Below, piece after piece: positions 1 through 64,000 of a DNA stretch of 64,000 bases. The stretch covers positions 372,001-436,000 of the forward strand of contig NZ_CP011029.1 of NCBI RefSeq assembly GCF_002221525.1, in the 5' to 3' direction. Below the pieces are notes generated by a model that worked only from the letters and a program-made list of their open reading frames with translations, was not told where the DNA came from and made no database searches. The stretch is from Pseudoalteromonas espejiana DSM 9414. Its GTDB lineage: Bacteria; Pseudomonadota; Gammaproteobacteria; Enterobacterales; Alteromonadaceae. The translations under genes were made by a program, and so were the position numbers. Position 1 is the stretch's first letter. Each line of letters starts with the position of its first letter.

Positions 1-351
1 CAGTAATATGCTACCGGCAATGGCGTTTTGCTCGGGGTTTGCCAAAATAAAGCCAAGCGGAATTGCCGCGTAAAATAAAAAGTCGAGGGTAATATCTAAA
101 AAACCGCCAGCGCTTGAACTTAAATTTGCATGGCGTGCCAGTGCGCCATCTAGCCCATCTAAAATACGATTTAATGCAATAGCCGTTAACGCTGCGTACC
201 ACATTTCAAACGCAATTAATGGCACAGCTAATAGCCCTATTAAAAAACCGACCACAGTGAGTTGGTCGGGCGTTATACCGCGCTTGTGCATTAACGCTAC
301 AACAGGGGTTAACAATGGCTTTATTACCGGGGTGATGTATTTGTCTAACAT
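1..351 (-). CDS. ynjF: CDP-alcohol phosphatidyltransferase family protein (YnjF-like), C-terminus outside the window
   Basis: The gene is cut by the window edge; only the first 117 codons are visible, starting with ATG at 351. The reading contains the full CDP-alcohol phosphatidyltransferase signature D-x2-DG-x2-AR-x8-G-x3-D-x3-D (starting DGLDGALAR), which binds the divalent metal and CDP-alcohol in this family of inner-membrane enzymes. Hydrophobic segments flank the motif. It is the last visible gene of a minus-strand run whose three preceding genes match ynjD, ynjC and ynjB; in E. coli ynjF also belongs to that cluster, which supports the name. The lipid substrate is not known. Confidence 0.85.
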   Translation of the reverse strand, partial: MLDKYITPVIKPLLTPVVALMHKRGITPDQLTVVGFLIGLLAVPLIAFEMWYAALTAIALNRILDGLDGALARHANLSSSAGGFLDITLDFLFYAAIPLGFILANPEQNAIAGSILL

Positions 352-378
352 GCTTAGTGCCTTGTGCTTTTTGTGCGT

Positions 379-1017
379 TTATTTGGCTAAATTTAAGGTG
401 ATCAGATTGCCGTTTGCGGCCTCTGCATCGCTATGATCGTGGGTTACCATAATAGCGGGCAGTTTATGCTCACGTATTTGGCTAAATACCAGCTCGCGGG
501 TATCTACTCTTAATTGGGTATCGAGCTTGCTAAATGGCTCATCAAGCAAAATAGCTTTTGGCTCGCTTAATAGCATACGCAGTAAAGCAACGCGTGCTTG
601 TTGCCCACCAGAGAGGTTGTCAGGGTGGCGATTAGCCATGCCTTTTAATCCCACTTGTTCAAGCGCTTGCTCTATTTTTCCAAGGCGCTGTTTTTTATTG
701 CCTTTAGGCATAGCAAAAGCAATGTTACCGCTTACCGATAAATGCGAAAATAATAACGCATCTTGATAAAGCACACCTATGTGGCGTAAATGAGCAGGCA
801 AGTTATTAATATTTTCACCGTTAAGCCACACTTCGCCACTTGCGTTAAAGCCACTGGGTAATGTGCCGGTAAGCCAATTTAATAAACTTGATTTACCACT
901 GCCTGATGGCCCCATAATAGTGAGTATTTCGCCGCCTTTTACCTGCTCGTTTAAGCTTAGCAATTGCTCGTGGTGACGATAAAGCTCACAATTTTTAATC
1001 TCTAAAGATGACTGCAT
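379..1017 (-). CDS. ynjD: ABC transporter ATP-binding protein (YnjD-like)
   Basis: A 212-residue ATPase that should energise the permease encoded just upstream. All nucleotide-binding motifs are visible: Walker A GPSGSGKSS at 36-44, Q-loop Gln near 85, signature LSGGQ at 135-139, Walker B AILLDEP at 155-161 and the switch His near 193. It starts 22 bases after the permease stop and ends 27 bases before the ynjF-like start, so it is co-transcribed. The short length (no regulatory C-terminal domain) fits the YnjD/ThiQ type. The transported substrate is unknown. Confidence 0.9.
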   Translation of the reverse strand: MQSSLEIKNCELYRHHEQLLSLNEQVKGGEILTIMGPSGSGKSSLLNWLTGTLPSGFNASGEVWLNGENINNLPAHLRHIGVLYQDALLFSHLSVSGNIAFAMPKGNKKQRLGKIEQALEQVGLKGMANRHPDNLSGGQQARVALLRMLLSEPKAILLDEPFSKLDTQLRVDTRELVFSQIREHKLPAIMVTHDHSDAEAANGNLITLNLAK

Positions 1018-1039
1018 TAAAAACCTTTTAATTTATGGG

Positions 1040-2794
1040 TTAGCGATGTGCGCTTTTAAAAAAGTACTTAGGTAAAACCCACGCCAGTATAAAGCCAATG
1101 AGTGGCAATGCCATTTGCATAATGGCATACACAGCACTGGTGCGCCTACTTGCGCCATTAGCAAGGGTAACCGCTTCGGTTGTTATGGTTGCTATACGCC
1201 CGCCACCGGCTAAAAGTGTAGGTAAATATTGGCCAAAACTAATGGCCAAACCAAGTGCGGCCGCAATTAAAATAGGGGCAAATAACTGGGGTAATTTTAC
1301 GTGTAAAAACACTTTGCAGGGTGTTGCGCCAAGGCTTGCTGCTACATGAGCAAAGCGAGGGTCTAATCGTCTATAACTGCTCGCAAGCGATAAAAACACA
1401 TACGGTAATACAAACAATAAATGGGTAAATACCACATTAAAAAACGCGGCCTGGTTATTTACAAGTTGTTGCAGCCACACTAGGCCAAATAAAAACGCAA
1501 TACTTGGTACAAGCAGCGGTAAATAAATAATTAAGCTGGTAAAGCGCGACATGGGTTTTGCACTTAACTGCTCTGACTCTAGGCACAAAAGCGTAATAAT
1601 AATGGCAAATAACGTAGTAACTAGCCCTATAGCAAGGGTATTAAAAAGCGGGTTTTGCATTTGCATGAGCGCACTTTTAAAGTGAAGTAGCGTGAGCTGA
1701 TCGGGCAGTGCCGCCGGAAAACGCCAAAATCCGGCAACCGACCACATAATTAAGCCAATTAATGAAAGCAAAATAAAGCCAATTACAAATACCGTTAATA
1801 CGGTTGTTATTTTTTGCCAATAAACACCGCCATATTCTCGCTCGCCATTGGTGAGTAAATCACTAAATAATGCTTTTATGGTTTTTTCACCGCCAAGCCA
1901 AAGAGCGAGTAAACCACCAGTAAGTATAAGCTGCAATAATGCCCCTGCAGAGGCTTTAATACGAAGGTTTAAATCTACATCGTTAAACCAGTGCATAATA
2001 GCGACAGCTAAGGTAGGTGGTGTATTTGGCCCCAAAATAAGTGGCATTTCTACACTTGCACTGGCATAAGCCAATACGGCTAAAATGGGTAGGCGCAGTA
2101 ATGGATAAAGGCTTGGCAGTATCACTTTAAAAAAAGCAGTCATAGGGCAGTAGCCTAAATTAAGCGCTACTTTATGTTGTTGGCGCAGCTTTTTGCCAAG
2201 CTCAGGTTGGGCAAGTACACCTAGCGCCATTAACAGTAAAAAAGGCAGCTCTTTAAGGGTTAAGCCTAAAATTATACTAATACCAAACGAGTCATGCGGA
2301 AACATACCGTTAGGCGCAAGTTCCCATCCACTAAACCAAGGCGATACTAAACGCGAGATCATACCCGAAGGGGCTATTAAAAAACCAACCGCAATAGCCG
2401 CTGCTGCGTGGGGTATTACCAGTATTGGGCTCAGTAACCGTTGAATACGGTTAAGCCACGGGCTATTAAAAAATGCCGCTAAAATCATTAACGTAATGAT
2501 AAAGGCAAGTAAGGTACTTATTAATCCAGTGCCAACACTTAGCATAACCATGTGTGTAAGGCCGGGTGTTTGCATAAGCATAGTAAAGCCATGTAGGCCA
2601 AGTGTTGTATGCTCAAGTACCGGCGCATAACCAAAAGCGGGCAATAGCACGCTAATTAGGCCGCCTATTACCGGCAAAATTAGCAATGCCAGTAAAAAGC
2701 GTGGGCTTAATTTAACTAATTTACTAAACATATCGGCGCTTTTATGTGGTTTAAGCGTTGGGCTTGCTGCTAACTTATTTGAAACAACACTCAT
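1040..2794 (-). CDS. ynjC: ABC transporter permease, two fused halves (YnjC-like)
   Basis: An inner-membrane permease with about twelve hydrophobic segments in two homologous halves (roughly residues 30-300 and 330-580), each with a cytoplasmic EAA-type loop, as in FbpB/ThiP/YnjC proteins that carry both permease domains on one chain. An ATG at 2821 would give 593 residues. I prefer the ATG at 2794 (584 residues, beginning MSVVSNK) because it forms an ATGA overlap with the stop of the binding-protein gene, a typical coupling. Partners are the adjacent ATPase and binding protein. Confidence 0.88.
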   Translation of the reverse strand: MSVVSNKLAASPTLKPHKSADMFSKLVKLSPRFLLALLILPVIGGLISVLLPAFGYAPVLEHTTLGLHGFTMLMQTPGLTHMVMLSVGTGLISTLLAFIITLMILAAFFNSPWLNRIQRLLSPILVIPHAAAAIAVGFLIAPSGMISRLVSPWFSGWELAPNGMFPHDSFGISIILGLTLKELPFLLLMALGVLAQPELGKKLRQQHKVALNLGYCPMTAFFKVILPSLYPLLRLPILAVLAYASASVEMPLILGPNTPPTLAVAIMHWFNDVDLNLRIKASAGALLQLILTGGLLALWLGGEKTIKALFSDLLTNGEREYGGVYWQKITTVLTVFVIGFILLSLIGLIMWSVAGFWRFPAALPDQLTLLHFKSALMQMQNPLFNTLAIGLVTTLFAIIITLLCLESEQLSAKPMSRFTSLIIYLPLLVPSIAFLFGLVWLQQLVNNQAAFFNVVFTHLLFVLPYVFLSLASSYRRLDPRFAHVAASLGATPCKVFLHVKLPQLFAPILIAAALGLAISFGQYLPTLLAGGGRIATITTEAVTLANGASRRTSAVYAIMQMALPLIGFILAWVLPKYFFKSAHR

Positions 2795-4068
2795 TGGCTT
2801 ACTCCAAAACGCGTTTGCCAACCTTGTATAATAGCGTTTACCCAGCTTGGGTGTGGCTCACTTAGCGTGCGTTTAATACTATTTAAAGGCAGTGCGCTTG
2901 GATGCGGTTGCATAGTTTTAAATAAAGCCTGTTGTTGTGGTGTTAGCGTTGACTGAATAAGTACGCTTTTATCGCCCCATATAGGCGCTTTTTGTTTTTG
3001 AGCTTGCGCCTCTGGGCTCAATAAAAAATTAGCCACTAACTGCGCACTTTGCTGGTGGCTTGCATTATAAGGTATGGCTACAAAGTGGGTGTTACTTAAA
3101 CTGCCATCTTGCATTGCATAACTGCGAATACTTTTTGGTAAATCATATCGTTTAACGGCGGCAGGTACTTCGGGCGCTGAAAACGTAAACGCTATGCTTA
3201 GCTCTGTGTCGCCTATTAAGCGGCGCATTTGTGCACCACTTTGCATAAAATGGCTGCCATCGCGCCAAAGTGTTGGGTGCAGCTTATTTAAAAAGTCCCA
3301 TAATGGGTTTAATACTTGGGCTGTGTTTTGTGCAGTAGCAGGTTGATTTAACTGCGCTTTAAGTGTTTCATCACTTTGTTGATGTAGCATAACAAGCGCG
3401 TATTTTAAAAAGCTCATGCCTAAAAAGTCAGGTGGCTTTGGGTAACTAAAACGCCCCGGGTTTTGTGCGCTCCAGCTAAGTAATTGGTTTAGGGTTGTTG
3501 GTAGTGTGTTATTTGCAGTGCCGTCAATTGCTAAACTGTCGTAGTAAAAGGTGAGTGAAGCTTGGCCCCAAGGTGCTTCCATTCCGTTGGTGGGTATTCC
3601 AAAATCAAAATTAACAGCGGGGTTATTGCTAGGGTCTGTGTAGCTAAAATTAGGCAACTTATTAGCCCATTGTTTAAGTAATAATGAGTGCTCGCTCATG
3701 GTGGCAAAGTTAGCACCGTTTATCCAAATTAAATCTACGCTGCCTCTATCGTTATTGTTTGCTGATTTTTCGGCAAGTACTCGGCTTACTGCCTCGCTGG
3801 TATCGCTTAGCTTTACATGTACTAAGTTAATGTTGTATTTGGTTTTTACTTGCTGCGCAGCCCATTGAATATACGCATTTATTTGCGCATCGCCGCCCCA
3901 CGCATAAAAATATACGCTTTGGTCTTTGCCTAAGCTTTCAACTTGCTGCCAACGGCTTTGTAATTGTGTACTTGCTAGGCTTTTAAAGCTAATAACAAGG
4001 CAAATGCAAAACGCGACACAGCAAAAGCTGTATCGCGATAATGTTTGCCAAAATTTATTGGCGAGCAT
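2791..4068 (-). CDS. ynjB: ABC transporter periplasmic substrate-binding protein (YnjB-like)
   Basis: A 425-residue exported protein. The N-terminus has a basic stretch and a hydrophobic core ending near SLAST, consistent with a signal peptide. The mature part resembles YnjB and iron/spermidine-type binding proteins (a YFYAWGGD segment early, and an FLLSPEAQAQ segment near the C-terminus typical of class D binding proteins). Its first codons overlap the end of the DUF547 gene by 14 bases and its stop overlaps the permease start, so it is translationally coupled on both sides. The ligand is unknown. Confidence 0.85.
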   Translation of the reverse strand: MLANKFWQTLSRYSFCCVAFCICLVISFKSLASTQLQSRWQQVESLGKDQSVYFYAWGGDAQINAYIQWAAQQVKTKYNINLVHVKLSDTSEAVSRVLAEKSANNNDRGSVDLIWINGANFATMSEHSLLLKQWANKLPNFSYTDPSNNPAVNFDFGIPTNGMEAPWGQASLTFYYDSLAIDGTANNTLPTTLNQLLSWSAQNPGRFSYPKPPDFLGMSFLKYALVMLHQQSDETLKAQLNQPATAQNTAQVLNPLWDFLNKLHPTLWRDGSHFMQSGAQMRRLIGDTELSIAFTFSAPEVPAAVKRYDLPKSIRSYAMQDGSLSNTHFVAIPYNASHQQSAQLVANFLLSPEAQAQKQKAPIWGDKSVLIQSTLTPQQQALFKTMQPHPSALPLNSIKRTLSEPHPSWVNAIIQGWQTRFGVSQ

Positions 4069-4873
4069 TTAAGTCCCAGTTGTAATCTAAAAATTTCACT
4101 TTCATGTCGTTATTTTTAAGCGCTTTTTGCTGAGCGGGTATCAGTTTTAGTGCTTTAGGGTATTGCATAAAAAACTGCTGCAGCGTATTTGCACCTTTAA
4201 AGCCTTGTTCAAAATCATCGCCGTACCACTTAAATATTGAAGACACACTTAGCGTGTTATCTTGCGCTATATTACGGGTCATGTCTGATAAAAAACGCAC
4301 CGTTTGCTCGTGCAATTGGTTTTCTAAATCAGTAGCTGTGTAGGCTTCTTCACGTAGAGCTGGGCAGCCAATACTTGCGCAATTTACAGCAAAGTGAATA
4401 CGTGGGTCGTTGTATTTACCACTGCCACGTATTAAACCATGCTCTATATTATCAAGGCTGCGAGTTTTACCAAGTAATGGCACAAACTCTTTGCTCCATG
4501 GTGAGCTAAAAAAACTGCCTAAATCTTTAATTGATTTAAGACTTGGGTATTTTGTTAATATTAGCTCAACAGTAAAGGCGTTATAAGCGTTGATTAAAAA
4601 CGCCAGCTGTTTAGGTTTTTCCCATGTATCAAACTCATTTTGCGTAACCGCCGATAGCGAATCTAAATAGGTTTTAAGCTCGCTGTGCTTAGCTTTTATT
4701 GCTGAATAATCAACCTCTGTGCTGTGGCCATGATTAATAGCTACAACATGGTTGTTTAATAATGTATTCCAGCTGTCGTGCATGTTTTGAGCGTTGCTTG
4801 CAAGCGATGTTGCAAGCGATGTTGCAAGCAACGCAGACCCTAACAATAGCGCTTTAAAAGGTGTTTTAAACAT
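4055..4873 (-). CDS. DUF547 domain-containing exported protein
   Basis: About 272 residues. The start is taken as ATG at 4873, one base after the stop of the upstream fusion gene and behind an AGAGG Shine-Dalgarno; a longer frame from 4933 would run inside that gene. The signal peptide is followed by a DUF547 domain with the typical NAYNAFTVE and NCASIGCPAL segments. DUF547 proteins are often found near TVP38 proteins and mercuric-reductase-like flavoproteins, but their biochemical role is not established. The signal peptide contains a 12-base tandem duplication that encodes ATSLATSL. Confidence 0.85.
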   Translation of the reverse strand: MFKTPFKALLLGSALLATSLATSLASNAQNMHDSWNTLLNNHVVAINHGHSTEVDYSAIKAKHSELKTYLDSLSAVTQNEFDTWEKPKQLAFLINAYNAFTVELILTKYPSLKSIKDLGSFFSSPWSKEFVPLLGKTRSLDNIEHGLIRGSGKYNDPRIHFAVNCASIGCPALREEAYTATDLENQLHEQTVRFLSDMTRNIAQDNTLSVSSIFKWYGDDFEQGFKGANTLQQFFMQYPKALKLIPAQQKALKNNDMKVKFLDYNWDLNARQ

Positions 4874-4874
4874 A

Positions 4875-7028
4875 TTAGCCTCTGCGCCATGTGTGGTATT
4901 TTTCAAGCATGTTAAGTACTTTCTCAGGTGCATGAGCGCGTTTCCACTCGCCTGCTGCGTACTTGTTACCTTCAGCCCAAGTAGGGTAGCTATGAATTGT
5001 ACCTAGTATTTTGTTAAGGCCTAACCCGTGTTTCATTGCCAGTACAAACTCAGCTATTAAATCGCCAGCGTGCTCAGATACCACAGTAACACCGAGTATT
5101 TTGTCTTTGCCTTTAGGTGTAATTACTTTAATAAAGCCTTTGGTGGCGCTGTCGGTAATGGCGCGGTCTAGCTCTTCAAACTCAAAACGTGTAATTTCGT
5201 AGTCTATGCCTTTATCAATAGCGTCTTGCTCGTTTAAGCCAACACGTGCTACTTCTGGGTCAATAAATGTGGTCCACGGAATAACACGGTAATCTACTTT
5301 AAACTTTTTAAGATTACCAAATAAGCCATTTACTGCTGCGTACCAGCCCTGATGAGCGGCTACGTGCGTAAACTGATACGGACCTACAATATCGCCCGCG
5401 GCAAAAATGTTAGGGTAAAGCGTTTCAAGGTATTCGTTAGTTACTACAGTACGATTAGTTTCAATACCGAGTTCTTCAAGGCCGTAACCTTTAAGGCGAG
5501 CGCTTCGGCCCACAGCACATAGTAGCTCATCGTATTCAATATCGATTTCGGTATCATTATGTTTTACCACAATAAATTTTTTGCCATCGCGTGCTTCACA
5601 GCGTAGTGCCTGATGCGATGTTAAAATGTTTACGCCGCTTTCGGTTAGGGCTTCGTGAGCAAAGGTAGACACTTCTAAGTCTTCTTTGATCATAATGCGT
5701 TCAGCCATTTCAATTTGCGTAACATTTGAGCCTAAACGTGCAAAGCTTTGTGCAAGTTCACTACCAATTGGACCACCGCCAAGTACAACAAGCTTTTTAG
5801 GTGCCTCATCTAGCTCTGCAAATTTAGTCCATAATGTATCGCTTGTTACATAGCCTGTTTCTTCAATACCAGGTAATGGCGGTACAAATGGGCGTGCGCC
5901 AGTGGCAATAACAATAGTACGGGCGGTTAATGTTTGTGTGCCGCCATCGTTAAGCTTAATTTCTACAGTCCACGGGTCTAATAATTTACCGTAGCCTTTA
6001 ACTACATCTACGCCTAGGTTTGTGTAGCGCTCAACGCTGTCATGTGGTGCTACGTCGGCAATTACTTTATGTACACGTGCCATTACTTTTTTAAACGAAA
6101 ACTGCGGTGTCGCGTTTTCAAGGCCGTAGTGTTCACCGTTTCGAATTTGCTCGGCAATTTTAGCGCTTTTAATAACTGCTTTACTTGGCACACACCCATA
6201 GTTTAAACAGTCGCCGCCCATTTCGCCGGCTTCAATTAGGGTTACTTTGGCTTTAACCGCTGCTGCAATGTAGCTTGTCACTAAGCCGCCAGCACCTGCG
6301 CCAATAACAATCATGTTGCGGTCAAACTTTTTAGGTTTAGTGTAGTTTTTGTATACGCGACGTTTTTTAAACACGTTTAAGATTCCTTTAGCAATAAAAG
6401 GGAACACACCCAATAAAGCGAATGATAAAATAAGATCTAACGATAAAATGCCAGATAAGCTTTCAATTTGCGCCAGTTGCGTACCCGCGTTTACAAATAC
6501 AAATGTACCCGCCAGCATGCCTATTTGGCTTACCCAGTAAAAGGTCCATGCCTTAATTGAGGTAACACCCATTAATAAGTTAATTAAAAAGAACGGAAAT
6601 ACGGGCACTAATCTAAGCGTAAATAAGTAAAAGCCACCTTCTTTTTCAACGCCTGCGTCAATAGCGTCTAAACGCTCAGGAAAACGTTGTTTAATTGTAT
6701 CGCGCAGTAAGTAACGCGATACTAAAAAGGCAAGCGTAGCACCTACAGTCGAGGCAAAAGAGGCTACAAGTAAGCCCTCAACTAAGCCAAATAACGCACC
6801 TGCGGCCAGTGTTAATATAGCCGCACCCGGTAAAGAGAGAGCCGTTACCACTACGTACAGTAAAAAGAAGCCACCAAAAACCAACAATGGTGATTGCTCT
6901 TTATATTGGCTAAATTGATCCATCGACCCTTTTAAGCCTTCAAGCGTAAGTAACTGGTGTAAATCAAAGTGAAAGAACAAGCCTATAGCCGCTGCTGCAA
7001 TCAATACCAAAAATAGTTTTTTAATCAT
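4875..7028 (-). CDS. TVP38/TMEM64 membrane domain fused to a mercuric-reductase-like FAD disulfide oxidoreductase
   Basis: A fusion of about 717 residues. Residues 1-225 form a DedA/TVP38-type membrane domain with several transmembrane segments and a re-entrant-like LPG motif. Residues from about 240 form a pyridine nucleotide-disulfide oxidoreductase: FAD-binding VIGAGAGG, redox-active CxxxxC in GGDCLNYGCVPSK, NAD(P)-binding VVLGGGPIG, FAD contact AAGDIVG and a C-terminal HSYPTWAEG dyad. No HMA domain or C-terminal Cys pair is seen, so mercury reduction is unlikely. The start is the ATG at 7028, four codons inside a TTG alternative, behind GAGAGA. It lies between the TonB receptor and DUF547 genes. 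Confidence 0.9.
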   Translation of the reverse strand: MIKKLFLVLIAAAAIGLFFHFDLHQLLTLEGLKGSMDQFSQYKEQSPLLVFGGFFLLYVVVTALSLPGAAILTLAAGALFGLVEGLLVASFASTVGATLAFLVSRYLLRDTIKQRFPERLDAIDAGVEKEGGFYLFTLRLVPVFPFFLINLLMGVTSIKAWTFYWVSQIGMLAGTFVFVNAGTQLAQIESLSGILSLDLILSFALLGVFPFIAKGILNVFKKRRVYKNYTKPKKFDRNMIVIGAGAGGLVTSYIAAAVKAKVTLIEAGEMGGDCLNYGCVPSKAVIKSAKIAEQIRNGEHYGLENATPQFSFKKVMARVHKVIADVAPHDSVERYTNLGVDVVKGYGKLLDPWTVEIKLNDGGTQTLTARTIVIATGARPFVPPLPGIEETGYVTSDTLWTKFAELDEAPKKLVVLGGGPIGSELAQSFARLGSNVTQIEMAERIMIKEDLEVSTFAHEALTESGVNILTSHQALRCEARDGKKFIVVKHNDTEIDIEYDELLCAVGRSARLKGYGLEELGIETNRTVVTNEYLETLYPNIFAAGDIVGPYQFTHVAAHQGWYAAVNGLFGNLKKFKVDYRVIPWTTFIDPEVARVGLNEQDAIDKGIDYEITRFEFEELDRAITDSATKGFIKVITPKGKDKILGVTVVSEHAGDLIAEFVLAMKHGLGLNKILGTIHSYPTWAEGNKYAAGEWKRAHAPEKVLNMLEKYHTWRRG

Positions 7029-7047
7029 GTTCTCTCTCAAACCGCTC

Positions 7048-9402
7048 TTAAAAATTATGGGTTAGTGTTAATTTTGCGTTTATTGGCAATTCAGGAAATG
7101 CCAATGTTGCGCCAAAGTAACCACCTTCAAATACTGGGCGCCAGTTTTTTTGATTAGTGACGTTGTTTACATCTAATCGCAACTTAGTACTAGGCGTAAA
7201 AGCGTAGCTAGTATTAACGTTTAGCGTGTACTGATCACGAATTTTAACTGTTGCTAAAAAGTCTAATGGGTAACTCTTTGTATATAGACCTGAAAAACCC
7301 ATTTGCCATTTCGAATTAATTGAATAATTTCCATTAAAACTGAACGACTGCTCAGGAATGCCCTGAACCTGGCGGTTTGAAGGTGCAAACGCGGTAAAAC
7401 TTGGCGCGCCAACGCCCGTACCTGCAATAATATCTGGGCGAGAGTTATCAAATGCATCGATTACTTGAGCAGAATCTTGGCTGCTTGCTGAGTTGTCGTA
7501 GCGAGCATCAATATAGCTGTAGCCAGCACTTAGCCAATAAGGGTATGCATCGTAAAATACTTGGCTTTCAAAACCTGTGGTACGAATACCTGTATTGCTG
7601 CCATCGCGATTACGTAAACTACGGCGCTGGCTAAATACCGCGCCATCAGCGTACCAGTCGCTGTCGGTTGGGGCATACTTTAAGCCAAACTCGACTAATG
7701 TGTTTTCGGTTGCAAAATTTTGTGCGCTAATCGTGTTATCGCCGCCAAGTGATGTACCGCCAGCCATACTGTTTGATGTTGCTTCGTTATAACTTGCTGC
7801 ACCATAGGTGGTGTAGTCGGCATTTAATTTGTAATTAAAGCTAACTTGGCCAGAATGTAGTGTTTCGTTAATGCTATCGCTTGCGGCAACTTGACCTTGT
7901 GGTGCAATAGGGTCGTTTGCTTCTACATCGTAAAAGTCAACGCGGTAACCCACACTAGTATGAAGTTTATCGCCCCAATCTGAGTCTTGCTGAATAGCAA
8001 GCCCCGTTTGCCATGAGCGTGAGTCGGTGGTGTCTGATAGGTTAAAGTCGCCGCTGCCATCGTTATCTAAATCGTATTGACCACCAGGCGATACAAATAC
8101 GCCCGGGCTTAGCTCTACTAAACGTGCTTTTTGCGCATCGGTTAAGGGAATGCGGCGGTTTGAAAGTGGGCCAGTTAAATCAATTGGTAAATCGGCCTCG
8201 GTAGTAAATTGGCTATAGCCAAGTACTTTATTATAGCGTACGTCAAAAGCAAAAATTGTTTGTTGGTCGCTATTCCAACGGTAGGTAAGCTCAGTACGGT
8301 TTTGCGCTGTATCGGCGCCGTCTATAATTTCTACAAAGCTGTTTTGGGCTATTTCTTCACGCTGTAAATGTTGAAAATACGTAATGTTTTTAAGTGAGGC
8401 ATTAGCACTTAGCTCGCGCTTATAAATGCTGTGAATTAAATAAGTGGTTGCTTCGTTTTGGTTATCAGGGTCGGTAAGTACGGTGCTGCGATCTATTTTT
8501 ACTTGCCCAGTAGGCGATACAATAGAACCCGCTGCTGGTACGGTACTTCCATTTGCTTGCACGCCTTGGCCGGTAATATAAAGGCCATCATCAATTAAGG
8601 CTTGGGTAGGGCGATTAATACCGGCGTTATCGGTAAATTCAACTTGGTATAGCTCAAAGTTAATATCCCAACTGCTTTTGTCGTCTGGCAAAATTCTAAG
8701 GGCAGCAAATAAGCTGTCGCTTTTAGTGCCTGAGTAATCGTAGTAACTGCCTTCATCGAGGTGCTCGTAACTTACTCTAAGGCCAACTTTATCTTTTATA
8801 ATCGGGGCTGTGTAATCTACTTGGGCACTGTATTGATCCCAACGACCTGCAGAGAGCTTTACCCTACCTTTACTCTCAGTTGTTGAGGCTGCTTTAGAAT
8901 GTAAGTTTACAAAACCACCATTACGTTGGCTTGAGCCAAATAAAACCGGCGGTGCACCTTTTACTACATCTATTTGTTCTACAGAATTGAACGATAACGG
9001 CACACCAAAGCCATTATTACCTGCTTGGCGACGAGTACCATCTTGAAAAAGCTCACCCAGTTGGCCACGAATAGTAGGTAAGCTTGGCGCACCAAAGCCA
9101 CTTGCAGAGTAAGTGTTTGGGCTTACTGCAAGTACATCTTGTAGGGTTGTAATGTTTAGTTGCTCTATTAGCTCGCTTGAAATAGGCGTTACCGAGCGGG
9201 CTATATCTTGCAGTGCTAGGTTATCACCAAAAGGGCCGTCTACAGTGGCATCTTTAACAGAAAGCCCTTGAGATTTAATAGTTTGGCCTGCAACTTCAAT
9301 ACGTTCAATTGAGCCTGATTCTGTTGCAGTTTGCGCCGCATGAGCATAAAAATTAGGTGTTAAGTAAGCGGATATAAAAAGTGCCAAATATGAATGTTTC
9401 AA
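7048..9402 (-). CDS. TonB-dependent outer-membrane receptor
   Basis: A 784-residue receptor with signal peptide (ending near AHA), a plug domain from about 50 to 180 (with IRGQ, VKGAPPVLFGSSQRNGG) and a beta-barrel ending in the aromatic LTLTHNF, as usual for porin-type C-termini. The start appears to be TTG: an in-frame stop lies six codons upstream and a GAG Shine-Dalgarno is correctly spaced. The plug resembles siderophore-type receptors, but no Fur box or TPP riboswitch was seen upstream. As first gene of the ynj-like operon it probably brings the substrate of the ABC transporter across the outer membrane. Confidence 0.92.
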   Translation of the reverse strand: MKHSYLALFISAYLTPNFYAHAAQTATESGSIERIEVAGQTIKSQGLSVKDATVDGPFGDNLALQDIARSVTPISSELIEQLNITTLQDVLAVSPNTYSASGFGAPSLPTIRGQLGELFQDGTRRQAGNNGFGVPLSFNSVEQIDVVKGAPPVLFGSSQRNGGFVNLHSKAASTTESKGRVKLSAGRWDQYSAQVDYTAPIIKDKVGLRVSYEHLDEGSYYDYSGTKSDSLFAALRILPDDKSSWDINFELYQVEFTDNAGINRPTQALIDDGLYITGQGVQANGSTVPAAGSIVSPTGQVKIDRSTVLTDPDNQNEATTYLIHSIYKRELSANASLKNITYFQHLQREEIAQNSFVEIIDGADTAQNRTELTYRWNSDQQTIFAFDVRYNKVLGYSQFTTEADLPIDLTGPLSNRRIPLTDAQKARLVELSPGVFVSPGGQYDLDNDGSGDFNLSDTTDSRSWQTGLAIQQDSDWGDKLHTSVGYRVDFYDVEANDPIAPQGQVAASDSINETLHSGQVSFNYKLNADYTTYGAASYNEATSNSMAGGTSLGGDNTISAQNFATENTLVEFGLKYAPTDSDWYADGAVFSQRRSLRNRDGSNTGIRTTGFESQVFYDAYPYWLSAGYSYIDARYDNSASSQDSAQVIDAFDNSRPDIIAGTGVGAPSFTAFAPSNRQVQGIPEQSFSFNGNYSINSKWQMGFSGLYTKSYPLDFLATVKIRDQYTLNVNTSYAFTPSTKLRLDVNNVTNQKNWRPVFEGGYFGATLAFPELPINAKLTLTHNF

Positions 9403-9724
9403 AAGGGGTTCTCATTTTGGTTAGTGTTAATGTGGCAATAAAGACCTGTGGGTTTGTGAATAACTTTCACTAATTATTAATTCTTTTTGTTTTTTAGAAC
9501 GAAACGTTAAAAGCTTAGCATAGAGGCAAACTTTTAAAGGTTAAGTTGGCACCTTTCTTTTAAGGGTTAAAGCCAGACTTTTAATTATAAAAAGTACTGT
9601 ACGAAAGTAATGCTGAAATTGGACAGGTAAATGTTTGAAAATATTTTTGTTTTTGTGAAATAAAATTGCTTAAGAGCGGTCTTGCTAGTTTCAACTTTAC
9701 ATTATTTAGTTTTAAGGAAACTTT
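9403..9724. promoter_or_regulatory. Divergent intergenic region between the TonB receptor and the DoxX-like gene
   Basis: This AT-rich 322-base region must hold the promoters of both divergent genes. I looked for a Fur box, a cobalamin or TPP riboswitch and clear palindromes and did not find one. The downstream gene has a good AAGGA ribosome site at its 3' end. Confidence 0.4.
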
Positions 9725-10138
9725 ATGACTAGTACAACAGGTACTGATTTTCAAAATCGTCTGCAATGGTCGCTTTTTTCACTGCGTTTAGGCGTATTTA
9801 TTGTAATGATTATGTGGACGTTTGATAAGTTTGTTAATCCTGGGCATAGCGCACGTATTTTTGAGCATTTTTATGGGATTAGTGGCTCTACTGATGTTGT
9901 TGCTTATGTGCTGGGTGGATTACAACTTATTTTAGTGTTGGCTTTTATGGCGGGTATTAAAAAACGCCTTACATACGGTATTATTTTTGTAATGCATGGC
10001 CTATCAACGCTTTCATCTTACAACCAGTATATTGAAGGCTTTAATAACTTACTATTTTTTACAGCGTGGCCAATGTGGGCAGCGTGTTTTGCACTTTACT
10101 TATTACGTGACCAAGACGTAAAACTTACTGTTAAATAA
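9725..10138 (+). CDS. DoxX-like small integral membrane protein
   Basis: A 137-residue protein with four hydrophobic segments (about 20-38, 58-76, 83-100 and 108-126), the size and topology of the DoxX family. The start is preceded by AAGGAAAC. DoxX-like proteins are often linked to redox or thiol stress, but no specific reaction can be assigned. It is a single-gene unit; a strong hairpin separates it from the convergent hemerythrin-like gene. Confidence 0.65.
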   Translation: MTSTTGTDFQNRLQWSLFSLRLGVFIVMIMWTFDKFVNPGHSARIFEHFYGISGSTDVVAYVLGGLQLILVLAFMAGIKKRLTYGIIFVMHGLSTLSSYNQYIEGFNNLLFFTAWPMWAACFALYLLRDQDVKLTVK

Positions 10139-10152
10139 CCTTTATTTAAAGC

Positions 10153-10188
10153 AAAAAAAATGGTTATAAGCCATAAGGCTTATAACCA
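10153..10188 (-). terminator. Terminator of the hemerythrin-like gene, possibly bidirectional
   Basis: A perfect 12-bp stem (TGGTTATAAGCC and its complement) with an ATAA loop lies between two convergent genes. Eight A residues precede it on the plus strand, so on the minus strand the hairpin is followed by a U tract, as required for intrinsic termination. Confidence 0.85.
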
Positions 10189-10221
10189 ATAAGTACACAA
10201 GGGAGTGTATGGAAGTCGGTT

Positions 10222-10647
10222 TTAATGCATTGCGTCGTTATACTGATCAGCTAGACTCTCTTTTTGCCCTTCGGTTAAAGCTTTACCAGCTAATTGAAAT
10301 ACTTCATGTTCTTCTTCACTTAAATGGTGATGCACTAAATGGTGCAGCTTTTTAGCCGCAACTAACCAAGCAGACGAGCTCATTTCGGTATCTTCAAGTT
10401 GTTCAATTAATTCGTCTATTTCATGGTGCTCAGCAACGCTGTGGCGTGCTTTTTCGTGCGTTAAATCATCAAACATAAGTGGGTTATAAAAATAACGCTC
10501 TTCAAATTTAGCGTGATCTTCTAATTCTGTTTTAAGCTCGTCCATTAGCTTGTGGCGCTCAGTTGTATCGCCGTGCGTTTGAATAAGTGCATCTACCAAT
10601 TTACGTTGTTTATCGTGATCGTGACGTAGCGCTTCAAATATATTCAT
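10222..10647 (-). CDS. Hemerythrin HHE-domain protein
   Basis: A 141-residue cytoplasmic protein. It carries the histidine and acidic residues of a hemerythrin-like diiron four-helix bundle: an early HDHDKQ segment, EDHAKFEE in helix two, AEHHEIDEL, and HHLVHHHLSEEEHEVF near the C-terminus. Such proteins bind oxygen, NO or iron or act in stress responses; the exact role here is unknown. There is a Shine-Dalgarno-like AAGGA just upstream. It is monocistronic. Confidence 0.88.
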   Translation of the reverse strand: MNIFEALRHDHDKQRKLVDALIQTHGDTTERHKLMDELKTELEDHAKFEERYFYNPLMFDDLTHEKARHSVAEHHEIDELIEQLEDTEMSSSAWLVAAKKLHHLVHHHLSEEEHEVFQLAGKALTEGQKESLADQYNDAMH

Positions 10648-10965
10648 AACTAATCCTTTACTTGCTCTTAAATTGCTTGCAAATGTTAAAGCAAGCTAAG
10701 TGCCACTTATTAAATTGTTGAAATTAATAAACTTATATTTATTTGCTTGCTCGTGGAAGTATGTGGCTTGTAAGTTTTACAAGCACGCTTGTGCAATATT
10801 TTCAGGCTTTAGCTCTACAGAACCTTACAAATATTTGCTGGCGGTGTTTTTTATTGCAGTGATAAAGTAATAATATTATTTAGGTACAATTTAAAAACAT
10901 TACCTTATTGACGCTTTAGTGTAAGGGACACAGCTTTGGGGCATAACTAAGAGGACAGTTTAAGG
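10648..10965. other. Intergenic region with two small palindromes
   Basis: No gene was found in this stretch. It contains a perfect 7-bp inverted repeat CTTGTAA/TTACAAG at 10767-10783, followed by GCAC/GTGC at 10783-10794. They could be operator sites for either divergent gene, but nothing identifies a protein that would bind them. Confidence 0.4.
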
Positions 10966-11217
10966 TTGAACACAAAAAGCCCAATAATCGCGTTGCTATT
11001 TTGCGCAATATTAAGTGCATGTAGTACAGCGCCGCATTACGGTAACAGTTTATGCAGGGAAAAAGCTGAAATGACTGAGCTAAATGGCACCCAAACAAGC
11101 TCAGAGGTTTACAATGAATGTATTAGCGCTCAAATAAAAAAGGATGCTAAAGACGACGCTTTTATTGATGAAATTGCAGTGTTTTTTATTGATTTACTTG
11201 TTTTGATAACCGACTAA
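10966..11217 (+). CDS. Small lipoprotein, paralogue of the next gene
   Basis: An 83-residue predicted lipoprotein with a TTG start preceded by GAGG. The signal peptide ends in a lipobox (LSAC, Cys 19). The mature part has a conserved pattern shared with the next gene: Y-x-x-S-x-x-C, then a short spacer and N-E-C. The two cysteines probably form a disulfide. No function is recognised. Confidence 0.65.
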   Translation: MNTKSPIIALLFCAILSACSTAPHYGNSLCREKAEMTELNGTQTSSEVYNECISAQIKKDAKDDAFIDEIAVFFIDLLVLITD

Positions 11218-11273
11218 CTAAGCAAACATACAGCAATAATCTAAAGCAAAAGGGTGTATAAAGAGGATTGATT

Positions 11274-11531
11274 ATGAAAGCATTTTTAACTGTATTCTTA
11301 CTGTGTATATTTTTAACTGGCTGTGCGGCAAATCCTTATGCGGGCTCTGCAAAGTGTATGGAGCAAGCTGATATTGCATACGAAACACAAACACATAAAA
11401 ATGAGTCATTTAATAATGAATGCAAAGCTGCAAAAGTAAATGTACATAATAAAAAGCTTGAGAATCATGGCGTGTTAGATAGAAGTATTTTGCAAACGCT
11501 GGCTCATTTTTTAAATGGGCTTTTTAACTAA
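11274..11531 (+). CDS. Small lipoprotein, paralogue of the preceding gene
   Basis: An 85-residue predicted lipoprotein. I place the start at ATG 11274, eight bases after AGAGG, rather than at the TTG two codons earlier. The signal peptide ends in LTGC. The mature protein matches the preceding gene in the order of Tyr, Ser, Cys, a Thr/Asn-rich spacer and an NEC segment, so the pair is a tandem duplication that has diverged. The function is unknown. Confidence 0.7.
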   Translation: MKAFLTVFLLCIFLTGCAANPYAGSAKCMEQADIAYETQTHKNESFNNECKAAKVNVHNKKLENHGVLDRSILQTLAHFLNGLFN

Positions 11532-11541
11532 AGGAAAAGCA

Positions 11542-11760
11542 ATGAATAAAGCGTTAAGAGCAAAAATTGTTGCTGTGTGCGATAAAAAAATAGCAGCCAA
11601 AGGCGAAAATGTAGGGCTTTCTTTTTATGCTTTTTTTGCAAATAAAAACGACAACCCGGAGCTCCTCATGCAAGCCGCAACTTGGTGGATACACACCCAT
11701 AAATTAGATCACTTTGAAAAAGCGCACAAAATAAAACAAATAATTATTGATGAGAAATAA
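11542..11760 (+). CDS. Small conserved cytoplasmic protein (possibly DUF6500)
   Basis: A 72-residue protein starting at ATG 11542 behind AAAGGA; an ATG at 11515 lies inside the preceding gene and has no ribosome site. The sequence is compact, with VCDKKIAAKGE, GLSFYAFFANK and TWWIHTHKLDHFEKA segments. From memory it resembles a small family of unknown function (DUF6500), but this cannot be confirmed here. It has no signal peptide or membrane segment. It follows the lipoprotein pair closely and may be co-transcribed. Confidence 0.65.
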   Translation: MNKALRAKIVAVCDKKIAAKGENVGLSFYAFFANKNDNPELLMQAATWWIHTHKLDHFEKAHKIKQIIIDEK

Positions 11761-11920
11761 TAAACATAAGTTTAGCATGTAAATTAATATAATATTTATA
11801 ATAGGCAATGACTTACGATGCTATTTATGAACTTGAAATTATAATACATGAATGCTTCGTTTGAAGTAAGGTAGCTGCCTTGTGATAAAGCCTAAGCAAT
11901 ACTAAATCACACGGGGATAC

Positions 11921-12216
11921 ATGCACATTTAATTGATTGAAAACCCAGAGCAAGAATTAATAGAAAACCTTAATAAAAAGTAGATGACTTCAACTTGGCT
12001 AATTGGGAAGTAAGTACACGAACGCCTTTAACGGCTCTAATAAAAAACGAGCAAGGTGAGGTAATTGCGGGGCAGCAGCTCGTGCATATGGAAATTGGTT
12101 ACTATTAGATACATTTAATTTTTAAACCATGCAATTTTATGAATAGTATGGCTATAAAATCCTGTGATTCATGAAGGCTACCCTAAAACGGTTTTGCGAT
12201 TAAAAAGGATTTAAAA
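11921..12216 (+). pseudogene. Remnant of a GNAT-family acetyltransferase
   Basis: No open frame remains, but three frames in order give fragments of one small GNAT protein: LIENPEQELIENLNKK (after an ATG at 11921 and an in-frame stop), then DDFNLANWEVSTRTPLTAL and IKNEQGEVIAG, then AAARAYGNWLLLDTF, then after an apparent internal deletion an end resembling KTVLRLKKD. The order and the spacing of the G/A-rich segment and the LLLDT strand fit GNAT enzymes. At least two stops, two frameshifts and one deletion are needed, so the gene is dead. A GGGG ribosome site still precedes the old start. Confidence 0.7.
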
Positions 12217-12518
12217 ATGAGAAAAAATTTGTATTTACAGTTAAAAATCACAAAGTAAAAATTATTAACTCATGGATAGGGGGTGCTAAATTGTATATTG
12301 ACGGTGAGCGCCGTGACCATGACTTTACTTTTTTATCGAGTGGTAAAAATGCGCTACTTTCAGTAAATTTAGGTGATTATGGTGTTTTAGAAGTATTTCC
12401 AAAATCTGCTCTTATTTCAGTGGAAATGGATGCTTTTTTAGTGAATCAGAATGTAAAACAGCCTGTTTATAGCTCCCACAAACGCTTAAATTTAAAAGAG
12501 CAGAGGTTGGCAAAATAA
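12217..12518 (+). pseudogene. Small hypothetical gene interrupted by a -1 frameshift in an A-run
   Basis: ATG at 12217 has a well spaced AAGGA, but its frame ends after 12 codons. One base of -1 shift at the AAAAAA run (12222-12227) joins it to an open frame that continues to 12518, giving about 100 residues that start MRKKFVFTVKNHKVKI. The downstream frame alone would have to start at TTG 12291, which lacks its own ribosome site and the first 25 residues. The protein has no recognised domain. An indel, an assembly error or programmed slippage on A-AAA-AAT are all possible. Confidence 0.55.
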
Positions 12519-12628
12519 ACGTGCAATAAGTGTGCATTAATAATAACTCTGGCCTTTCGCTAATTTTAGAAGAGGCAACGTAGTGATATTTATAACGCCA
12601 GTAAGTTGTTGAAATTATTAAACAAACA

Positions 12629-14566
12629 TCAATCTATAACTATTTGGTTTCTACCGTTTTGTTTTGCTTTATAAAGCTTTAAGTCGGCAAGCTTTATAAG
12701 TTCATCAAGTGAATTGTTTTTATTATTACTTATAGCTACCCCAGCACTAAAAGTGACAACTTCATTTTTAGGCAGTGCCTGAATATCGTTACAGTACTCG
12801 GCTAATTTAAAATTAAGCTTTTCAAATAGTTTTTTAATTATGTTTTCGTCAGTAGTGTTTAAAACAAATAGCCACTCCTCACCACCGTAGCGACCAAACA
12901 GGTCGGCGTTAGTAAGCGCATCTTTAGCCGCTTGTGCAAACTTTATAAGTACTAAGTCACCAATATCGTGACCAAACTTATCATTTATTTGCTTAAAATA
13001 ATCTAAATCGATGATGGCAATTGTTGCCTTTTGACGGTTTAAAATTAGTTTTGCCTGTTTCATTATTCCTCGGCGATTAAGGCTATTAGTAAGGAAGTCT
13101 GTAAAGGCGATACTGCGGTATTTTTTTCGTTGTAGCGCTTGTCGGTAAAACAAAAACAGCGTAACAATCACTATAATAAATGCGATAGAAGCGCTAAGGC
13201 GCCAAATAATTTTTTGTTGGTGCTCTTCTGTTGCTCTTAGTTTATTTATATCTTTTTCGTATTCTAGTTGTAATATTTTGTCTTCTTTTTCTTTTACCTC
13301 AAATTTGATTTGCAGTGTTTTTATATTGCTTTCACTTGTGGCTTCATAATGCTTAATTGTATAAATAAGTTTGTTTTCGATAGCTTCGAATGCATCTTCA
13401 GTGAGGTTTAGTTTTCGCTTTAATTCGTAACGCTTAGCTAAAAACTGCGCTTTATAAATGCTTCGGCTAAATTTATCCATATTTGAATATACATCGTTAT
13501 TTACTGTATTGGCGTCATCTAGGCGGTTTTGCTTTATGTATATATCTGCTAATAAAATCAAAGAGGCCAGGTGCATATCATGAATATTAGCCGAGCGTGC
13601 CAGCTCAATATTTTCTTTTACAAGCGTTAAAGCCGTAGTGTAATTAGCTTGTTGGTATTGAATGTTAGCAATTGAATATTGAGCAAAGGCCAGGCCCTTT
13701 TTCATATTCACTTTTTTAAAGTATTGCAGTGCTTTATTAAGATAAACTAGGGCATTTTTGGTGTCGCTTATTTCTAAAAACACGTTACCTAAGCTCCAGT
13801 GCGCCTTTGCAGTGAAAAGGCCATCATTGGTTTTTTCAAAGGTTGTTACGGCTTTTTTAGCATAGTAAATAGCTTTGTCGTTATGTTTTTTATTATCATT
13901 TAGGTAGTTGTAAGCATCTGCTATTTTTCTATAAAAGTAGCCTTGGCTAGCTATATCATTATTTTTTATTGATAACTCTAAACCTGTTAATGCAGCACTT
14001 AATGTTTTTCTTAGTGCGTCTGTGTCTGTGTAGTAATAGGCGAGCGCGCGAAGAGTAATTATTTTTTCTTTTGCTAACAGCTGAGGTATTTGATTTTCTA
14101 GGCGTGTTGCAAGCTCTTTTGCTTGAGTAAGTTTTTCGCTTTGCGATAAATACTTTAGCTGCGCCTCTAAAAATAATAAGTGAAGGTCTTTTTGTTTGAT
14201 CAGTTGCTGGTTATTTAAGTATTTTGTTAAGTGAATATTTAACGCTTCAAATTCTTCTTGCCTAAAAAGTAGCTCGGCATATAACGCTGCAGCTTGTAAA
14301 TGAAGCTCGCTCCAATTTTGCTCTTCACTATTTTTAAAAGCATGTACGAGCTTATTAGCATTTAGTAGGTAATCTAATTTATTTGCTCTTATATTGTTGA
14401 TTAGGGTTTGCGTGTTTTCGTAGTTTAAAGGCTTTAACGAGCCATTAGGCTCTGTACTTTGTGCAAACGCAAGTGGGCTCAAAAGTAAAAATAAGGCAAA
14501 AACAAAGGGGCTCCAAACACGTTCAATTAAAATTTTTATATGTGTATTGTTGCGCTTGTTTATCAT
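12629..14566 (-). CDS. Periplasmic TPR sensor diguanylate cyclase (GGDEF)
   Basis: A 645-residue membrane-bound cyclase. Residues 1-35 form a signal peptide ending AFA; about 50-410 are TPR-like helical repeats in the periplasm; a coiled region is followed by one transmembrane helix at about 455-474; the GGDEF domain runs from about 485 to the end with active site GGEEW at 561-565. The position of the product-inhibition RxxD site reads TNAD, so that site is lost. It should synthesise cyclic di-GMP in response to a periplasmic signal. It is monocistronic. Confidence 0.9.
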   Translation of the reverse strand: MINKRNNTHIKILIERVWSPFVFALFLLLSPLAFAQSTEPNGSLKPLNYENTQTLINNIRANKLDYLLNANKLVHAFKNSEEQNWSELHLQAAALYAELLFRQEEFEALNIHLTKYLNNQQLIKQKDLHLLFLEAQLKYLSQSEKLTQAKELATRLENQIPQLLAKEKIITLRALAYYYTDTDALRKTLSAALTGLELSIKNNDIASQGYFYRKIADAYNYLNDNKKHNDKAIYYAKKAVTTFEKTNDGLFTAKAHWSLGNVFLEISDTKNALVYLNKALQYFKKVNMKKGLAFAQYSIANIQYQQANYTTALTLVKENIELARSANIHDMHLASLILLADIYIKQNRLDDANTVNNDVYSNMDKFSRSIYKAQFLAKRYELKRKLNLTEDAFEAIENKLIYTIKHYEATSESNIKTLQIKFEVKEKEDKILQLEYEKDINKLRATEEHQQKIIWRLSASIAFIIVIVTLFLFYRQALQRKKYRSIAFTDFLTNSLNRRGIMKQAKLILNRQKATIAIIDLDYFKQINDKFGHDIGDLVLIKFAQAAKDALTNADLFGRYGGEEWLFVLNTTDENIIKKLFEKLNFKLAEYCNDIQALPKNEVVTFSAGVAISNNKNNSLDELIKLADLKLYKAKQNGRNQIVID

Positions 14567-14694
14567 TTTTACTTGCTCTTACTAATAGTGGGTATAACTA
14601 TAGCATTACTTGTAAAAAATAAGTTAATACTTAATAAGTGACCGTGCCTTTGGCGCACTCTAAAACAGCGTAACTGGTATTTATAAAAACAAAA

Positions 14695-14715
14695 GAGACA
14701 CCCACTCTATTAATT
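14695..14715 (-). repeat. Left-end hairpin site of the REP-associated transposase element
   Basis: The sequence GAGACACCCACTCT followed by ATTAATT is the inverse of the right-end site at 16216-16242, sharing the GACACCCAC core. AGAG and CTCT can pair around it, leaving the core in the loop. Confidence 0.6.
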
Positions 14716-14771
14716 GTACAAATTACAATCAAGCACTAAGCTTTATCTTAATTAAAAAACGAGGTGTTTAT

Positions 14772-15758
14772 ATGGCTATTGCTCGAAAACGCCAAATTAG
14801 CTTGGCAGACACTAAATATTACCATTGTATTTCGCGGTGTGTACGCCATGCATATTTGTGTGGTGAAGATGCACTAACAGGCCAAAGTTATGAGCACCGA
14901 CGCGGGTGGGTTGAAGATAAACTCCTCGCATTAGCGCAGGTATTTTGTATAGATGTATGTGCGTACGCTGTAATGAGCAATCATACCCATGTAGTGCTTT
15001 ATGTTGATGATAAAAAAGCAAATAGGCTGACTGATAGAGCGATTGTTATTCGATGGCATAAGCTGTTTAAAGGTACTGCAATTTCAAATAAGTTCATGCA
15101 AGGTGAAACCCTCACTAAAGCAGAACGCTGGTTTTTAAGTGAAAATGTTAAACAATACAGAGAGCGTTTAAGTAGCATTAGTTGGTTTATGCGCTCTTTA
15201 AATGAAAATATAGCAAGGCGCGCAAATAAAGAGGATGACTGTACAGGCAGGTTTTGGGAGGGGCGTTTTAAATCACAAGCGTTACTCGATGAAGCGGCGC
15301 TACTTGCTTGCATGGCCTATGTAGACTTAAATCCAATACGGGCAAATGATGCTATAACACCTGAGGGCTCTAACTTTACAAGCGTAAAGCAGCGTATTGG
15401 CACAATTACAGGTAGCCAGCCTAAGTTTAAGCAACCAAAACTATTATTGCGATTTGCAGGTAGGCCTAAAAAGTTTATGCCAAAAGGAATACCATGCGAG
15501 TTAAAAACTTATTTAGAACTTGTTGATGTAACCGGCCGCTGTATAAGATCTGATAAACCAGGTTTTATTACCCACTCAACTCCTAAGCTATTAAATCGCT
15601 TAAATATAACCCCTGAGAACTGGTTAACACTCACCACTGAATTTGAAAAAGTATTTCATGGTGCCGTAGGGCGAGTAAGTTCGCTTGAAAGCTACTGCGA
15701 TCACCAACAAATAAAGCGAAGGCCCAGTTATTCTAACAGTAAGCAATTGTTAGCTTAA
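14772..15758 (+). CDS. REP-associated tyrosine transposase (Y1 family)
   Basis: A 328-residue transposase. The HUH-type metal site is visible as SNHTHVVL (His 71 and His 73), and the region CTGRFWEGRFKSQALLDE followed by CMAYVDLNPIRA is typical of RAYT proteins. The family cleaves single-stranded DNA through a tyrosine and is linked to dispersal of REP hairpins. Translation starts at ATG 14772 with a strong GAGGTG. The frame is intact, so the enzyme could be active. Confidence 0.92.
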   Translation: MAIARKRQISLADTKYYHCISRCVRHAYLCGEDALTGQSYEHRRGWVEDKLLALAQVFCIDVCAYAVMSNHTHVVLYVDDKKANRLTDRAIVIRWHKLFKGTAISNKFMQGETLTKAERWFLSENVKQYRERLSSISWFMRSLNENIARRANKEDDCTGRFWEGRFKSQALLDEAALLACMAYVDLNPIRANDAITPEGSNFTSVKQRIGTITGSQPKFKQPKLLLRFAGRPKKFMPKGIPCELKTYLELVDVTGRCIRSDKPGFITHSTPKLLNRLNITPENWLTLTTEFEKVFHGAVGRVSSLESYCDHQQIKRRPSYSNSKQLLA

Positions 15759-15789
15759 TTTTCTAATCATATTGTTACTTAGTATGGCA

Positions 15790-16014
15790 CTAGCTGTATA
15801 TTTTGCATGTGTGTTATTTGCGACTAATCATCATTTATTTTAAAAAACATCCAAATTTTCAGTTTTATCCTACTTTAAATTCTCTTTAGGTAATTTATCG
15901 GCTGTAGATCAAAAATAGAAGTTTGCTGCTTATTGTTTTTAATAAGTGAGTTAGCAAGTATGGCTTTAACTAATTATTTTTATATTAATTAAAAGTGGGT
16001 GTCAATTTTAATTG
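15790..16014 (+). repeat. Direct repeat copy 1 (225 bp) next to the transposase
   Basis: This copy and the next are about 90 percent alike by eye, beginning CTAGCTGTATATTTTGC and ending with the AGTGGGTGTC core followed by TTTTAATT. It contains a bulged hairpin GTTAGCAAG/CTTTAAC and an end hairpin with one mismatch. The repeat abuts the second copy without a gap. Confidence 0.85.
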
Positions 16015-16242
16015 CTAGCTGTATATTTTGCATGTGTGTTATTTGCTAATAATAATCATCATTTATTTTAAAAAGCATCCAAATTTTTCAGTTTTATCCC
16101 ACTTTAAAATCTCTTTAGGTAATTTATCGGCTGTTGATCAAAAGCAAAAGTTTACTGCTTATTATTTTTAATAAGTGCGTTAGCAAGTATGGTCTTAACT
16201 AATTGTTTTTATAGTAATTAAAAGTGGGTGTCACTTTTAATT
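16015..16242 (+). repeat. Direct repeat copy 2 (228 bp) next to the transposase
   Basis: This is the second tandem copy, slightly longer through small insertions. It ends with a perfect hairpin at 16216-16242: AATTAAAAGTG, loop GGTGT, and the exact complement. The loop carries the core shared with the left end of the element. Confidence 0.85.
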
Positions 16243-16310
16243 AATAAAGTAATACAGTGCTCCTAAAATTATTTGTTTTTTATATTGAGTTAATTTTAAG
16301 CATAAGTTGA

Positions 16311-16360
16311 CATGTAGAATGAATGCTCTACCGTGTTGGGTAGAGCATTCATTCTACATG
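16311..16360. promoter_or_regulatory. Perfect 22-bp inverted repeat upstream of the TetR gene, likely operator
   Basis: CATGTAGAATGAATGCTCTA plus CC (16311-16332) is repeated as its exact reverse complement at 16339-16360 around a 6-base spacer. A TTGACA hexamer (16307-16312) overlaps the left arm, and the TetR start codon follows ten bases after the right arm. The position suggests an autoregulatory operator, perhaps two sites; in RNA the same sequence would form a very stable hairpin in the leader. Confidence 0.65.
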
Positions 16361-16370
16361 GTTTACCTTT

Positions 16371-16877
16371 ATGCTAAAACAAGAGATAGCAGCGGCACTT
16401 GAAGTCGCTTTTAGCCAACATGGCTTTGCTGAGCCAAGCGTGGCAAAGCTTCAAAAACTCAGTGGTGTTAGTTTACGCACCCTTTATAAATATTATCCTT
16501 CAAAGCAATCCATGATCATTGCTGCACTTGAGTACCGCCATAATCGTTATATCAACTTTTTGCTAAATAATGCTCCTGCTCCAGGTAGCGAGGCTATTTT
16601 ACATATGTTCGATCAGCTTAAATTATGGATGCAAGAGTTTGCACCTAATGGCTGTTTATCTATCAATGCGTTGTCGGCTTTTCCTGAAGACGAAGTTATA
16701 AGCAGCGCGGTGCAAAACCATAAAAAAGCGGTTAAACAGCTGTTAGGCGAGCAAAGCTTAAATCAGTCTGTTGCTACTACACTGTTTTTATTGCATGAAG
16801 GAGTGTCGAGTGCGTGGCCTGTGATGGGTGATGATGCTGTTTTATCAGCAAAACAAAGTATTTTACAGTTAATTTAA
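16371..16877 (+). CDS. TetR/AcrR family transcriptional regulator
   Basis: A 168-residue regulator. The N-terminal helix-turn-helix covers about 20-50 (SVAKLQKLSGVSLRTLYKYYPSKQ). The C-terminal ligand domain is short. No clear Shine-Dalgarno precedes the ATG; the leader is taken up by the inverted repeat, so translation may be weak or depend on RNA structure. It is followed after 11 bases by the oxidoreductase gene, so the pair is an operon that the regulator probably controls itself. Confidence 0.9.
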   Translation: MLKQEIAAALEVAFSQHGFAEPSVAKLQKLSGVSLRTLYKYYPSKQSMIIAALEYRHNRYINFLLNNAPAPGSEAILHMFDQLKLWMQEFAPNGCLSINALSAFPEDEVISSAVQNHKKAVKQLLGEQSLNQSVATTLFLLHEGVSSAWPVMGDDAVLSAKQSILQLI

Positions 16878-16888
16878 AGGAGCAGACA

Positions 16889-17944
16889 ATGGCAAGTCTT
16901 CCCACTACAATGCATGGCGTACAGCTTACAGGGCATGGCGATTTTGATGTATTAAAGTATGCAACCGATATAGCCGTACCTTCTCTTGCAAGTACCGATG
17001 TACTAATAAAAGTAATGGCGGCGGGTGTTAACAACACCGATTTAAACACCCGTTTAGCTTGGTATTCTAAACAAGATGGTGAAAGCGAAGATGCCAGTTG
17101 GTCTAGTGAGGCTTTGGTTTTTCCGCGCATTCAAGGTGCAGATGTATGTGGTGTAATAGTAGCCGTTGGTGAAAGTGTTGATAAAAGCCGTATTGGTGAG
17201 CGTATTCTAGTTGAGCCATGTTTAGTAAAAGCTAACGGCGAAACACTAAAAGCACCGTGGTATTTTGGCTCAGAGTGCGATGGCGGATTTGCACAGTACA
17301 CAGTAGTTGATTCAACACACGCTTATACAATTAATAGTAGCTATAGCGATGTTGAGTTGGCGTCTTTTCCGTGTTCATATTCTACAGCCGAAAACATGTT
17401 GTACCGCTCAAATCCGCAGCAAGGGCAAACTGTTTTAATAACGGGAGCCTCGGGCGGGGTTGGCTCTGCGGCAGTGCAATTAGCAAAAGCTCGTGGTGCT
17501 AATGTTATTGCAATTACTAGCAAAAGTAAGGCGCAGCAGTTAAAAGATTTAGGTGCCAATAAGGTTATATTTCGTGAAGACGATTTAATTCAAGCCTTAG
17601 GTAAAAGCAGTGTTGATGTAGTTATTGACCTAGTAGCTGGCGAGCAATGGCCAAAGCTGCTAGAAGTGTTAAAACCTAAAGGGCGTTATGCGGTATCGGG
17701 CGCTATTGGCGGGGCGTTAGTTGAGCTAGATATACGTACTTTGTACTTAAAAGACCTAACGTTTTTTGGCTGCACAGTGTTAGAGCCAGAGGTATTTAAA
17801 AGCTTAGTTAACTTTATTGAGCAAGAAAAAATTAAGCCTATTGTGGCAAAAACATTTCCTCTTAATGAAATAGTGACGGCGCAGCAAGTGTTTGCGCAAA
17901 AACAGCACGTAGGAAAAATTGTTTTAACAATACCGCACGGCTAA
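16889..17944 (+). CDS. Zinc-type alcohol dehydrogenase / quinone oxidoreductase-like MDR enzyme
   Basis: A 351-residue medium-chain dehydrogenase/reductase. The catalytic GroES-like domain (about 10-150) includes the NNTDLN segment common to quinone reductases, and the NAD(P)-binding domain has ITGASGGVGSAAVQLA near 180. The structural zinc cysteines of classical alcohol dehydrogenases are not evident. A strong AAGGAG site precedes the start. Its operon with a TetR regulator suggests a role in removing a reactive carbonyl or quinone; the substrate is unknown. Confidence 0.85.
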   Translation: MASLPTTMHGVQLTGHGDFDVLKYATDIAVPSLASTDVLIKVMAAGVNNTDLNTRLAWYSKQDGESEDASWSSEALVFPRIQGADVCGVIVAVGESVDKSRIGERILVEPCLVKANGETLKAPWYFGSECDGGFAQYTVVDSTHAYTINSSYSDVELASFPCSYSTAENMLYRSNPQQGQTVLITGASGGVGSAAVQLAKARGANVIAITSKSKAQQLKDLGANKVIFREDDLIQALGKSSVDVVIDLVAGEQWPKLLEVLKPKGRYAVSGAIGGALVELDIRTLYLKDLTFFGCTVLEPEVFKSLVNFIEQEKIKPIVAKTFPLNEIVTAQQVFAQKQHVGKIVLTIPHG

Positions 17945-17960
17945 TCGCATTGTAAATAAT

Positions 17961-17996
17961 AAAGCCCGCTACTTTTAAGGTAACGGGCTTTTTGTT
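17961..17996 (+). terminator. Intrinsic terminator after the TetR-oxidoreductase operon
   Basis: AAAGCCCG and CGGGCTTT form the base of a hairpin with further TAC/GTA pairing, followed by TTTTGTTT. It lies 17 bases after the stop and before the convergent exporter gene. Confidence 0.88.
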
Positions 17997-18009
17997 TAAA
18001 GGTTTGTGC

Positions 18010-19236
18010 TTACAAACTCTTTTTAGGCGGAAGCGCCACGTTTGCAAATATTAGCCCTGCTACAAGCGACATAAATATTAAAAACGTTTGCTGGCCAATA
18101 TGCTCTGCGTACACAAAGTCTTGACCTTCAATCAGTGAGTTTAAGCCAATGTAGGTTTTGCTACCGGGCACTAATACAATTAAGCCTTGCATGGCAACAA
18201 TTGAAGCTGGCGCATTAGCAACACGGTTAAATAAGTTACTAAATACACCTACTGATAAAGCCCCTACAAACGTACCTAATGTGTAATCTAAATACATAGC
18301 TGAGCCAATACTTGTGCCGTAAGCTATAAAACCTGATGCAATAGACCACACTGCGTGCTTAAGCTTGGTTCTAAATATCACTATTAAGCTGCTACAAAGC
18401 AAAAATATAGCCAGCCAAGCTGTCCATTTTGGAAGAGGCTCTGGCTGTACGAAGTCTGCTTGGCCAAACATGGCAAAGCCAATACCTATGCCAATAAAGG
18501 CACCAAAGTACAGTTTAAATAGCAGCATAAACGAGTCCATAACTCGCGCAGTACCCGACACTAAATGCCTAGCTGCAAGCTCGGCTAAACCCAGTGCCAA
18601 TGCAAGGCCCGGTATAAATACAATAATGGCCGAAAGCACCACTAAACGTATGTTAATTTCAGGGGTTATGTACACACTTACCGCACAGGCTAATACAGCT
18701 GATATAATAGCAACAAGGGGCTCAAGCATATGTGCAACACGCCTAGAGCGAGCCGACCAAAGCACAAACACATACACCACGAGCGTAAGCAGCGATGACC
18801 AAATAACATCAGTCCAACTTGTGCCCATTAGCATTGCAAATGCACCACCAGAGGTTGCAAAGGCAACTCCTGTAACTAGCTTATTGTATGGGTTTGGCAT
18901 GTCGTAAATGGCATCAAGCTGAGCGTCGACTTCTTGCAAAGTTAGCTTGTCGTCAAGCATTTGATTTACTAAATCGTCGGTGTCGGCTAGTGAGCCTAAA
19001 TCGTGATCGCCAGGGTCAACACGTGCTACGTGTGTGTATTCGTCTTCGTGGCCGTCGGTCCAAATTACAAACGTTACAGAGGTTGGCGACATAACAAACG
19101 ACGATTTAAGTCCTAAGTAAGTAGCCACTTCCATTAGGTGAGCTTCTAGGCGGTAAGCAGGCGTACCGTACTTGTGAAGCATTTTACCTAACTTAACGAT
19201 AAATTTGCGTTTTTCTGTGAAGGTTGCAGTTTTCAA
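18010..19236 (-). CDS. ThrE-type threonine/serine exporter family protein
   Basis: A 408-residue protein of the ThrE family, in which the DUF1212-like and DUF3815-like halves are fused. An N-terminal soluble part (about 1-120) is followed by about ten hydrophobic segments. The family exports threonine and serine from the cytoplasm. A TTG start is used: an in-frame stop lies two codons upstream and no suitable ATG exists near the conserved N-terminus; the ribosome site is weak. It is monocistronic. Confidence 0.85.
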   Translation of the reverse strand: MKTATFTEKRKFIVKLGKMLHKYGTPAYRLEAHLMEVATYLGLKSSFVMSPTSVTFVIWTDGHEDEYTHVARVDPGDHDLGSLADTDDLVNQMLDDKLTLQEVDAQLDAIYDMPNPYNKLVTGVAFATSGGAFAMLMGTSWTDVIWSSLLTLVVYVFVLWSARSRRVAHMLEPLVAIISAVLACAVSVYITPEINIRLVVLSAIIVFIPGLALALGLAELAARHLVSGTARVMDSFMLLFKLYFGAFIGIGIGFAMFGQADFVQPEPLPKWTAWLAIFLLCSSLIVIFRTKLKHAVWSIASGFIAYGTSIGSAMYLDYTLGTFVGALSVGVFSNLFNRVANAPASIVAMQGLIVLVPGSKTYIGLNSLIEGQDFVYAEHIGQQTFLIFMSLVAGLIFANVALPPKKSL

Positions 19237-19287
19237 ATCTTATTTAGGCCAGTGTGTAAATAAATTAGCTAAAAGTATAGGCTAAAA

Positions 19288-19306
19288 CGCCCATTTGTAA
19301 TGGGCG
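19288..19306 (-). terminator. Hairpin terminator after the glycosyltransferase gene
   Basis: CGCCCAT and ATGGGCG pair around a TTGTA loop. On the minus strand a TTTTA stretch follows, which fits termination of the LacI-glycosyltransferase operon before the exporter gene. Confidence 0.6.
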
Positions 19307-19343
19307 CGATTTTAAACACAAATCTATAAGAGTCTAGTCATTT

Positions 19344-20573
19344 TTAATCTAATTTTTTATTTTTTTCTGCTATCCATTGCGCCATGTATTGCGTGCTTCG
19401 CATTGTATGATGTTTGAGCATTTGTCCGGTGAAGTTTTTTTCTCTATGGGCTGTTAAATCGCTGCTTATTACATCAATTTTATTGATTAGCGCGGCGCTT
19501 AATTTTACTTTGTCGTACAGGGTGTTAAGTAGCGTATTGCCAGCTTGCTGAGCGTGTTCAAAATCAGTTTGATTGTTGTAAAGCTCAACGGCTGCATTTG
19601 CAAAATCTTCGGCATTATTAGCAAGCTTACCAGGCCATGGTAAATCGTTGTGCATGCCCTCTGCGCCAATGTTAGTGGTAACGCTGGGAGTTTGCATTAT
19701 CATGGCTTCAAGTAACTTACCTTTTATACCTGCACCAAAACGAAGGGGCGCTAAACAAACACGTGCGCTTTGCATAACATCATAGGCGTTATCGGCCCAG
19801 CCTTTTATTAAAAACCCCGTTTTAGGGTTATTAAGTGCGGTGGCTTTTGGTGGCGGGTAAGAGCCATAAATATGCAGCTCGGCTTTTGGCAGTTGCTTGC
19901 GAATTAATGGCCATATTTTTTGTAAGTACAGCACGGCATCCCAGTTTGGGGCGTGTCTAAAATTGCCTATGGTCATAAAGTGCGCGCGTTCTTCAAAGCT
20001 TTTAGTGGTTTTGGGCAATGCGCTTAAATCGACCATAAATGGTAAGTGGTGTAATAAGCTTGGCTCTACTTTAAACACACTGTTTAGTAAGCTCATCTCA
20101 AAGCTTGAAATAATTAAGCTTAGGTCGCAGCGCAAAATAGCCGCTATTTCGCGTTTTGCTATGTCTGAATGTAAGTCGCTGGTTGTAAACTCGCGCTCAC
20201 CTTTGTGCGCTTCGTGGCGTGCATTACGTAGGCATTGTAAATCTTCAGTATCGAGAATTTTAACGGCATTAGGGCAGTGCTTATCTACGCGCCAACCAAA
20301 TTGCTCTTCCATCATAAAGCGATCAAACATGACTATGTCAGGGTTATAGGCTTTAACGTATTCGTCAAAACTTTCGCAGTTAAGGGCAATGCTTTGGCTA
20401 GTTATACCGTAGTCGTCTAGGTTCACCATGTGCTCGGTACGCAGCGCGGGGGTTGCAAATTCAACCTGCCAGTTTTGCGCTTTAAATGCATTTAATAACG
20501 ACATCATATGCGTACCCGCAGCAGATGAATTTGGCTCTGGCCATACGTAGCCTATTACCAGCACTTTTTTCAT
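19344..20573 (-). CDS. Glycosyltransferase of the GT4/GT1-like group
   Basis: A 409-residue protein with a GT-B layout: N-terminal GYVWPEPNSSAAG loop, then a C-terminal nucleotide-sugar part with IGNFRHAPNWDAV, LHIYGSYPP, LAPLRFGAGIKGKLLEAM and TNIGAEGM, the E-x7-E-like region of retaining glycosyltransferases. The last 60 residues form an extra helical tail. Its start overlaps the LacI stop by one base (TAATG), so it is translationally coupled to a regulator. Donor and acceptor are unknown; no capsule or LPS cluster surrounds it. Confidence 0.82.
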   Translation of the reverse strand: MKKVLVIGYVWPEPNSSAAGTHMMSLLNAFKAQNWQVEFATPALRTEHMVNLDDYGITSQSIALNCESFDEYVKAYNPDIVMFDRFMMEEQFGWRVDKHCPNAVKILDTEDLQCLRNARHEAHKGEREFTTSDLHSDIAKREIAAILRCDLSLIISSFEMSLLNSVFKVEPSLLHHLPFMVDLSALPKTTKSFEERAHFMTIGNFRHAPNWDAVLYLQKIWPLIRKQLPKAELHIYGSYPPPKATALNNPKTGFLIKGWADNAYDVMQSARVCLAPLRFGAGIKGKLLEAMIMQTPSVTTNIGAEGMHNDLPWPGKLANNAEDFANAAVELYNNQTDFEHAQQAGNTLLNTLYDKVKLSAALINKIDVISSDLTAHREKNFTGQMLKHHTMRSTQYMAQWIAEKNKKLD

Positions 20574-21550
20574 TAATGTGTTTCTCTAATTTGTAAGTTT
20601 ACATTTACCAGTGTTTTTACTGGAGCAGTGTTGTTTTGTAGTTGCTCTTGCAGTACAAGTAAGCTGCGTTTAGCAATCTCTTGCGTATTTAAAACTGCGC
20701 AAGTAAAGGTGTAACCTAAGTCTTTACGCACAGGCACATGCTGGCAGCTAACTATGCTATTTAATAAATGCGGAGCCGCCGCTAATACGCCTTGGGCAAT
20801 TATATCGTTAGCGCACACAACAGCACTTATATGCGGCTGATTTACCAAAGTCTCATTAAAAAGCTGTTTTGCTTGTAATACCGAGTTTTCAGCGTGTGTT
20901 ATTACACAGTACTCAGTAACCTTTTTTTGCTCGCATGCGCTAATAAAACCTGCAGCCTGCGCTTTTGACGTTTGGCTGTTATCACCTATAAAAATAACTG
21001 TGTTAAGCGTATTAGTTAAAAGTTCTAATGTGGTTAAATGGCCCGCTTTGTTGTAGTCGGGTAATACGCAGGGCGCTGCACTGTAAGGTACTTCATGCAT
21101 AAGCGTTATAACATTGTAATGACTTGCTAGTTTATCGAGCCATAGGGCGCAGGTGTTTGCCACTGGGCATACTATAAAAGCGGCTACGTTATATTCTTTT
21201 AGATTGTTTATTGTACTAGTTTGGCGCTCAACAGAGTTATTACTACTTACAATAATGGTTTGAAAATGTGCGCTATTTAATTGCTGCTCTAAGTGCGCAG
21301 CAAGTTCGGCCATTAACGGGTTTGTTAAATCATCAATTACAACAGCTACTAAGTTTGAACGCCCAGAGCGCATTGCTGCAGCATCACGGTTATAAACATA
21401 ACCTAGCTCATCAATTGCGTTTAACACTTTTTGTTTGCTTTTAGCGGCTACTTTACTACTTTGTGTAAGCACTAACGATACGGTCGACTTTGACACACCG
21501 GCAAGGTGTGCAACATCATAAATAGTGACCGACTTAGCTTTGTTAGGCAT
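20573..21550 (-). CDS. LacI family transcriptional regulator
   Basis: A 325-residue regulator with the LacI helix-turn-helix at about 7-30 (TIYDVAHLAGVSKSTVSLVL), hinge helix and a periplasmic-binding-like effector domain. The usual effector is a sugar. It is the first gene of an operon with the glycosyltransferase and is divergent from the S9 peptidase gene. Whether it controls either one is not visible. Confidence 0.9.
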   Translation of the reverse strand: MPNKAKSVTIYDVAHLAGVSKSTVSLVLTQSSKVAAKSKQKVLNAIDELGYVYNRDAAAMRSGRSNLVAVVIDDLTNPLMAELAAHLEQQLNSAHFQTIIVSSNNSVERQTSTINNLKEYNVAAFIVCPVANTCALWLDKLASHYNVITLMHEVPYSAAPCVLPDYNKAGHLTTLELLTNTLNTVIFIGDNSQTSKAQAAGFISACEQKKVTEYCVITHAENSVLQAKQLFNETLVNQPHISAVVCANDIIAQGVLAAAPHLLNSIVSCQHVPVRKDLGYTFTCAVLNTQEIAKRSLLVLQEQLQNNTAPVKTLVNVNLQIRETH

Positions 21551-21716
21551 GGTATTTTAAGCGCGTAATAATGAATAAATAGCTGCGTAGTGTAGCGTAT
21601 ATCGCGCATTTAAGTCATCTTTTAGGCCTGTAATTTAAACCTTAATACTTTATGAACAAGCCAAAACGTGTTTATATACCTTTAATAACAGTAAAAATAA
21701 CAAAAGGATAAAAAAC

Positions 21717-24179
21717 ATGAACGCATTTAGGCTGTTAGCTGCCTTAATTTGTTGTGTTGTAATAGTGCCAACAAGCCAAGCTGAACAAGGTTACCAAATT
21801 CCTTCACCAGAACTTGCCGCCGTGGTAGATGCTAAGTTAGCACCAACAAGTTACTTATCAAGCGATGGACAGTGGCTAGCACTTTTTGAGCGTAAACGCG
21901 TTGTAACGCTTGATGAGCTTGCAAAAGATGAGCTTAAACTGGCGGGAATTAAACTCAACCCTGCTAACTTTTCGCGTTCACGTGTAAGTGCCAAATTTAG
22001 CGCTGTTGAGCTAAAGCATGTGCAAAGTGGCACGGTTATTAATATTAATAACTTACCAAGTGGTATTATTCGCTCACCTAAATGGTCATCAAACAGTAAG
22101 TATTTAGCCTTTGTAGTTGAGCAACCAAGCCAAGCAAATTTATGGCTGTACAGCGTAGAAACTAAACAAGCAAAAATGCTCTCAAGCGCAGCGCTAAACT
22201 CTGTGATTACCGCTACACCTTATCAATGGCTGCCAGATAGCAGTGCATTGGTTGCAAACCTTGCGGTAAATATTGATAAACCAAAGCTTAAAAATAATAG
22301 TCAAAATGTGGTGCCGGTTATTCAACAAAGCACCGGCGAAAAAGCGCCAGCACGTACGTATCAAAACTTATTAACGAGCCCGTTTGACGAAGCACAATTT
22401 AAATTTTACGGCCAAGGCCAGTTGGCCTACATTACTCTTGATGGCAAAGCCCAAGCTATTGGTAGTCCAGCGTTATTTAAATCGTTTTCGGTATCGCCTG
22501 ATTCAACTAATATTTTAGTTGCAGGTATTAACGAGCCGTTTTCGTATCAAGTACCTTACAGTCGATTTGCCGGTACGTGGCAAATATGGGGTATGCGCGG
22601 TTATGCACTAGCTGAGCTTGCAAAGCAGCCACTTGCCGATAACATTCCACAAGGTTACGACAGCGTTCGCACAGGCCGACGCAACTTTGAATGGCGGTCA
22701 GATCAAGGCGCTGAAGTTATTTGGGCCGAGGCGCAAGATGGCGGCGACATGAAAACCGATGTTAAGCACCATGATTACATTTACAGCTTACGTGCACCGT
22801 TTAAACGCGAGCCTAAGTTATTTACTAAGGTAGAGCGTCGCTTTGCAGGTATTGAATGGGGTAACCAAAACGTTGCCATGCTTGTCGATTGGCGCTTTAG
22901 CGACCGCCAAGTACGTACCTTTGTTATTCAACCTCGTAATGCCGATAGTAACCGCGTGCTGTTTTCAGAGCGCAGTTATAACGATGCTTATAAAGACCCA
23001 GGTAATGCTATTTACGAGCGTAACGATTTAGGCGCTAATGTAATTAAAATTGTAGGCGGGCGCTATATTTACCTTCGTGGTAATGGTGCATCAGAGCAAG
23101 GTAATATTCCGTTCTTAGACAGGTACGATGTAAAAACAAATAGCAGCAAACGTTTATGGCAATCACAAGCGCCATATTACGAGCGCGTACGCGCACTGCT
23201 TGATGACGAAGGCGAGCGTTTTATTACAGTTCGTGAGTCTAAAACTGAGCAACCTAACTTTTTTATTCGTGATTTAGATAACGATACACTGACCCAATTA
23301 ACTAATTTTGCTCACCCGTACCCTGCATTTAAAGGCGTAACTAAAGAGCAATTACGTTATAAACGCGATGACGGCGTAGAGCTTTCGGGCACGTTGTATT
23401 TGCCACCAAACTACGATGTAACACAAGGCCCATTACCTGTGCTTATGTGGGCTTACCCACTTGAATACAAAGACAAAGCCGTAGCATCGCAAGTTCGCGA
23501 GTCGCCTTATGAATTTACTTACATTGGCTACTGGGGTCCAATGCCTTACCTTGCTAAAGGTATTGCCGTGTTTGACGACCCTAAAATGCCCATTGTAGGT
23601 GTTGATGCTAGCGAGCCAAACGATAACTTCAGAAAGCAGCTAGTTTCAAGTGCGCAAGCAGCTGTTGATATATTAGTTAAAAAAGGCATTGCCGATAAAA
23701 ACAAAATAGCCATAGCAGGGCATTCATACGGTGCATTTATGGTTGCTAATTTATTGGCACATAGCGATTTATTTAAAACCGGCATTGCCCGCAGTGGTGC
23801 ATATAACCGCACCTTAACGCCGTTTGGTTTTCAGGGTGAAGAACGTGATTTTTGGCAAGCACAAAGTGTGTACGCTAATATGTCGCCGTTTTTTCACGCA
23901 GAAAAAATCAATGAGCCAATGCTGATGATTCATGGCAAAGAAGATCCTAATTCGGGTACTTTCCCAATGCAAAGTGAGCGCATGTACGCAGCGCTTAAAG
24001 GCTTAGGTAAAGACGCTCGCTTAGTTATGCTTCCTTATGAGGCACATGGTTACCGCGCACGTAAAAGCTTATTACACGTACTGTGGGAACAAGAGCAGTG
24101 GCTAGATAAGTATTTGTTAAATGATACAGCAGAGCCTGTAGAAGTAATTACTGAACCAGTGGCAAGTACTGGGCAATAG
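21717..24179 (+). CDS. Secreted S9 family peptidase (prolyl-oligopeptidase/glutamyl-peptidase type)
   Basis: An 820-residue exported serine peptidase. The signal peptide ends near SQA; about 40-500 form the beta-propeller; the C-terminal alpha/beta-hydrolase domain holds the triad: nucleophile in GHSYGAF (Ser 670), Asp near 743 in GKEDPNSG and His near 777 in YEAHGY. The length and motifs fit S9C/S9D enzymes that cleave short peptides in the periplasm. It is a single gene with AAAGGA upstream and a terminator downstream. Confidence 0.92.
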   Translation: MNAFRLLAALICCVVIVPTSQAEQGYQIPSPELAAVVDAKLAPTSYLSSDGQWLALFERKRVVTLDELAKDELKLAGIKLNPANFSRSRVSAKFSAVELKHVQSGTVININNLPSGIIRSPKWSSNSKYLAFVVEQPSQANLWLYSVETKQAKMLSSAALNSVITATPYQWLPDSSALVANLAVNIDKPKLKNNSQNVVPVIQQSTGEKAPARTYQNLLTSPFDEAQFKFYGQGQLAYITLDGKAQAIGSPALFKSFSVSPDSTNILVAGINEPFSYQVPYSRFAGTWQIWGMRGYALAELAKQPLADNIPQGYDSVRTGRRNFEWRSDQGAEVIWAEAQDGGDMKTDVKHHDYIYSLRAPFKREPKLFTKVERRFAGIEWGNQNVAMLVDWRFSDRQVRTFVIQPRNADSNRVLFSERSYNDAYKDPGNAIYERNDLGANVIKIVGGRYIYLRGNGASEQGNIPFLDRYDVKTNSSKRLWQSQAPYYERVRALLDDEGERFITVRESKTEQPNFFIRDLDNDTLTQLTNFAHPYPAFKGVTKEQLRYKRDDGVELSGTLYLPPNYDVTQGPLPVLMWAYPLEYKDKAVASQVRESPYEFTYIGYWGPMPYLAKGIAVFDDPKMPIVGVDASEPNDNFRKQLVSSAQAAVDILVKKGIADKNKIAIAGHSYGAFMVANLLAHSDLFKTGIARSGAYNRTLTPFGFQGEERDFWQAQSVYANMSPFFHAEKINEPMLMIHGKEDPNSGTFPMQSERMYAALKGLGKDARLVMLPYEAHGYRARKSLLHVLWEQEQWLDKYLLNDTAEPVEVITEPVASTGQ

Positions 24180-24200
24180 TGATAAACATAAGTAAGCAAC

Positions 24201-24230
24201 AACGCGGCTACTTATAGCCGCGTTTTTGTT
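24201..24230 (+). terminator. Intrinsic terminator after the S9 peptidase gene
   Basis: AACGCGGCTA and TAGCCGCGTT pair perfectly around CTTA, followed by TTTGTTTT. It lies just before the LysE-family gene. Confidence 0.92.
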
Positions 24231-24250
24231 TTAAATACGAGAGTAAATTA

Positions 24251-24868
24251 ATGATTGATGTAGCAGCGCTTGCGGTTTTTATTCCTACGTTCTTTTTTGT
24301 GTCTATCACGCCTGGTATGTGTATGACGCTTGCCATGACACTCGGCATGAGCATAGGTGTGCGCCGAACCTTATGGATGATGATAGGCGAGCTATTAGGG
24401 GTTGCGAGTGTTGCCATTGCTGCGGTACTCGGTGTTGCAAGTGTAATGCTAAATTACCCAGATGCGTTCGCTATTTTAAAATGGGTAGGTGGCGGCTATT
24501 TAATTTATATTGGCGTAAATATGTGGCGCGCTAAAGGTAAAATGTCCATTAATACACAAAGCCCAAGCGATGTAAGCCGCCAGTCGCTTTTTACGCAAGG
24601 CTTTGTAACGGCCATTGCAAACCCTAAAGGGTGGGCGTTTATGATCTCACTATTGCCGCCCTTTATTAGTGTACAGCACGCAGTAGCCCCCCAACTTTTA
24701 GTGCTTGTATTAGTTATTATGGTAAGCGAATTTGTATGTATGCTTGCCTATGCAACAGGCGGTAAAAGCCTGCGCTTGTTTTTAGCGCGTGGTGATAATA
24801 TTAAATGGATGAACCGTATTGCTGGTAGCTTAATGGGACTAGTAGGCGTGTGGTTAGCATTGGGCTAA
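24251..24868 (+). CDS. LysE/RhtB family amino-acid exporter
   Basis: A 205-residue inner-membrane protein with about six hydrophobic segments. The N-terminal TPGMCMTLAMTLGMSIG region and central NPKGWAFMISLLPPF segment are diagnostic for the LysE/RhtB family, which exports amino acids such as homoserine, threonine or lysine. The start has GAGAG upstream. The substrate cannot be chosen from the sequence. Confidence 0.9.
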   Translation: MIDVAALAVFIPTFFFVSITPGMCMTLAMTLGMSIGVRRTLWMMIGELLGVASVAIAAVLGVASVMLNYPDAFAILKWVGGGYLIYIGVNMWRAKGKMSINTQSPSDVSRQSLFTQGFVTAIANPKGWAFMISLLPPFISVQHAVAPQLLVLVLVIMVSEFVCMLAYATGGKSLRLFLARGDNIKWMNRIAGSLMGLVGVWLALG

Positions 24869-25171
24869 CTCTCAAGGTTGATGATAAGCTTGGGAGGGTG
24901 ATATTTTTACAGAACAAGGTGTTTTTTAACCTTAAATTAAGTAAATAGAGCTATTACACAAAAATGAGCCAAAAGTATTAACCTAAGCTGAACACCTTGT
25001 CGTAGTTACATTTGTTGCTTTTTTTTATGAGTAATTAAATTGTCTTTATTTTTTTGTGTTGCATTTTTTTATAAATTCGATAATTCTAGTTACATATTCA
25101 AGGAAGAATAAATCAAGTCAACAGCTTAGCTTTGTGCTTTCTTGCCTTTTTAACGTACAAGGAATTACCTC
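24869..25171. promoter_or_regulatory. Leader region of the envelope operon, with an inverted repeat
   Basis: This AT-rich region must contain the promoter of the large envelope operon. It holds a 10-bp inverted repeat ACAAGGTGTT (24914-24923) and AACACCTTGT (24991-25000) with a 67-base spacer. The left arm is part of AGAACAAGGTGTTTTT, which recurs at 46129-46144 in the other orientation. TTGCAT at 25059 and GATAAT at 25079 could be promoter elements, but the spacing (14) is short. Confidence 0.4.
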
Positions 25172-25900
25172 ATGAAAAAAGCTATTTTATCTGCAGTTAT
25201 CTTCGCCCCCCTTTTTGCCGGTTGTGTATCGACTACCGATACAAGTACAGTTGCTAATTTAGACAGAAATGCAGCGGTCGCAGAATTAACAACTCGTATG
25301 GACACTTTAGGTTATTCTCACCCGGTAACAGTTCAAGTCGGTATTGACGAATTTTTAAACATGTCGGCAATTATACTTGAGCGTCAACGTAAAGTTATGG
25401 GTGAATATCGCACTCAAACAGATAACTACCGTGATGTACAAGCCTTTTTATATGCCCATCAAGAATCTACACCTGAACAGCTTCAATCAGCTATTGCTGA
25501 ATTTGATGCTGGTGCAAAAAATAAAGATGAAGAAATTGGTCATAAAATCGCAGCTTATAATTTGGCGAATGAGGGAATTTATCAGCAAAATGTTGAACTT
25601 GCGACTGATTTAACTGTTGAAATAGCTAAGTCAGCTTATATTTTAAGCCAGCACAGCACTGCTATAGCGCAAGTTACAGCTGTGAAGATGGGTGGAAAAT
25701 ACTTAACCAATTGGCTATCAAGTGAGGAAGAAAATACGGATGCTCCAACAGAAGAAGATCCTAAAGACATAGGCACTGCACTTATTAAAGCAAAAGATCA
25801 GCTTGCATTAGCACTTGAAGCTAATGAAATTATAGAGCTTGAGCAAGCAACAATTACAGCTATAAATGAGCTACAACTTGAGCAAGAAGCGAAAGGCTAA
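25172..25900 (+). CDS. Outer-membrane lipoprotein of unknown function, first gene of the envelope operon
   Basis: A 242-residue predicted lipoprotein with lipobox LFAGC (Cys 18). The mature part is mostly helical, with long acidic and Gln-rich stretches and an EEENTDAPTEEDP acidic linker near the C-terminus; it lacks a recognised domain. A good AAGGAA site precedes the start. The stop overlaps the next start by one base (TAATG), so it is coupled to the LPP20-like gene. Confidence 0.8.
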   Translation: MKKAILSAVIFAPLFAGCVSTTDTSTVANLDRNAAVAELTTRMDTLGYSHPVTVQVGIDEFLNMSAIILERQRKVMGEYRTQTDNYRDVQAFLYAHQESTPEQLQSAIAEFDAGAKNKDEEIGHKIAAYNLANEGIYQQNVELATDLTVEIAKSAYILSQHSTAIAQVTAVKMGGKYLTNWLSSEEENTDAPTEEDPKDIGTALIKAKDQLALALEANEIIELEQATITAINELQLEQEAKG

Positions 25901-26802
25901 TGAAAACGAGCATTTTTGCTTTTTTAATAGCATTTGCTTTTAGTTGTTCTGCTCAAAACTGGCCTGATTGGGTAACCCAACCGCAAAAAAGTGATGAATA
26001 TATTACTGCGGTTGGCATAGGTGAAAGTCGCTTAGCTGCAAAGCAAGCGGCTTTAGCCGATATTATCACTCAATTAAGTGTTGATGTAAGTACGCAGCAA
26101 CTACAAAAGCTAACAAAGCAGGATAACCAATCAAGCAACTATTTTGAACAAGCAACTACTTTAACTAGCTTACCGTTTACATTGACTGGGCTAGAGGAAC
26201 TTAATGCGCTTGAGGAAAATAACTTATTTGCTTTAAAAGTGGGTGTTAAGAAATCGATTTTAATAAAAAACCTTAAATCTGATTTATCAAAGTTATCTCG
26301 TATTTCTACGCCAAAAAACAACACCGAGCAGCGCTTTATTTGGGCGCTTAAAAATAGTGGTGAACTTAATGTTGCGACAAAAAAATTAGCAATATTAGAG
26401 CACCTTTCCGGGCCTAAGTTATTTATTCAATCGACTTTAAATAATTTATTAAATGAGCAAGCAAAAGCATTGAGTGCTATTTCTTGCGATGTGATAGGTG
26501 CTAATAATATTAGCGCGATTAAATCTGCACTCAATAATGCACTCCCTCATAGCGGCGATACACGCTTATGGGTGCGCCCTCAAATACGCTGGCAGTATGC
26601 TAAATCTAATAATAAATACTCTGCCAAAGCTATTTTAACTCTAGCGCTTACGCGTAGTTCAACCCCTTTTAAAGTGTTATTGCAACAGGAACTTGTTGCG
26701 CAAGAAAGCGCTGCAACACAAGAAAATGCAAAGCAAAAAGCAATTAATAATTTAGTACAACAACTTAAAGCGCCTGCAAGCGATTGGCTGTTTGATATTT
26801 AG
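25900..26802 (+). CDS. LPP20-like exported protein
   Basis: A 300-residue exported protein. The N-terminal signal could be cleaved after CSA. Residues 20-140 match the LPP20 pattern: WPDWVTQP, a GIGES segment, then AKQAALADIITQLSV. The pattern is shared with the last gene of this operon. LPP20 domains occur in FlgP, an outer-membrane flagellar ring lipoprotein in Vibrio and Campylobacter. The C-terminal half is not recognised. It is coupled to both neighbours. Confidence 0.75.
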   Translation: MKTSIFAFLIAFAFSCSAQNWPDWVTQPQKSDEYITAVGIGESRLAAKQAALADIITQLSVDVSTQQLQKLTKQDNQSSNYFEQATTLTSLPFTLTGLEELNALEENNLFALKVGVKKSILIKNLKSDLSKLSRISTPKNNTEQRFIWALKNSGELNVATKKLAILEHLSGPKLFIQSTLNNLLNEQAKALSAISCDVIGANNISAIKSALNNALPHSGDTRLWVRPQIRWQYAKSNNKYSAKAILTLALTRSSTPFKVLLQQELVAQESAATQENAKQKAINNLVQQLKAPASDWLFDI

Positions 26803-26810
26803 GAATAAAA

Positions 26811-27941
26811 ATGAAATTAATAAAAAATTTAACTTTATCAGCATTAACACTTGCCCTAATAGCTGGTTGTAACTCTACACCAAAACAAGGGAGCTCTACT
26901 CAACAGGGTAATGTGAGTAATAATGCTTCTAATGTTGTTATAGCTAAAAGTGCATATATATTTAATGACGCAGATATAGCTATGCCAGCGTATTTTGATA
27001 CACAAGGTTTAGAGCGTTGTACGTTTGATGTAAATAATGAAACCGATAGTTGCCCACTTAAAAAACCCATAGTACGCATGTACTTTGACTTAGCAGGCGT
27101 GAGTGGTAGTGGCATAGGCGTTGATGCAATGCGTGAGTTTGATAATCAAAATTTATTGCTTATGCTCGAAAATCAATTTGCAGGTATTAACCGCTTCAGA
27201 ATAGTAACGCGTGATGATGATGCTATTTCAAAAGAGCAGCAATTAATTTTACAACAGCAAGGCGTAAAAACAGCAGCTAAACGCGCTGAAGTTAAGGCGT
27301 TGATCCCCGATTTTGTCGTAAAAATTGATTCACTAAGAACGCTAAAAACTGAAGGAGCGATCACAGATTGGGCCGATTATACATTAGAGCTGACAACTGG
27401 CGTTATAAACCCACAAACACGTGAAAAGCTATCTCATCCTAATTTAGGTAAAATTCGTGTTAAATCAGAAGATGTACGTGATCGCTCAGAGTTAAAATTT
27501 ACAACTGTAAGCGGACGCTATGCAGCGGGTTTCCATTTTGATCAAAGTGCCCATGTTAATGCAGTGCTTAGTGATATGGGATCGCGCGGTATTGATATTT
27601 TACTTACACGTATGTTGAGTGAAATGCCAGCAACAGCGCAAGTGTTAGGTATTAAAGGAAATAAAATTAGTTTAGATCGTGGCCAAAATGCGGGTGTATT
27701 ACCTAATGAAACAATGATCGTTTTTAGCTATGAAGCTGGATTTGTTGAGCCAATTGGCGTTGCAAATGTAAATCCTTCACGCAGTAGCGCAAATGGTGAA
27801 ATTATTCGCTGGAAAGACTCTAATGCAGCAGATGATGTTAAAAATAAAGCTAAAAATGGTATTTATCGACCATCAAATGGATCAAAAATATTTGCTGTTT
27901 CTGTAGGAACTCCTGCTGACTTTTTGGAGAATAGAACATGA
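26811..27941 (+). CDS. Lipoprotein with CsgG-like and FlgT-C-like parts
   Basis: A 376-residue predicted lipoprotein (LIAGC, Cys 20). Residues about 85-240 resemble the CsgG/FlgO core: a Gly-rich SGSGIG turn, a helix, an NRFRIVTRDD strand, EQQLILQQQG and a later PDFVVKID strand. Residues about 290-365 resemble the C-terminal domain of FlgT (GNKISLDRGQNAGVLPNE, then an S-x-A-x-GEI strand). A pore or ring role is inferred from these resemblances only. Its stop overlaps the next start as ATGA. Confidence 0.7.
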   Translation: MKLIKNLTLSALTLALIAGCNSTPKQGSSTQQGNVSNNASNVVIAKSAYIFNDADIAMPAYFDTQGLERCTFDVNNETDSCPLKKPIVRMYFDLAGVSGSGIGVDAMREFDNQNLLLMLENQFAGINRFRIVTRDDDAISKEQQLILQQQGVKTAAKRAEVKALIPDFVVKIDSLRTLKTEGAITDWADYTLELTTGVINPQTREKLSHPNLGKIRVKSEDVRDRSELKFTTVSGRYAAGFHFDQSAHVNAVLSDMGSRGIDILLTRMLSEMPATAQVLGIKGNKISLDRGQNAGVLPNETMIVFSYEAGFVEPIGVANVNPSRSSANGEIIRWKDSNAADDVKNKAKNGIYRPSNGSKIFAVSVGTPADFLENRT

Positions 27942-29305
27942 TCAAAAAGCTTGGCTTATTAGCATTATGCTCTTTGAGTGCACAAGCTCAAGTGGATGTA
28001 TTAGCTGATGGTACGCTACAAACTCAGGCGTGTGCATATGGACGAGGCGCTACGGCTATTTCGGGTGCAAAAGCTCAGGCTAGTGCTGAGCTTATAAGTT
28101 TTATTAAAGGTAATAAAAGCCTTACAACCCAAAGTGCGCAGCAACATTTAACAACAAGTTTAGATAATGATGCCGCCAGCTTATATGAGCAGCAACGCAC
28201 TTCGATGATTGAAGGTTTGAGTGCCGGTGCCGTTCCTTTAAATTACTCAACACCTACGCTTAGCGGAAACGACACGTGCATGACTGTAAGTCTTAATCCG
28301 CAAGAGTTAGCAGAGCCGCAAGAGCAAAACTGGCAGCAAACTACTCAAAATATTAGTGTGACAGTAATAGGCCAAGGCTGGAAAAAAGAAGGTAAAACAG
28401 CACTGACGATTGCAGAGCAAGATGCTCTGCAACGTGCTGTATCGCAAGTGGTAGGTGTGTGGCTTACTCAGCAGCATACGCAATCATCAAGCACGAGTAT
28501 GAATATTGTTGACGGTAACGAATCAACAAACATGCAAGAGCTAATAGGGCAACAACTTTCGAGTCATAGTGAAGGGCTTGTTAAAGAGTGGCAAACGCTG
28601 GAAACCAAAGAACTGCAAAATGGTGGTGTGGAAGTCACCATTATGGCTGTGGTAGAAAAAGCACCTCTCATTCAAAAAGCATCCAAGTTACTGAGCATGA
28701 TTGGTTCGCCTAGAGTGCAAGTTATTGCGCCAGAACCATTAAAAACAGAGCTAAAAGTTTGGTTAAACGAGCAAGGTATTGAAGTTGGTAACGCGGCTAG
28801 TTTAGTTATTTATGCAAAGTCCACAGTGATTAGCCGAGGTAACAACAGGCAGCTTTATTTAACTGCTGACGTTAGAGATTTAGCTGGAAATATTTATGGC
28901 CAGTGGAAAAACGATCCTTCATTTATGTCGTTGCCTAATGACCCTTACGTAGAAAAAGATTTAATGACAGTACATTTGGCGAGTGAGTCACAGTCAAAGG
29001 CACTTCATAACACGCTTAATAATGCATTTACTCAAGTTGTTGCAAGAGGGGGGTTGGTTCGTGAAATCATGCTGCCAAGCAATAAGCTAACGCAACCAGA
29101 AAAATTGCATGATGTATTAAGTACGTTAGGTGGAGTGAGCGATGTATCTATACATAAACAGCAAAAATATACCGTAGCCAGCCTTAGATTTAAAGGTAAT
29201 ACCGGTGAACTTGCTCATGCGCTCGATCAGGCGCTCATAACAATAACAGCAAAAAACCTTTCAAAAATTACAGTCGAAGACGATTTTACACTCAGGTACA
29301 AATAA
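27938..29305 (+). CDS. Exported protein with a FlgT-N-like repeat
   Basis: A 455-residue exported protein with a signal peptide ending near AQA. Two regions have the FlgT-N/LPP20 type pattern of a GxA start, an Ala-rich helix and a mixed strand: about 25-120 (ACAYGRGATAISGAKAQASA) and about 145-250 (TVIGQGWKKEG, then AEQDALQRAVSQVVGVW). The rest is unrecognised. It is coupled upstream (ATGA) and lies 6 bases before the next gene. I infer a structural role. Confidence 0.65.
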   Translation: MIKKLGLLALCSLSAQAQVDVLADGTLQTQACAYGRGATAISGAKAQASAELISFIKGNKSLTTQSAQQHLTTSLDNDAASLYEQQRTSMIEGLSAGAVPLNYSTPTLSGNDTCMTVSLNPQELAEPQEQNWQQTTQNISVTVIGQGWKKEGKTALTIAEQDALQRAVSQVVGVWLTQQHTQSSSTSMNIVDGNESTNMQELIGQQLSSHSEGLVKEWQTLETKELQNGGVEVTIMAVVEKAPLIQKASKLLSMIGSPRVQVIAPEPLKTELKVWLNEQGIEVGNAASLVIYAKSTVISRGNNRQLYLTADVRDLAGNIYGQWKNDPSFMSLPNDPYVEKDLMTVHLASESQSKALHNTLNNAFTQVVARGGLVREIMLPSNKLTQPEKLHDVLSTLGGVSDVSIHKQQKYTVASLRFKGNTGELAHALDQALITITAKNLSKITVEDDFTLRYK

Positions 29306-29311
29306 GGATAG

Positions 29312-30610
29312 ATGATGAAATTGAAAATATTAACATTAGCAATGGTTTTGGCTATGCCTGCAATCGCAGCAGAAGAGTTTAGCTTAACAGATATGATCCC
29401 AGCTCGCCCTGGCGCACAAGTAGCGGGTGCTGAACAAGCACAGGTTTCTGGCGATGTAGTGGTTGCAAAAGATACAAACGTTGCAGTTGCTGTTGCTCAT
29501 CAGGCACTAATGGATGATAACGAAGACGGTATTAAAATGATTCAGGTTGGCAGCGGCACCGGTATTTTATCTATTGGTAGTGCCAGTTATAGCACCTACG
29601 ACAATATGAATGCGACCTTGCTGTCTAAACGCGGTGCTTATAACCAAGCTTATTTAATTGCAAAAAAACAGTTAATTGAAAATATGAAAGGTGTTGAACA
29701 TCAATGTAGCAATGTAGTGTCTGCTAGAATGGATGTTATTGATACGGGCGTTGAAGGTACGGCAAACGAACAAACTAATATGATGGAAGCATGTACAGAG
29801 TCTGTATCGGGTTCGCTTGCGGGTTTTGTTACATATGACGTGTACGACAATATTGATGAAAAAGGTGTACGTGTAAGTTTAATATCTACTCCTAAAACGC
29901 GTTCACAAATTAAAGGGAACCGTGGTGCAGTAGCTGTTACTACTGAGCCAAATGTAATTTTTCAGCAAGTAATTGGAGATGTAAAAAGCGGCGTTTTACC
30001 TCCTGTAGGTGCAAAAGTACTGACTAATGCAGATACTGGCGAAGTAATTATACTTGGTTATGGTTCTGCAATTGCTCGTCAAAATAGAAATAGTAATGTT
30101 GCTCGCAAGCTTAAAGGCGTTGCTAAATCACAATCGCAAACACGCGCGCGTTCTGCGTTGCTTGCCACTATTCAAGGTGAAAAAGTGTATTGGCAAGGTA
30201 GCTTTGACGAAAAGCAAATGGAAGGTACTAAGCAATTTGAATATGAGGACCCATATTTAAACGATCCGCAACAAGTTAAAATTCTTGAAGAAGACCGCAG
30301 TACATTTTTGAATCAATTAAAAACGTCAGACGAGTACTCAACAGTTGCTAAAGGTAAATTACCACCGGGTGTAAGTGTTAAAAGCTTTGCAAGTGATGAT
30401 GGATTTTGGCAATACAGCGTAGCTGTTTATGCGCCAAGTTTAGAGGCAACAGCACGCAAGGCAGCTAAAGAGATGGAAGGTAATAATGGCCAAACTGTTA
30501 ACGGTGTAAGTCACTATGGCCACAAAATAAAAGCACACGGGGGTTTAAACGAAAAAGCGGCTAACCCTCAGGGTGCATCAGGTAAAGTAGCGAGCGAAAA
30601 GGAACTTTAA
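29312..30610 (+). CDS. Exported protein of unknown function in the envelope operon
   Basis: A 432-residue exported protein with a signal peptide ending AIAA. Residues about 105-200 have an AYNQAYLIAKKQLIENM helix followed by a SVSGSLAGFVTYDVYDN strand, again like a FlgT-N/LPP20 module. Two ATGs are adjacent; the second (29315) has better spacing to AAGGA. The tail is rich in Gly, Lys and Asn. Its stop overlaps the next start (TAATG). I do not recognise a named family. Confidence 0.65.
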   Translation: MMKLKILTLAMVLAMPAIAAEEFSLTDMIPARPGAQVAGAEQAQVSGDVVVAKDTNVAVAVAHQALMDDNEDGIKMIQVGSGTGILSIGSASYSTYDNMNATLLSKRGAYNQAYLIAKKQLIENMKGVEHQCSNVVSARMDVIDTGVEGTANEQTNMMEACTESVSGSLAGFVTYDVYDNIDEKGVRVSLISTPKTRSQIKGNRGAVAVTTEPNVIFQQVIGDVKSGVLPPVGAKVLTNADTGEVIILGYGSAIARQNRNSNVARKLKGVAKSQSQTRARSALLATIQGEKVYWQGSFDEKQMEGTKQFEYEDPYLNDPQQVKILEEDRSTFLNQLKTSDEYSTVAKGKLPPGVSVKSFASDDGFWQYSVAVYAPSLEATARKAAKEMEGNNGQTVNGVSHYGHKIKAHGGLNEKAANPQGASGKVASEKEL

Positions 30611-31323
30611 TGCTAGCACCTATTTTAGCGCTTTCGTTGGTGGCTTCGCCCACCTTCGACTCAGAGCAAACAATTGAACAACAAACTGCTTTTTTTAAAA
30701 GTCAGGCTAATGGACAATACGCCCGAGTAATAGCGTTAAAATCGAGTGCAAAAAGTGCGCTTGAGCAGGCATGTCGAATTGCTTTGACCCTGCCACAGCG
30801 CAGTATTATAAAAAATACTTTAGCTAAAAAACTTAATATTACTTTGCCAGAGTCGGTAAGCTTTATTGACGCTGAAATTACGGACTATAAGCAAGAAAAG
30901 CAGCAAGATTGGTTAACTTGTACTGGCGTTGTAACACCTGCTGCGCACGATATTAACGAAGCTGGACTTGCTGTTAGAGCAGCATGGCAAGTAGGTAGTC
31001 AAAAAGATAAAACAAACTTACGCCCTTTATTACAAGTTGCATTGAATCACCCAACAACGATGTCTGATGCGGTGGCATTAGTTGCAGATCAATCACCAGA
31101 AGAGCAACGCTTAAGCTATCTCGATAAATATTTAAAAGCGGGTGAGTTAAAACTCGATGAAGCTAAAGCGTCAGTTGCACAAACGTGGCTTGTTAATAAG
31201 CGCTATAAGCAAGTTATTTCACTAACCCAGCAATGCGAAAGTATAGACTGTAAGCGTTTAAACTTAGCCGCTCAAACTGAGTTTGATAATCTGCCTGCTG
31301 ATGATTTAAGTAGTTATTTTTAA
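30610..31323 (+). CDS. Exported protein of unknown function in the envelope operon
   Basis: A 237-residue protein with a short hydrophobic start (PILALSLVASP) that may be a signal peptide. A CRIALTLP region and paired cysteines (about 57, 106, 217 and 222) suggest periplasmic disulfides. The C-terminal part has a TPR-like helical look. A good AAGGAA site overlaps the end of the preceding gene. No function is recognised. Confidence 0.6.
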   Translation: MLAPILALSLVASPTFDSEQTIEQQTAFFKSQANGQYARVIALKSSAKSALEQACRIALTLPQRSIIKNTLAKKLNITLPESVSFIDAEITDYKQEKQQDWLTCTGVVTPAAHDINEAGLAVRAAWQVGSQKDKTNLRPLLQVALNHPTTMSDAVALVADQSPEEQRLSYLDKYLKAGELKLDEAKASVAQTWLVNKRYKQVISLTQQCESIDCKRLNLAAQTEFDNLPADDLSSYF

Positions 31324-31342
31324 TTTTATAGGGATATAAAAA

Positions 31343-32560
31343 ATGCACTCAAAAGTTAAAATACTACTAAATGTTAGCGCCTTAGCTTGTTTCACACTGA
31401 GCTTAAATAACTTAGCGCAAACAAGTGACGAGGCCGACTTTGAGGCTTTTTTAAAAAAGCGCCAAAGTGAGTTTAGTCAGTATGAACAACAACAAAAGCA
31501 AGAATTTGAAGCGTTTGTAAGTGCTTGGCATGATGCGCAAAACGCATATTTAAAACAAGTAACCCAAAAGTGGCAAGACCCAAATCTGCCAAGCTCAAAA
31601 GTGTGGGTAAAATACAGTGATGATTTAAATAAACGCACCAGTGTAAATTTTGAAAGTGGTGAAGTCGTAGTTGAGTTATTAAATAGCCAAAACGACGAGC
31701 AAGCTGTTAAATATGCAAAAGATCAATTAAATGAGCTTTCGCAAGTAACAGTAGATAAAACACTTGCAAATGATCCGGTTTATATTGCGGCTAATAATAC
31801 CATTAATAGCAAAATTTTCACTTCGACGGGTAAGCCTGTAAATAGAAAAATTGAGAAAAATAAGCCATCAGCAGCGACTCAACCTAAAAAAATAGCCGAG
31901 CAAACTGTACTCTCTACAGAGATTGTAAAAGAGGTGCTGACTGCCAAGGCGCCTGTTATAACTAAGCAAAAAGGCAGAGTAAAAATTAGCTACCAATTGC
32001 CTGCTAATACACTTTCCAATCAAGCCAAACGTTATTTACCTGATGTGCAGCAACAAGCTAAACGTTATAACTTAGATCCCGCATTATTATTGGCAATTAT
32101 ACATACAGAATCAAGCTTTAACCCGCTTGCACGTTCGCCAATTCCTGCTTTTGGTTTAATGCAAATAGTGCCTACTTCAGCGGGTAAAGATGTGAGCAAC
32201 TTTTTGCAAGGTAAACCGCTATTACTTAGCCCTGAGTATTTATTTCAGGCAGATAATAACGTAGAGGCAGGGAGTACTTATGTGCATATTTTAAGTAATC
32301 GTTACTTTAAAAATGTACGTAACGAGCAATCAAGAATCTACATGAGTATTGCAGCTTATAATACTGGCCCAGGTAACGTAGCCAAAACGTTAAGTGGTTC
32401 TAAATCACTTAATCAGGCAAGTATTGCTGCTAATTCAATGTCTGCAGAGAAAATTTATACCTTAATGGTTAACAACTTACCTGCGCAAGAAACCCGAAAT
32501 TATTTACAAAAAGTGGTTAAACGCACCGCTTATTATCAAAAGCAATTGAAAGGAATTTAA
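31343..32560 (+). CDS. mltC: MltC-like lytic murein transglycosylase
   Basis: A 405-residue exported enzyme. The N-terminal part (about 25-170) is a DUF3393-like domain with a Gln/Glu-rich coiled region; the SLT domain starts at about 230 with the catalytic Glu 256 in HTESSFNP, then GLMQIVP and AAYNTGPGNVA. It cleaves glycan strands of peptidoglycan to anhydro-muropeptides. Unlike E. coli MltC the lipobox is not canonical (ALAC), so it may be soluble. Its place in this operon suggests that it opens the wall for a protein assembly. Confidence 0.85.
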   Translation: MHSKVKILLNVSALACFTLSLNNLAQTSDEADFEAFLKKRQSEFSQYEQQQKQEFEAFVSAWHDAQNAYLKQVTQKWQDPNLPSSKVWVKYSDDLNKRTSVNFESGEVVVELLNSQNDEQAVKYAKDQLNELSQVTVDKTLANDPVYIAANNTINSKIFTSTGKPVNRKIEKNKPSAATQPKKIAEQTVLSTEIVKEVLTAKAPVITKQKGRVKISYQLPANTLSNQAKRYLPDVQQQAKRYNLDPALLLAIIHTESSFNPLARSPIPAFGLMQIVPTSAGKDVSNFLQGKPLLLSPEYLFQADNNVEAGSTYVHILSNRYFKNVRNEQSRIYMSIAAYNTGPGNVAKTLSGSKSLNQASIAANSMSAEKIYTLMVNNLPAQETRNYLQKVVKRTAYYQKQLKGI

Positions 32561-32561
32561 A

Positions 32562-33131
32562 ATGAAAAAATTATTACCAGTTATAGCCGCTTTAGCTTTA
32601 GGTGCGTGTTCAAGCACTGAAAACACACAATCTGCGCCATTGGCAAAAAACGATTCAGTACCAAGCTGGGTGTTATTGCCTGTGTCTGATAAAGGTTTAG
32701 CGTCGTCGACATGCGTTCCTTGGTCGGGCAGTATGTCTACCGACAGAGCACAAGCTATTGCGGCAGCTCGCGCCGATTTATCACAGCAAATACAGGTTAA
32801 AGCAAGCGTTATGGACAAGCTATATCAACGTAAAGCGCAAAGTAATGATGAGCTAAATGTTGGTGGAACGTTTGAGCAAGTAAGCAAGCAAGTTGCACAG
32901 CAAAGCCTTGTGGGCGCTGTGCCACAAGAAGTTGCCTTTGCTAAATTAGACGGTGTAAAACAGCTTTGTACATTCGTTGTAATGAGCAATACACAAGAAA
33001 CGTTTAATAACCTAGTCGCTCAATCTGGTAAGCGTTTAGATCCAAGTTCACGCGAAGCGCTTTACGAAGAGTTTAAAGCCCAAAAAGCAATGAAAGATCT
33101 TGAAAAAGAGTTAGATAATTTAAATAAATAA
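32562..33131 (+). CDS. LPP20 family lipoprotein, last gene of the envelope operon
   Basis: A 189-residue lipoprotein with lipobox LGAC (Cys 16). The mature part starts with VPSWV, has a short GLASSTCVPW insert and then AQAIAAARADLSQQIQVKA, the LPP20 pattern also seen in the second gene of the operon. The C-terminus is a charged coiled helix. The start lies one base after the transglycosylase stop and has AAGGAA. A strong terminator follows. Confidence 0.78.
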   Translation: MKKLLPVIAALALGACSSTENTQSAPLAKNDSVPSWVLLPVSDKGLASSTCVPWSGSMSTDRAQAIAAARADLSQQIQVKASVMDKLYQRKAQSNDELNVGGTFEQVSKQVAQQSLVGAVPQEVAFAKLDGVKQLCTFVVMSNTQETFNNLVAQSGKRLDPSSREALYEEFKAQKAMKDLEKELDNLNK

Positions 33132-33147
33132 TAGAAAATTCTTTATT

Positions 33148-33187
33148 ACTAGCTTAGTTTCTAACTCCGCTAAGCTAGTATTTTTTA
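33148..33187 (+). terminator. Intrinsic terminator of the envelope operon
   Basis: ACTAGCTTAG and CTAAGCTAGT pair perfectly and are followed by ATTTTTT. This marks the end of the eight-gene unit. Confidence 0.9.
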
Positions 33188-33209
33188 AAAGGAGTTATAA
33201 AGGACTAAA

Positions 33210-33458
33210 ATGAAAGATATATTCTTTTTTGATTCAATGTTAACCCCAAAAATAATTACATTCGTATACTGGTTAATTTTAATAGGTACTTTGATCTCAG
33301 GTGTTACAACTATGTTTGCTCAATATGGTGGTGGTTTCATTAGTGGTTTGGCCATAATTGTTGGTGGGGCAATTGGTGCACGTATATGGTGTGAGCTATT
33401 AATTGTATTATTTAAAATTCATGAAAATCTTCAAAAAATAGCTAATAAATCAGAATAA
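33210..33458 (+). CDS. DUF4282 small membrane protein
   Basis: An 82-residue inner-membrane protein with two transmembrane segments (about 15-35 and 42-68) and an RIWCELLIVLFKIHENL segment that is typical of DUF4282. The family function is unknown. It has an AGGA site and stands after the terminator of the envelope operon, so it is a separate unit. Confidence 0.75.
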   Translation: MKDIFFFDSMLTPKIITFVYWLILIGTLISGVTTMFAQYGGGFISGLAIIVGGAIGARIWCELLIVLFKIHENLQKIANKSE

Positions 33459-33599
33459 ATTTAAATTCTTATAAAGTAGTGGTTGCATTGAGTGCTACCA
33501 CCACTCTTAATCTTTGGCGCCCCAATCAACCTAAAAAGTAGTTGATATTATCAATTAATTTGTTATAGTTGATTTTGTCATCTATTTAACGCTTAAGGC

Positions 33600-34100
33600 A
33601 TGCCCAAAATGAGTACACCGCAATCAGCAAATCCAGAAATGGTTGAGCCTAAAAAAACACCTGTAATTTATAAAATACTAGTTATGGTAAGTATTATTAC
33701 AATTGTTGGCGGTTCTCTAACTGGCATTATGACTTATGTGAATGTAGGGGTTACAGAGCAGTTTTATGCAGATTGGTTTACCTCGTTTATAAGTGCAGTG
33801 CTGGTAATGGCGCCTATTGGTTTTATAATGATGACCTTAATGCATAAGCTAGTTAATAAGTTATTGCCTACTAGTAGCGAGCTAAAACGTAATTTAGTGA
33901 TTAGTGTTTTTATGGCGCTGATCATGGAGTCGGTAATGGCATTTGTTACTGCTATTAACAATATTGGTTATGCAGATATGCGTTTATTTTTAAATGGTTG
34001 GGCTGAAGGGCTACTTGCTGCTCTGCCCATAGGCCTTACTATAATGTTAATAATGTCGGTTACTGTAAAGCCTAAATTAGAGCGCTTTTTAAAAAGCTAA
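33600..34100 (+). CDS. DUF2798 domain-containing membrane protein
   Basis: A 166-residue membrane protein with four hydrophobic segments in two similar halves, each with an aromatic/Trp residue before a PIG- or GL-rich turn as in tandem DUF2798 repeats. ATG at 33600 is only two bases from AAGG; the ATG at 33609 is better spaced and may be the true start. The function is unknown. Confidence 0.7.
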   Translation: MPKMSTPQSANPEMVEPKKTPVIYKILVMVSIITIVGGSLTGIMTYVNVGVTEQFYADWFTSFISAVLVMAPIGFIMMTLMHKLVNKLLPTSSELKRNLVISVFMALIMESVMAFVTAINNIGYADMRLFLNGWAEGLLAALPIGLTIMLIMSVTVKPKLERFLKS

Positions 34101-34128
34101 CAAAAAGAGCCTGTGCTCTTTTTGTTAG
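34097..34128. terminator. Bidirectional terminator between convergent genes
   Basis: CTAACAAAAAGAGC and its complement form a 14-bp stem around CTGT. The stop codon of the DUF2798 gene is inside the left arm. A/T-rich arms give U-rich ends on both strands. Confidence 0.75.
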
Positions 34129-34139
34129 TTAGCTGAACA

Positions 34140-36704
34140 CTAAATTGCGCTATTCAAAAACGGTGCAGTACGGCTTTTTGTAGATTGCGCAACCTCTTCA
34201 GGTTTACCTTGTGCAACTATTACCCCGCCTTCGTCGCCGGCTCCTGGGCCAATATCAATAACCCAATCACTGTTACTGGCAACTTGCATATCGTGCTCAA
34301 CCATAATGACGGTGTTGCCAGCATCAACTAAGCCATTTAACTGCGCCATTAGCATGGCTACATCTTTAGGATGCAGGCCTGTGGTTGGTTCATCTAAAAT
34401 ATAAAGCGTATCGCCGCGCTGTGTACGTTGTAGTTCAGTGGCAAGTTTAATACGCTGGGCTTCACCGCCCGAAAGCTCAGTAGCAGGTTGGCCTAAACGT
34501 AAATAGCCAAGGCCCACTTGTAAGAGCGCATTTAACGCACGTAAAATAGCGGGTTCATCGGCAAAAAATGTATGCGCAGACTCAACGGTTAAATTAAGTA
34601 CATCGGCAATGGTTTTATCTTTATAGGTAATGTCGAGTGTTTTTTGGTTGTAGCGCTTGGCGTTACACACAGGGCAAGGCGAATACACGCTAGGTAAAAA
34701 TAACAGCTCCACGCTTACAAAGCCTACGCCTTCGCAATTTTCACAGCGACCTTTTTTAATATTAAACGAAAAACGACCGGCATCGTACTTACGCGCTTTT
34801 GCCTCTTTGGTATTGGCAAACAGTTTACGTACGTGATCGAACAAACCAGTGTAAGTTGCAAGGTTTGAGCGAGGTGTGCGGCCAATGGCTCTTTGATCAA
34901 CCGTTATTAAGCGCTTTATGTGCTCAATGCCGTGAGTTATTTGCCCGCCGGTTGTTATATCGAGCTCTTGCTCGAGTAGCTCGGCTTCATCGGTAGGTAT
35001 GTGTGGCTGCGATTTTTGCCCCAGTGCGTCGTAAACCAAGTCAACAAGTGCTTGGCTTACTAAGCTTGATTTACCTGAGCCAGATACCCCTGTAACACTT
35101 GTAATAACCCCAAGCGGAAATTCTACATTAAGTTTTTGTAAGTTATTACGCTTAACATTTTTAAGCGTAAGCCATGCTTTTGCTTGGCGTTGTTTGTTTT
35201 GTATTTGAGCTTGCTGAGATTCGTTATTGTTAAATAAATACTGGCTCGTGTGTGAGCTACTAATTTGCTTTAAGCCCTCAATGGGGCCGCTATAAACTAT
35301 ATTACCGCCACGGGAGCCCGCATTTGGCCCTACATCAACCACCCAATCGGCATGGCGAATAACACTTACGTCGTGCTCAACCACAAACACTGAGTTACCA
35401 GCGGCTATTAGTTCATCTAATGCGGCTAATAAGGCTTGGGTATCGGCAGGGTGTAAACCTGCAGAAGGTTCATCTAACACATACACAACGCCAAATAATT
35501 TTGAGCGAATTTGCGTTGCAAGCCTCAAGCGTTGTAATTCACCAGGCGATAACGATGGGGTGGTGCGCTCAAGCGATAAATACCCTAAACCAAGTTTGGT
35601 GAGTGCTTCAACGCGTTTAAGAATGTCGCCTGCTATACGCTTTGCAACTATGGCTTTTTCGGGATTTGCAGCGTTACTTTTAGCGGGGTTACTAGCGGCA
35701 AACCTTAACTTATCTGCTAGCTCATTGAGTGTTAATTGCGAAATTTCGCCTATATCAAGGCCCGCTACTTTAACCGATAACGACTCTTTTTTAAGCTTTT
35801 TACCTTCGCACTGCGGGCATTGTGATATTTGCATATACTGTGATACGCGCTTTTTAGTGCGTGGGCTTTGAGTGCTCGCAAACGATTGTAAAACAAAGCG
35901 TTTAGCACTTGTAAATGTACCCATGTAACTGGGGCTTTCTTCATTTTTAATAGCGGCTTGTGTTTGCTCAAGCGTATACTCAGAAAACACTGGCACTGTG
36001 GGTGTTTCGTCGGTAAATAAAATCCAATCTCGGGTTTTTTTAGGCAAGGTATTCCACGGTTTATTAATATCGTAGCCTAGCGAGGTAAGAATACGGCTTA
36101 GGTTTTTACCTTGCCAAGCCGGCGGCCAAGCTGCAATAGCGCGCTCTTTAATTGATTTAGTGGGGTCGGGCACTAGCAGCTCTTCGGTTACGTTAAATAC
36201 GCGGCCAATACCGTGGCACTCTGGGCAGGCGCCTTGTGGCGTATTGGGCGAAAACGCATCGGCGTACAGTATACCTTGCCCTTTGGGGTATTCGCCTGCG
36301 CGTGAGTAAAGCATTCGCAGCGCGTTAGAAATAGTGGTTACACTGCCCACCGATGAGCGTACCGAGGGAGCACCACGCTGTTGCTGTAACGCTACCGCTG
36401 GTGGCAGCCCTTCAATTGAATCTACATCAGGCTCGTCTACCTGATCGATTAATCTGCGTGCATACGGGGATACCGAATCAAGATAACGATGCTGCGATTC
36501 GGCAAATAATGTTCCAAAGGCGAGCGATGATTTACCCGATCCCGATATACCGGTAAAAACAACAAGTGAATTACGGGGAAGATCTACATCCACATCTTTT
36601 AAGTTATGAACACGCGCGCCTCTTACTTGAATGCTGTGCTCTGGGTTTAATAAAGCCAATTGTGCATTACTAACCTCATGTGACTTTTTAGGTGTGGTTG
36701 CCAT
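34140..36704 (-). CDS. UvrA2-like ABC ATPase (excinuclease subunit A paralogue)
   Basis: An 854-residue cytoplasmic tandem ABC ATPase. Walker A motifs appear as GISGSGKSS near 53 and GVSGSGKSS near 540; signatures are LSPGELQRL and LSGGEAQRI; zinc modules are CPECHG, CPQCEG and CENCEG/CPVCNA. Compared with canonical UvrA (about 940 residues), the UvrB-binding insertion between LYSRAGEYP and the first zinc module is missing, as in class II UvrA2. Its role is probably DNA-damage tolerance or drug resistance. A strong AGGAG site precedes the start. Confidence 0.87.
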   Translation of the reverse strand: MATTPKKSHEVSNAQLALLNPEHSIQVRGARVHNLKDVDVDLPRNSLVVFTGISGSGKSSLAFGTLFAESQHRYLDSVSPYARRLIDQVDEPDVDSIEGLPPAVALQQQRGAPSVRSSVGSVTTISNALRMLYSRAGEYPKGQGILYADAFSPNTPQGACPECHGIGRVFNVTEELLVPDPTKSIKERAIAAWPPAWQGKNLSRILTSLGYDINKPWNTLPKKTRDWILFTDETPTVPVFSEYTLEQTQAAIKNEESPSYMGTFTSAKRFVLQSFASTQSPRTKKRVSQYMQISQCPQCEGKKLKKESLSVKVAGLDIGEISQLTLNELADKLRFAASNPAKSNAANPEKAIVAKRIAGDILKRVEALTKLGLGYLSLERTTPSLSPGELQRLRLATQIRSKLFGVVYVLDEPSAGLHPADTQALLAALDELIAAGNSVFVVEHDVSVIRHADWVVDVGPNAGSRGGNIVYSGPIEGLKQISSSHTSQYLFNNNESQQAQIQNKQRQAKAWLTLKNVKRNNLQKLNVEFPLGVITSVTGVSGSGKSSLVSQALVDLVYDALGQKSQPHIPTDEAELLEQELDITTGGQITHGIEHIKRLITVDQRAIGRTPRSNLATYTGLFDHVRKLFANTKEAKARKYDAGRFSFNIKKGRCENCEGVGFVSVELLFLPSVYSPCPVCNAKRYNQKTLDITYKDKTIADVLNLTVESAHTFFADEPAILRALNALLQVGLGYLRLGQPATELSGGEAQRIKLATELQRTQRGDTLYILDEPTTGLHPKDVAMLMAQLNGLVDAGNTVIMVEHDMQVASNSDWVIDIGPGAGDEGGVIVAQGKPEEVAQSTKSRTAPFLNSAI

Positions 36705-36896
36705 GTAGTTTACTCCTGTTTAATAACCTTTTGTTTATTAACGTGCTGCAAAGTATTAATACTAATGCGGTGACACTGAATGAGCGCTTAGCCTGTTTGT
36801 TAGGCTTTTAATCGGGTGTTTACATAATAGGTAAAAACTGCGAGTATAAATTTCAATCAAGCATTCGAACATCTAAATTTAAAAGGACGTTTAATT

Positions 36897-37301
36897 GTGG
36901 CAAAAATTGTAGTTAGCTTTTTATTAGTACTTTGCGCCAATGTGTTTGCAGCGCAAAATAATGTATTAAACGTTGACCGAGCCATACCAAATAGTATGCA
37001 CTTGTCGTTTCCAAACGATAACAATATAACGCCTAAAAAGTCTGACTTTTCAATTTTAAACTATGTACTTATGAGTAACGAAGAAGGGGAGCGCTGGGCG
37101 GTTATTACCCTTACAAATTTAGCCTCTGGAAAGCGTGAACTTAATCAAGAACACTTATTAGCGCTGTTTGCAGATGGCAGCAGGCTAACACCAAGTGAAT
37201 TTAAACTAGGCTTTAATGGCAAACAAACACAGTCGGTAACTGTATCGTTTACTGAGCATAAGTTTCCCATTTTAAGTGTGTATTCGAGCAATGATCAGTA
37301 A
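36897..37301 (+). CDS. Hypothetical secreted protein
   Basis: A 134-residue protein with a GTG start ten bases after AAAGGA and a signal peptide ending VFA-A. The mature part is a mainly beta sequence (about 115 residues) without cysteines. I do not recognise its family. It is convergent with the LytTR regulator gene. Confidence 0.65.
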   Translation: MAKIVVSFLLVLCANVFAAQNNVLNVDRAIPNSMHLSFPNDNNITPKKSDFSILNYVLMSNEEGERWAVITLTNLASGKRELNQEHLLALFADGSRLTPSEFKLGFNGKQTQSVTVSFTEHKFPILSVYSSNDQ

Positions 37302-37317
37302 CACATTTTTAGATAAG

Positions 37318-38106
37318 TTAAATGTGTAGTAATTGCTTTAGTTTATCGGCACCGGCTCTGCTGGTGCTTAGTTCAGATTTAATATCATCATTTACAATCA
37401 CCATCAATTTACCATTAAACCAACGCTGTATTTCTTTAATGTGGTCAACGTTAACCAAATAGCTTCGATGAATTCGTACAAAGTTTTTTGCTACTAAGGC
37501 ATGCTCAAGCTGATCGAGCGTATCGCTTAAATGATGAAATGTGTCGCCATTCCACGCCAAACTATTACCTTGTTCCGATTTAATAAACTTAATGTCACCC
37601 GGTGAGAGTAAAAATATACGCTCACCGTTTTTACTAATTAACTTATTTAATGTGTTTTCGGTTAATGCAAAGGTTTGCTCGTGTTCTGGGCTGTTAACTT
37701 GGCAGTGGGCACGTTGTTGCTCAAGTAGCTGCTGCGCTTTGGCGAGTGCTTTTTTTAATCGAGCAATAGGAAAAGGTTTGAGTAAGTAATCTGTTGAGGC
37801 GTGCTCGAATGCTTCAATCGCAAATTGGTCATACGCGGTTGTGTAAATAATAATGGGCTGGTAGTTAAGTAAATCAATAAGCTCTAAGCCGTTAATTTCA
37901 GGCATTTGTATATCAAGTAATACCACATCAGGTTTTAGCTCATTTATTAATGTAATGGCCTCTTTGCCATTTGTGGCCATACCCACTACATCAACATGCT
38001 CCATTAAACTTAATTGGTGGCTTAATTTTTCGCGAGCGGGAAGCTCGTCATCGGCAAATAACACGCGCATTTTAGATGCTGTATTTGGCTGGTTTTTACT
38101 GTTCAT
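37318..38106 (-). CDS. LytTR-type response regulator
   Basis: A 262-residue response regulator. The receiver domain (about 14-130) has the acidic pair at 19-20, phosphoacceptor Asp 65 in VVLLDIQMPE and Lys in LLKPFP; the LytTR DNA-binding domain occupies about 160-260 (FVRIHRSYLVNVDHIKEI, STSRAGADKLKQLL). Its start overlaps the kinase stop as ATGA, so the two are a two-component system. Targets are not visible. Confidence 0.92.
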   Translation of the reverse strand: MNSKNQPNTASKMRVLFADDELPAREKLSHQLSLMEHVDVVGMATNGKEAITLINELKPDVVLLDIQMPEINGLELIDLLNYQPIIIYTTAYDQFAIEAFEHASTDYLLKPFPIARLKKALAKAQQLLEQQRAHCQVNSPEHEQTFALTENTLNKLISKNGERIFLLSPGDIKFIKSEQGNSLAWNGDTFHHLSDTLDQLEHALVAKNFVRIHRSYLVNVDHIKEIQRWFNGKLMVIVNDDIKSELSTSRAGADKLKQLLHI

Positions 38107-39086
38107 AGTGTTAGCTCCAACGTAACCACTGCGCCATTGTTATTGCTCAGTAGTACCTTACTTTTGCCAAGTTGTTTAACGCGTTTTAGTATGTTTTTCA
38201 TCCCTATACCATTGCCATGCCCGTGTTTTATAACATCACTCGAAAACCCTTTACCATTATCGCTAATTTGTATTTTAACGCCGTTAGGTAGCTCACTGAG
38301 CGTTATATTAAGAATTAGCGACGTTTGTTTGGCGTTATGTTTAATGGCATTTTCAATTATGGGCTGAATAAGTAGCGGAGGTAGCGATATATTTTTAAGC
38401 GTATTAGGAATGTGGTAATTAACCTGAAGTTTATCGCCAAAGCGTGCTTTTTCAATATTTAGGTACTTTTCTATTATTGTAAGCTCTTGCTGTAAAGGTA
38501 TTTGCTGTTGCTCGGCAGTATCAAGTGAGTACCTTAGAATATCAGCAAGTTCATGCAGTACTTCATCGGCTAAATCGGGGTTTGTATGAATATAAGCCGA
38601 AATTGTATTTAAGCTATTAAACATAAAGTGTGGGTTTAGCTGGTAGCGCAATGTAGCAAGTTGAGCTTGTTTAAGAGCATGTTTTTCGGCTGTTGCGCGT
38701 TTTTTGTTCTCAATAAAAATACTGGTAAAGTAAATACACGAGCCCCAAAGTAAGCCGTTAAATACAACAAATACCCCCATGGATTTATGCCCATCAAAAA
38801 GCAGTGTGAGCACTGTATCGGTAATCACATTACCAAGTGCCATAAATACAACTGCAATTAACCATTCAAATGCTATTTTATTAATATGCTTATTGCGCAG
38901 GTAAAAAATAACCGCTGCCGCACTCCATACCGGCACCCAGTAAAAAGTAACAAACCACACGGTAGCAGCAAGTGCACTACCCGTAGTAAAGGGCGCAGAG
39001 TTAGCAATTATGAGCCCAAGGGCATAAGCAATATCTACAACAAGTAAAATAAAAAAGCTGTATTTATAAAAAGGATGTTTGAGCAT
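38103..39086 (-). CDS. LytS/YehU-type membrane histidine kinase
   Basis: A 327-residue kinase, counted from ATG 39086; a TTG at 39143 would add 19 residues without membrane-topology sense. Four transmembrane segments lie at about 9-27, 40-62, 73-95 and 104-124. The His_kinase motif NPHFMFNSLN holds phosphoacceptor His 153, and the ATPase domain has NAIKH and DNGKGF. No periplasmic sensor domain is present, so the signal may be sensed within the membrane. It pairs with the downstream LytTR regulator. Confidence 0.9.
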   Translation of the reverse strand: MLKHPFYKYSFFILLVVDIAYALGLIIANSAPFTTGSALAATVWFVTFYWVPVWSAAAVIFYLRNKHINKIAFEWLIAVVFMALGNVITDTVLTLLFDGHKSMGVFVVFNGLLWGSCIYFTSIFIENKKRATAEKHALKQAQLATLRYQLNPHFMFNSLNTISAYIHTNPDLADEVLHELADILRYSLDTAEQQQIPLQQELTIIEKYLNIEKARFGDKLQVNYHIPNTLKNISLPPLLIQPIIENAIKHNAKQTSLILNITLSELPNGVKIQISDNGKGFSSDVIKHGHGNGIGMKNILKRVKQLGKSKVLLSNNNGAVVTLELTL

Positions 39087-39170
39087 AATAGGTGCTTCTT
39101 TTTGTAAGTGATTAAACCATAACAAAAAACAGTCAAAACCCAAAGACTTTGTGTTTTGACTGCATCGTAT

Positions 39171-41024
39171 TTAAAAGTAAGTTAGCTCCTTGATTTGTAG
39201 TGTGTTTTTTAATGGCTCATTGCTTGCGCCTGGCATTTTACGCCACATTAAATTAACCCCAGTTAATTCAGTGGCCGACCACGTAACTGGGCTACCAAAG
39301 CCAAATTGTTTAAAAGTGGAAAAAGGAATATCAAGCGTTGTCCACTCATCGCGCGGCTTTAAAAGTACACTAAAGTGATCCCAATCTTTTACATCACTAT
39401 GATAAACAGACATAGCAAAAGGCGTGCTTGAACCTTTATAGGTTAATCGAATACCTTTAAATGCAGAGGCATCAACCGGCGATGTAAATTTTATTTCAGC
39501 GCCTGCCCACGCGCCAAAACTGGTTGGCTTTGTAATGGTTGTATCTATGGTTAAGCTATTTTTATTCGTGGTAAGCGCTGCAACAGATTGACCACCCATT
39601 ACCGAATCGCTCTGGGCTTGCCATGGTGTATCACCGGTAAAATCATCAATAACATGCTGCGCTTGGCTGCTTTTTAATACTTCATTACAAGCGGGGCCTT
39701 GTGGCTTTATGGCTTTGTTTTGAGAAATAAGCGCTGGGCGGTCTACTTGTATACCTGCTTTATAAACCTCTGAGATAGTGTGAATATGGTTTATATCATC
39801 AAGCGGGTTTTGCTTAAGTAGTACAAAGCTTGCCTCAAAGCCTTTAGTAAGCTTGCCAATGCTCCCGGATTTATTAATTGCCATCGCACCATTTACAGTG
39901 GCCGCATTAATTATTTCACCATTAGTAAGACCCGCTTTTTTTAGTGCATCTAACTCGTTGTGTAACCCAGTACCATGCAGCGTGTAAGGGTTACCGGCAT
40001 CAGAGCCTGTGCCAATAGTGATATTAGCTTTATGTAGCTTTTGTATATTTGCATAAGCGGTTTTGCGCTCATCCCACGCGTGCTCTTTCCATTTTGAAGG
40101 TGCAGGCACGTTTTCAAACAAACACCCTTGAAGCTTTTCGGGAATGGTTTTTAGTAACTCGCTTTGTGAGCTAATAGTATGGTTATGCTTTTCATCGCTA
40201 TGGTTATGATACACCGCAAGCGTAGGAATGTAGGTTACATTATGCTCTTTCATTAGTGTAATAAACTCATCGTCAATCGCTTCGCTATTAATACCGTGGG
40301 CTAAAGCCGTTGCACCGGCCTTAATAGCGCGTTTACCATCATTTAGTGTAGAAACATGCACAAAATACGGTAAATTAGCGGCCTTAGAGCGTTTACCTAG
40401 CTCGCTTAATTGGCTATCAGTTAACGATTTACCCACACCGCCAAAAGTTTCAATAACAGCTTTAGTTACATGTGGGTGAGTGCTTATATGTTTTTGCCAT
40501 AGCGCTTCTATGTCTTCATCTTTTGCAATTTCGTAAGCTTGGCCGCCAAACTGCGTGCCATGTCCGCCAGGGTTGGTAAACAAAGTACCTGCATAAAAAA
40601 GGTTAGGGGTCACTTGTGTTGCTTTTAATTGCGCGGCTTCGTTTAGGGTTTGCTCAAACGAAAACAAATCAACAATATTAGTTACGCCTAAATACAAATT
40701 AGAATTAAAGTGCGATTTAACCGGTAAATACTGAAATTCAGAAAAGTTACTGCCCGATGAGCCTAAATGAACATGTAAATCAATTAAACCGGGTATTGCA
40801 TACTGGTTGTTGGCATTAATAGTATTGTCGGCGGTTTGTAGTGGGTCGGTTGCTTTGGCAACATTTACAATTTTACCATCGTCAATATAAAGCGAACTCG
40901 GCGCAGAAAAGCTTTGCGAACTACTTTGGTATAAACGGATGTTGTCGACCCGAAGGTCAATGGCATACGCACTAAAGTGGCTTGCTAAACTCAGTGCTAT
41001 AACTGTTTTTGTAATAATGTTCAT
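39171..41024 (-). CDS. Secreted amidohydrolase fused to a CIA30-like domain
   Basis: A 617-residue exported protein starting at ATG 41024 behind AAGGA (an upstream in-frame start at 41099 would hide the signal peptide). Signal peptide to AYA; amidohydrolase domain about 25-440 with metal site LIDLHVHLG, then AHGINSE and GTGSDAGNPY; C-terminal domain about 465-617 begins VIDDFTGDTPW and has DSVMGGQS, the CIA30/NADH-ubiquinone intermediate protein pattern. Such fusions are found in marine bacteria; the substrate is unknown. It is a separate unit just upstream of the kinase pair. Confidence 0.85.
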   Translation of the reverse strand: MNIITKTVIALSLASHFSAYAIDLRVDNIRLYQSSSQSFSAPSSLYIDDGKIVNVAKATDPLQTADNTINANNQYAIPGLIDLHVHLGSSGSNFSEFQYLPVKSHFNSNLYLGVTNIVDLFSFEQTLNEAAQLKATQVTPNLFYAGTLFTNPGGHGTQFGGQAYEIAKDEDIEALWQKHISTHPHVTKAVIETFGGVGKSLTDSQLSELGKRSKAANLPYFVHVSTLNDGKRAIKAGATALAHGINSEAIDDEFITLMKEHNVTYIPTLAVYHNHSDEKHNHTISSQSELLKTIPEKLQGCLFENVPAPSKWKEHAWDERKTAYANIQKLHKANITIGTGSDAGNPYTLHGTGLHNELDALKKAGLTNGEIINAATVNGAMAINKSGSIGKLTKGFEASFVLLKQNPLDDINHIHTISEVYKAGIQVDRPALISQNKAIKPQGPACNEVLKSSQAQHVIDDFTGDTPWQAQSDSVMGGQSVAALTTNKNSLTIDTTITKPTSFGAWAGAEIKFTSPVDASAFKGIRLTYKGSSTPFAMSVYHSDVKDWDHFSVLLKPRDEWTTLDIPFSTFKQFGFGSPVTWSATELTGVNLMWRKMPGASNEPLKNTLQIKELTYF

Positions 41025-41470
41025 GACTATATTCCTTATCAAATAGGTATTTGGCGTTTTGTTGATAAGAAATTTAGCGAGTTTTTTAACCTGCTTCATT
41101 AATGTTTATCTGAATCGACATTATTTGCCGTTGAACCGACATAAAAGTAAATGAGCGTTGTGATGGGGTGCTCAGGCTAAGTAAATTTAGTTTTAAAGGG
41201 CCGCTATGAGCGATAAGCGGTCATTGAAAAAGTTAAATTTATTCCTACTTCTTTGAGTCGGAGCCTAATTTTGGCCGATAACACTACTAAACGCCGTTTT
41301 AGGGAAAAATAACATGATTAATTCCTGACTGTTTCAATTGCTTGTTTACAAAGGTAATTATTGGTGAACTTATCAGAGTATGTAATATACGCCTTTTTGG
41401 TGTGTTATAAACCACCTAAATGGTGTTCAATAAGCTGTTGTGTGTTCTTATAATTTGGAGTTATTAAATC
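41025..41470. other. Intergenic region without recognised genes
   Basis: No supported coding frame was found in this 446-base stretch. A short hairpin CCGCT/AGCGG occurs at 41201-41220. The last bases include GGAG before the small gene at 41471. Confidence 0.5.
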
Positions 41471-41659
41471 ATGGGTCAAGATTGCTGCCTATATGCTAAT
41501 GGTGAACGTCATTTATATCCAAGCATTGCTAAAGCTCATGAAGCCGCCGAGCAGTTTATATGTTTTAAAGTGGATCTTAGACTTGAGTATCTATTTGAAA
41601 CTACAGGTGCTGACTTTTGGGCTTATGAATATAATCAAAATAAATGGGTGCCTTCTTAA
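41471..41659 (+). CDS. Small hypothetical protein
   Basis: A 62-residue frame with a GGAG ribosome site ten bases before ATG. The product begins MGQDCCLYANGERHLYPS and ends with aromatic residues (ADFWAYEY). It has no signal or membrane segment. An overlapping second frame (41493-41699) has no such site and is less likely. The function is unknown. Confidence 0.5.
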   Translation: MGQDCCLYANGERHLYPSIAKAHEAAEQFICFKVDLRLEYLFETTGADFWAYEYNQNKWVPS

Positions 41660-41896
41660 TATCTTTAGTTTTCGAGAAAAAACACATACAAGTGAATAAG
41701 GTTATGACTGTTCGCTTTTGGCACATAGCCCCCTTCGGATATAAAGTATTTTATCCACTAAACACATACTCCAAACCACTATAAAGTGTAATTTATATCT
41801 TGCTCTTTTTTAAAGTTTGGTAAATGGCTCTAGGTGGAGTTAGCTAATTTGCTACCAGATGAAGTTAACTGTAGTGAAAACCCTAAGAAGTTAAGT

Positions 41897-42790
41897 CTAT
41901 TTTGAAAGGGGATTGCTTTTTATCCATTCTTTCAAGTGGTCAATGAAGTTCCTAACTATTATCGATTGGTTTTTCCTAGACGGATATAATAGGTTAATTG
42001 AAATTGATGGGTCACACTCCCAATCTTCTAAAATAACCTTTAAGCGCCCTTTTTCAACACGTTCTTTAATATGCCAATCTGACAAAAGTGCAATACCATG
42101 ATCTAATTCCACCATACCCAAAACGCTGTCCCCTAAGCTAGAAGAAAAGCTGGGGTTTAACTTAACTGTTTTTCGTTCACTTTCTCTAATGAATGACCAG
42201 TTAGTTTCATTCCCAACGGTTAATAAACTATGATCAGTTAAATATTCAGGTGATTGTGGTACTCCTTTTTTTTCTAAATAACTCGGCGTTGCACATAATA
42301 CTCTCTTTGTATCAGATAGCTTTTGACCAATTAATGATGAATCTCGCGAAGGGCCATGTCTAATTGCCAAATCAACACCTTGTTCAGTTAAATTAACTAA
42401 ACTATCTGTAGAAATGATTTCAATATTAACTTGCGGGTAACTTTCTAAAAAGCTGCTAATCACAGGTAATAGATAGCTTTGTGTAAAAGAAGCTGACGCA
42501 GTTATTTTTATTTTTCCTTTTAACGTATTTGTTGGGTCGAGGTCATGTTCAATCTCATCGCTAATACTTAAAAGTCTTTGCGCATGGTTATATAGCTTCT
42601 CACCCGTAAATGTCGGACTAAGGGTCCGTGTTGTTCTATAAAATAATTTAGCACTCAGTCTGTTTTCGAGCGCTATCAACCTTTTACTCACTGCTGCAGC
42701 CGTTAGGTTGTGAGCATCAGCAGCCATTCGAATAGATTTAAGTTCAAAAATCGTACTGAATATCTTTAGTTCTTCTATTGAATCAATCAA
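41897..42790 (-). CDS. LysR family transcriptional regulator
   Basis: A 297-residue regulator. The helix-turn-helix covers about 1-60 (AAAVSKRLIALENRL) and the effector domain about 88-290. A TTG start is used nine bases after AAGG. The gene is divergent from the quinone-oxidoreductase-like gene, with an inter-start distance of about 100 bases; this is the classic layout for LysR control of the divergent operon. The inducer is unknown but probably an electrophile or quinone given the downstream genes. Confidence 0.9.
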   Translation of the reverse strand: MIDSIEELKIFSTIFELKSIRMAADAHNLTAAAVSKRLIALENRLSAKLFYRTTRTLSPTFTGEKLYNHAQRLLSISDEIEHDLDPTNTLKGKIKITASASFTQSYLLPVISSFLESYPQVNIEIISTDSLVNLTEQGVDLAIRHGPSRDSSLIGQKLSDTKRVLCATPSYLEKKGVPQSPEYLTDHSLLTVGNETNWSFIRESERKTVKLNPSFSSSLGDSVLGMVELDHGIALLSDWHIKERVEKGRLKVILEDWECDPSISINLLYPSRKNQSIIVRNFIDHLKEWIKSNPLSK

Positions 42791-42891
42791 ATTATCAACC
42801 TTTTGGAATTAATCATTAAACTTTTAGTGTGTTTTTGGTTGTTAATTATGTTGATAACATCACTTTCGTCAATAACAAAGAGGAAATTATT

Positions 42892-43884
42892 ATGAAAGCA
42901 ATAGCTATTAATGGTCATGGTGACGTTAATGTTTTACATGAAATCGAAGTTGATGCGCCAAAACCAAAACGCGGCCACGTCGTAATAGATGTAAAAGCGA
43001 CAAGTGTTAACCCTGTTGATACTAAAATCCGTCAAGGCAGTGAAGGCACTGCTGGTATGACTTATCCAGCAATCCTTCACATGGATGTATCGGGCGTAAT
43101 CAGTGAAGTAGGTGAAGGTGTAACTAACTTTAAAATTGGTGATGAAGTATACGGTTGTGTCGGCGGTATCGTTGGCATTCCGGGTACTCTTGCAGATAAG
43201 GTTGAAGCTGACGCTGTATTATTAGCACATAAACCTAAAACGCTTAGCTTTGGTGAGGCGGCTAGCTTGCCTTTAGTAGCAATTACAGCATGGGAAGCTA
43301 TTATTGGTCGAGCTGAAATCCAGCCGAGCGATAGAGTGTTGGTTCATGGTGGTACAGGTGGCGTAGGCCACATTGGTCTTCAGCTTGCAAAAGCACTAGG
43401 TGCACATGTTACAACGACTGTTGCAGATGAAGCTCGCGCAGAAACTGCAAAACAATTAGGCGCAGATGAAACGGTTCTATTCCCTACAGAAGAGCCAAAG
43501 GAATATGTTGAACGACTAACCAATGGTCAAGGCTTCGATACGGTATTTGATACAGTGGGCGGGCCCGTTTTACAAAACTCATTAATCGCTGCAAAACTGA
43601 AGGGGCATGTTATCTCTACAATTGGTTATGCTGATTATAACTTAACTGAAATGCACTTTAAGGCTCTAAGGTTAGACCTAGTATTTATGGCGATTTCAAT
43701 TATTCATAACATCGATAGAGAGACTCACGGTGACATTCTACGCCGACTTGCTGGGCTTGTAGATAAAGGTCAAGTTAAACCTCTTATCGATAGTGTTTTC
43801 CCTTTAACTTTACAAGGAGTTAAAGATGCTCACACTCGTCTAGAATCAGGGTTAGCCACAGGTAAAATCGTAATCGAGCGTTAA
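42892..43884 (+). CDS. Zinc-independent NAD(P)H quinone oxidoreductase (MDR family)
   Basis: A 330-residue protein starting at ATG 42892 behind AGAGGAAAT (a longer in-frame start at 42829 has no ribosome site). The GroES-like domain has SVNPVDTKIRQG and the cofactor domain has VHGGTGGVGHIGLQLAKALGA, typical of zeta-crystallin-like quinone reductases. It should reduce quinones or enones with NADPH. It is the first gene of an operon controlled by the divergent LysR regulator. Confidence 0.88.
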   Translation: MKAIAINGHGDVNVLHEIEVDAPKPKRGHVVIDVKATSVNPVDTKIRQGSEGTAGMTYPAILHMDVSGVISEVGEGVTNFKIGDEVYGCVGGIVGIPGTLADKVEADAVLLAHKPKTLSFGEAASLPLVAITAWEAIIGRAEIQPSDRVLVHGGTGGVGHIGLQLAKALGAHVTTTVADEARAETAKQLGADETVLFPTEEPKEYVERLTNGQGFDTVFDTVGGPVLQNSLIAAKLKGHVISTIGYADYNLTEMHFKALRLDLVFMAISIIHNIDRETHGDILRRLAGLVDKGQVKPLIDSVFPLTLQGVKDAHTRLESGLATGKIVIER

Positions 43885-43945
43885 ATTTCAGCTATTTAAT
43901 TAAAGGCTGTGTAAGCAGCCTTATAAACCAAGATAAAGGTTAAAA

Positions 43946-44245
43946 ATGGACAATGAAGTAATGGTCGTTGTGGATATTCTATGTGAAACACAACATTACA
44001 GCACTGTATTAAATGCAATTTATGAATGTTCGAGTGACAGTATTCTTGAAGATGGATGCGAGCGTTATGATGTTTTCTCTGATGTTAATGGGTCACAAAG
44101 AATCACATTAATTGAAATGTGGCGTGACATAGATACTTTAGAGCAACATAAGATACTGCCTCATTATCTTCAATTACAAACGTCTTTAGAAGGTAGAGTG
44201 CTATCAGTCGATATTAAAGCAGCTCGTGTGTTTGAGGGCTTGTGA
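43946..44245 (+). CDS. Antibiotic biosynthesis monooxygenase (ABM) family protein
   Basis: A 99-residue protein of the dimeric ferredoxin-like ABM family; segments DGCERYDVFSDVNG, IEMWRDIDTLEQH and HYLQLQ match YgiN-type quinol monooxygenases. A good AAAGGT site is present. It lies 61 bases after the quinone reductase gene and probably works with it on quinones. The two genes following are decayed or intact defence genes. Confidence 0.8.
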   Translation: MDNEVMVVVDILCETQHYSTVLNAIYECSSDSILEDGCERYDVFSDVNGSQRITLIEMWRDIDTLEQHKILPHYLQLQTSLEGRVLSVDIKAARVFEGL

Positions 44246-44248
44246 TAA

Positions 44249-44618
44249 ATGAAATATCTTCGCATATCAGATATTAAAGCATCACTAAGATTTTGCTTTG
44301 AGGTCTAGGGTTGAAAGCTCTAAAAAGGAAAGGCTACTTTGAAGCAAAGTTTTCTCTTATCTTTTAGCTGCACAAGGTGATGACAACGCTCAAATTGAAC
44401 TTACTTATAACTGGGAGCCTGAGTATCTAAATACAGGGAGAAACCTCGGTCATATAGCCTACAGAGTTGAAAATATATACGAGACATGCGCTCATTTACA
44501 GGAACTAGGCATTGAAGTAAATCGATTTCCTCAAGACGGTCAAATGGCTTTTTTACGCTTTGCGGATAATATTTCCGTCGAGTTGTTACATGCAGGTGAG
44601 CCGCTACCAAAAAACTGA
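44249..44618 (+). pseudogene. Broken VOC/glyoxalase-I-like gene
   Basis: Starting at ATG 44249, three frames give parts of one VOC protein: MKYLRISDIKASLRFCFEV, then LGLKALKRKGYFEAKFSLIF, then LAAQGDDNAQIELTYNW onwards to LLHAGEPLPKN. Two frameshifts and an apparent loss of about four codons after MKYL (before RISD) interrupt it. The glyoxalase I signature ELTYNW-x-P-E and the GHIAYRVENIYETC segment are kept. The product is not functional unless the frameshifts are assembly errors. Confidence 0.85.
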
Positions 44619-44669
44619 GACTTGAGCTCCAATGCCTAACAATGAAAGTTTGTAGCGTATTTTACAAGT

Positions 44670-44685
44670 AACCGACAAATCGGTT
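44670..44685. promoter_or_regulatory. Palindromic site upstream of the DJ-1-like gene
   Basis: AACCGA and TCGGTT form a 6-bp inverted repeat around CAAA, 27 bases before the start of the DJ-1-like gene. It looks like a TetR-type operator half-site pair; no dedicated regulator was found next to it. Confidence 0.4.
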
Positions 44686-44711
44686 GGTTTAATTTATATG
44701 AGAAAGATAGT

Positions 44712-45449
44712 ATGAAAATTTTATTATTATTAATGACACTAGTTTTCGCGGCTCCAAGTTTTGCTGCGGATAAAATCCTTTTCGTACTGACTAGCCACAA
44801 TAAAATGGGTTCGTTAGATATGAAAACTGGCTTTTGGTTAGGTGAGTTAACACATCCTTATTACGTCCTTGCTGATGCAGGCTTTGAAGTTGATGTTGCT
44901 AGCATTGAAGGTGGAATGGCCCCAATAGACCCTAAAAGTCTAGATTTTTCAGATGAAGATAATGCTAGGTTTATAAATGATAAAAAGCTCATGGCTTCAA
45001 TTATAAATACAAAAGCGATTGAAGATGTAAACAGTAAAGATTATCAAGCAGTAGTTTATGCAGGCGGTCACGGAACTATGTGGGACTTCTCGAACAATGA
45101 ACTTATCAATAAATTAACTGTTTCAATATATGAGCGAGGCGGTATTGTAAGCGCGATTTGTCATGGCCCAGCGGCTCTTACAGACGTCAAGCTTAGTAAC
45201 GGACAATACCTCGTTAAAGGAAAAAAATTAGCTGCATTTACTAACGAGGAAGAGTCAAATATAGGGCTAACAGAAGTTGTTCCTTTCTCACTACAGGATA
45301 CATTAATGTCCAAAGGTGCAAAGCACATTTATGGTGCTGCATGGACGGTAAACGTTGTGAATGATAGGCGAGTTATTACTGGTCAAAACCCGCAATCAGC
45401 TCGTAAAGTGGGCGAAGAGATTCTAACTGGATTAAAAGGCATCAAATAG
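44712..45449 (+). CDS. DJ-1/PfpI (Hsp31-like) protein, exported
   Basis: A 245-residue protein with a signal peptide ending SFAA, which is unusual because most family members are cytoplasmic. The DJ-1/PfpI fold is shown by SAICHGPAAL with nucleophile Cys 150 and His 151, the YAGGHGTMWDF strand-loop and Glu near 45. Members deglycate proteins, act as glyoxalase III or as chaperones. Within a cluster of quinone and aldehyde genes, a detoxification role is the best inference. Confidence 0.88.
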   Translation: MKILLLLMTLVFAAPSFAADKILFVLTSHNKMGSLDMKTGFWLGELTHPYYVLADAGFEVDVASIEGGMAPIDPKSLDFSDEDNARFINDKKLMASIINTKAIEDVNSKDYQAVVYAGGHGTMWDFSNNELINKLTVSIYERGGIVSAICHGPAALTDVKLSNGQYLVKGKKLAAFTNEEESNIGLTEVVPFSLQDTLMSKGAKHIYGAAWTVNVVNDRRVITGQNPQSARKVGEEILTGLKGIK

Positions 45450-45522
45450 GCATTTAATGTCAGACACTTATCAATTAAAGGTTTTTAAGTGAATTTCAAT
45501 AAAGAATGGGTAGTAGTACATA

Positions 45523-46073
45523 GTGAAAAATATCTTAATTTTAAATGGCGGTAAATGTTTCGCTCACTCTAAAGGTGAGCTTAACAATTCGCTCACAGCC
45601 TTTGCTGAAAACTTCTTTGTACAAAGTAACTGTAATGTTCGTAACACAACTATTGATAAGGGATATGATGTCGATGAAGAAATTTCTAAATGGCTGTGGG
45701 CTGACTTGGTAATCTTTCAGATGCCCGCATGGTGGATGAGGTGTTTACCAAAGGGCACGGTAAGTTATATGAAAGCGACGGTAGGTCTAGAAGTGATATT
45801 TCAAAGCAGTATGGATCTGGAGGCTTACTTCACGGTAAAAAATACATGCTTTCTGTCACGTGGAATGCCCCAGTAAATGCGTTCATTGATAGTGAGCAGT
45901 TTTTTGAGGGGACTGGGGTAGATGGTGTGTATTTACCCGTGCATAAAGCAAATCAGTTTTTAGGAATGAAGCCACTAGAAACTTTTATTTGTAGCGATGT
46001 TATGAAAAATCCCCAAGTAAAAGTCGATATGGAGCGATATAAACTACATTTAGGGGCAGCACTTAAGATCTGA
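45523..46073 (+). pseudogene. Broken MdaB-type NADPH quinone reductase
   Basis: GTG 45523 opens a frame that codes the MdaB N-terminus (LNGGKCFAHSKGELN, WADLVIFQMPAWWM) and then loses homology. A second frame from about 45733 continues with DEVFTKGHGKLYESDGRSR, KYMLSVTWNAP and FICSDVM to 46073. Compared with intact MdaB proteins, about ten codons (the segment after PAWWM) are missing and the frame is shifted. The gene is a two-part pseudogene. Confidence 0.85.
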
Positions 46074-46437
46074 TTTAGCATTGTTAAGTATTTGTATATA
46101 GCTCTACTCTATGGACCTTATGCCTCATAAAAACACCTTGTTCTTACGTAAATGGTGTTTTACCTAGATAGTCAGCTGATTACAGCTCTGTTGAAGGTTA
46201 CCAATGGCCGCCCAATAACTTTCAGAAAGAGTAAAAGAAGGTTTTGCTTTAAACAAACGTGGGGTGTAAGCGAGTGCTATGTGAATGTCCGCTCCTGGCA
46301 CTCTCCAGCCACTCGACAACATAAAATGTGATAATAATTGGCAAGGTATTTTACTTTGTCGGATGGCGCTTCGCTTCTCCGATCTACACTTACGCAAAGT
46401 CGCCTATTTGGGTTGCTCCATCGATAAAACAAGAGGC
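46074..46437. other. Intergenic region with a REP-like palindrome
   Basis: No gene is supported here. A hairpin AAAACACC/GGTGTTTT lies at 46130-46161 after the mdaB remnant, and includes the AAAAACACCTTGTTCT motif. A REP-like unit lies at 46358-46387. Confidence 0.55.
46358..46387. repeat. REP-like palindromic unit
   Basis: GTCGGATGGCGCTTCGCTTC followed by TCCGATCTACA has the usual REP layout: TCGGA and TCCGA pair with a mismatched GGCG/CGCT centre, and CTACA at the foot. It resembles REP/BIME units of other gammaproteobacteria. Only one copy was noticed in the window. Confidence 0.6.
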
Positions 46438-48021
46438 TTATTCAACACTAATACCTTGGCTTAAAAGATATTCCACTGCTGCATTAGTATGGGGTTTAAA
46501 TGCCTTCCAACGGCCAATTGCTTTGCTATTTAATGGTTGGCGTACTTGCACTTTACTGGCTGTAGATACCGGTGCGGTGTTTAGGTGAAAATCTATACAT
46601 TGTGCTTGCCATTCTAAATTACAAAAGCTGACTAACTCTTTTATTTGCTGCTCGGGCTGTGCGACTAATTCTTCGTATTTTACTAATTTTATATTGCTGT
46701 GCAGGGCGCTTAAGTGCTGCATGAGTTTGTAAAAGCGGCTATAAAATTTGGCGGTGTCGAGTAAATCGAGCGAGTATGCGTAGTAGGGGTTATTTATTGT
46801 AAATAACTGGCGATAGTTACCAATACAGGTGTCCATTGGGTCGCGCAGCATACAAATAATTTTAGCGTTTGGCAGCGCTTTAGTAATTAAGTCGATATAA
46901 AAAAAGTTAAACGGGAGCTTATCAATAAAGTGTTTATGGCTGCCGGTGGTTACGCGAGTCGCATTTAAATAAGTTGTCCCAAGCTGATTAAAATCAAGCT
47001 CATACGCTTTAGTGAGTGTTTGAGTATCGAGTACATGCGGTGTTTGAGTTTGGCTTAACTTTTTAACACTTAGGCCAAAGTCTTGTAATTCTCCGGCTGA
47101 TTGTACGTCGCTGTGGCTCGATAAAATACGCTCAACCAATGTGGTGCCAGAGCGGGGCATACCTAATACAAAAATAGGCTCTGGCGTTGGATTACCTTGT
47201 GTTAGCGCGTGTTTATGCTGCTCACTTAAATGTTTAATGTGTTCAAATAATGCGGCTGAGCTTTTATGATCAAACGGCTGCATAGCGCGTTTAGCTGCTT
47301 TACCTTGCTCTAGGCTTTTAAACGCATTATCAAACTCACCTATGTCTTGATACTCTTTTGCAAGTGCGTGGCCAATGTGTAATTTTGCATCGGGATGAGT
47401 GATTTGCTCAGCTACGGTTTTTAAGCGCGCTATATGATTAGATTGCGCAGCGGCTTTGGTTAAATCGCTTAATGCAAAATGGCTTTGATGATGCAGCGGG
47501 TTTAACGTAATGGCGCTTTCAAAGGCATTTTTGGCTTGTTCAAATTGGCCTACAAATTTAGCGCTTACACCCAAGTTATAATAAAACTGTGGTTGTGGTT
47601 TATTTGCGTGTTTGGCCAGTTCAATAGCGTAGTTAAAGTAATTTAGTGCGTGTTCGTGAAGGCCTGCTTGCGTAAGTGCGACACCAAGGGTGTCGGCATC
47701 AAGACTCTTTTGTATTTGCTCAACCGGTATGGCTAAAGCGGTGTTTTTTGCTTTGGTAAGCTCACCTGTTAATGCGTAACATTTTGCAAGTTGGGCGGTA
47801 TATTCAATGCTTTTGCCAAAGCTAAGGGCTTTTTCGATTAACTTTATGGCTTTGTGTATTTGCCCAACACGTAAATTAACCATGGCCAGTAAAAAGTACC
47901 CATCGGCAAAGTCGTTTTTTTGAGTTACTAATTCAACTAAGGCTTTATGAGCAAGTTCAATATTGCCTTGGTTTAAATGTGTAATTGCGCTTTGATGGAG
48001 TTGTTTTAAATTTGGCTGCAT
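46438..48021 (-). CDS. TPR-repeat sulfotransferase family protein
   Basis: A 527-residue protein. Residues 1-245 are TPR helices (for example YYNLGVSAKFVGQFEQAKNAFESAI); about 283-527 are a P-loop sulfotransferase domain with FVLGMPRSGTTLVERIL at 285-300, which binds the PAPS phosphosulfate, and MLRDPMDTC later. Genes of this kind often follow a TonB-dependent receptor, as here. The acceptor is unknown. Confidence 0.87.
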   Translation of the reverse strand: MQPNLKQLHQSAITHLNQGNIELAHKALVELVTQKNDFADGYFLLAMVNLRVGQIHKAIKLIEKALSFGKSIEYTAQLAKCYALTGELTKAKNTALAIPVEQIQKSLDADTLGVALTQAGLHEHALNYFNYAIELAKHANKPQPQFYYNLGVSAKFVGQFEQAKNAFESAITLNPLHHQSHFALSDLTKAAAQSNHIARLKTVAEQITHPDAKLHIGHALAKEYQDIGEFDNAFKSLEQGKAAKRAMQPFDHKSSAALFEHIKHLSEQHKHALTQGNPTPEPIFVLGMPRSGTTLVERILSSHSDVQSAGELQDFGLSVKKLSQTQTPHVLDTQTLTKAYELDFNQLGTTYLNATRVTTGSHKHFIDKLPFNFFYIDLITKALPNAKIICMLRDPMDTCIGNYRQLFTINNPYYAYSLDLLDTAKFYSRFYKLMQHLSALHSNIKLVKYEELVAQPEQQIKELVSFCNLEWQAQCIDFHLNTAPVSTASKVQVRQPLNSKAIGRWKAFKPHTNAAVEYLLSQGISVE

Positions 48022-48053
48022 TGTTTAATTTTTATTTTTTAGTTACGCGTTAA

Positions 48054-48086
48054 TAAAGAAAAAAGGCTCAAATAAATTTGAGCCTT
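48054..48086 (-). terminator. Hairpin terminator between the TonB receptor and the sulfotransferase gene
   Basis: AAGGCTCAAA and TTTGAGCCTT pair around TAAA. On the minus strand it is followed by TTTTTCTTTATT. It may attenuate rather than stop transcription from the receptor gene into the sulfotransferase gene. Confidence 0.75.
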
Positions 48087-48113
48087 AAAACATTGTTTAA
48101 AAGTGACTATAAA

Positions 48114-50528
48114 TTAAATTTCAAATTTGTAGTTAAATTTAACACCTACTGTTAGTGGCTGATTTACAAAGTGACCGTAATTACGTTGTATATCGGCACC
48201 GTTTGCAGTTGTTATGTCTGCATCTGAGCGGCGAACCGATGTAAATGCATATTTATTAAATAGATTATCAACATATAAAGTAGTCGACCACTCATCAGCT
48301 GTTAGCTTAGCAGAAATATTACTTAAGCTGTAACCTGGTAGTGTTTCGCCATTGTCATGCAGGCCTACTCTGGTAATAACATCGCTTTGCGCGGTTAAAC
48401 CGTAGTTAATATCAAGAGTTTTGTCGCTAAATACATCTGTTTGATAATTTATACCCATTGAGAACTGGTGCTCTGGCGAGCCAGGTAAACGGTCGCTGTC
48501 TTCTGCGCCATCGGTGCCATCAGCATTAAACAAAAATGGTGCGTCTGACGTTAGCTCTGCTTTTGTGTAAGCATAAGTAGCGTATACGGTAAACGAGTCA
48601 GATAAAATGGCACGGGTAGATAACTCAATCCCTTTTGCGTTTGCACTACCTGCGTTAGATAAGTACGGAAGTTGCCCTACATCGGTAGCACCTGCAATTT
48701 GTGCATCATCCCAATCTACGTTAAATAACGCGGCATTAAAGTGTAATTGGCTTCTAAACCAAGTACTTTTAAGGCCTAACTCGTAGTTTGTAGTGGTGTC
48801 GGCATCGTAGAGCATTTCTTCTGGGCTACCACAACCTGCTTGGTTAGCTGGTAATGGATCAGGACACGGCGCTAAACCATTAGAGCCACCAATTCTAAAG
48901 CCTTCACTTACTGTTGCGTAACCCATAACAGAATTAGTAAATTGGTATTTTGCATTAAATTTAAATAGGCTGCCGTTATCGTCAGCTTCATTTTTTTCAA
49001 AGTTCAATGAAATAGCATCAGCTGCTGCGCCATCAAACAAGGTATTAAATAGCGGGAAGTCGACAGCAGACTCTGATTCAACGTCGTATTGGTATAAACG
49101 CATACCAATTGTTACGTCTAGCTTTTCTGTTACTTGGTAGCCTACTTCACCAAATAAAGCTGATTCTGTTATTTCTGTGCGATCTACCGAGAAGTACTCA
49201 AGTTCGTCTGGGCGAGATTGCGAAGCGCCAAAGTTTTCTACTGCAAAGTCACCAAAGCCTGGGGTAAATTCTTTACTTGAAGCGTCGGTTTCAATTTTGT
49301 TGTAAAACGCACCTACAATCCAGTTTAAGTCGCTATCGCCTTGCGATACTAAACGCAGCTCTTGGGTAAAGGTGTCTTCTTCTTCAATTTCACGTGTGAA
49401 AGATGAAAACGCTGGAAATTCTTCGTAGCCGTAATCAAGACGAATAAGTAAATCGGTTTGGTCGCGTTGGCCGTCGGCATCAAAGCTTGAAATACCCGTA
49501 GCCGATACTAGCTCTGCAAAACCTAGGTCTGCTTTTAGCTCAAGGCTTAGTAATTGATCTTCTTTTTCGCGCGGCTCTTCATAACGATAAGCAGACTCGT
49601 ATTTACCAACAATATCACTTAAGCCGTTATCTTCGTTTAGGCTGTTGTAATGAACAATAGAGCGGCCTTCGCTGTCTTGCTTTTGGTAAAAGTAATTTAA
49701 TGTAGCCTCTAGTCTTTCAGTTGCTTTCCAACGAACTGAAATACGCCCTGTAGTGGTGGTTTCACCGTTGGCGTCTTCTACATTTTTAATGTTTTCGTTA
49801 ACTGCTGAGCTATCGCTCCAATCAGGGTCGGGTAGTGATACACCTGGCTCACGCACAGTGTATGCATAATCAATAAAACCAGGGTCTTCGTATACGTTTA
49901 AGCTTGCACGCACTGCAAGTTCATCTTCAATAATAGGAAGGTTAACAATAAAGCCGCCTTCGCCACCTAGTGAGTCGCTTTCTTGGGTTTGAAATAGGTC
50001 ACCAAATACTTCTACCGAGGTAAAATCAAGCTCTGGTTCTTTAAGCATGTAACGAATTGCGCCGCCTAATGTACCTGCGCCATAAAGCGTACCTTGTGGC
50101 CCAATAAGTACTTCAACGCGTTCTATGTCTACCAAGCGCATATCAACCGAAACTGGAATTTCGTTAACGTAAGTAGCGACTGTGCCGCCATCTGATGATG
50201 GGCCAGACGAGTTTGTATTTAAACCACGTACAATAATAGGCGAGCCTGAGCGACCACCTTGATCGGTAATTGTTAAACCAGGTACCCAACGCGCTACATC
50301 CGCAAGTTCGCCAATGTTTTGATCTTTCATTACATCAGCATCTAGGGCTGTAATATTTAGCGGTGCATTTTGCACCGAGCCGCTGCGTCTTGTTGCTGTT
50401 ACTTCGATTACTTCGAGCGATTTGTTTGTAGCGGTGACTTCTTCTTGCGCCACTGCAGAATTAGAAAATATAAATGCGCCAGATACAGCGCTCGAAATAG
50501 CCAAGGTTAACAAGCTTGGTTTAAACAT
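48114..50528 (-). CDS. TonB-dependent outer-membrane receptor
   Basis: An 804-residue receptor counted from ATG 50528, behind GGGGATC; a TTG at 50549 would add seven residues. The signal peptide ends AVAQ; a TonB-box-like LEVIEVTATRR is followed by the plug domain with IVRGLNTNSSGPS, GPQGTLYGAGTLGGAIRY and a large beta barrel ending VGVKFNYKFEI. The barrel resembles receptors of the IroN/CirA or oligosaccharide-like type in marine bacteria. The ligand is unknown. It is followed by a TPR-sulfotransferase gene. Confidence 0.92.
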   Translation of the reverse strand: MFKPSLLTLAISSAVSGAFIFSNSAVAQEEVTATNKSLEVIEVTATRRSGSVQNAPLNITALDADVMKDQNIGELADVARWVPGLTITDQGGRSGSPIIVRGLNTNSSGPSSDGGTVATYVNEIPVSVDMRLVDIERVEVLIGPQGTLYGAGTLGGAIRYMLKEPELDFTSVEVFGDLFQTQESDSLGGEGGFIVNLPIIEDELAVRASLNVYEDPGFIDYAYTVREPGVSLPDPDWSDSSAVNENIKNVEDANGETTTTGRISVRWKATERLEATLNYFYQKQDSEGRSIVHYNSLNEDNGLSDIVGKYESAYRYEEPREKEDQLLSLELKADLGFAELVSATGISSFDADGQRDQTDLLIRLDYGYEEFPAFSSFTREIEEEDTFTQELRLVSQGDSDLNWIVGAFYNKIETDASSKEFTPGFGDFAVENFGASQSRPDELEYFSVDRTEITESALFGEVGYQVTEKLDVTIGMRLYQYDVESESAVDFPLFNTLFDGAAADAISLNFEKNEADDNGSLFKFNAKYQFTNSVMGYATVSEGFRIGGSNGLAPCPDPLPANQAGCGSPEEMLYDADTTTNYELGLKSTWFRSQLHFNAALFNVDWDDAQIAGATDVGQLPYLSNAGSANAKGIELSTRAILSDSFTVYATYAYTKAELTSDAPFLFNADGTDGAEDSDRLPGSPEHQFSMGINYQTDVFSDKTLDINYGLTAQSDVITRVGLHDNGETLPGYSLSNISAKLTADEWSTTLYVDNLFNKYAFTSVRRSDADITTANGADIQRNYGHFVNQPLTVGVKFNYKFEI

Positions 50529-50933
50529 AAAAAGTGATCCCCAGTTCAAATGTTTTACATAAGTAAATTAAGTGAATAGTTTAGCAGGGAGTTAAGTGGC
50601 TGGGAATGATAAAGTTGAATTTTAATTCACTTTTTTGGAATAAATATAGATAAAACCACAGCAAAAAATTATATAAATAGCTATTACATCCAATACGTTG
50701 GCTAAATAAGGTACAAGTAATGTGCTTTTATCTCATTGAGCAAATGTAAATAGCCATTCATGTTTATTATTTTGTAGTAATTGTGTTGTTTGTTAATACA
50801 AGTTTTGCTGGTTTATTTTCTAGAAGTTATTTAATTTTTAGCCCTATAAATTTTTAGTTTGATCCCCATTGTTCTTAGTTATCGTAAGCTACTTCAATTC
50901 GCACATGTGTGCGCGCATTTACAGGATTAAATT
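50529..50933. other. Divergent intergenic region without recognised sites
   Basis: No gene or clear operator was found in these 405 AT-rich bases, which must carry promoters for both the TonB receptor and the flavin oxidoreductase gene. Confidence 0.45.
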
Positions 50934-52028
50934 ATGAGCCAGTTATTCTCGGAGTTAAACATAGGGCAACTCACCTTAAACAACCGCATTATTATTGCAC
51001 CTATGTGCCAGTATTCAGCCAACAGTGGTGCCGCCAGTGACTGGCACACCATTCATTTAGGACAATTAAGCTTAAGCGGGGCAGGATTACTTATTTTAGA
51101 GGCCACAGCGGTTAATCCTGAAGGGCGTATTAGTTATGGCGATTTAGGGCTTTGGAATAATGAAACCCAGCAAGCATTAGATAAAAGTTTAAAAGCGGTT
51201 AGGCAATATAGCCCTATGCCTATTGGTATTCAGCTAGCGCATGCTGGGCGTAAAGCATCAACAGAAAAACCATGGGATGGTGGTGGTGCATTAAACCCTA
51301 CGGATGAAAACGGCTGGCAAACGCTCGCACCTTCAGCAGTTGCTTATGACGATAATAGCCCAGTGCCAAAAGCCATGAGCCAATCCGACATAGACTCATT
51401 AATTAACGACTTTGTGAGTGCCGCTAAATGTGCTGACGAGCTTGGCCTTGATTTAATTGAGCTACATGGTGCGCATGGTTATTTGTTGCATCAATTTTTG
51501 TCACCCCTTACAAACAAGCGCGATGATGAATACGGCGGCAGTTTACAAAACCGTATGCGTATTGTGCTAGAGGTATTTAAAGCCGTTCGCGCAGAGTTTA
51601 ACAGTAGCAAACCCGTGGGTATTCGTATTTCAGCGACTGATTGGGTAGAAGGTGGTTGGGATTTAGAGCAATCAATAGTGCTTGCTAAAGCCCTTGATGA
51701 GCTTGGCTGTGATTTTATTCATGTAAGTACAGCGGGATTAAGCCCTGATCAACAAATACCTGTTAAACCGAGCTTTCAGGTGCCATTTGCAACAGCTATT
51801 AAGGAAGTTGTGAATATGCCAGTAATAGCCGTAGGTTTAATTACCGAGCCACAACAAGCCGAAAATATTGTTAGCGAGCAGCAAGCCGATGGCGTGGCAC
51901 TTGCCCGTGGTATTTTATATAACCCGCACTGGCCTTGGCATGCAGCAGCAGAGCTTGGCGCTACCGTAACTGCACCTAAACAGTATATACGCTCAAGCCC
52001 ACATGGTAAGCCATCACCAATAAAGTAG
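50934..52028 (+). CDS. NADH:flavin oxidoreductase, old yellow enzyme family (YqjM/XenA type)
   Basis: A 364-residue FMN enzyme with a TIM-barrel. Visible features: IIIAPMCQYSA (Cys of the YqjM class), QLAHAGRKAS, the ELHGAHGYLLHQFLSP catalytic loop and the QNRMRIV segment. These enzymes reduce activated C=C bonds of enals and nitro compounds with NADPH. It is preceded by AGGA and followed by a hairpin. Confidence 0.93.
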   Translation: MSQLFSELNIGQLTLNNRIIIAPMCQYSANSGAASDWHTIHLGQLSLSGAGLLILEATAVNPEGRISYGDLGLWNNETQQALDKSLKAVRQYSPMPIGIQLAHAGRKASTEKPWDGGGALNPTDENGWQTLAPSAVAYDDNSPVPKAMSQSDIDSLINDFVSAAKCADELGLDLIELHGAHGYLLHQFLSPLTNKRDDEYGGSLQNRMRIVLEVFKAVRAEFNSSKPVGIRISATDWVEGGWDLEQSIVLAKALDELGCDFIHVSTAGLSPDQQIPVKPSFQVPFATAIKEVVNMPVIAVGLITEPQQAENIVSEQQADGVALARGILYNPHWPWHAAAELGATVTAPKQYIRSSPHGKPSPIK

Positions 52029-52045
52029 GTAAAGTACGAGGTTAT

Positions 52046-52080
52046 AACCCAATGGGCTTTGTATTCATTGGGTTTTATTA
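52046..52080 (+). terminator. Terminator after the flavin oxidoreductase gene
   Basis: AACCCAATG and CATTGGGTT pair around GGCTTTGTATT, followed by TTATTATTTTTAT. It separates the gene from the MFS transporter. Confidence 0.75.
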
Positions 52081-52101
52081 TTTTTATAAAGCAGGACACA
52101 C

Positions 52102-53298
52102 ATGACTCAAACAGGCGTTTCACCGCAGCCACTTAGCAATACACTTGTTAGCATTATTGCCTTATGCTGCGGCCTTATTGTTGCCAACATTTACTACGCT
52201 CAACCCATTATTGAGCTATTAGCACCCGAGGTTGGATTGAGCCCGCACAGTGCTAGTTTTATTGTGTCGCTTACGCAAATAGGGTATTCACTTGGGCTGT
52301 TTTTTTTAGTGCCATTAGCTGATCTCGTCGAAAATAAGCGCTTAATGCTTATAACGCTTGGGGTGTCGTTTTTAAGCTTAACTGGTACAGCTCTTGCCGA
52401 TACTCCAAATGTAATGCTTATTTTATGTTTAATGATAGGTATTAGCTCGGTGTCTGTTCAGGTGCTTATTCCGCTCGCGGCGCATTTATCGTCTGACGAA
52501 AAGCGTGGCCAGGTGCTGGGTAATATTATGGCAGGGTTACTATTAGGTATTTTACTCGCAAGGCCTATATCGAGCTTAATTGCCGATCACTTTGGTTGGC
52601 GTGCGGTATTTTATTTTGCAGCCGGCTGTATGGTGTTTATTGCAAGCGTAATTTATTTTGCCATTCCGCAAAGGCATCCACATCAAAAAACGACCTATTT
52701 TAAGTTATTAAAATCGCTTAAACAGTTAATGATAAGCCAACCTGTTCTGCGCCAGCGTGCTCTTTTTCAGGCATTAATGTTTGCCTCATTTAGCTTATTT
52801 TGGACGAGCGTACCCATTGTACTTGCGCGAGAATATGGCTTATCGCAATCACAAATAGCGTTATTTGCGTTAGTTGGCGCAGCAGGTGCTATTGCAGCCC
52901 CTATTGTTGGACGCTTAGCCGATAAAGGCTATACCCATCAGTTATCGTTATTGGCAAAGGTAATTGCCGCAGTGTGCTTTTTACCTAGTTTATTTGAATT
53001 ACCCAACGGGATAATAATTTTAGCTTTAACAGGTGTGTTTATTGATTTTGCTGTGCAAGCAAACATGGTACTTGGCCAACGAACCGTATATTCCCTAGAG
53101 CCGCAAAGTCGTGCACGACTAAACGCGATTTACATGACGAGTATTTTTTTAGGTGGTGCGGTAGGTTCACTTATAGCCAGCCCACTTTACGAGGCTGGTG
53201 GGTGGACAAGCGTTGCGCTAGTTGCCGCTGGTATGCCGCTTATTTCGTTGATTGGGTATGTGTTAACAACCAACAAAAGCGCTCAAGCGGTTGGTTAA
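52102..53298 (+). CDS. MFS transporter
   Basis: A 398-residue inner-membrane protein with about twelve hydrophobic segments and an LADLVENKR loop between helices 2 and 3 like the MFS signature. YnfM-type proteins have similar N-termini. It may export a metabolite or drug; substrate unknown. AGGA precedes the start. Confidence 0.88.
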   Translation: MTQTGVSPQPLSNTLVSIIALCCGLIVANIYYAQPIIELLAPEVGLSPHSASFIVSLTQIGYSLGLFFLVPLADLVENKRLMLITLGVSFLSLTGTALADTPNVMLILCLMIGISSVSVQVLIPLAAHLSSDEKRGQVLGNIMAGLLLGILLARPISSLIADHFGWRAVFYFAAGCMVFIASVIYFAIPQRHPHQKTTYFKLLKSLKQLMISQPVLRQRALFQALMFASFSLFWTSVPIVLAREYGLSQSQIALFALVGAAGAIAAPIVGRLADKGYTHQLSLLAKVIAAVCFLPSLFELPNGIIILALTGVFIDFAVQANMVLGQRTVYSLEPQSRARLNAIYMTSIFLGGAVGSLIASPLYEAGGWTSVALVAAGMPLISLIGYVLTTNKSAQAVG

Positions 53299-53315
53299 TA
53301 GTACCTGAAACAAAA

Positions 53316-53345
53316 AGCCATCGTAATATATACGATGGCTATTTA
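53316..53345. terminator. Bidirectional terminator between convergent transporter genes
   Basis: AGCCATCGTA and TACGATGGCT pair perfectly around ATATA. A-rich and T-rich flanks on the two sides fit termination of both the MFS and the EamA gene. Confidence 0.85.
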
Positions 53346-53348
53346 GTT

Positions 53349-54230
53349 TTAACTGGTTAGATCTAAAGTGTTTTTTTGCTTTTTAACACTTGAAAATGAG
53401 CTGCCAACAGAGGCTATAATCACTAATAAAATAGCTAACCACTGCCACAGAGTAAGCAACTCTCCAAGTATTATAAAGCCTGCCAGCGCAGCAAAAGCGG
53501 GTTCTAAGCTGAGCATAATGCTAAACCCTTGTGCGGGCATATTGCGCAAAGCAACCATTTCTAGTGTATAGGGCAGGGCGCTTGATAAAATAGCAATGCC
53601 AATTCCGAGCGGGATAATTCCCCATGTAAATGCACTGCTTTGCGATATGCCACCATAAGGTACAAGTACTATTGCGGCAATGGTCATACCTAAAGCAACC
53701 GTTGCACCACCAGAGCTTTGAGTGCCGGTTTTTTTACCAAATAAAATATACGCCGCCCAACACGCTCCTGCTGCAAGGGCCAGTATCACACCAATTGGAT
53801 CTAAGCTATCTTGGCTGCTCATATCGGGTAGTAACAGTAAAATACCAGCAATGGCACAGGCTACCCAAAATAAATCGCGCTTACGGCGAGAGCTAAATAG
53901 TGCAACAGCTAAAGGGCCTGTAAATTCAAGCGCAACACCTATACCTAGCGGAATACGCTCTATAGCGTAATAAAATAAAATATTCATACCGCCTAGGCTT
54001 AAGCCGTAAACCAAAATTGAAAGCCGGTTACCTGCTGTTGGTAAATGTTTCCAAGGTTTAAAGATTAAACATAAAATAAGGGCAGAAAAACCAAGCCTAA
54101 GTGCAGTGGTGCCTTCGGGGCCAACAATAGGAAATAACTGCTTAGCAATAGACGCACCAGATTGAATGGTGATCATAGCTAATATTACGCAAACAACTGC
54201 GAGTAAGAAGTCTTTTGGTGATGATTGCAT
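53349..54230 (-). CDS. EamA/RhtA-like DMT-family transporter
   Basis: A 293-residue protein with ten hydrophobic segments in two EamA repeats; the GPLAVALFSSRRKRD and LGMTIAAI segments look like RhtA, the threonine/homoserine exporter. Start ATG at 54230. It is a single gene beside a MITE-like element. Confidence 0.85.
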   Translation of the reverse strand: MQSSPKDFLLAVVCVILAMITIQSGASIAKQLFPIVGPEGTTALRLGFSALILCLIFKPWKHLPTAGNRLSILVYGLSLGGMNILFYYAIERIPLGIGVALEFTGPLAVALFSSRRKRDLFWVACAIAGILLLLPDMSSQDSLDPIGVILALAAGACWAAYILFGKKTGTQSSGGATVALGMTIAAIVLVPYGGISQSSAFTWGIIPLGIGIAILSSALPYTLEMVALRNMPAQGFSIMLSLEPAFAALAGFIILGELLTLWQWLAILLVIIASVGSSFSSVKKQKNTLDLTS

Positions 54231-54293
54231 TATGGTCCTTAATTACAATCGACTGATTTTGCGCAGTGTATCTGTTTTTGATTCGCTAAGTAA

Positions 54294-54453
54294 TACCAAT
54301 CCGCAATAATACTTAATCATTTTTAGGGGCTAAAGGTGTCGCTATCTGCGTTAAAATATTCTCATTTAGAACAACTAAATAGCGAATTTTTTACCTTACT
54401 ATCAACACGTTTTTCCATCCTCAACATAGATCACATAATTATGCGGATTGGTA
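54294..54453. mobile_element. MITE-like element, 160 bp
   Basis: TACCAATCCGCA (54294-54305) and its exact reverse complement TGCGGATTGGTA (54442-54453) bound a non-coding segment. TAA flanks it on both sides and may be a target duplication. The inside can fold partly (ATTTAG/CTAAAT around AACAA). From memory this sequence recurs in Pseudoalteromonas genomes; that was not checked. Confidence 0.7.
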
Positions 54454-54714
54454 TAATTATAGATCTAAAATTATTTTGGTAGCTGTTGCTAAGGGGCGTT
54501 TTACGGTATTTAATAATTGCTTATTAGTTACAAAAAGTGGTTTTTGTTTAAGTTAATGAAAACTGACTAGGTAAATAGTGTGAGTAATAAATGAGCAATT
54601 TGAAAGAGTGTACTGGTAAGAACACTAAATAATATTGGTATGCGAGCTAGAAGGGGTATAAAAAAGCGAGCAACAAAACGTTTTTGCTCGCTGTATTTTT
54701 AAATAACTTAATAG

Positions 54715-55464
54715 TTAAAGTGCTTTATTTGCACTTTTTACTAGGCCATCGAGTGAGTAAAGGCCGCGTTTTTCGTCGTTTTTGCGTTTTATTTCTTGTA
54801 ATGCGCGCGCTTCTACGGCATCAAATAACGCATTGATTAAACGGTTAAAGTGTTGATGCATTGCGGTGCGTGCGGCACTTGCGTCGTGTGTTTGCAGCGC
54901 ATTATATATTGCGGTGTGCTCATCCATTACGCAATCGTTATTGTTTTTACACACACTGCCGTAATCAGCCACAATTTGTGAGTTGTTAAGGCGTAAATCC
55001 CATAAATTAGAAACTGCAAATTCAAGGGCTTTATTACGTGTAGCACGCGCTATTATTTCGTGAAACTCACGGTCGGCTTGTTCAACGTAAAGGCCTTTTT
55101 CCATCGCAATAAGCGTTTGTTTTAACTGGGCAAGCTCTTCGTCTGTGATTGATTGTGCGGCAAGTGCGGCAATTTCGCCTTCAATAAGTGCACGTGCTTG
55201 AGTAAGCTCAAACGCACTGATCTCTTTTGTTTTTACTGCGGTTTCTTGTTGTTCTATTACATAAACACCAGAGCCAGTTTTAACCTCAACGCGGCCACGT
55301 ACTTCTAGTGCAATAATAGCTTCACGAATTGTTGGGCGGCTTACGTCAAACATATCGGCAAGTTCACGCTCTGGCGGTAAACGACTTCCAGCAGAAAACT
55401 CACCTTGGTTTATTAAAGCTTCAACTTTATCAACAATGCGCCAAAATAAGCGACGATTTCCCAT
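54715..55464 (-). CDS. FadR-type (GntR, FCD domain) transcriptional regulator
   Basis: A 249-residue regulator. The GntR helix-turn-helix occupies about 8-75 (SRLPPERELADMFDVSRPTIREAI) and the FCD effector domain about 85-230 with the His/Asp metal residues. The N-terminus is like UxuR/ExuR-type hexuronate regulators. AGGTAGGAT precedes the start. No target gene is adjacent. Confidence 0.9.
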   Translation of the reverse strand: MGNRRLFWRIVDKVEALINQGEFSAGSRLPPERELADMFDVSRPTIREAIIALEVRGRVEVKTGSGVYVIEQQETAVKTKEISAFELTQARALIEGEIAALAAQSITDEELAQLKQTLIAMEKGLYVEQADREFHEIIARATRNKALEFAVSNLWDLRLNNSQIVADYGSVCKNNNDCVMDEHTAIYNALQTHDASAARTAMHQHFNRLINALFDAVEARALQEIKRKNDEKRGLYSLDGLVKSANKAL

Positions 55465-55894
55465 ATCCTACCTTTATTACCTTAAGGAATAGTGGCTCAT
55501 AGGCTCAAATAGCCTAAACCAACTGTTATTAGCAGAGGTTACCCCAAAATTCACTATTATGTCAAAATTCTAAAGTGTTGTAACGGTCATATAATATTAT
55601 AAATAGGTGTTAACCTACTTGTATTACCAATTTAGTTTAATTTTAATCAATTGGCCAGCTTGATTGGTCATGTTTTTGTGTGCTAAGTTAACTTTACTCT
55701 CTTTTGAAGAGCATTAATTTGTAATATACATTTATAAGGCTGGCTTAATAAAAATAAGTAGAAGCGTTGTTAAAAGTAAACGTGTTGACTTAATAATGAG
55801 CATGATTGCCCATGGAAGGGAGTCGTATCTTCAAAAGATGTGTTGTAGTTGTATTTAGGGCGTTAATTGTCGTTGATTAACGCCCACATATTAT
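55465..55894. other. Intergenic region without a gene
   Basis: No supported gene was found in these 430 bases. Repeated ATTACCAATT, AATTGGCCAGC and GATTGGTCA stretches near 55615-55670 could be GntR-type half sites for the regulator at 54715. A hairpin at 55858-55885 lies after the oxidoreductase gene. Confidence 0.4.
55858..55885 (-). terminator. Hairpin after the Gfo/Idh/MocA gene
   Basis: GGGCGTTAA and TTAACGCCC pair around TTGTCGTTGA, nine bases after the stop. No long U tract follows on the minus strand, so it may act by stability rather than strict termination. Confidence 0.6.
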
Positions 55895-56878
55895 TTAGTT
55901 ATCGTTTGGGTATAGCACGCCAAGCTGCTGGCGAGCAGCGTCAAGCACCGTCATTACATCTTTAGCAAGTTGATGTGTATTAACCGTAGATTCTAACTCA
56001 CCTTGTTTAGCGGTTTGTATAAAATGAGCCACTTCGTACTTCATAAAATTTTCATCAAATGGGGCTGAAATAACCTCTACATCACCACTATTTGTAATAA
56101 ATTCTACTTTTTTGAGCTGTGAAACTGCTTCTATACGAATGCGGCCGCGCTCGCCTTGTATTTCGGTTATGTTGTCGCCTTGCGATATTTTAGAGTAACT
56201 AATAACGGCCTGTTTATCGGCATAATTTAAAAGTACATCGCCCGCGCCATCCACGCCTGTATCAAGTAGTACGCCACTGGCGTTTACACTTTGCGGTGCG
56301 CCCCAAAGAGCAATAAGTAGATACAATGGATAGATACCTAAATCAAGCAAAGCCCCATTTGCAAACTCGGGTAAAAATGTATTTGGGCGTTCGCCATTTT
56401 TATACTTATCGTAGCGCGAAGAGTACTGGCTATATTGCCCTATAAATTTTCTGGGAGTGCCTATTTTAGACATTGTCTGTTTTATCAGTGCAAAGTTAGG
56501 CAAGTGCGTGGTCATCATAGCTTCCATGTACAAACGCTGATGCTTTTTAGCTGCACTTAAAATAGCGTTTAGTTCGTGGCTATTAGCCGCCGATGGTTTT
56601 TCGCCAAGTACATGTTTTCCTGCTTCAAGGCACATAACAGCATAATGTTTGTGTAAAGAGTTAGGCGCTGCAATATAAACGGCATCTACGTTTTGGTCTT
56701 GGCAAACACCTTCAATAGATGTGAATATTTTAGCTTGTGTATTTTGCGGATGATTTGCTAAAAAAGCAGCGCCGTTTGAGCGCGAGCAAACTCCGTATAA
56801 GGTAAAGTCATCTAATGTATTGGCTGCATTAAGTAAGGTATCGCTAATAAAGTTGGTGCCAACAATAACAAAGTTCAT
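55895..56878 (-). CDS. Gfo/Idh/MocA family oxidoreductase
   Basis: A 327-residue NAD(P)-dependent dehydrogenase. The N-terminal nucleotide-binding fold starts with FVIVGTNFIS; the catalytic GEKPSAAN (EKP motif) lies near 92, and LLDLGIYPLYLL and the C-terminal beta domain follow. Family members oxidise sugars or related polyols. AAGGA precedes the start. The substrate cannot be named. Confidence 0.88.
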   Translation of the reverse strand: MNFVIVGTNFISDTLLNAANTLDDFTLYGVCSRSNGAAFLANHPQNTQAKIFTSIEGVCQDQNVDAVYIAAPNSLHKHYAVMCLEAGKHVLGEKPSAANSHELNAILSAAKKHQRLYMEAMMTTHLPNFALIKQTMSKIGTPRKFIGQYSQYSSRYDKYKNGERPNTFLPEFANGALLDLGIYPLYLLIALWGAPQSVNASGVLLDTGVDGAGDVLLNYADKQAVISYSKISQGDNITEIQGERGRIRIEAVSQLKKVEFITNSGDVEVISAPFDENFMKYEVAHFIQTAKQGELESTVNTHQLAKDVMTVLDAARQQLGVLYPNDN

Positions 56879-56906
56879 GTCCAGTCCTTCGAAAAAAGAT
56901 AAAAAT

Positions 56907-57914
56907 TTAGTGTAACATTTTTCTTTTCTTTAGTACGCGTGCAGAGCACCCAAACCAGCGTTTAATGCTAGCACATAACGTGGCTTGTTCCTGATAACCT
57001 AATAATTCAGAAATTGTGGCTAAACAGTGGTGGTTTTGCCTTAAATAATACTCTGCAAGTGTGCGCCGTGTTTGATCTTTGAGTTTAACAAAGCTGGTAT
57101 TATGCTTTGCAAGTGCGCGGTGAAGGGTACGCGGGTGCATGCCAAGCGCTGTGGCTATAGTTAAATTTGAACATTGATGAATAGGGAGCATAGGTTTAAT
57201 TAATGCAATTACTTGCTCGGGTAAAGGTTGAGTATGTGCGCCATATTGCGCTAAATATTTAAAGGTGGCCTGCGTTTTACTAAGCGATGAAATACTCAGT
57301 TTAAGCGCTAAATGCTGTTTATTAATGACAATGCCGGCACAGTTTCTATCCTCTACTACTGGGCAGCCAAAAAACGCGTTATAGGCGTAACTATTTACAG
57401 CTAATTTTTGAGGTAAAAAAACCTGCATTGGTTTGCATTGATTATTGCTAAGCTCTTTTAAAGTTTTGCACGCTAAACCAAGTGTTAGCTCTAATGCTTG
57501 GTTTACTAAGGGCTGAGGGGATAAGTTTATCCCAAACGATAAAAATAATGTTTGTGTGTTTTCAAGTGGCTGCACATTCATAGTTAACGCTGGGCTATGC
57601 AGGTGTAGGTAATTTTTTACCCAGTTTATTGCTTCTTCTATGTTGGTGCTGCTTTTAGCGGCGATTGCAATGTGCCCTAAAATTTCAAACTCTTGTTTGT
57701 TTGCAAGTTGAAGACGAAAGCTTGGGCAATTGAACTCATTGCTACAATACTCAAGTAGCTGAGCATATTGACGATAAGGCAAATATTCATCTTCAAGGTT
57801 TTTAAAGTTAAGGCTTACGTTGCACGCATGTAAAGCCTGAACAAAATCACCGCCAAGCTCTTTTATTAGGGTGTCTATTCCTTGTAAGGAGGTAGCTCTA
57901 ATTGGGCTGCTCAT
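56907..57914 (-). CDS. AraC family transcriptional regulator
   Basis: A 335-residue regulator. The N-terminal arabinose-binding-like domain of the OruR/ArgR type covers about 15-190; the AraC helix-turn-helix pair is at about 235-330 (LTIATALGMHPRTLHRALAKH and TISELLGYQEQATLC). It is divergent from the GMC oxidoreductase gene with about 110 bases between starts and probably controls it. Some of these regulators respond to alcohols or amino acids. Confidence 0.9.
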   Translation of the reverse strand: MSSPIRATSLQGIDTLIKELGGDFVQALHACNVSLNFKNLEDEYLPYRQYAQLLEYCSNEFNCPSFRLQLANKQEFEILGHIAIAAKSSTNIEEAINWVKNYLHLHSPALTMNVQPLENTQTLFLSFGINLSPQPLVNQALELTLGLACKTLKELSNNQCKPMQVFLPQKLAVNSYAYNAFFGCPVVEDRNCAGIVINKQHLALKLSISSLSKTQATFKYLAQYGAHTQPLPEQVIALIKPMLPIHQCSNLTIATALGMHPRTLHRALAKHNTSFVKLKDQTRRTLAEYYLRQNHHCLATISELLGYQEQATLCASIKRWFGCSARVLKKRKMLH

Positions 57915-58026
57915 ACTTAATATTATTAGTTTGAATAAAGAGGGTGTCTAAAAATATCAAGTTTTAGGTGTTTTTTCTATGCACTATAGTTTCAATTGTT
58001 AAGTATGTAGCCTTTAAGGAACAAAC

Positions 58027-59637
58027 ATGAGACAAACATTTGATTACATAGTGATTGGCGCGGGCAGTGCAGGCAGCGTTTTGGCGGCGCGTTTATCGGA
58101 AGATCAAAATGTAAGCGTGTGTTTACTTGAAGCCGGTGGTAGCGACAAAAGCGCGTTTGTACAAATGCCTGCGGGGCTTGCTGCAAGCGTACCGCATGGT
58201 ATTAATAGCTGGCATTACAATACAGTACCGCAAAAAGAGCTTAATAATCGATGTGGCTTTATGCCTCGTGGTAAAGTGCTCGGTGGCTCTAGCTCAATAA
58301 ACGCCATGGTATATATTCGCGGTAATCAATATGACTACGACAATTGGGCAAGCTTAGGAAACACAGGGTGGGATTACGCCAGTTTATTACCTTATTTTAT
58401 AAAATCTGAAAATAATAAAACGTTCGTAAATAATAACTTGCATGGCAAAAGCGGCCCTTTACATGTACAAGAGCTCTTACACCCAAGCCCCGTCAATCAG
58501 TTATTTTTAAACGCGTGTGTTGAGCAAGGGGTTAACTTAAGTGATGACATAAATGGCGAGGTACAACAAGGAGCTCGGCTTTCACAAGTAACGCAGCATA
58601 ATGGTGAACGATGCAGTGCAGCCAAAGCGTATTTAACTGCGCACTTAAACCGTAAAAATTTAACGGTGCTTACTAAGTGCCACGTAAATAAAATTTTAAT
58701 TAACAATAAAATAGCGCAGGGTGTTGAGCTTGAGCAGTATGGCAACGTTATTACACTAACAGCGCAAAAAGAAGTACTGTTAAGTGCCGGTGCTATAAAC
58801 TCCCCTCAACTGTTAATGTTGTCGGGCATTGGCCCTAAAAGTCATTTAAAGGCGCATAATATTAAGGTGCAACATGCGCTTGAAGGTGTTGGTGCTAATT
58901 TGCAGGACCATTTAACCGTTGTGCCTTTGTACAAAGCTAAAACAGTTAAAGGAACCTTTGGAATAAGCTTAAGCGGCGCTGCCACAATACTCAAAGGGTG
59001 TGTAAATTGGTTTAGTAAACGAGAAGGGCCACTGACTAGTAACTTTGCTGAATCGCATGCTTTTATTAAGTTATTTGAGGATTCCCCCGCACCCGATGTG
59101 CAACTGGAATTTGTAATAGGGCTGGTTGACGATCACAGCCGAAAGCTACATTTAGGCCATGGCTATAGTATTCACAGTAGTATTATGCGCCCAAAAAGTC
59201 GCGGTACTATAAAGCTTGCCGATAGCCACCCGCAAAGTGCTCCGCTTATTGATCCAAATTACTTAAGCCACCCAGACGATTTAGCGATTATGCTTGCTGG
59301 TCTTAAAAAAACGCTCAGTATAATGCAAAGCACTGCCTTTGATAAAATTCGTGGAGAAATGCTTTACCCGCTTGATATTAATAACGATGAGCAATTAATT
59401 GAATTTATAAGGCAAACAGCCGATACCGAGTACCACCCTGTAGGTACGTGTAAAATGGGGAATGATCCTATGGCTGTGGTAAATACTCACTTACAAGTAC
59501 ATGGTATAGAGAAATTACGAGTGGTTGATGCCTCAATAATGCCAACGCTTATAACCGGTAATACAAATGCACCGGTTATAGCGATTGCTGAAAAAGCCGC
59601 AGACTTAATTAAACAAAGTTATAAATCAGGGTTGTGA
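58027..59637 (+). CDS. GMC family FAD oxidoreductase (choline/alcohol dehydrogenase-like)
   Basis: A 536-residue flavoprotein. FAD-binding VIGAGSAGSVLAARL at 10-24, GKVLGGSSSINAMVYIRGN near 82 and the C-terminal YHPVGTCKMG and GNTNAPVIAIAEKAADLI segments with the catalytic His/Asn pair are all present. It resembles BetA and AlkJ alcohol dehydrogenases. TTAAGGAA precedes the start. Its 3' end overlaps the convergent methyltransferase gene by 12 bases. Confidence 0.93.
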   Translation: MRQTFDYIVIGAGSAGSVLAARLSEDQNVSVCLLEAGGSDKSAFVQMPAGLAASVPHGINSWHYNTVPQKELNNRCGFMPRGKVLGGSSSINAMVYIRGNQYDYDNWASLGNTGWDYASLLPYFIKSENNKTFVNNNLHGKSGPLHVQELLHPSPVNQLFLNACVEQGVNLSDDINGEVQQGARLSQVTQHNGERCSAAKAYLTAHLNRKNLTVLTKCHVNKILINNKIAQGVELEQYGNVITLTAQKEVLLSAGAINSPQLLMLSGIGPKSHLKAHNIKVQHALEGVGANLQDHLTVVPLYKAKTVKGTFGISLSGAATILKGCVNWFSKREGPLTSNFAESHAFIKLFEDSPAPDVQLEFVIGLVDDHSRKLHLGHGYSIHSSIMRPKSRGTIKLADSHPQSAPLIDPNYLSHPDDLAIMLAGLKKTLSIMQSTAFDKIRGEMLYPLDINNDEQLIEFIRQTADTEYHPVGTCKMGNDPMAVVNTHLQVHGIEKLRVVDASIMPTLITGNTNAPVIAIAEKAADLIKQSYKSGL

Positions 59638-60456
59638 ATTGGTGCTATAAAACTGAGTAAGCCAAGCTTGCCAATCGCTTTCTAGGCGTACCATTTGCTG
59701 ATGCTTTTTCGCATTTATGTGTTTAGTTTCATCCTCGAGCGCTATAAATGGGCCAACACGGCATAGCGAACAGTAATTAGGCGTTAAATAGGCGGGCTTT
59801 GTAAGCTGCGTGCTTAATTGAACAGCTTGTTCAGAGCAAGCCTTAGGGCTAAACACGTAAGTAATACCGCTGGTGTCTTTTACGTGTTTATCACGGTCCA
59901 CGTTTCTAATTTTATATCCTGCAAAGTGGCTTATATCAAATGGCATTTGGCCTAAATATTCAGCGTGTAAGCCAGTGTTTAAAGTACCTTCAATATTCCA
60001 TTCTCTGTATGGCTTTACATCTTTAGAAGTAATGTAGCATAGCATGGGGCCGTTAGGGTTGAGCGCAAACTCGTTTGCGTATTTAATAAATTGGTGAAGT
60101 AATGAGCGGTTAAGCACGTTCATGCTTGATTGGCGAGTATTGCTTTCATAGGCTTCGCGCCCAACAAATGCTGGAATAAGCGGAAACTGAAATATAACCA
60201 CATCAAAGCTATGCAGGCTTTGACCTAGCGCTTGCCAACAGTCAGGGTTTGTTACATCAAAACTATTAAGTACATCTACGTTATTTGCTTTTAGGGTACT
60301 TAGCGCATTACTTTCGTATTTTTGCTCAATAGTACTTGCGCTATCATAGGTTGAAGCCACTAATTTTGAGGGCTTAATGTGAGCGTGTAGCGCATTTGAA
60401 AACGATAAATCGCCATCGCCTACGGTAAGTATTCGCCAATCAGAATTTAAATACAT
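59626..60456 (-). CDS. BMT5-like (DUF2431) methyltransferase with a C2H2 zinc finger
   Basis: A 276-residue protein. The N-terminal ILTVGDGDLSFSNAL motif (about 9-23) and the VASTYDSASTIEQKYESN stretch are typical of DUF2431, the fold of the yeast 25S rRNA uridine methyltransferase Bmt5; SAM-binding is expected. A C-terminal finger C-x2-C-x13-H-x5-H (Cys 229, Cys 232, His 246, His 252) resembles U1-type C2H2 fingers. Target RNA is unknown. The start lacks a clear Shine-Dalgarno, and it lies 3 bases after the preceding gene. Confidence 0.8.
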   Translation of the reverse strand: MYLNSDWRILTVGDGDLSFSNALHAHIKPSKLVASTYDSASTIEQKYESNALSTLKANNVDVLNSFDVTNPDCWQALGQSLHSFDVVIFQFPLIPAFVGREAYESNTRQSSMNVLNRSLLHQFIKYANEFALNPNGPMLCYITSKDVKPYREWNIEGTLNTGLHAEYLGQMPFDISHFAGYKIRNVDRDKHVKDTSGITYVFSPKACSEQAVQLSTQLTKPAYLTPNYCSLCRVGPFIALEDETKHINAKKHQQMVRLESDWQAWLTQFYSTNSQP

Positions 60457-60459
60457 AAA

Positions 60460-60858
60460 TTAAGCGGGCTTGGTAGGTGTTTGCTCATCATTGCTGACGA
60501 TGTTTTGAGGATGGGCCGCGTGTAAACGATGAAACGCAAGGCGTGTTTTAAGTCCTTCAATAGCTATTTGTTTTAAAATTAAATTAAAGGTAATTAAAAT
60601 GGCAAACACAATATGCATTGGGCCATTTAAAAAGCTGCCCTCTGGATTAGGTAGTGTTAGTCCAAAAGCGACGAATAAAATAACTAAAAATATTTCGATA
60701 AGTTGGTTTGAGTAAAAATTTAAACGACCTTCGCTTTTATGATCTTTTTTAATGCTGATAGCGCAGAAAAACGGGATCACTTTAATTTTAAAAACGGCGT
60801 TTTTTTCTACGTAGTTTTCACCCAGCTCGTTAAGCTGTTGGCGTAATGTGTCAATCAT
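60460..60858 (-). CDS. Small membrane protein of unknown function
   Basis: A 132-residue protein with a soluble N-terminal part and two hydrophobic segments near 53-70 and 80-100, then a basic tail. AAGGA precedes the start. It is followed closely by the BMT5-like gene and probably forms an operon with it. No family is recognised. Confidence 0.7.
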   Translation of the reverse strand: MIDTLRQQLNELGENYVEKNAVFKIKVIPFFCAISIKKDHKSEGRLNFYSNQLIEIFLVILFVAFGLTLPNPEGSFLNGPMHIVFAILITFNLILKQIAIEGLKTRLAFHRLHAAHPQNIVSNDEQTPTKPA

Positions 60859-60925
60859 GGAGCATCCTTAAATAGCAGTGCGCGGATGTTACACTATTAC
60901 GCCTAGTAGGTTAAGCAGCACAATG

Positions 60926-61345
60926 TTATTTTGGGTATAGACTCATACCTATGGTGAGTATGTGGCATACAAACACTACTGAGGTAAGCACAAAGCGCAT
61001 TTTTTGATAATCGCGATGATAGGTTTGCCATTGTACTGTGGCTTTTTCAAATATAAGTACCAGCCAAAAGCTTGCTCCTAACCAGGCAAGTGCCCACTCT
61101 ACTGGCAAAAAAGATAAAAATGGCACCGGGATGACAGGTAAAACGGCTTTTATCGCATCGCTGTAGCTTTGCATCCCAGCGTGCCATAAATTACCAGCCA
61201 TAAAAGCAAGTATTGCAATGCTGTAAAATGTAAAAAACTCTAGGTTAATGCTGTTACTCCCAAACATAAGTGGCCATGCTACGCAGCCTAAAAAGGGTAG
61301 TAGCCCTAAATAGCCAAGTTGAATATGATTAATAAATTTTTCCAT
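60926..61345 (-). CDS. DUF3429 membrane protein
   Basis: A 139-residue protein with about five hydrophobic segments. The segments GYLGLLPFLGCVAWPL and MAGNLWHAGMQSY are typical of DUF3429. The function is unknown. AAGGC precedes the start; it may be the first gene of the operon with the two downstream genes. Confidence 0.78.
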   Translation of the reverse strand: MEKFINHIQLGYLGLLPFLGCVAWPLMFGSNSINLEFFTFYSIAILAFMAGNLWHAGMQSYSDAIKAVLPVIPVPFLSFLPVEWALAWLGASFWLVLIFEKATVQWQTYHRDYQKMRFVLTSVVFVCHILTIGMSLYPK

Positions 61346-61680
61346 TACGGCATGCCTTATGTGTAAGTGTTTTTAAGCGCGGTTATTGTAGCAGTTTTAA
61401 ATATAACGTGTTGCAAGATGTGCGCTTGCTATTAGCTTATTTACGCAGTAAAACAATCAGGTAGATCATCTTATATAAACAAACTGCTTGGAAGTATGGC
61501 TTTTGTGCGTGGCTAAAAGGTTTTTAAATAAGTAGGCTTAGTGATAAGGGCATAAATAGTTGGCTTTAATACAGTGGTCACCCTTTTTATAAAGAGTAAC
61601 CACTGATTAAGCTATACGGCCACTCATTTTACCTAAAGCATAAACCTTGAACTGCAATAACGTCAGAGGTTAATACTCAC
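61346..61680. other. Intergenic region with an imperfect hairpin
   Basis: No gene was found in these 335 bases. An imperfect hairpin (AGTGGT...ACCACT with an AAAG/CTTT inner stem) lies at 61573-61604 after the fatty acid hydroxylase gene; it may serve as a terminator for it. Confidence 0.5.
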
Positions 61681-62601
61681 TTAGTCAGGTTTAATGCTTT
61701 GCGCTTTTTGTTTTTTTAATTTTTGCTCTTGTTCCCATGCCCATAATGGAGGCTTGATCAGTAGATTTATGCGATGCTGCCATGTTGGCGCATGGCGTAT
61801 TTGTGAAAACAACTTACTGTAACCGCTAAAAAATATTTTTATCGGGTTAACACTATTAATACGTGGGAATACACCGTAACTAACGGGCGCTTCTTCTTTA
61901 GCAAAAGTACCAAACATACGATCCCAAATTATAAATATGCCTGCGTAATTTTTATCTAAGTATTGCTTGTTCGTTGCATGATGCACTCTATGGTGTGAGG
62001 GCGTATTAAAAATAGCTTCAATAGGTTTCGGAAATTTTTTAACACTTTCTGTGTGTAAAAGTGTCTGAAATACTTGTACAAATATTTCAGCAAAAAATAT
62101 TACAAATGGATTAAAGCCTATCAACGCCAACGGTAAATGAAAAAACAGTGGAAAAAACCAATCCATTGGCCCATGTCTGTAAGCAACCGATATATTAAAA
62201 AATGGTGAACTGTGATGCACTGTATGCGTAGCCCAAGCAAAGCCATTTTTATGTAGAAAACGGTGTTCCCAATAGTATGCTAAGTCGGCTAAAACAATAC
62301 AACCAATAATCGACCACATTGTTACGGGTAATTCAGTAATACGCCAATTGTCATAAACATAAAAAAATACACCAGCATAAGTAAGTGCTACTAAACCTAT
62401 AATTCCGATGAACAGTACAAGCGTAATAAAGTTACTAACACTATCTCCGAATAAAGTTCGTGAAAATTGCTTTTTAAATGCATAACGCAACATTTCGAGG
62501 CAAAAAAGAGTAATGGCAGCTACAAAAAACCAGTCATCAACCCACTGTTCAAGCCAGTATATATCGTCAGTAGTAAAGGGTATAAATAAGAAATCGAACA
62601 T
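61681..62601 (-). CDS. Sterol desaturase / fatty acid hydroxylase family protein
   Basis: A 306-residue inner-membrane di-iron enzyme. The His-box motifs are present: HRFLH near 113, HTVHH near 127 and HRVHHATN near 205. About four to five transmembrane segments are seen. Such enzymes hydroxylate or desaturate lipids. The start overlaps the stop of the preceding gene (TAATG), so the two are coupled; a TetR regulator lies upstream. Confidence 0.9.
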   Translation of the reverse strand: MFDFLFIPFTTDDIYWLEQWVDDWFFVAAITLFCLEMLRYAFKKQFSRTLFGDSVSNFITLVLFIGIIGLVALTYAGVFFYVYDNWRITELPVTMWSIIGCIVLADLAYYWEHRFLHKNGFAWATHTVHHSSPFFNISVAYRHGPMDWFFPLFFHLPLALIGFNPFVIFFAEIFVQVFQTLLHTESVKKFPKPIEAIFNTPSHHRVHHATNKQYLDKNYAGIFIIWDRMFGTFAKEEAPVSYGVFPRINSVNPIKIFFSGYSKLFSQIRHAPTWQHRINLLIKPPLWAWEQEQKLKKQKAQSIKPD

Positions 62602-63185
62602 TACTTAGCTTCCTCATATTTTACATACAGCTCACTACTATTCGTTTCACCATTAGCATTTAAGGTGTGAATTTCTAAAACAGCGTTGGGCGCTTTTTGG
62701 TAGTTAATATTAGACCAACTTTGGGCAATTTGAGTGTTCGTATAAGAATCACTTTTAAGTAACGTAGTATATTTTCCTTTACTTACTTTTATAGGAGCTA
62801 CAGGGCTTTTTAAATCAGAAGCTTTATAACCAATGGTTACATTTGCTGTTTGATAGTTATCACTAAAATCAGTGTAAAAAACAATAACACTACCAGGTTG
62901 TTTTCTTAATCGGTTATGTAGTTGTTTAGCGCTATTAAAGTGCTCCCACAGTGTAGTTACCTCGCTGATAGTGATTTTTTGGCTAATGCCATCAATTAAA
63001 AAACCACCTTTTTCTACTTCACTTAGATTTTTTTTAGGCTGGTGCCTGATTACTTCAAACGTTTCGTTACTCTCCATAGAAACTGGTTTAGAAATAGCAT
63101 GTGCTTGAGATGGTTGAATAACCATTAAGCACCAGACACAAATCACTACTAATGCACTAACAACAATTGATGTTACAAAATTCAT
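62601..63185 (-). CDS. Membrane-anchored or secreted hypothetical protein
   Basis: A 194-residue protein with an N-terminal hydrophobic segment (about 5-27) that may anchor or export it. The rest is mixed alpha/beta with no recognised domain. It is coupled to the fatty acid hydroxylase gene, so it probably helps that enzyme. AGGG precedes the start. Confidence 0.7.
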   Translation of the reverse strand: MNFVTSIVVSALVVICVWCLMVIQPSQAHAISKPVSMESNETFEVIRHQPKKNLSEVEKGGFLIDGISQKITISEVTTLWEHFNSAKQLHNRLRKQPGSVIVFYTDFSDNYQTANVTIGYKASDLKSPVAPIKVSKGKYTTLLKSDSYTNTQIAQSWSNINYQKAPNAVLEIHTLNANGETNSSELYVKYEEAK

Positions 63186-63226
63186 AAATTAACCCTAAAC
63201 AAATATTTTGCAGGAGTTTAGAGTAA

Positions 63227-63263
63227 AACAAAGTAAATTGTCAATAAGACAATTTACTTTGTT
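63227..63263. promoter_or_regulatory. Perfect 16-bp inverted repeat, likely TetR operator, overlapping a -35 element
   Basis: AACAAAGTAAATTGTC and its exact reverse complement flank AATAA. On the minus strand TTGACA (63239-63244) within the repeat is placed as a -35 box for the hydroxylase operon. The repeat also contains the stop of the TetR gene. The 12-mer TAAATTGTCAAT inside it recurs at 63923-63934 upstream of the divergent gene at 63957. Confidence 0.7.
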
Positions 63264-63835
63264 AGATTAACTAACAATAAATGTGCACTTTGCTTTAATT
63301 TATGAATAGCATCCCCCATTTTTAGCGGTAATAACGAAAGCGATAATAAATAACTAGCATAAAGGCTGTAAGCAATAAGCGATGCTTTTTCATCGTCAAT
63401 AATTGCGTACTCTTCACTTATTATGGTGCTTACTTGCTCTATAAAGGTATTCATAATTTGCTCTTGATGCTCCTTTAATACCGCTAATCTTTTAGCTTCA
63501 CCAAAGATAGCCTCGCCAATAATAGTATTGTTTACATGCTCTTCACTGCCTACTGTAAAAAGCATATCTATAAGCGCGCTTGTGCGGTTTGTATTAGGAA
63601 GCCAACTAATTAATGATTGCCATTGTTGCTCGTATATTAGTTTCCAACGCTCACTTAAAGCACAAATTATATCGTCTTTGTTACCTATGTAATGTCGAAG
63701 AATGGTGCGTTTCATATTTGCCTGCTCGGCAATATTTTCTAGCGACGTTGCTTGTAACCCTAGAGTAAGAATGCAGTGTTCAAATGCATCTAAGATTTGT
63801 TTTTTTCGCTGAACAGCCATACTGGGTCTAGCCAT
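63254..63835 (-). CDS. TetR family transcriptional regulator
   Basis: A 193-residue regulator counted from ATG 63835 behind AAGGT; an upstream in-frame start would add 11 residues. The helix-turn-helix occupies about 25-55 (TSLENIAEQANMKRTILRHYIGNKDDI). It lies between the hydroxylase operon and the gene at 63957 and has matching palindromic sites next to both. Confidence 0.9.
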   Translation of the reverse strand: MARPSMAVQRKKQILDAFEHCILTLGLQATSLENIAEQANMKRTILRHYIGNKDDIICALSERWKLIYEQQWQSLISWLPNTNRTSALIDMLFTVGSEEHVNNTIIGEAIFGEAKRLAVLKEHQEQIMNTFIEQVSTIISEEYAIIDDEKASLIAYSLYASYLLSLSLLPLKMGDAIHKLKQSAHLLLVNLTK

Positions 63836-63922
63836 TATTTCTACCTTTTTAACTATTTGGATTAGCATATCAAATAAATCATTAATTTTCAGGTTGCCAA
63901 TTTATTTTTATTAACTTAATAT

Positions 63923-63934
63923 TAAATTGTCAAT
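63923..63934. promoter_or_regulatory. Second copy of the TetR-linked 12-mer
   Basis: TAAATTGTCAAT matches the core of the inverted repeat at 63227-63263. It lies between the divergent TetR gene and the gene at 63957, so the regulator may also control itself and that gene. Confidence 0.45.
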
Positions 63935-63956
63935 GTGAAAATAAACTAGGTTTAAA

Positions 63957-64000
63957 ATGAAAAAAATAATCAGCAATGTTTTACTTGCTCTTTGCGTTTC
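63957..64000 (+). CDS. Partial exported protein cut by the window end
   Basis: Only 14 codons are visible: MKKIISNVLLALCV, a signal-peptide start, after AGG six bases upstream. The rest lies outside the window. Confidence 0.5.
   Translation, partial: MKKIISNVLLALCV

Follow-up and report, generated by a model that had tools for sequence, protein, structure and literature searches.

Background

The closest described systems belong to the outer part of the flagellar motor. The H-ring of Vibrio is built from FlgO, FlgP, and FlgT; according to PMC7990780, the first two are lipoproteins of the outer membrane, and FlgT resides in the periplasm. In PMC12222027, FlgT-N and FlgP are said to share a fold. 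The same paper links ring formation by the SHS2 fold to an insert that separates the helix from strand two, and regards broad envelope families as the likely source of outer motor parts, the basal disk among them. A mobile operon carrying such domains away from flagellar genes would reveal their stand-alone role or, alternatively, would expose an optional motor component passed from one species to another. A search of the PMC literature, a scope that leaves subscription papers and preprints mostly outside, gave no description of the operon presented here, and the accessible parts of PMC4207810, PMC12222027, PMC11756786, PMC7990780, PMC6375700, and PMC11962581 do not deal with it.

Organization of the operon

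The window is the whole stretch of Pseudoalteromonas espejiana DNA that was analysed (64,000 nucleotides). As a sequence-only reading had stated, it contains eight tightly packed genes on the + strand (25172-33131), which overlap or are separated by 1-19 bases. The first, g1 (25172..25900), encodes a predicted small lipoprotein of 242 aa without a recognised domain. It is joined by a TAATG overlap to g2 (25900..26802), whose product is an exported LPP20-family protein of 300 aa. The third gene, g3 (26811..27941), specifies a lipoprotein of 376 aa with a predicted CsgG/FlgT-middle-like fold and a C-terminal domain that is perhaps FlgT-C-like. An ATGA overlap leads to g4 (27938..29305), an exported protein of 455 aa in which two LPP20/FlgT-N-like units and a C-terminal part are discernible by eye. 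The exported g5 product (29312..30610; 432 aa) appears to possess two LPP20/SHS2-like units, and g6 (30610..31323; 237 aa), which has a TAATG overlap with g5, looks exported and has four invariant cysteines. After a gap of 19 bases come g7 (31343..32560), an MltC-type lytic transglycosylase of 405 aa, and then g8 (32562..33131), a lipoprotein of 189 aa related to g2.

The single strong terminator that had been read at the end of the operon is a hairpin of 12 pairs followed by a U run (33147..33180, + strand; -15.2 kcal/mol, z -3.86), and none of 200 shuffles was equally good. Its loop of 10 exceeds the limit of 8 in a simple promoter/terminator scan, which misses it; in that scan, promoter-like and terminator-like sites were not above those of shuffled sequence (promoters 26 vs 25.6).

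A lipobox pattern is present near the N-terminus of 33/34 g1, 34/34 g3, and 33/33 g8 ORFs assigned in the loci, and the N-termini of g2, g4, g5, g6, and g7 are signal-peptide-like by eye, in agreement with the claim that all eight products are exported. The cassette has no inner-membrane, motor, or ATPase part. Screening against the PADLOC defence models yielded only two marginal matches, both to Cas models (g2, E 0.0014; g1, E 0.008), and the six other proteins gave none at E up to 0.01; with nothing convincing from this library, a known anti-phage defence system was rejected.

Predicted domains of the members

No meaningful Pfam match was obtained for g1, g3, g5, or g6. The g2 protein belongs to LPP20 (Pfam E 5.4e-12, 46.4 bits vs a cut-off of 25.9). 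The match of g8 to the same family lies below the cut-off (E 0.38, 11.7 bits), and its kinship rests on the profile-profile comparison with g2 (probability 96.2 over 67 columns). The LPP20 likeness of the second and last genes, noticed from the sequence, is supported, with g2 as an LPP20-type protein and g8 as its relative. The g1 gene occurs in the eight-gene cassette, in the small core described below, and in a g1-g3 pair form, and its Cys18 is found in 35/35 aligned sequences. An unexpected observation is that g1 and FlgP form the second-highest pair in the domain profile comparison (24%, 39 columns).

In structure comparison the predicted g3 fold matches the FlgT middle domain, and the model aligns over 220 residues with one chain of the LPHT-ring entry, which contains FlgT; one alignment to this entry also covers the C-terminal part. 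The rmsd against 8z5n is 11.1, which points to a different placement of the two domains. No FlgT or CsgG likeness emerged from sequence searches with g3: Pfam CsgG was found neither in the protein itself nor, at E up to 0.1, in the list of 13 families obtained with 40 of its homologues. The counterpart in SAR116 passes the Pfam CsgG cut-off. Judged from the predicted model, the likeness of g3 to FlgT and CsgG is one of fold, not of sequence. A lipoprotein combining a CsgG/FlgO-like with a FlgT-C-like part had been proposed; the predicted fold supports a CsgG/FlgT-middle-like part, a single alignment extends over the C-terminal part, and the sequence searches do not bear out either likeness.

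The g4 protein has only a sub-threshold Pfam match to LPP20 (E 0.42). Among 51 homologues searched at E up to 0.1, LPP20 was recorded in 9 (best 7e-4) and FlgT_N in 5 (best 0.015), so that the FlgT-N-like pattern seen earlier in this protein is weaker than was claimed. Both Cys32 and Cys114 are present in 51/51 homologues. Searched against PDB chains, the g5 profile gave no sequence match at E up to 1. A low-confidence model suggests that g5 contains two units of the LPP20/FlgT-N (SHS2) type, the best fold matches including Lpp20 (5ok8), FlgT-N, HP1454, and Tip-alpha. In the second unit of this model a long stretch separates the main helix from the next strand; 67 mostly low-confidence residues (288-354) occupy the insert position, and a helix follows the last strand. 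Each of the g6 cysteines (Cys55, 104, 209, and 214) is conserved in 37/37 sequences.

Distribution and mobility

All eight genes are found together in 32 of 39 loci fetched from other genomes, with varying neighbourhoods, a recurrence which implies that the grouping exceeds chance. The cassette moves as a unit, and marine bacteria with a scattered distribution carry it as a single block, away from flagellar genes. The stretch 24869..33532, which includes a small DUF4282 gene identified by profile search (33210-33458), is missing at the same site in two relatives, having been inserted here or lost there. At this empty site L081 and L083 have LysE, a gene matching window positions 33600-34100, and UvrA adjacent to one another, and the short interval that follows LysE corresponds to the window from roughly 33533 onward. 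A tree test rejected the Shewanella copies as one clade (p-AU 1.6e-14); the trees were built without L001, L015, L033, L035, L038, and L039, each of which is the own copy, truncated, or from SAR116, and the Shewanella test also without L031. Base composition does not signal recent entry, the operon having 39.3% G+C vs 41.2% and 40.3% in the 10 kb flanks. A phage carrier was rejected, g5 occurring in 0 phage records, as was a plasmid carrier, for which the only record with g5 is an 805 kb Pseudoalteromonas replicon typed as non-mobilizable.

Within the genus g5 was detected in 5/108 genomes. In the family sample, where up to six candidates were scored per genome, it was detected in 14/295 vs 27/295 for g3, and all 14 g5 genomes lie within the 27 (P 6e-17 by chance, ignoring kinship). 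The 13 genomes with g3 but without g5 rule out an all-or-none cassette. They carry a small core of g1-g2-g3, often with g4, and lack g5-g6-g7: g1 is present in 13 (beside g3 in 13/13), g2 in 12, and g8 in 4. A shorter g4-like gene passes E 1e-3 in 7/13, and in L110 and L114 the similarity is by eye only. The small-core stretches taken gave no g5 or g6 match and no true g7 beside the core; L117 is a contig of 5.9 kb and L106 one of 14 kb, where small-core genes may be missed.

Proposed assembly

We propose, at a probability of roughly 45%, that the operon is a mobile, self-contained envelope cassette, which probably uses modules of the flagellar-ring type to build a periplasmic ring or scaffold anchored to the outer membrane. 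The lipoproteins g1, g3, and g8 would anchor the assembly to the outer membrane; g3 would contribute a FlgT-like middle unit, and perhaps the C-terminal unit too, while g2, g4, g5, and g8 would supply LPP20/SHS2-type units, the kind that forms rings in FlgP and FlgT. In the larger, g5-containing version, g7 would trim peptidoglycan at the assembly site. In favour of this reading are the joint recurrence of the eight genes in varying neighbourhoods, the nesting of the g5 genomes within the g3 genomes, the empty site, the rejected Shewanella clade, the predicted g3 fold, the Lpp20 and FlgT-N matches of g5 with the residues at its insert position, and the outer-membrane location of FlgO and FlgP. 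Against it count the non-significant profile likeness to FlgT, FlgP, and FlgO, the low confidence of the g5 model, the differing domain placement in the g3 alignment, the lack of an inner-membrane, motor, or ATPase part, and the FlgI of every carrier in the family sample. The interpretation offered with the sequence-only reading is partly supported; the ring, its opening of the wall, and its independence from the flagellum stand as proposals. More tentatively, the product may be a non-flagellar, transferred machine that exists in small-core and eight-gene versions and uses the H-ring kit to form a ring or collar traversing the wall. It would combine a lipoprotein bearing the FlgT-type unit with several SHS2 units and its own wall-opening MltC-type enzyme.

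Relation to the flagellum

A rather doubtful alternative to this envelope cassette is that the polar flagellar motor has an accessory outer ring, encoded apart from the flagellar cluster, which would add to or stiffen the H-ring and for which g7 would clear the wall. In Vibrio, motX and motY are unlinked. The kinds of domain fit the H-ring, and FlgI was found in 27/27 carriers of the family sample vs 266/295 genomes overall (P 0.053, ignoring kinship), which makes a flagellar role possible; it was also found in 45/47 carrier handles, which are not 47 independent cases since some genomes appear twice. In three of the 13 small-core genomes (G829, G862, and G949) the distance from the core to flgP/flgT is only about 7-20 kb; none of the genes in between matched the flagellar set. 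The cassette is, moreover, patchy in a mostly flagellated family, and FlgT_N was not found in the carriers G780 (Idiomarina loihiensis, all eight genes), G911, and G993 (g3 and g5), from which it follows that the cassette does not need FlgT.

The flanks speak against the accessory ring as well. A total of 421 ORFs, from up to 10 kb on each side of 38/39 loci (none came from L022), were set against 81 reference ORFs from a Pseudoalteromonas region of 80 kb that surrounds FlgI, and no flagellar structural gene was matched. The eight flanking ORFs with any match encode regulators, methyladenine glycosylase, CheB, and ParA-type and ABC ATPases. The operon had been described as lying outside any flagellar cluster, and a neighbourhood survey had been named beforehand as a possible refutation; the genes do co-occur outside flagellar loci.

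None of the eight proteins matched Pfam FlgT_N at E 1. The sole FlgT_N match in the organism's own genome is FlgT on another contig, and a FlgP-like gene is also located elsewhere. When profiles of g1-g6 and g8 were compared with FlgT, FlgP, and FlgO, the signal came mainly from the signal peptides in several pairs; after their removal, or by domain, the profiles reached no significance against these proteins, in sets that contained the own genome's FlgT and FlgP more than once and two FlgO sequences. The domain test is blunt, since FlgT-N and FlgP themselves scored only 8.7%. Kinship with FlgT proven from sequence alone was rejected, the profile comparisons lying below significance with the exception of the g2-g8 pair.

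The lytic transglycosylase and peptidoglycan

The penultimate gene had been called MltC-like, and the g7 protein carries both SLT (Pfam E 3.5e-23) and Mltc_N (2.1e-7) above cut-off, its best PDB matches being MltC (E 9.5e-39 to 1.9e-34). The motif E-S-x-F-N-P, the context in which the catalytic Glu presumably lies, is present in 32/35 assigned g7 ORFs; the misses are the cut-off copy in L001 and two SAR116 ORFs. A peptidoglycan-remodelling complex, in which g3 takes the part of the synthase activator LpoB, g7 does the cutting, and the LPP20-type proteins serve as scaffolds with no defined ring, would account for the MltC-type enzyme accompanying the other genes in 32/39 cassettes and for the Pfam LpoB matches in 3/40 g3 homologues (best E 7e-4). 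We consider it unlikely: g7 is missing in L031, L032, and L015 as well as beside the small core, and g3 has an extra C-terminal domain, spanned by one LPHT-ring alignment. Still less probable is an outer-membrane channel of the CsgG type that secretes an unlinked or included substrate with the help of periplasmic proteins; where barrel-forming, membrane-spanning hairpins are concerned, the analysis covered the strand lengths of a single monomer model.

Comparison with known systems

FTT1539c, a hypothetical protein of Francisella tularensis (4qvr), shows likeness at the level of fold only (15% identity and an rmsd of 8.4, to a low-confidence model). The middle domain of g3 resembles the CsgG/PelC/TolB-N/LptE fold group, from which g3 differs in lacking a Pfam CsgG match and in possessing an additional C-terminal domain. 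MltC shares with g7 the Mltc_N and SLT domains and the context of the catalytic Glu, whereas g7 falls under the MltC equivalog cut-off (177.3 vs 375 bits) and shows a lipobox pattern in only 4/35 ORFs. The Helicobacter Lpp20 (HP1456)/FlgP family, with its SHS2 fold, is similar to g2 by Pfam and, on a low-confidence model, to g5 by predicted fold; unlike that family, the cassette appears to spread several such units over four proteins of one operon. The Vibrio H-ring has in common with the cassette its lipoproteins, a FlgT-type fold, and SHS2/LPP20-type units. In contrast to the H-ring, the cassette places its FlgT-middle-like unit on the lipoprotein g3, apart from the LPP20-type g2, g4, g5, and g8, adds g1, g6, and an MltC-type enzyme, and lies outside a flagellar cluster.

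Operon organization and protein families

The window is part of the second of the two contigs in this genome, whose nearest named relatives belong to Pseudoalteromonas. Eight ORFs (g1 to g8; forward strand, 25172-33131) follow one another closely, each overlapping the next by 1-4 bases or lying 1-19 bases from it, and the operon closes in a strong hairpin that carries a U run, in agreement with the tight packing and single strong terminator described in the sequence-only reading. Beyond the hairpin lies a small gene with a Pfam DUF4282 match (33210-33458); the gene at this position varies among carriers, being DUF4234 in Pseudoalteromonas sp. HL-AS1 (L104:12954-13424).

The LPP20 type proposed earlier for the second and last genes is borne out, g2 by a Pfam match above cut-off and g8 by profile kinship to g2 (probability 96.2); the same is true of the MltC-like seventh gene, where Mltc_N and SLT both score above cut-off. 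There was no accepted Pfam match for g1, g3, g4, g5, g6 or g8. At E values up to 0.1, LpoB is matched by three of 40 g3 homologues (best E 7e-4), and LPP20 and FlgT_N by nine and five, respectively, of 51 g4 homologues (best 7e-4 and 0.015); the remaining matches at this threshold look like noise.

Cysteines apart from those of the lipobox are invariant in all aligned sequences of g3 (70, 81; 40/40), g4 (32, 114; 51/51), g5 (132, 161; 37/37), g6 (55, 104, 209, 214; 37/37), and g8 (51, 136; 34/34). Since their number is even in these five of the eight proteins, conserved disulfides are suggested, and the simple reading is that the five are periplasmic proteins held by such bonds.

Distribution and mobility

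A scan of named genomes for g5 yielded 39 loci, of which 32 contain the complete set. L032 is missing g7, L031 holds g1, g3, g4, g5, and g6, and L015 has g4-g5-g6 at the start of a contig, with neither g7 nor g8 within 4 kb after g6. The four alphaproteobacterial loci (L033, L035, L038, L039) possess one to four of the genes each, three of them on cut-off stretches. Where Pseudoalteromonas, Idiomarina, and Colwellia group together the genes run g1-g2-g3; g1 and g2 are swapped (g2-g1-g3) in the group of Vibrio and Photobacterium, and Shewanella exhibits both arrangements. One Shewanella locus (L006) has g7 separate, upstream and on the opposite strand; this and two others (L004, L005) carry, beside g7 or between it and g6, an additional gene whose product resembles a membrane protein. 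In a tree of g3-g6 Shewanella is split over two deep parts; a single Shewanella clade was rejected (p-AU 1.6e-14).

No flanking gene family is common to more than 10 of the 39 loci. Counting the genome studied here, g5 occurs in 5/108 genomes of the genus, 14/295 sampled from the family, 4/295 from the order, and 2/369 from the class. The eight-gene cassette is a unit that moves.

In two relatives (L081, L083) LysE is followed directly by the gene found at 33600 in the window, so that approximately 24869-33532 was either inserted here or lost there. LysE adjoins UvrA in L085 and L086, which do not have the 33600 gene at this site, and other relatives are arranged in still different ways. Near both ends of the stretch is a 7-base inverted match (GGTTGAT at 24876-24882, ATCAACC at 33525-33531), which may be due to chance. 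A relative without g5 encodes a lipoprotein near UvrA with 27% identity to g8 (L082:9712-10263).

Small core and extension

The g3 gene is present in 27 of the 295 family genomes, including all 14 with g5. Stretches taken from the other 13 (L105-L117) contain g1 (13/13), g2 (12/13), g8 (4/13), and, at E 1e-3, a shorter g4-like gene (7/13); g5 and g6 are absent, and there is no true g7, the sole match to its profile (L112, E 9e-7) having no Pfam SLT. From this gene content we conclude that the core is g1-g2-g3, often with g4, and the extension g5-g6-g7, mostly with g8. Among the neighbours of the small core that were scanned are a GlmU-like enzyme, DUF3482/DUF2868 proteins, and an aromatic amino acid lyase accompanied by urocanase.

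Relation to flagella

A flagellar accessory ring is the first rival explanation. In this genome FlgT adjoins what we read as a FlgP-like gene on contig 1. When 421 ORFs flanking the cassette in 38 of the 39 loci were compared with 81 ORFs of a relative's 80 kb stretch around FlgI, no flagellar structural gene emerged; the eight queries with a match were LysR, a histidine kinase, a sigma-54 activator, a response regulator, CheB, a methyladenine glycosylase, a ParA-type ATPase, and an ABC ATPase. The proposal that these genes co-occur away from flagellar loci thus stands for those 38 loci. In three genomes (G829, G862, G949) the small core lies some 7-20 kb from flgP-flgT, the intervening genes having no match to the flagellar set.

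Flagella are general among carriers. FlgI was found in 45 of 47 carrier handles, the two misses being metagenome bins, one of which has FlhA; in the family sample it occurs in 27/27 carriers versus 266/295 overall (P 0.053, kinship ignored). The other of these two bins, G795, has five cassette genes and neither FlgI nor FlhA, but may be incomplete. Of 46 carriers examined, 41 have FlgT_N; the five without it are G780 (which has all eight genes), G911, G993, G1044, and G795. The cassette is therefore not tied to FlgT, yet it may still have a link with the flagellum.

Proposed function and comparison with known systems

Going beyond gene content, mobility, and folds, which are observed, we infer as the likeliest reading a mechanism to which, as a whole, we assign a probability of roughly 0.45. 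The lipoproteins g1, g3, and g8 would be located in the outer membrane, g3 with g2/g4 would form a ring-like core, g5 and g6 would extend it toward the wall, and g7 would clear peptidoglycan. A wall-remodelling complex is the second rival and a CsgG-type channel the third.

The g5 of SAR116-type bacteria shows 39-41% identity; at L033:5077-13569 an exported protein and a protein with a Pfam CsgG match above cut-off precede it and a weak g6 homologue follows, with an SLT-type protein encoded close by. Besides this SLT-type protein, the products of the divergent genes there include a small protein with a single helix and two exported proteins (275 and 300 aa). A g4 profile built without SAR116-type sequences matches just one of the CsgG-bearing proteins, and that weakly (L035, E 0.0018).

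The literature searched gives no account of the arrangement, mobility, or core/extension structure of the cassette; the domain families from which it is built are already known.
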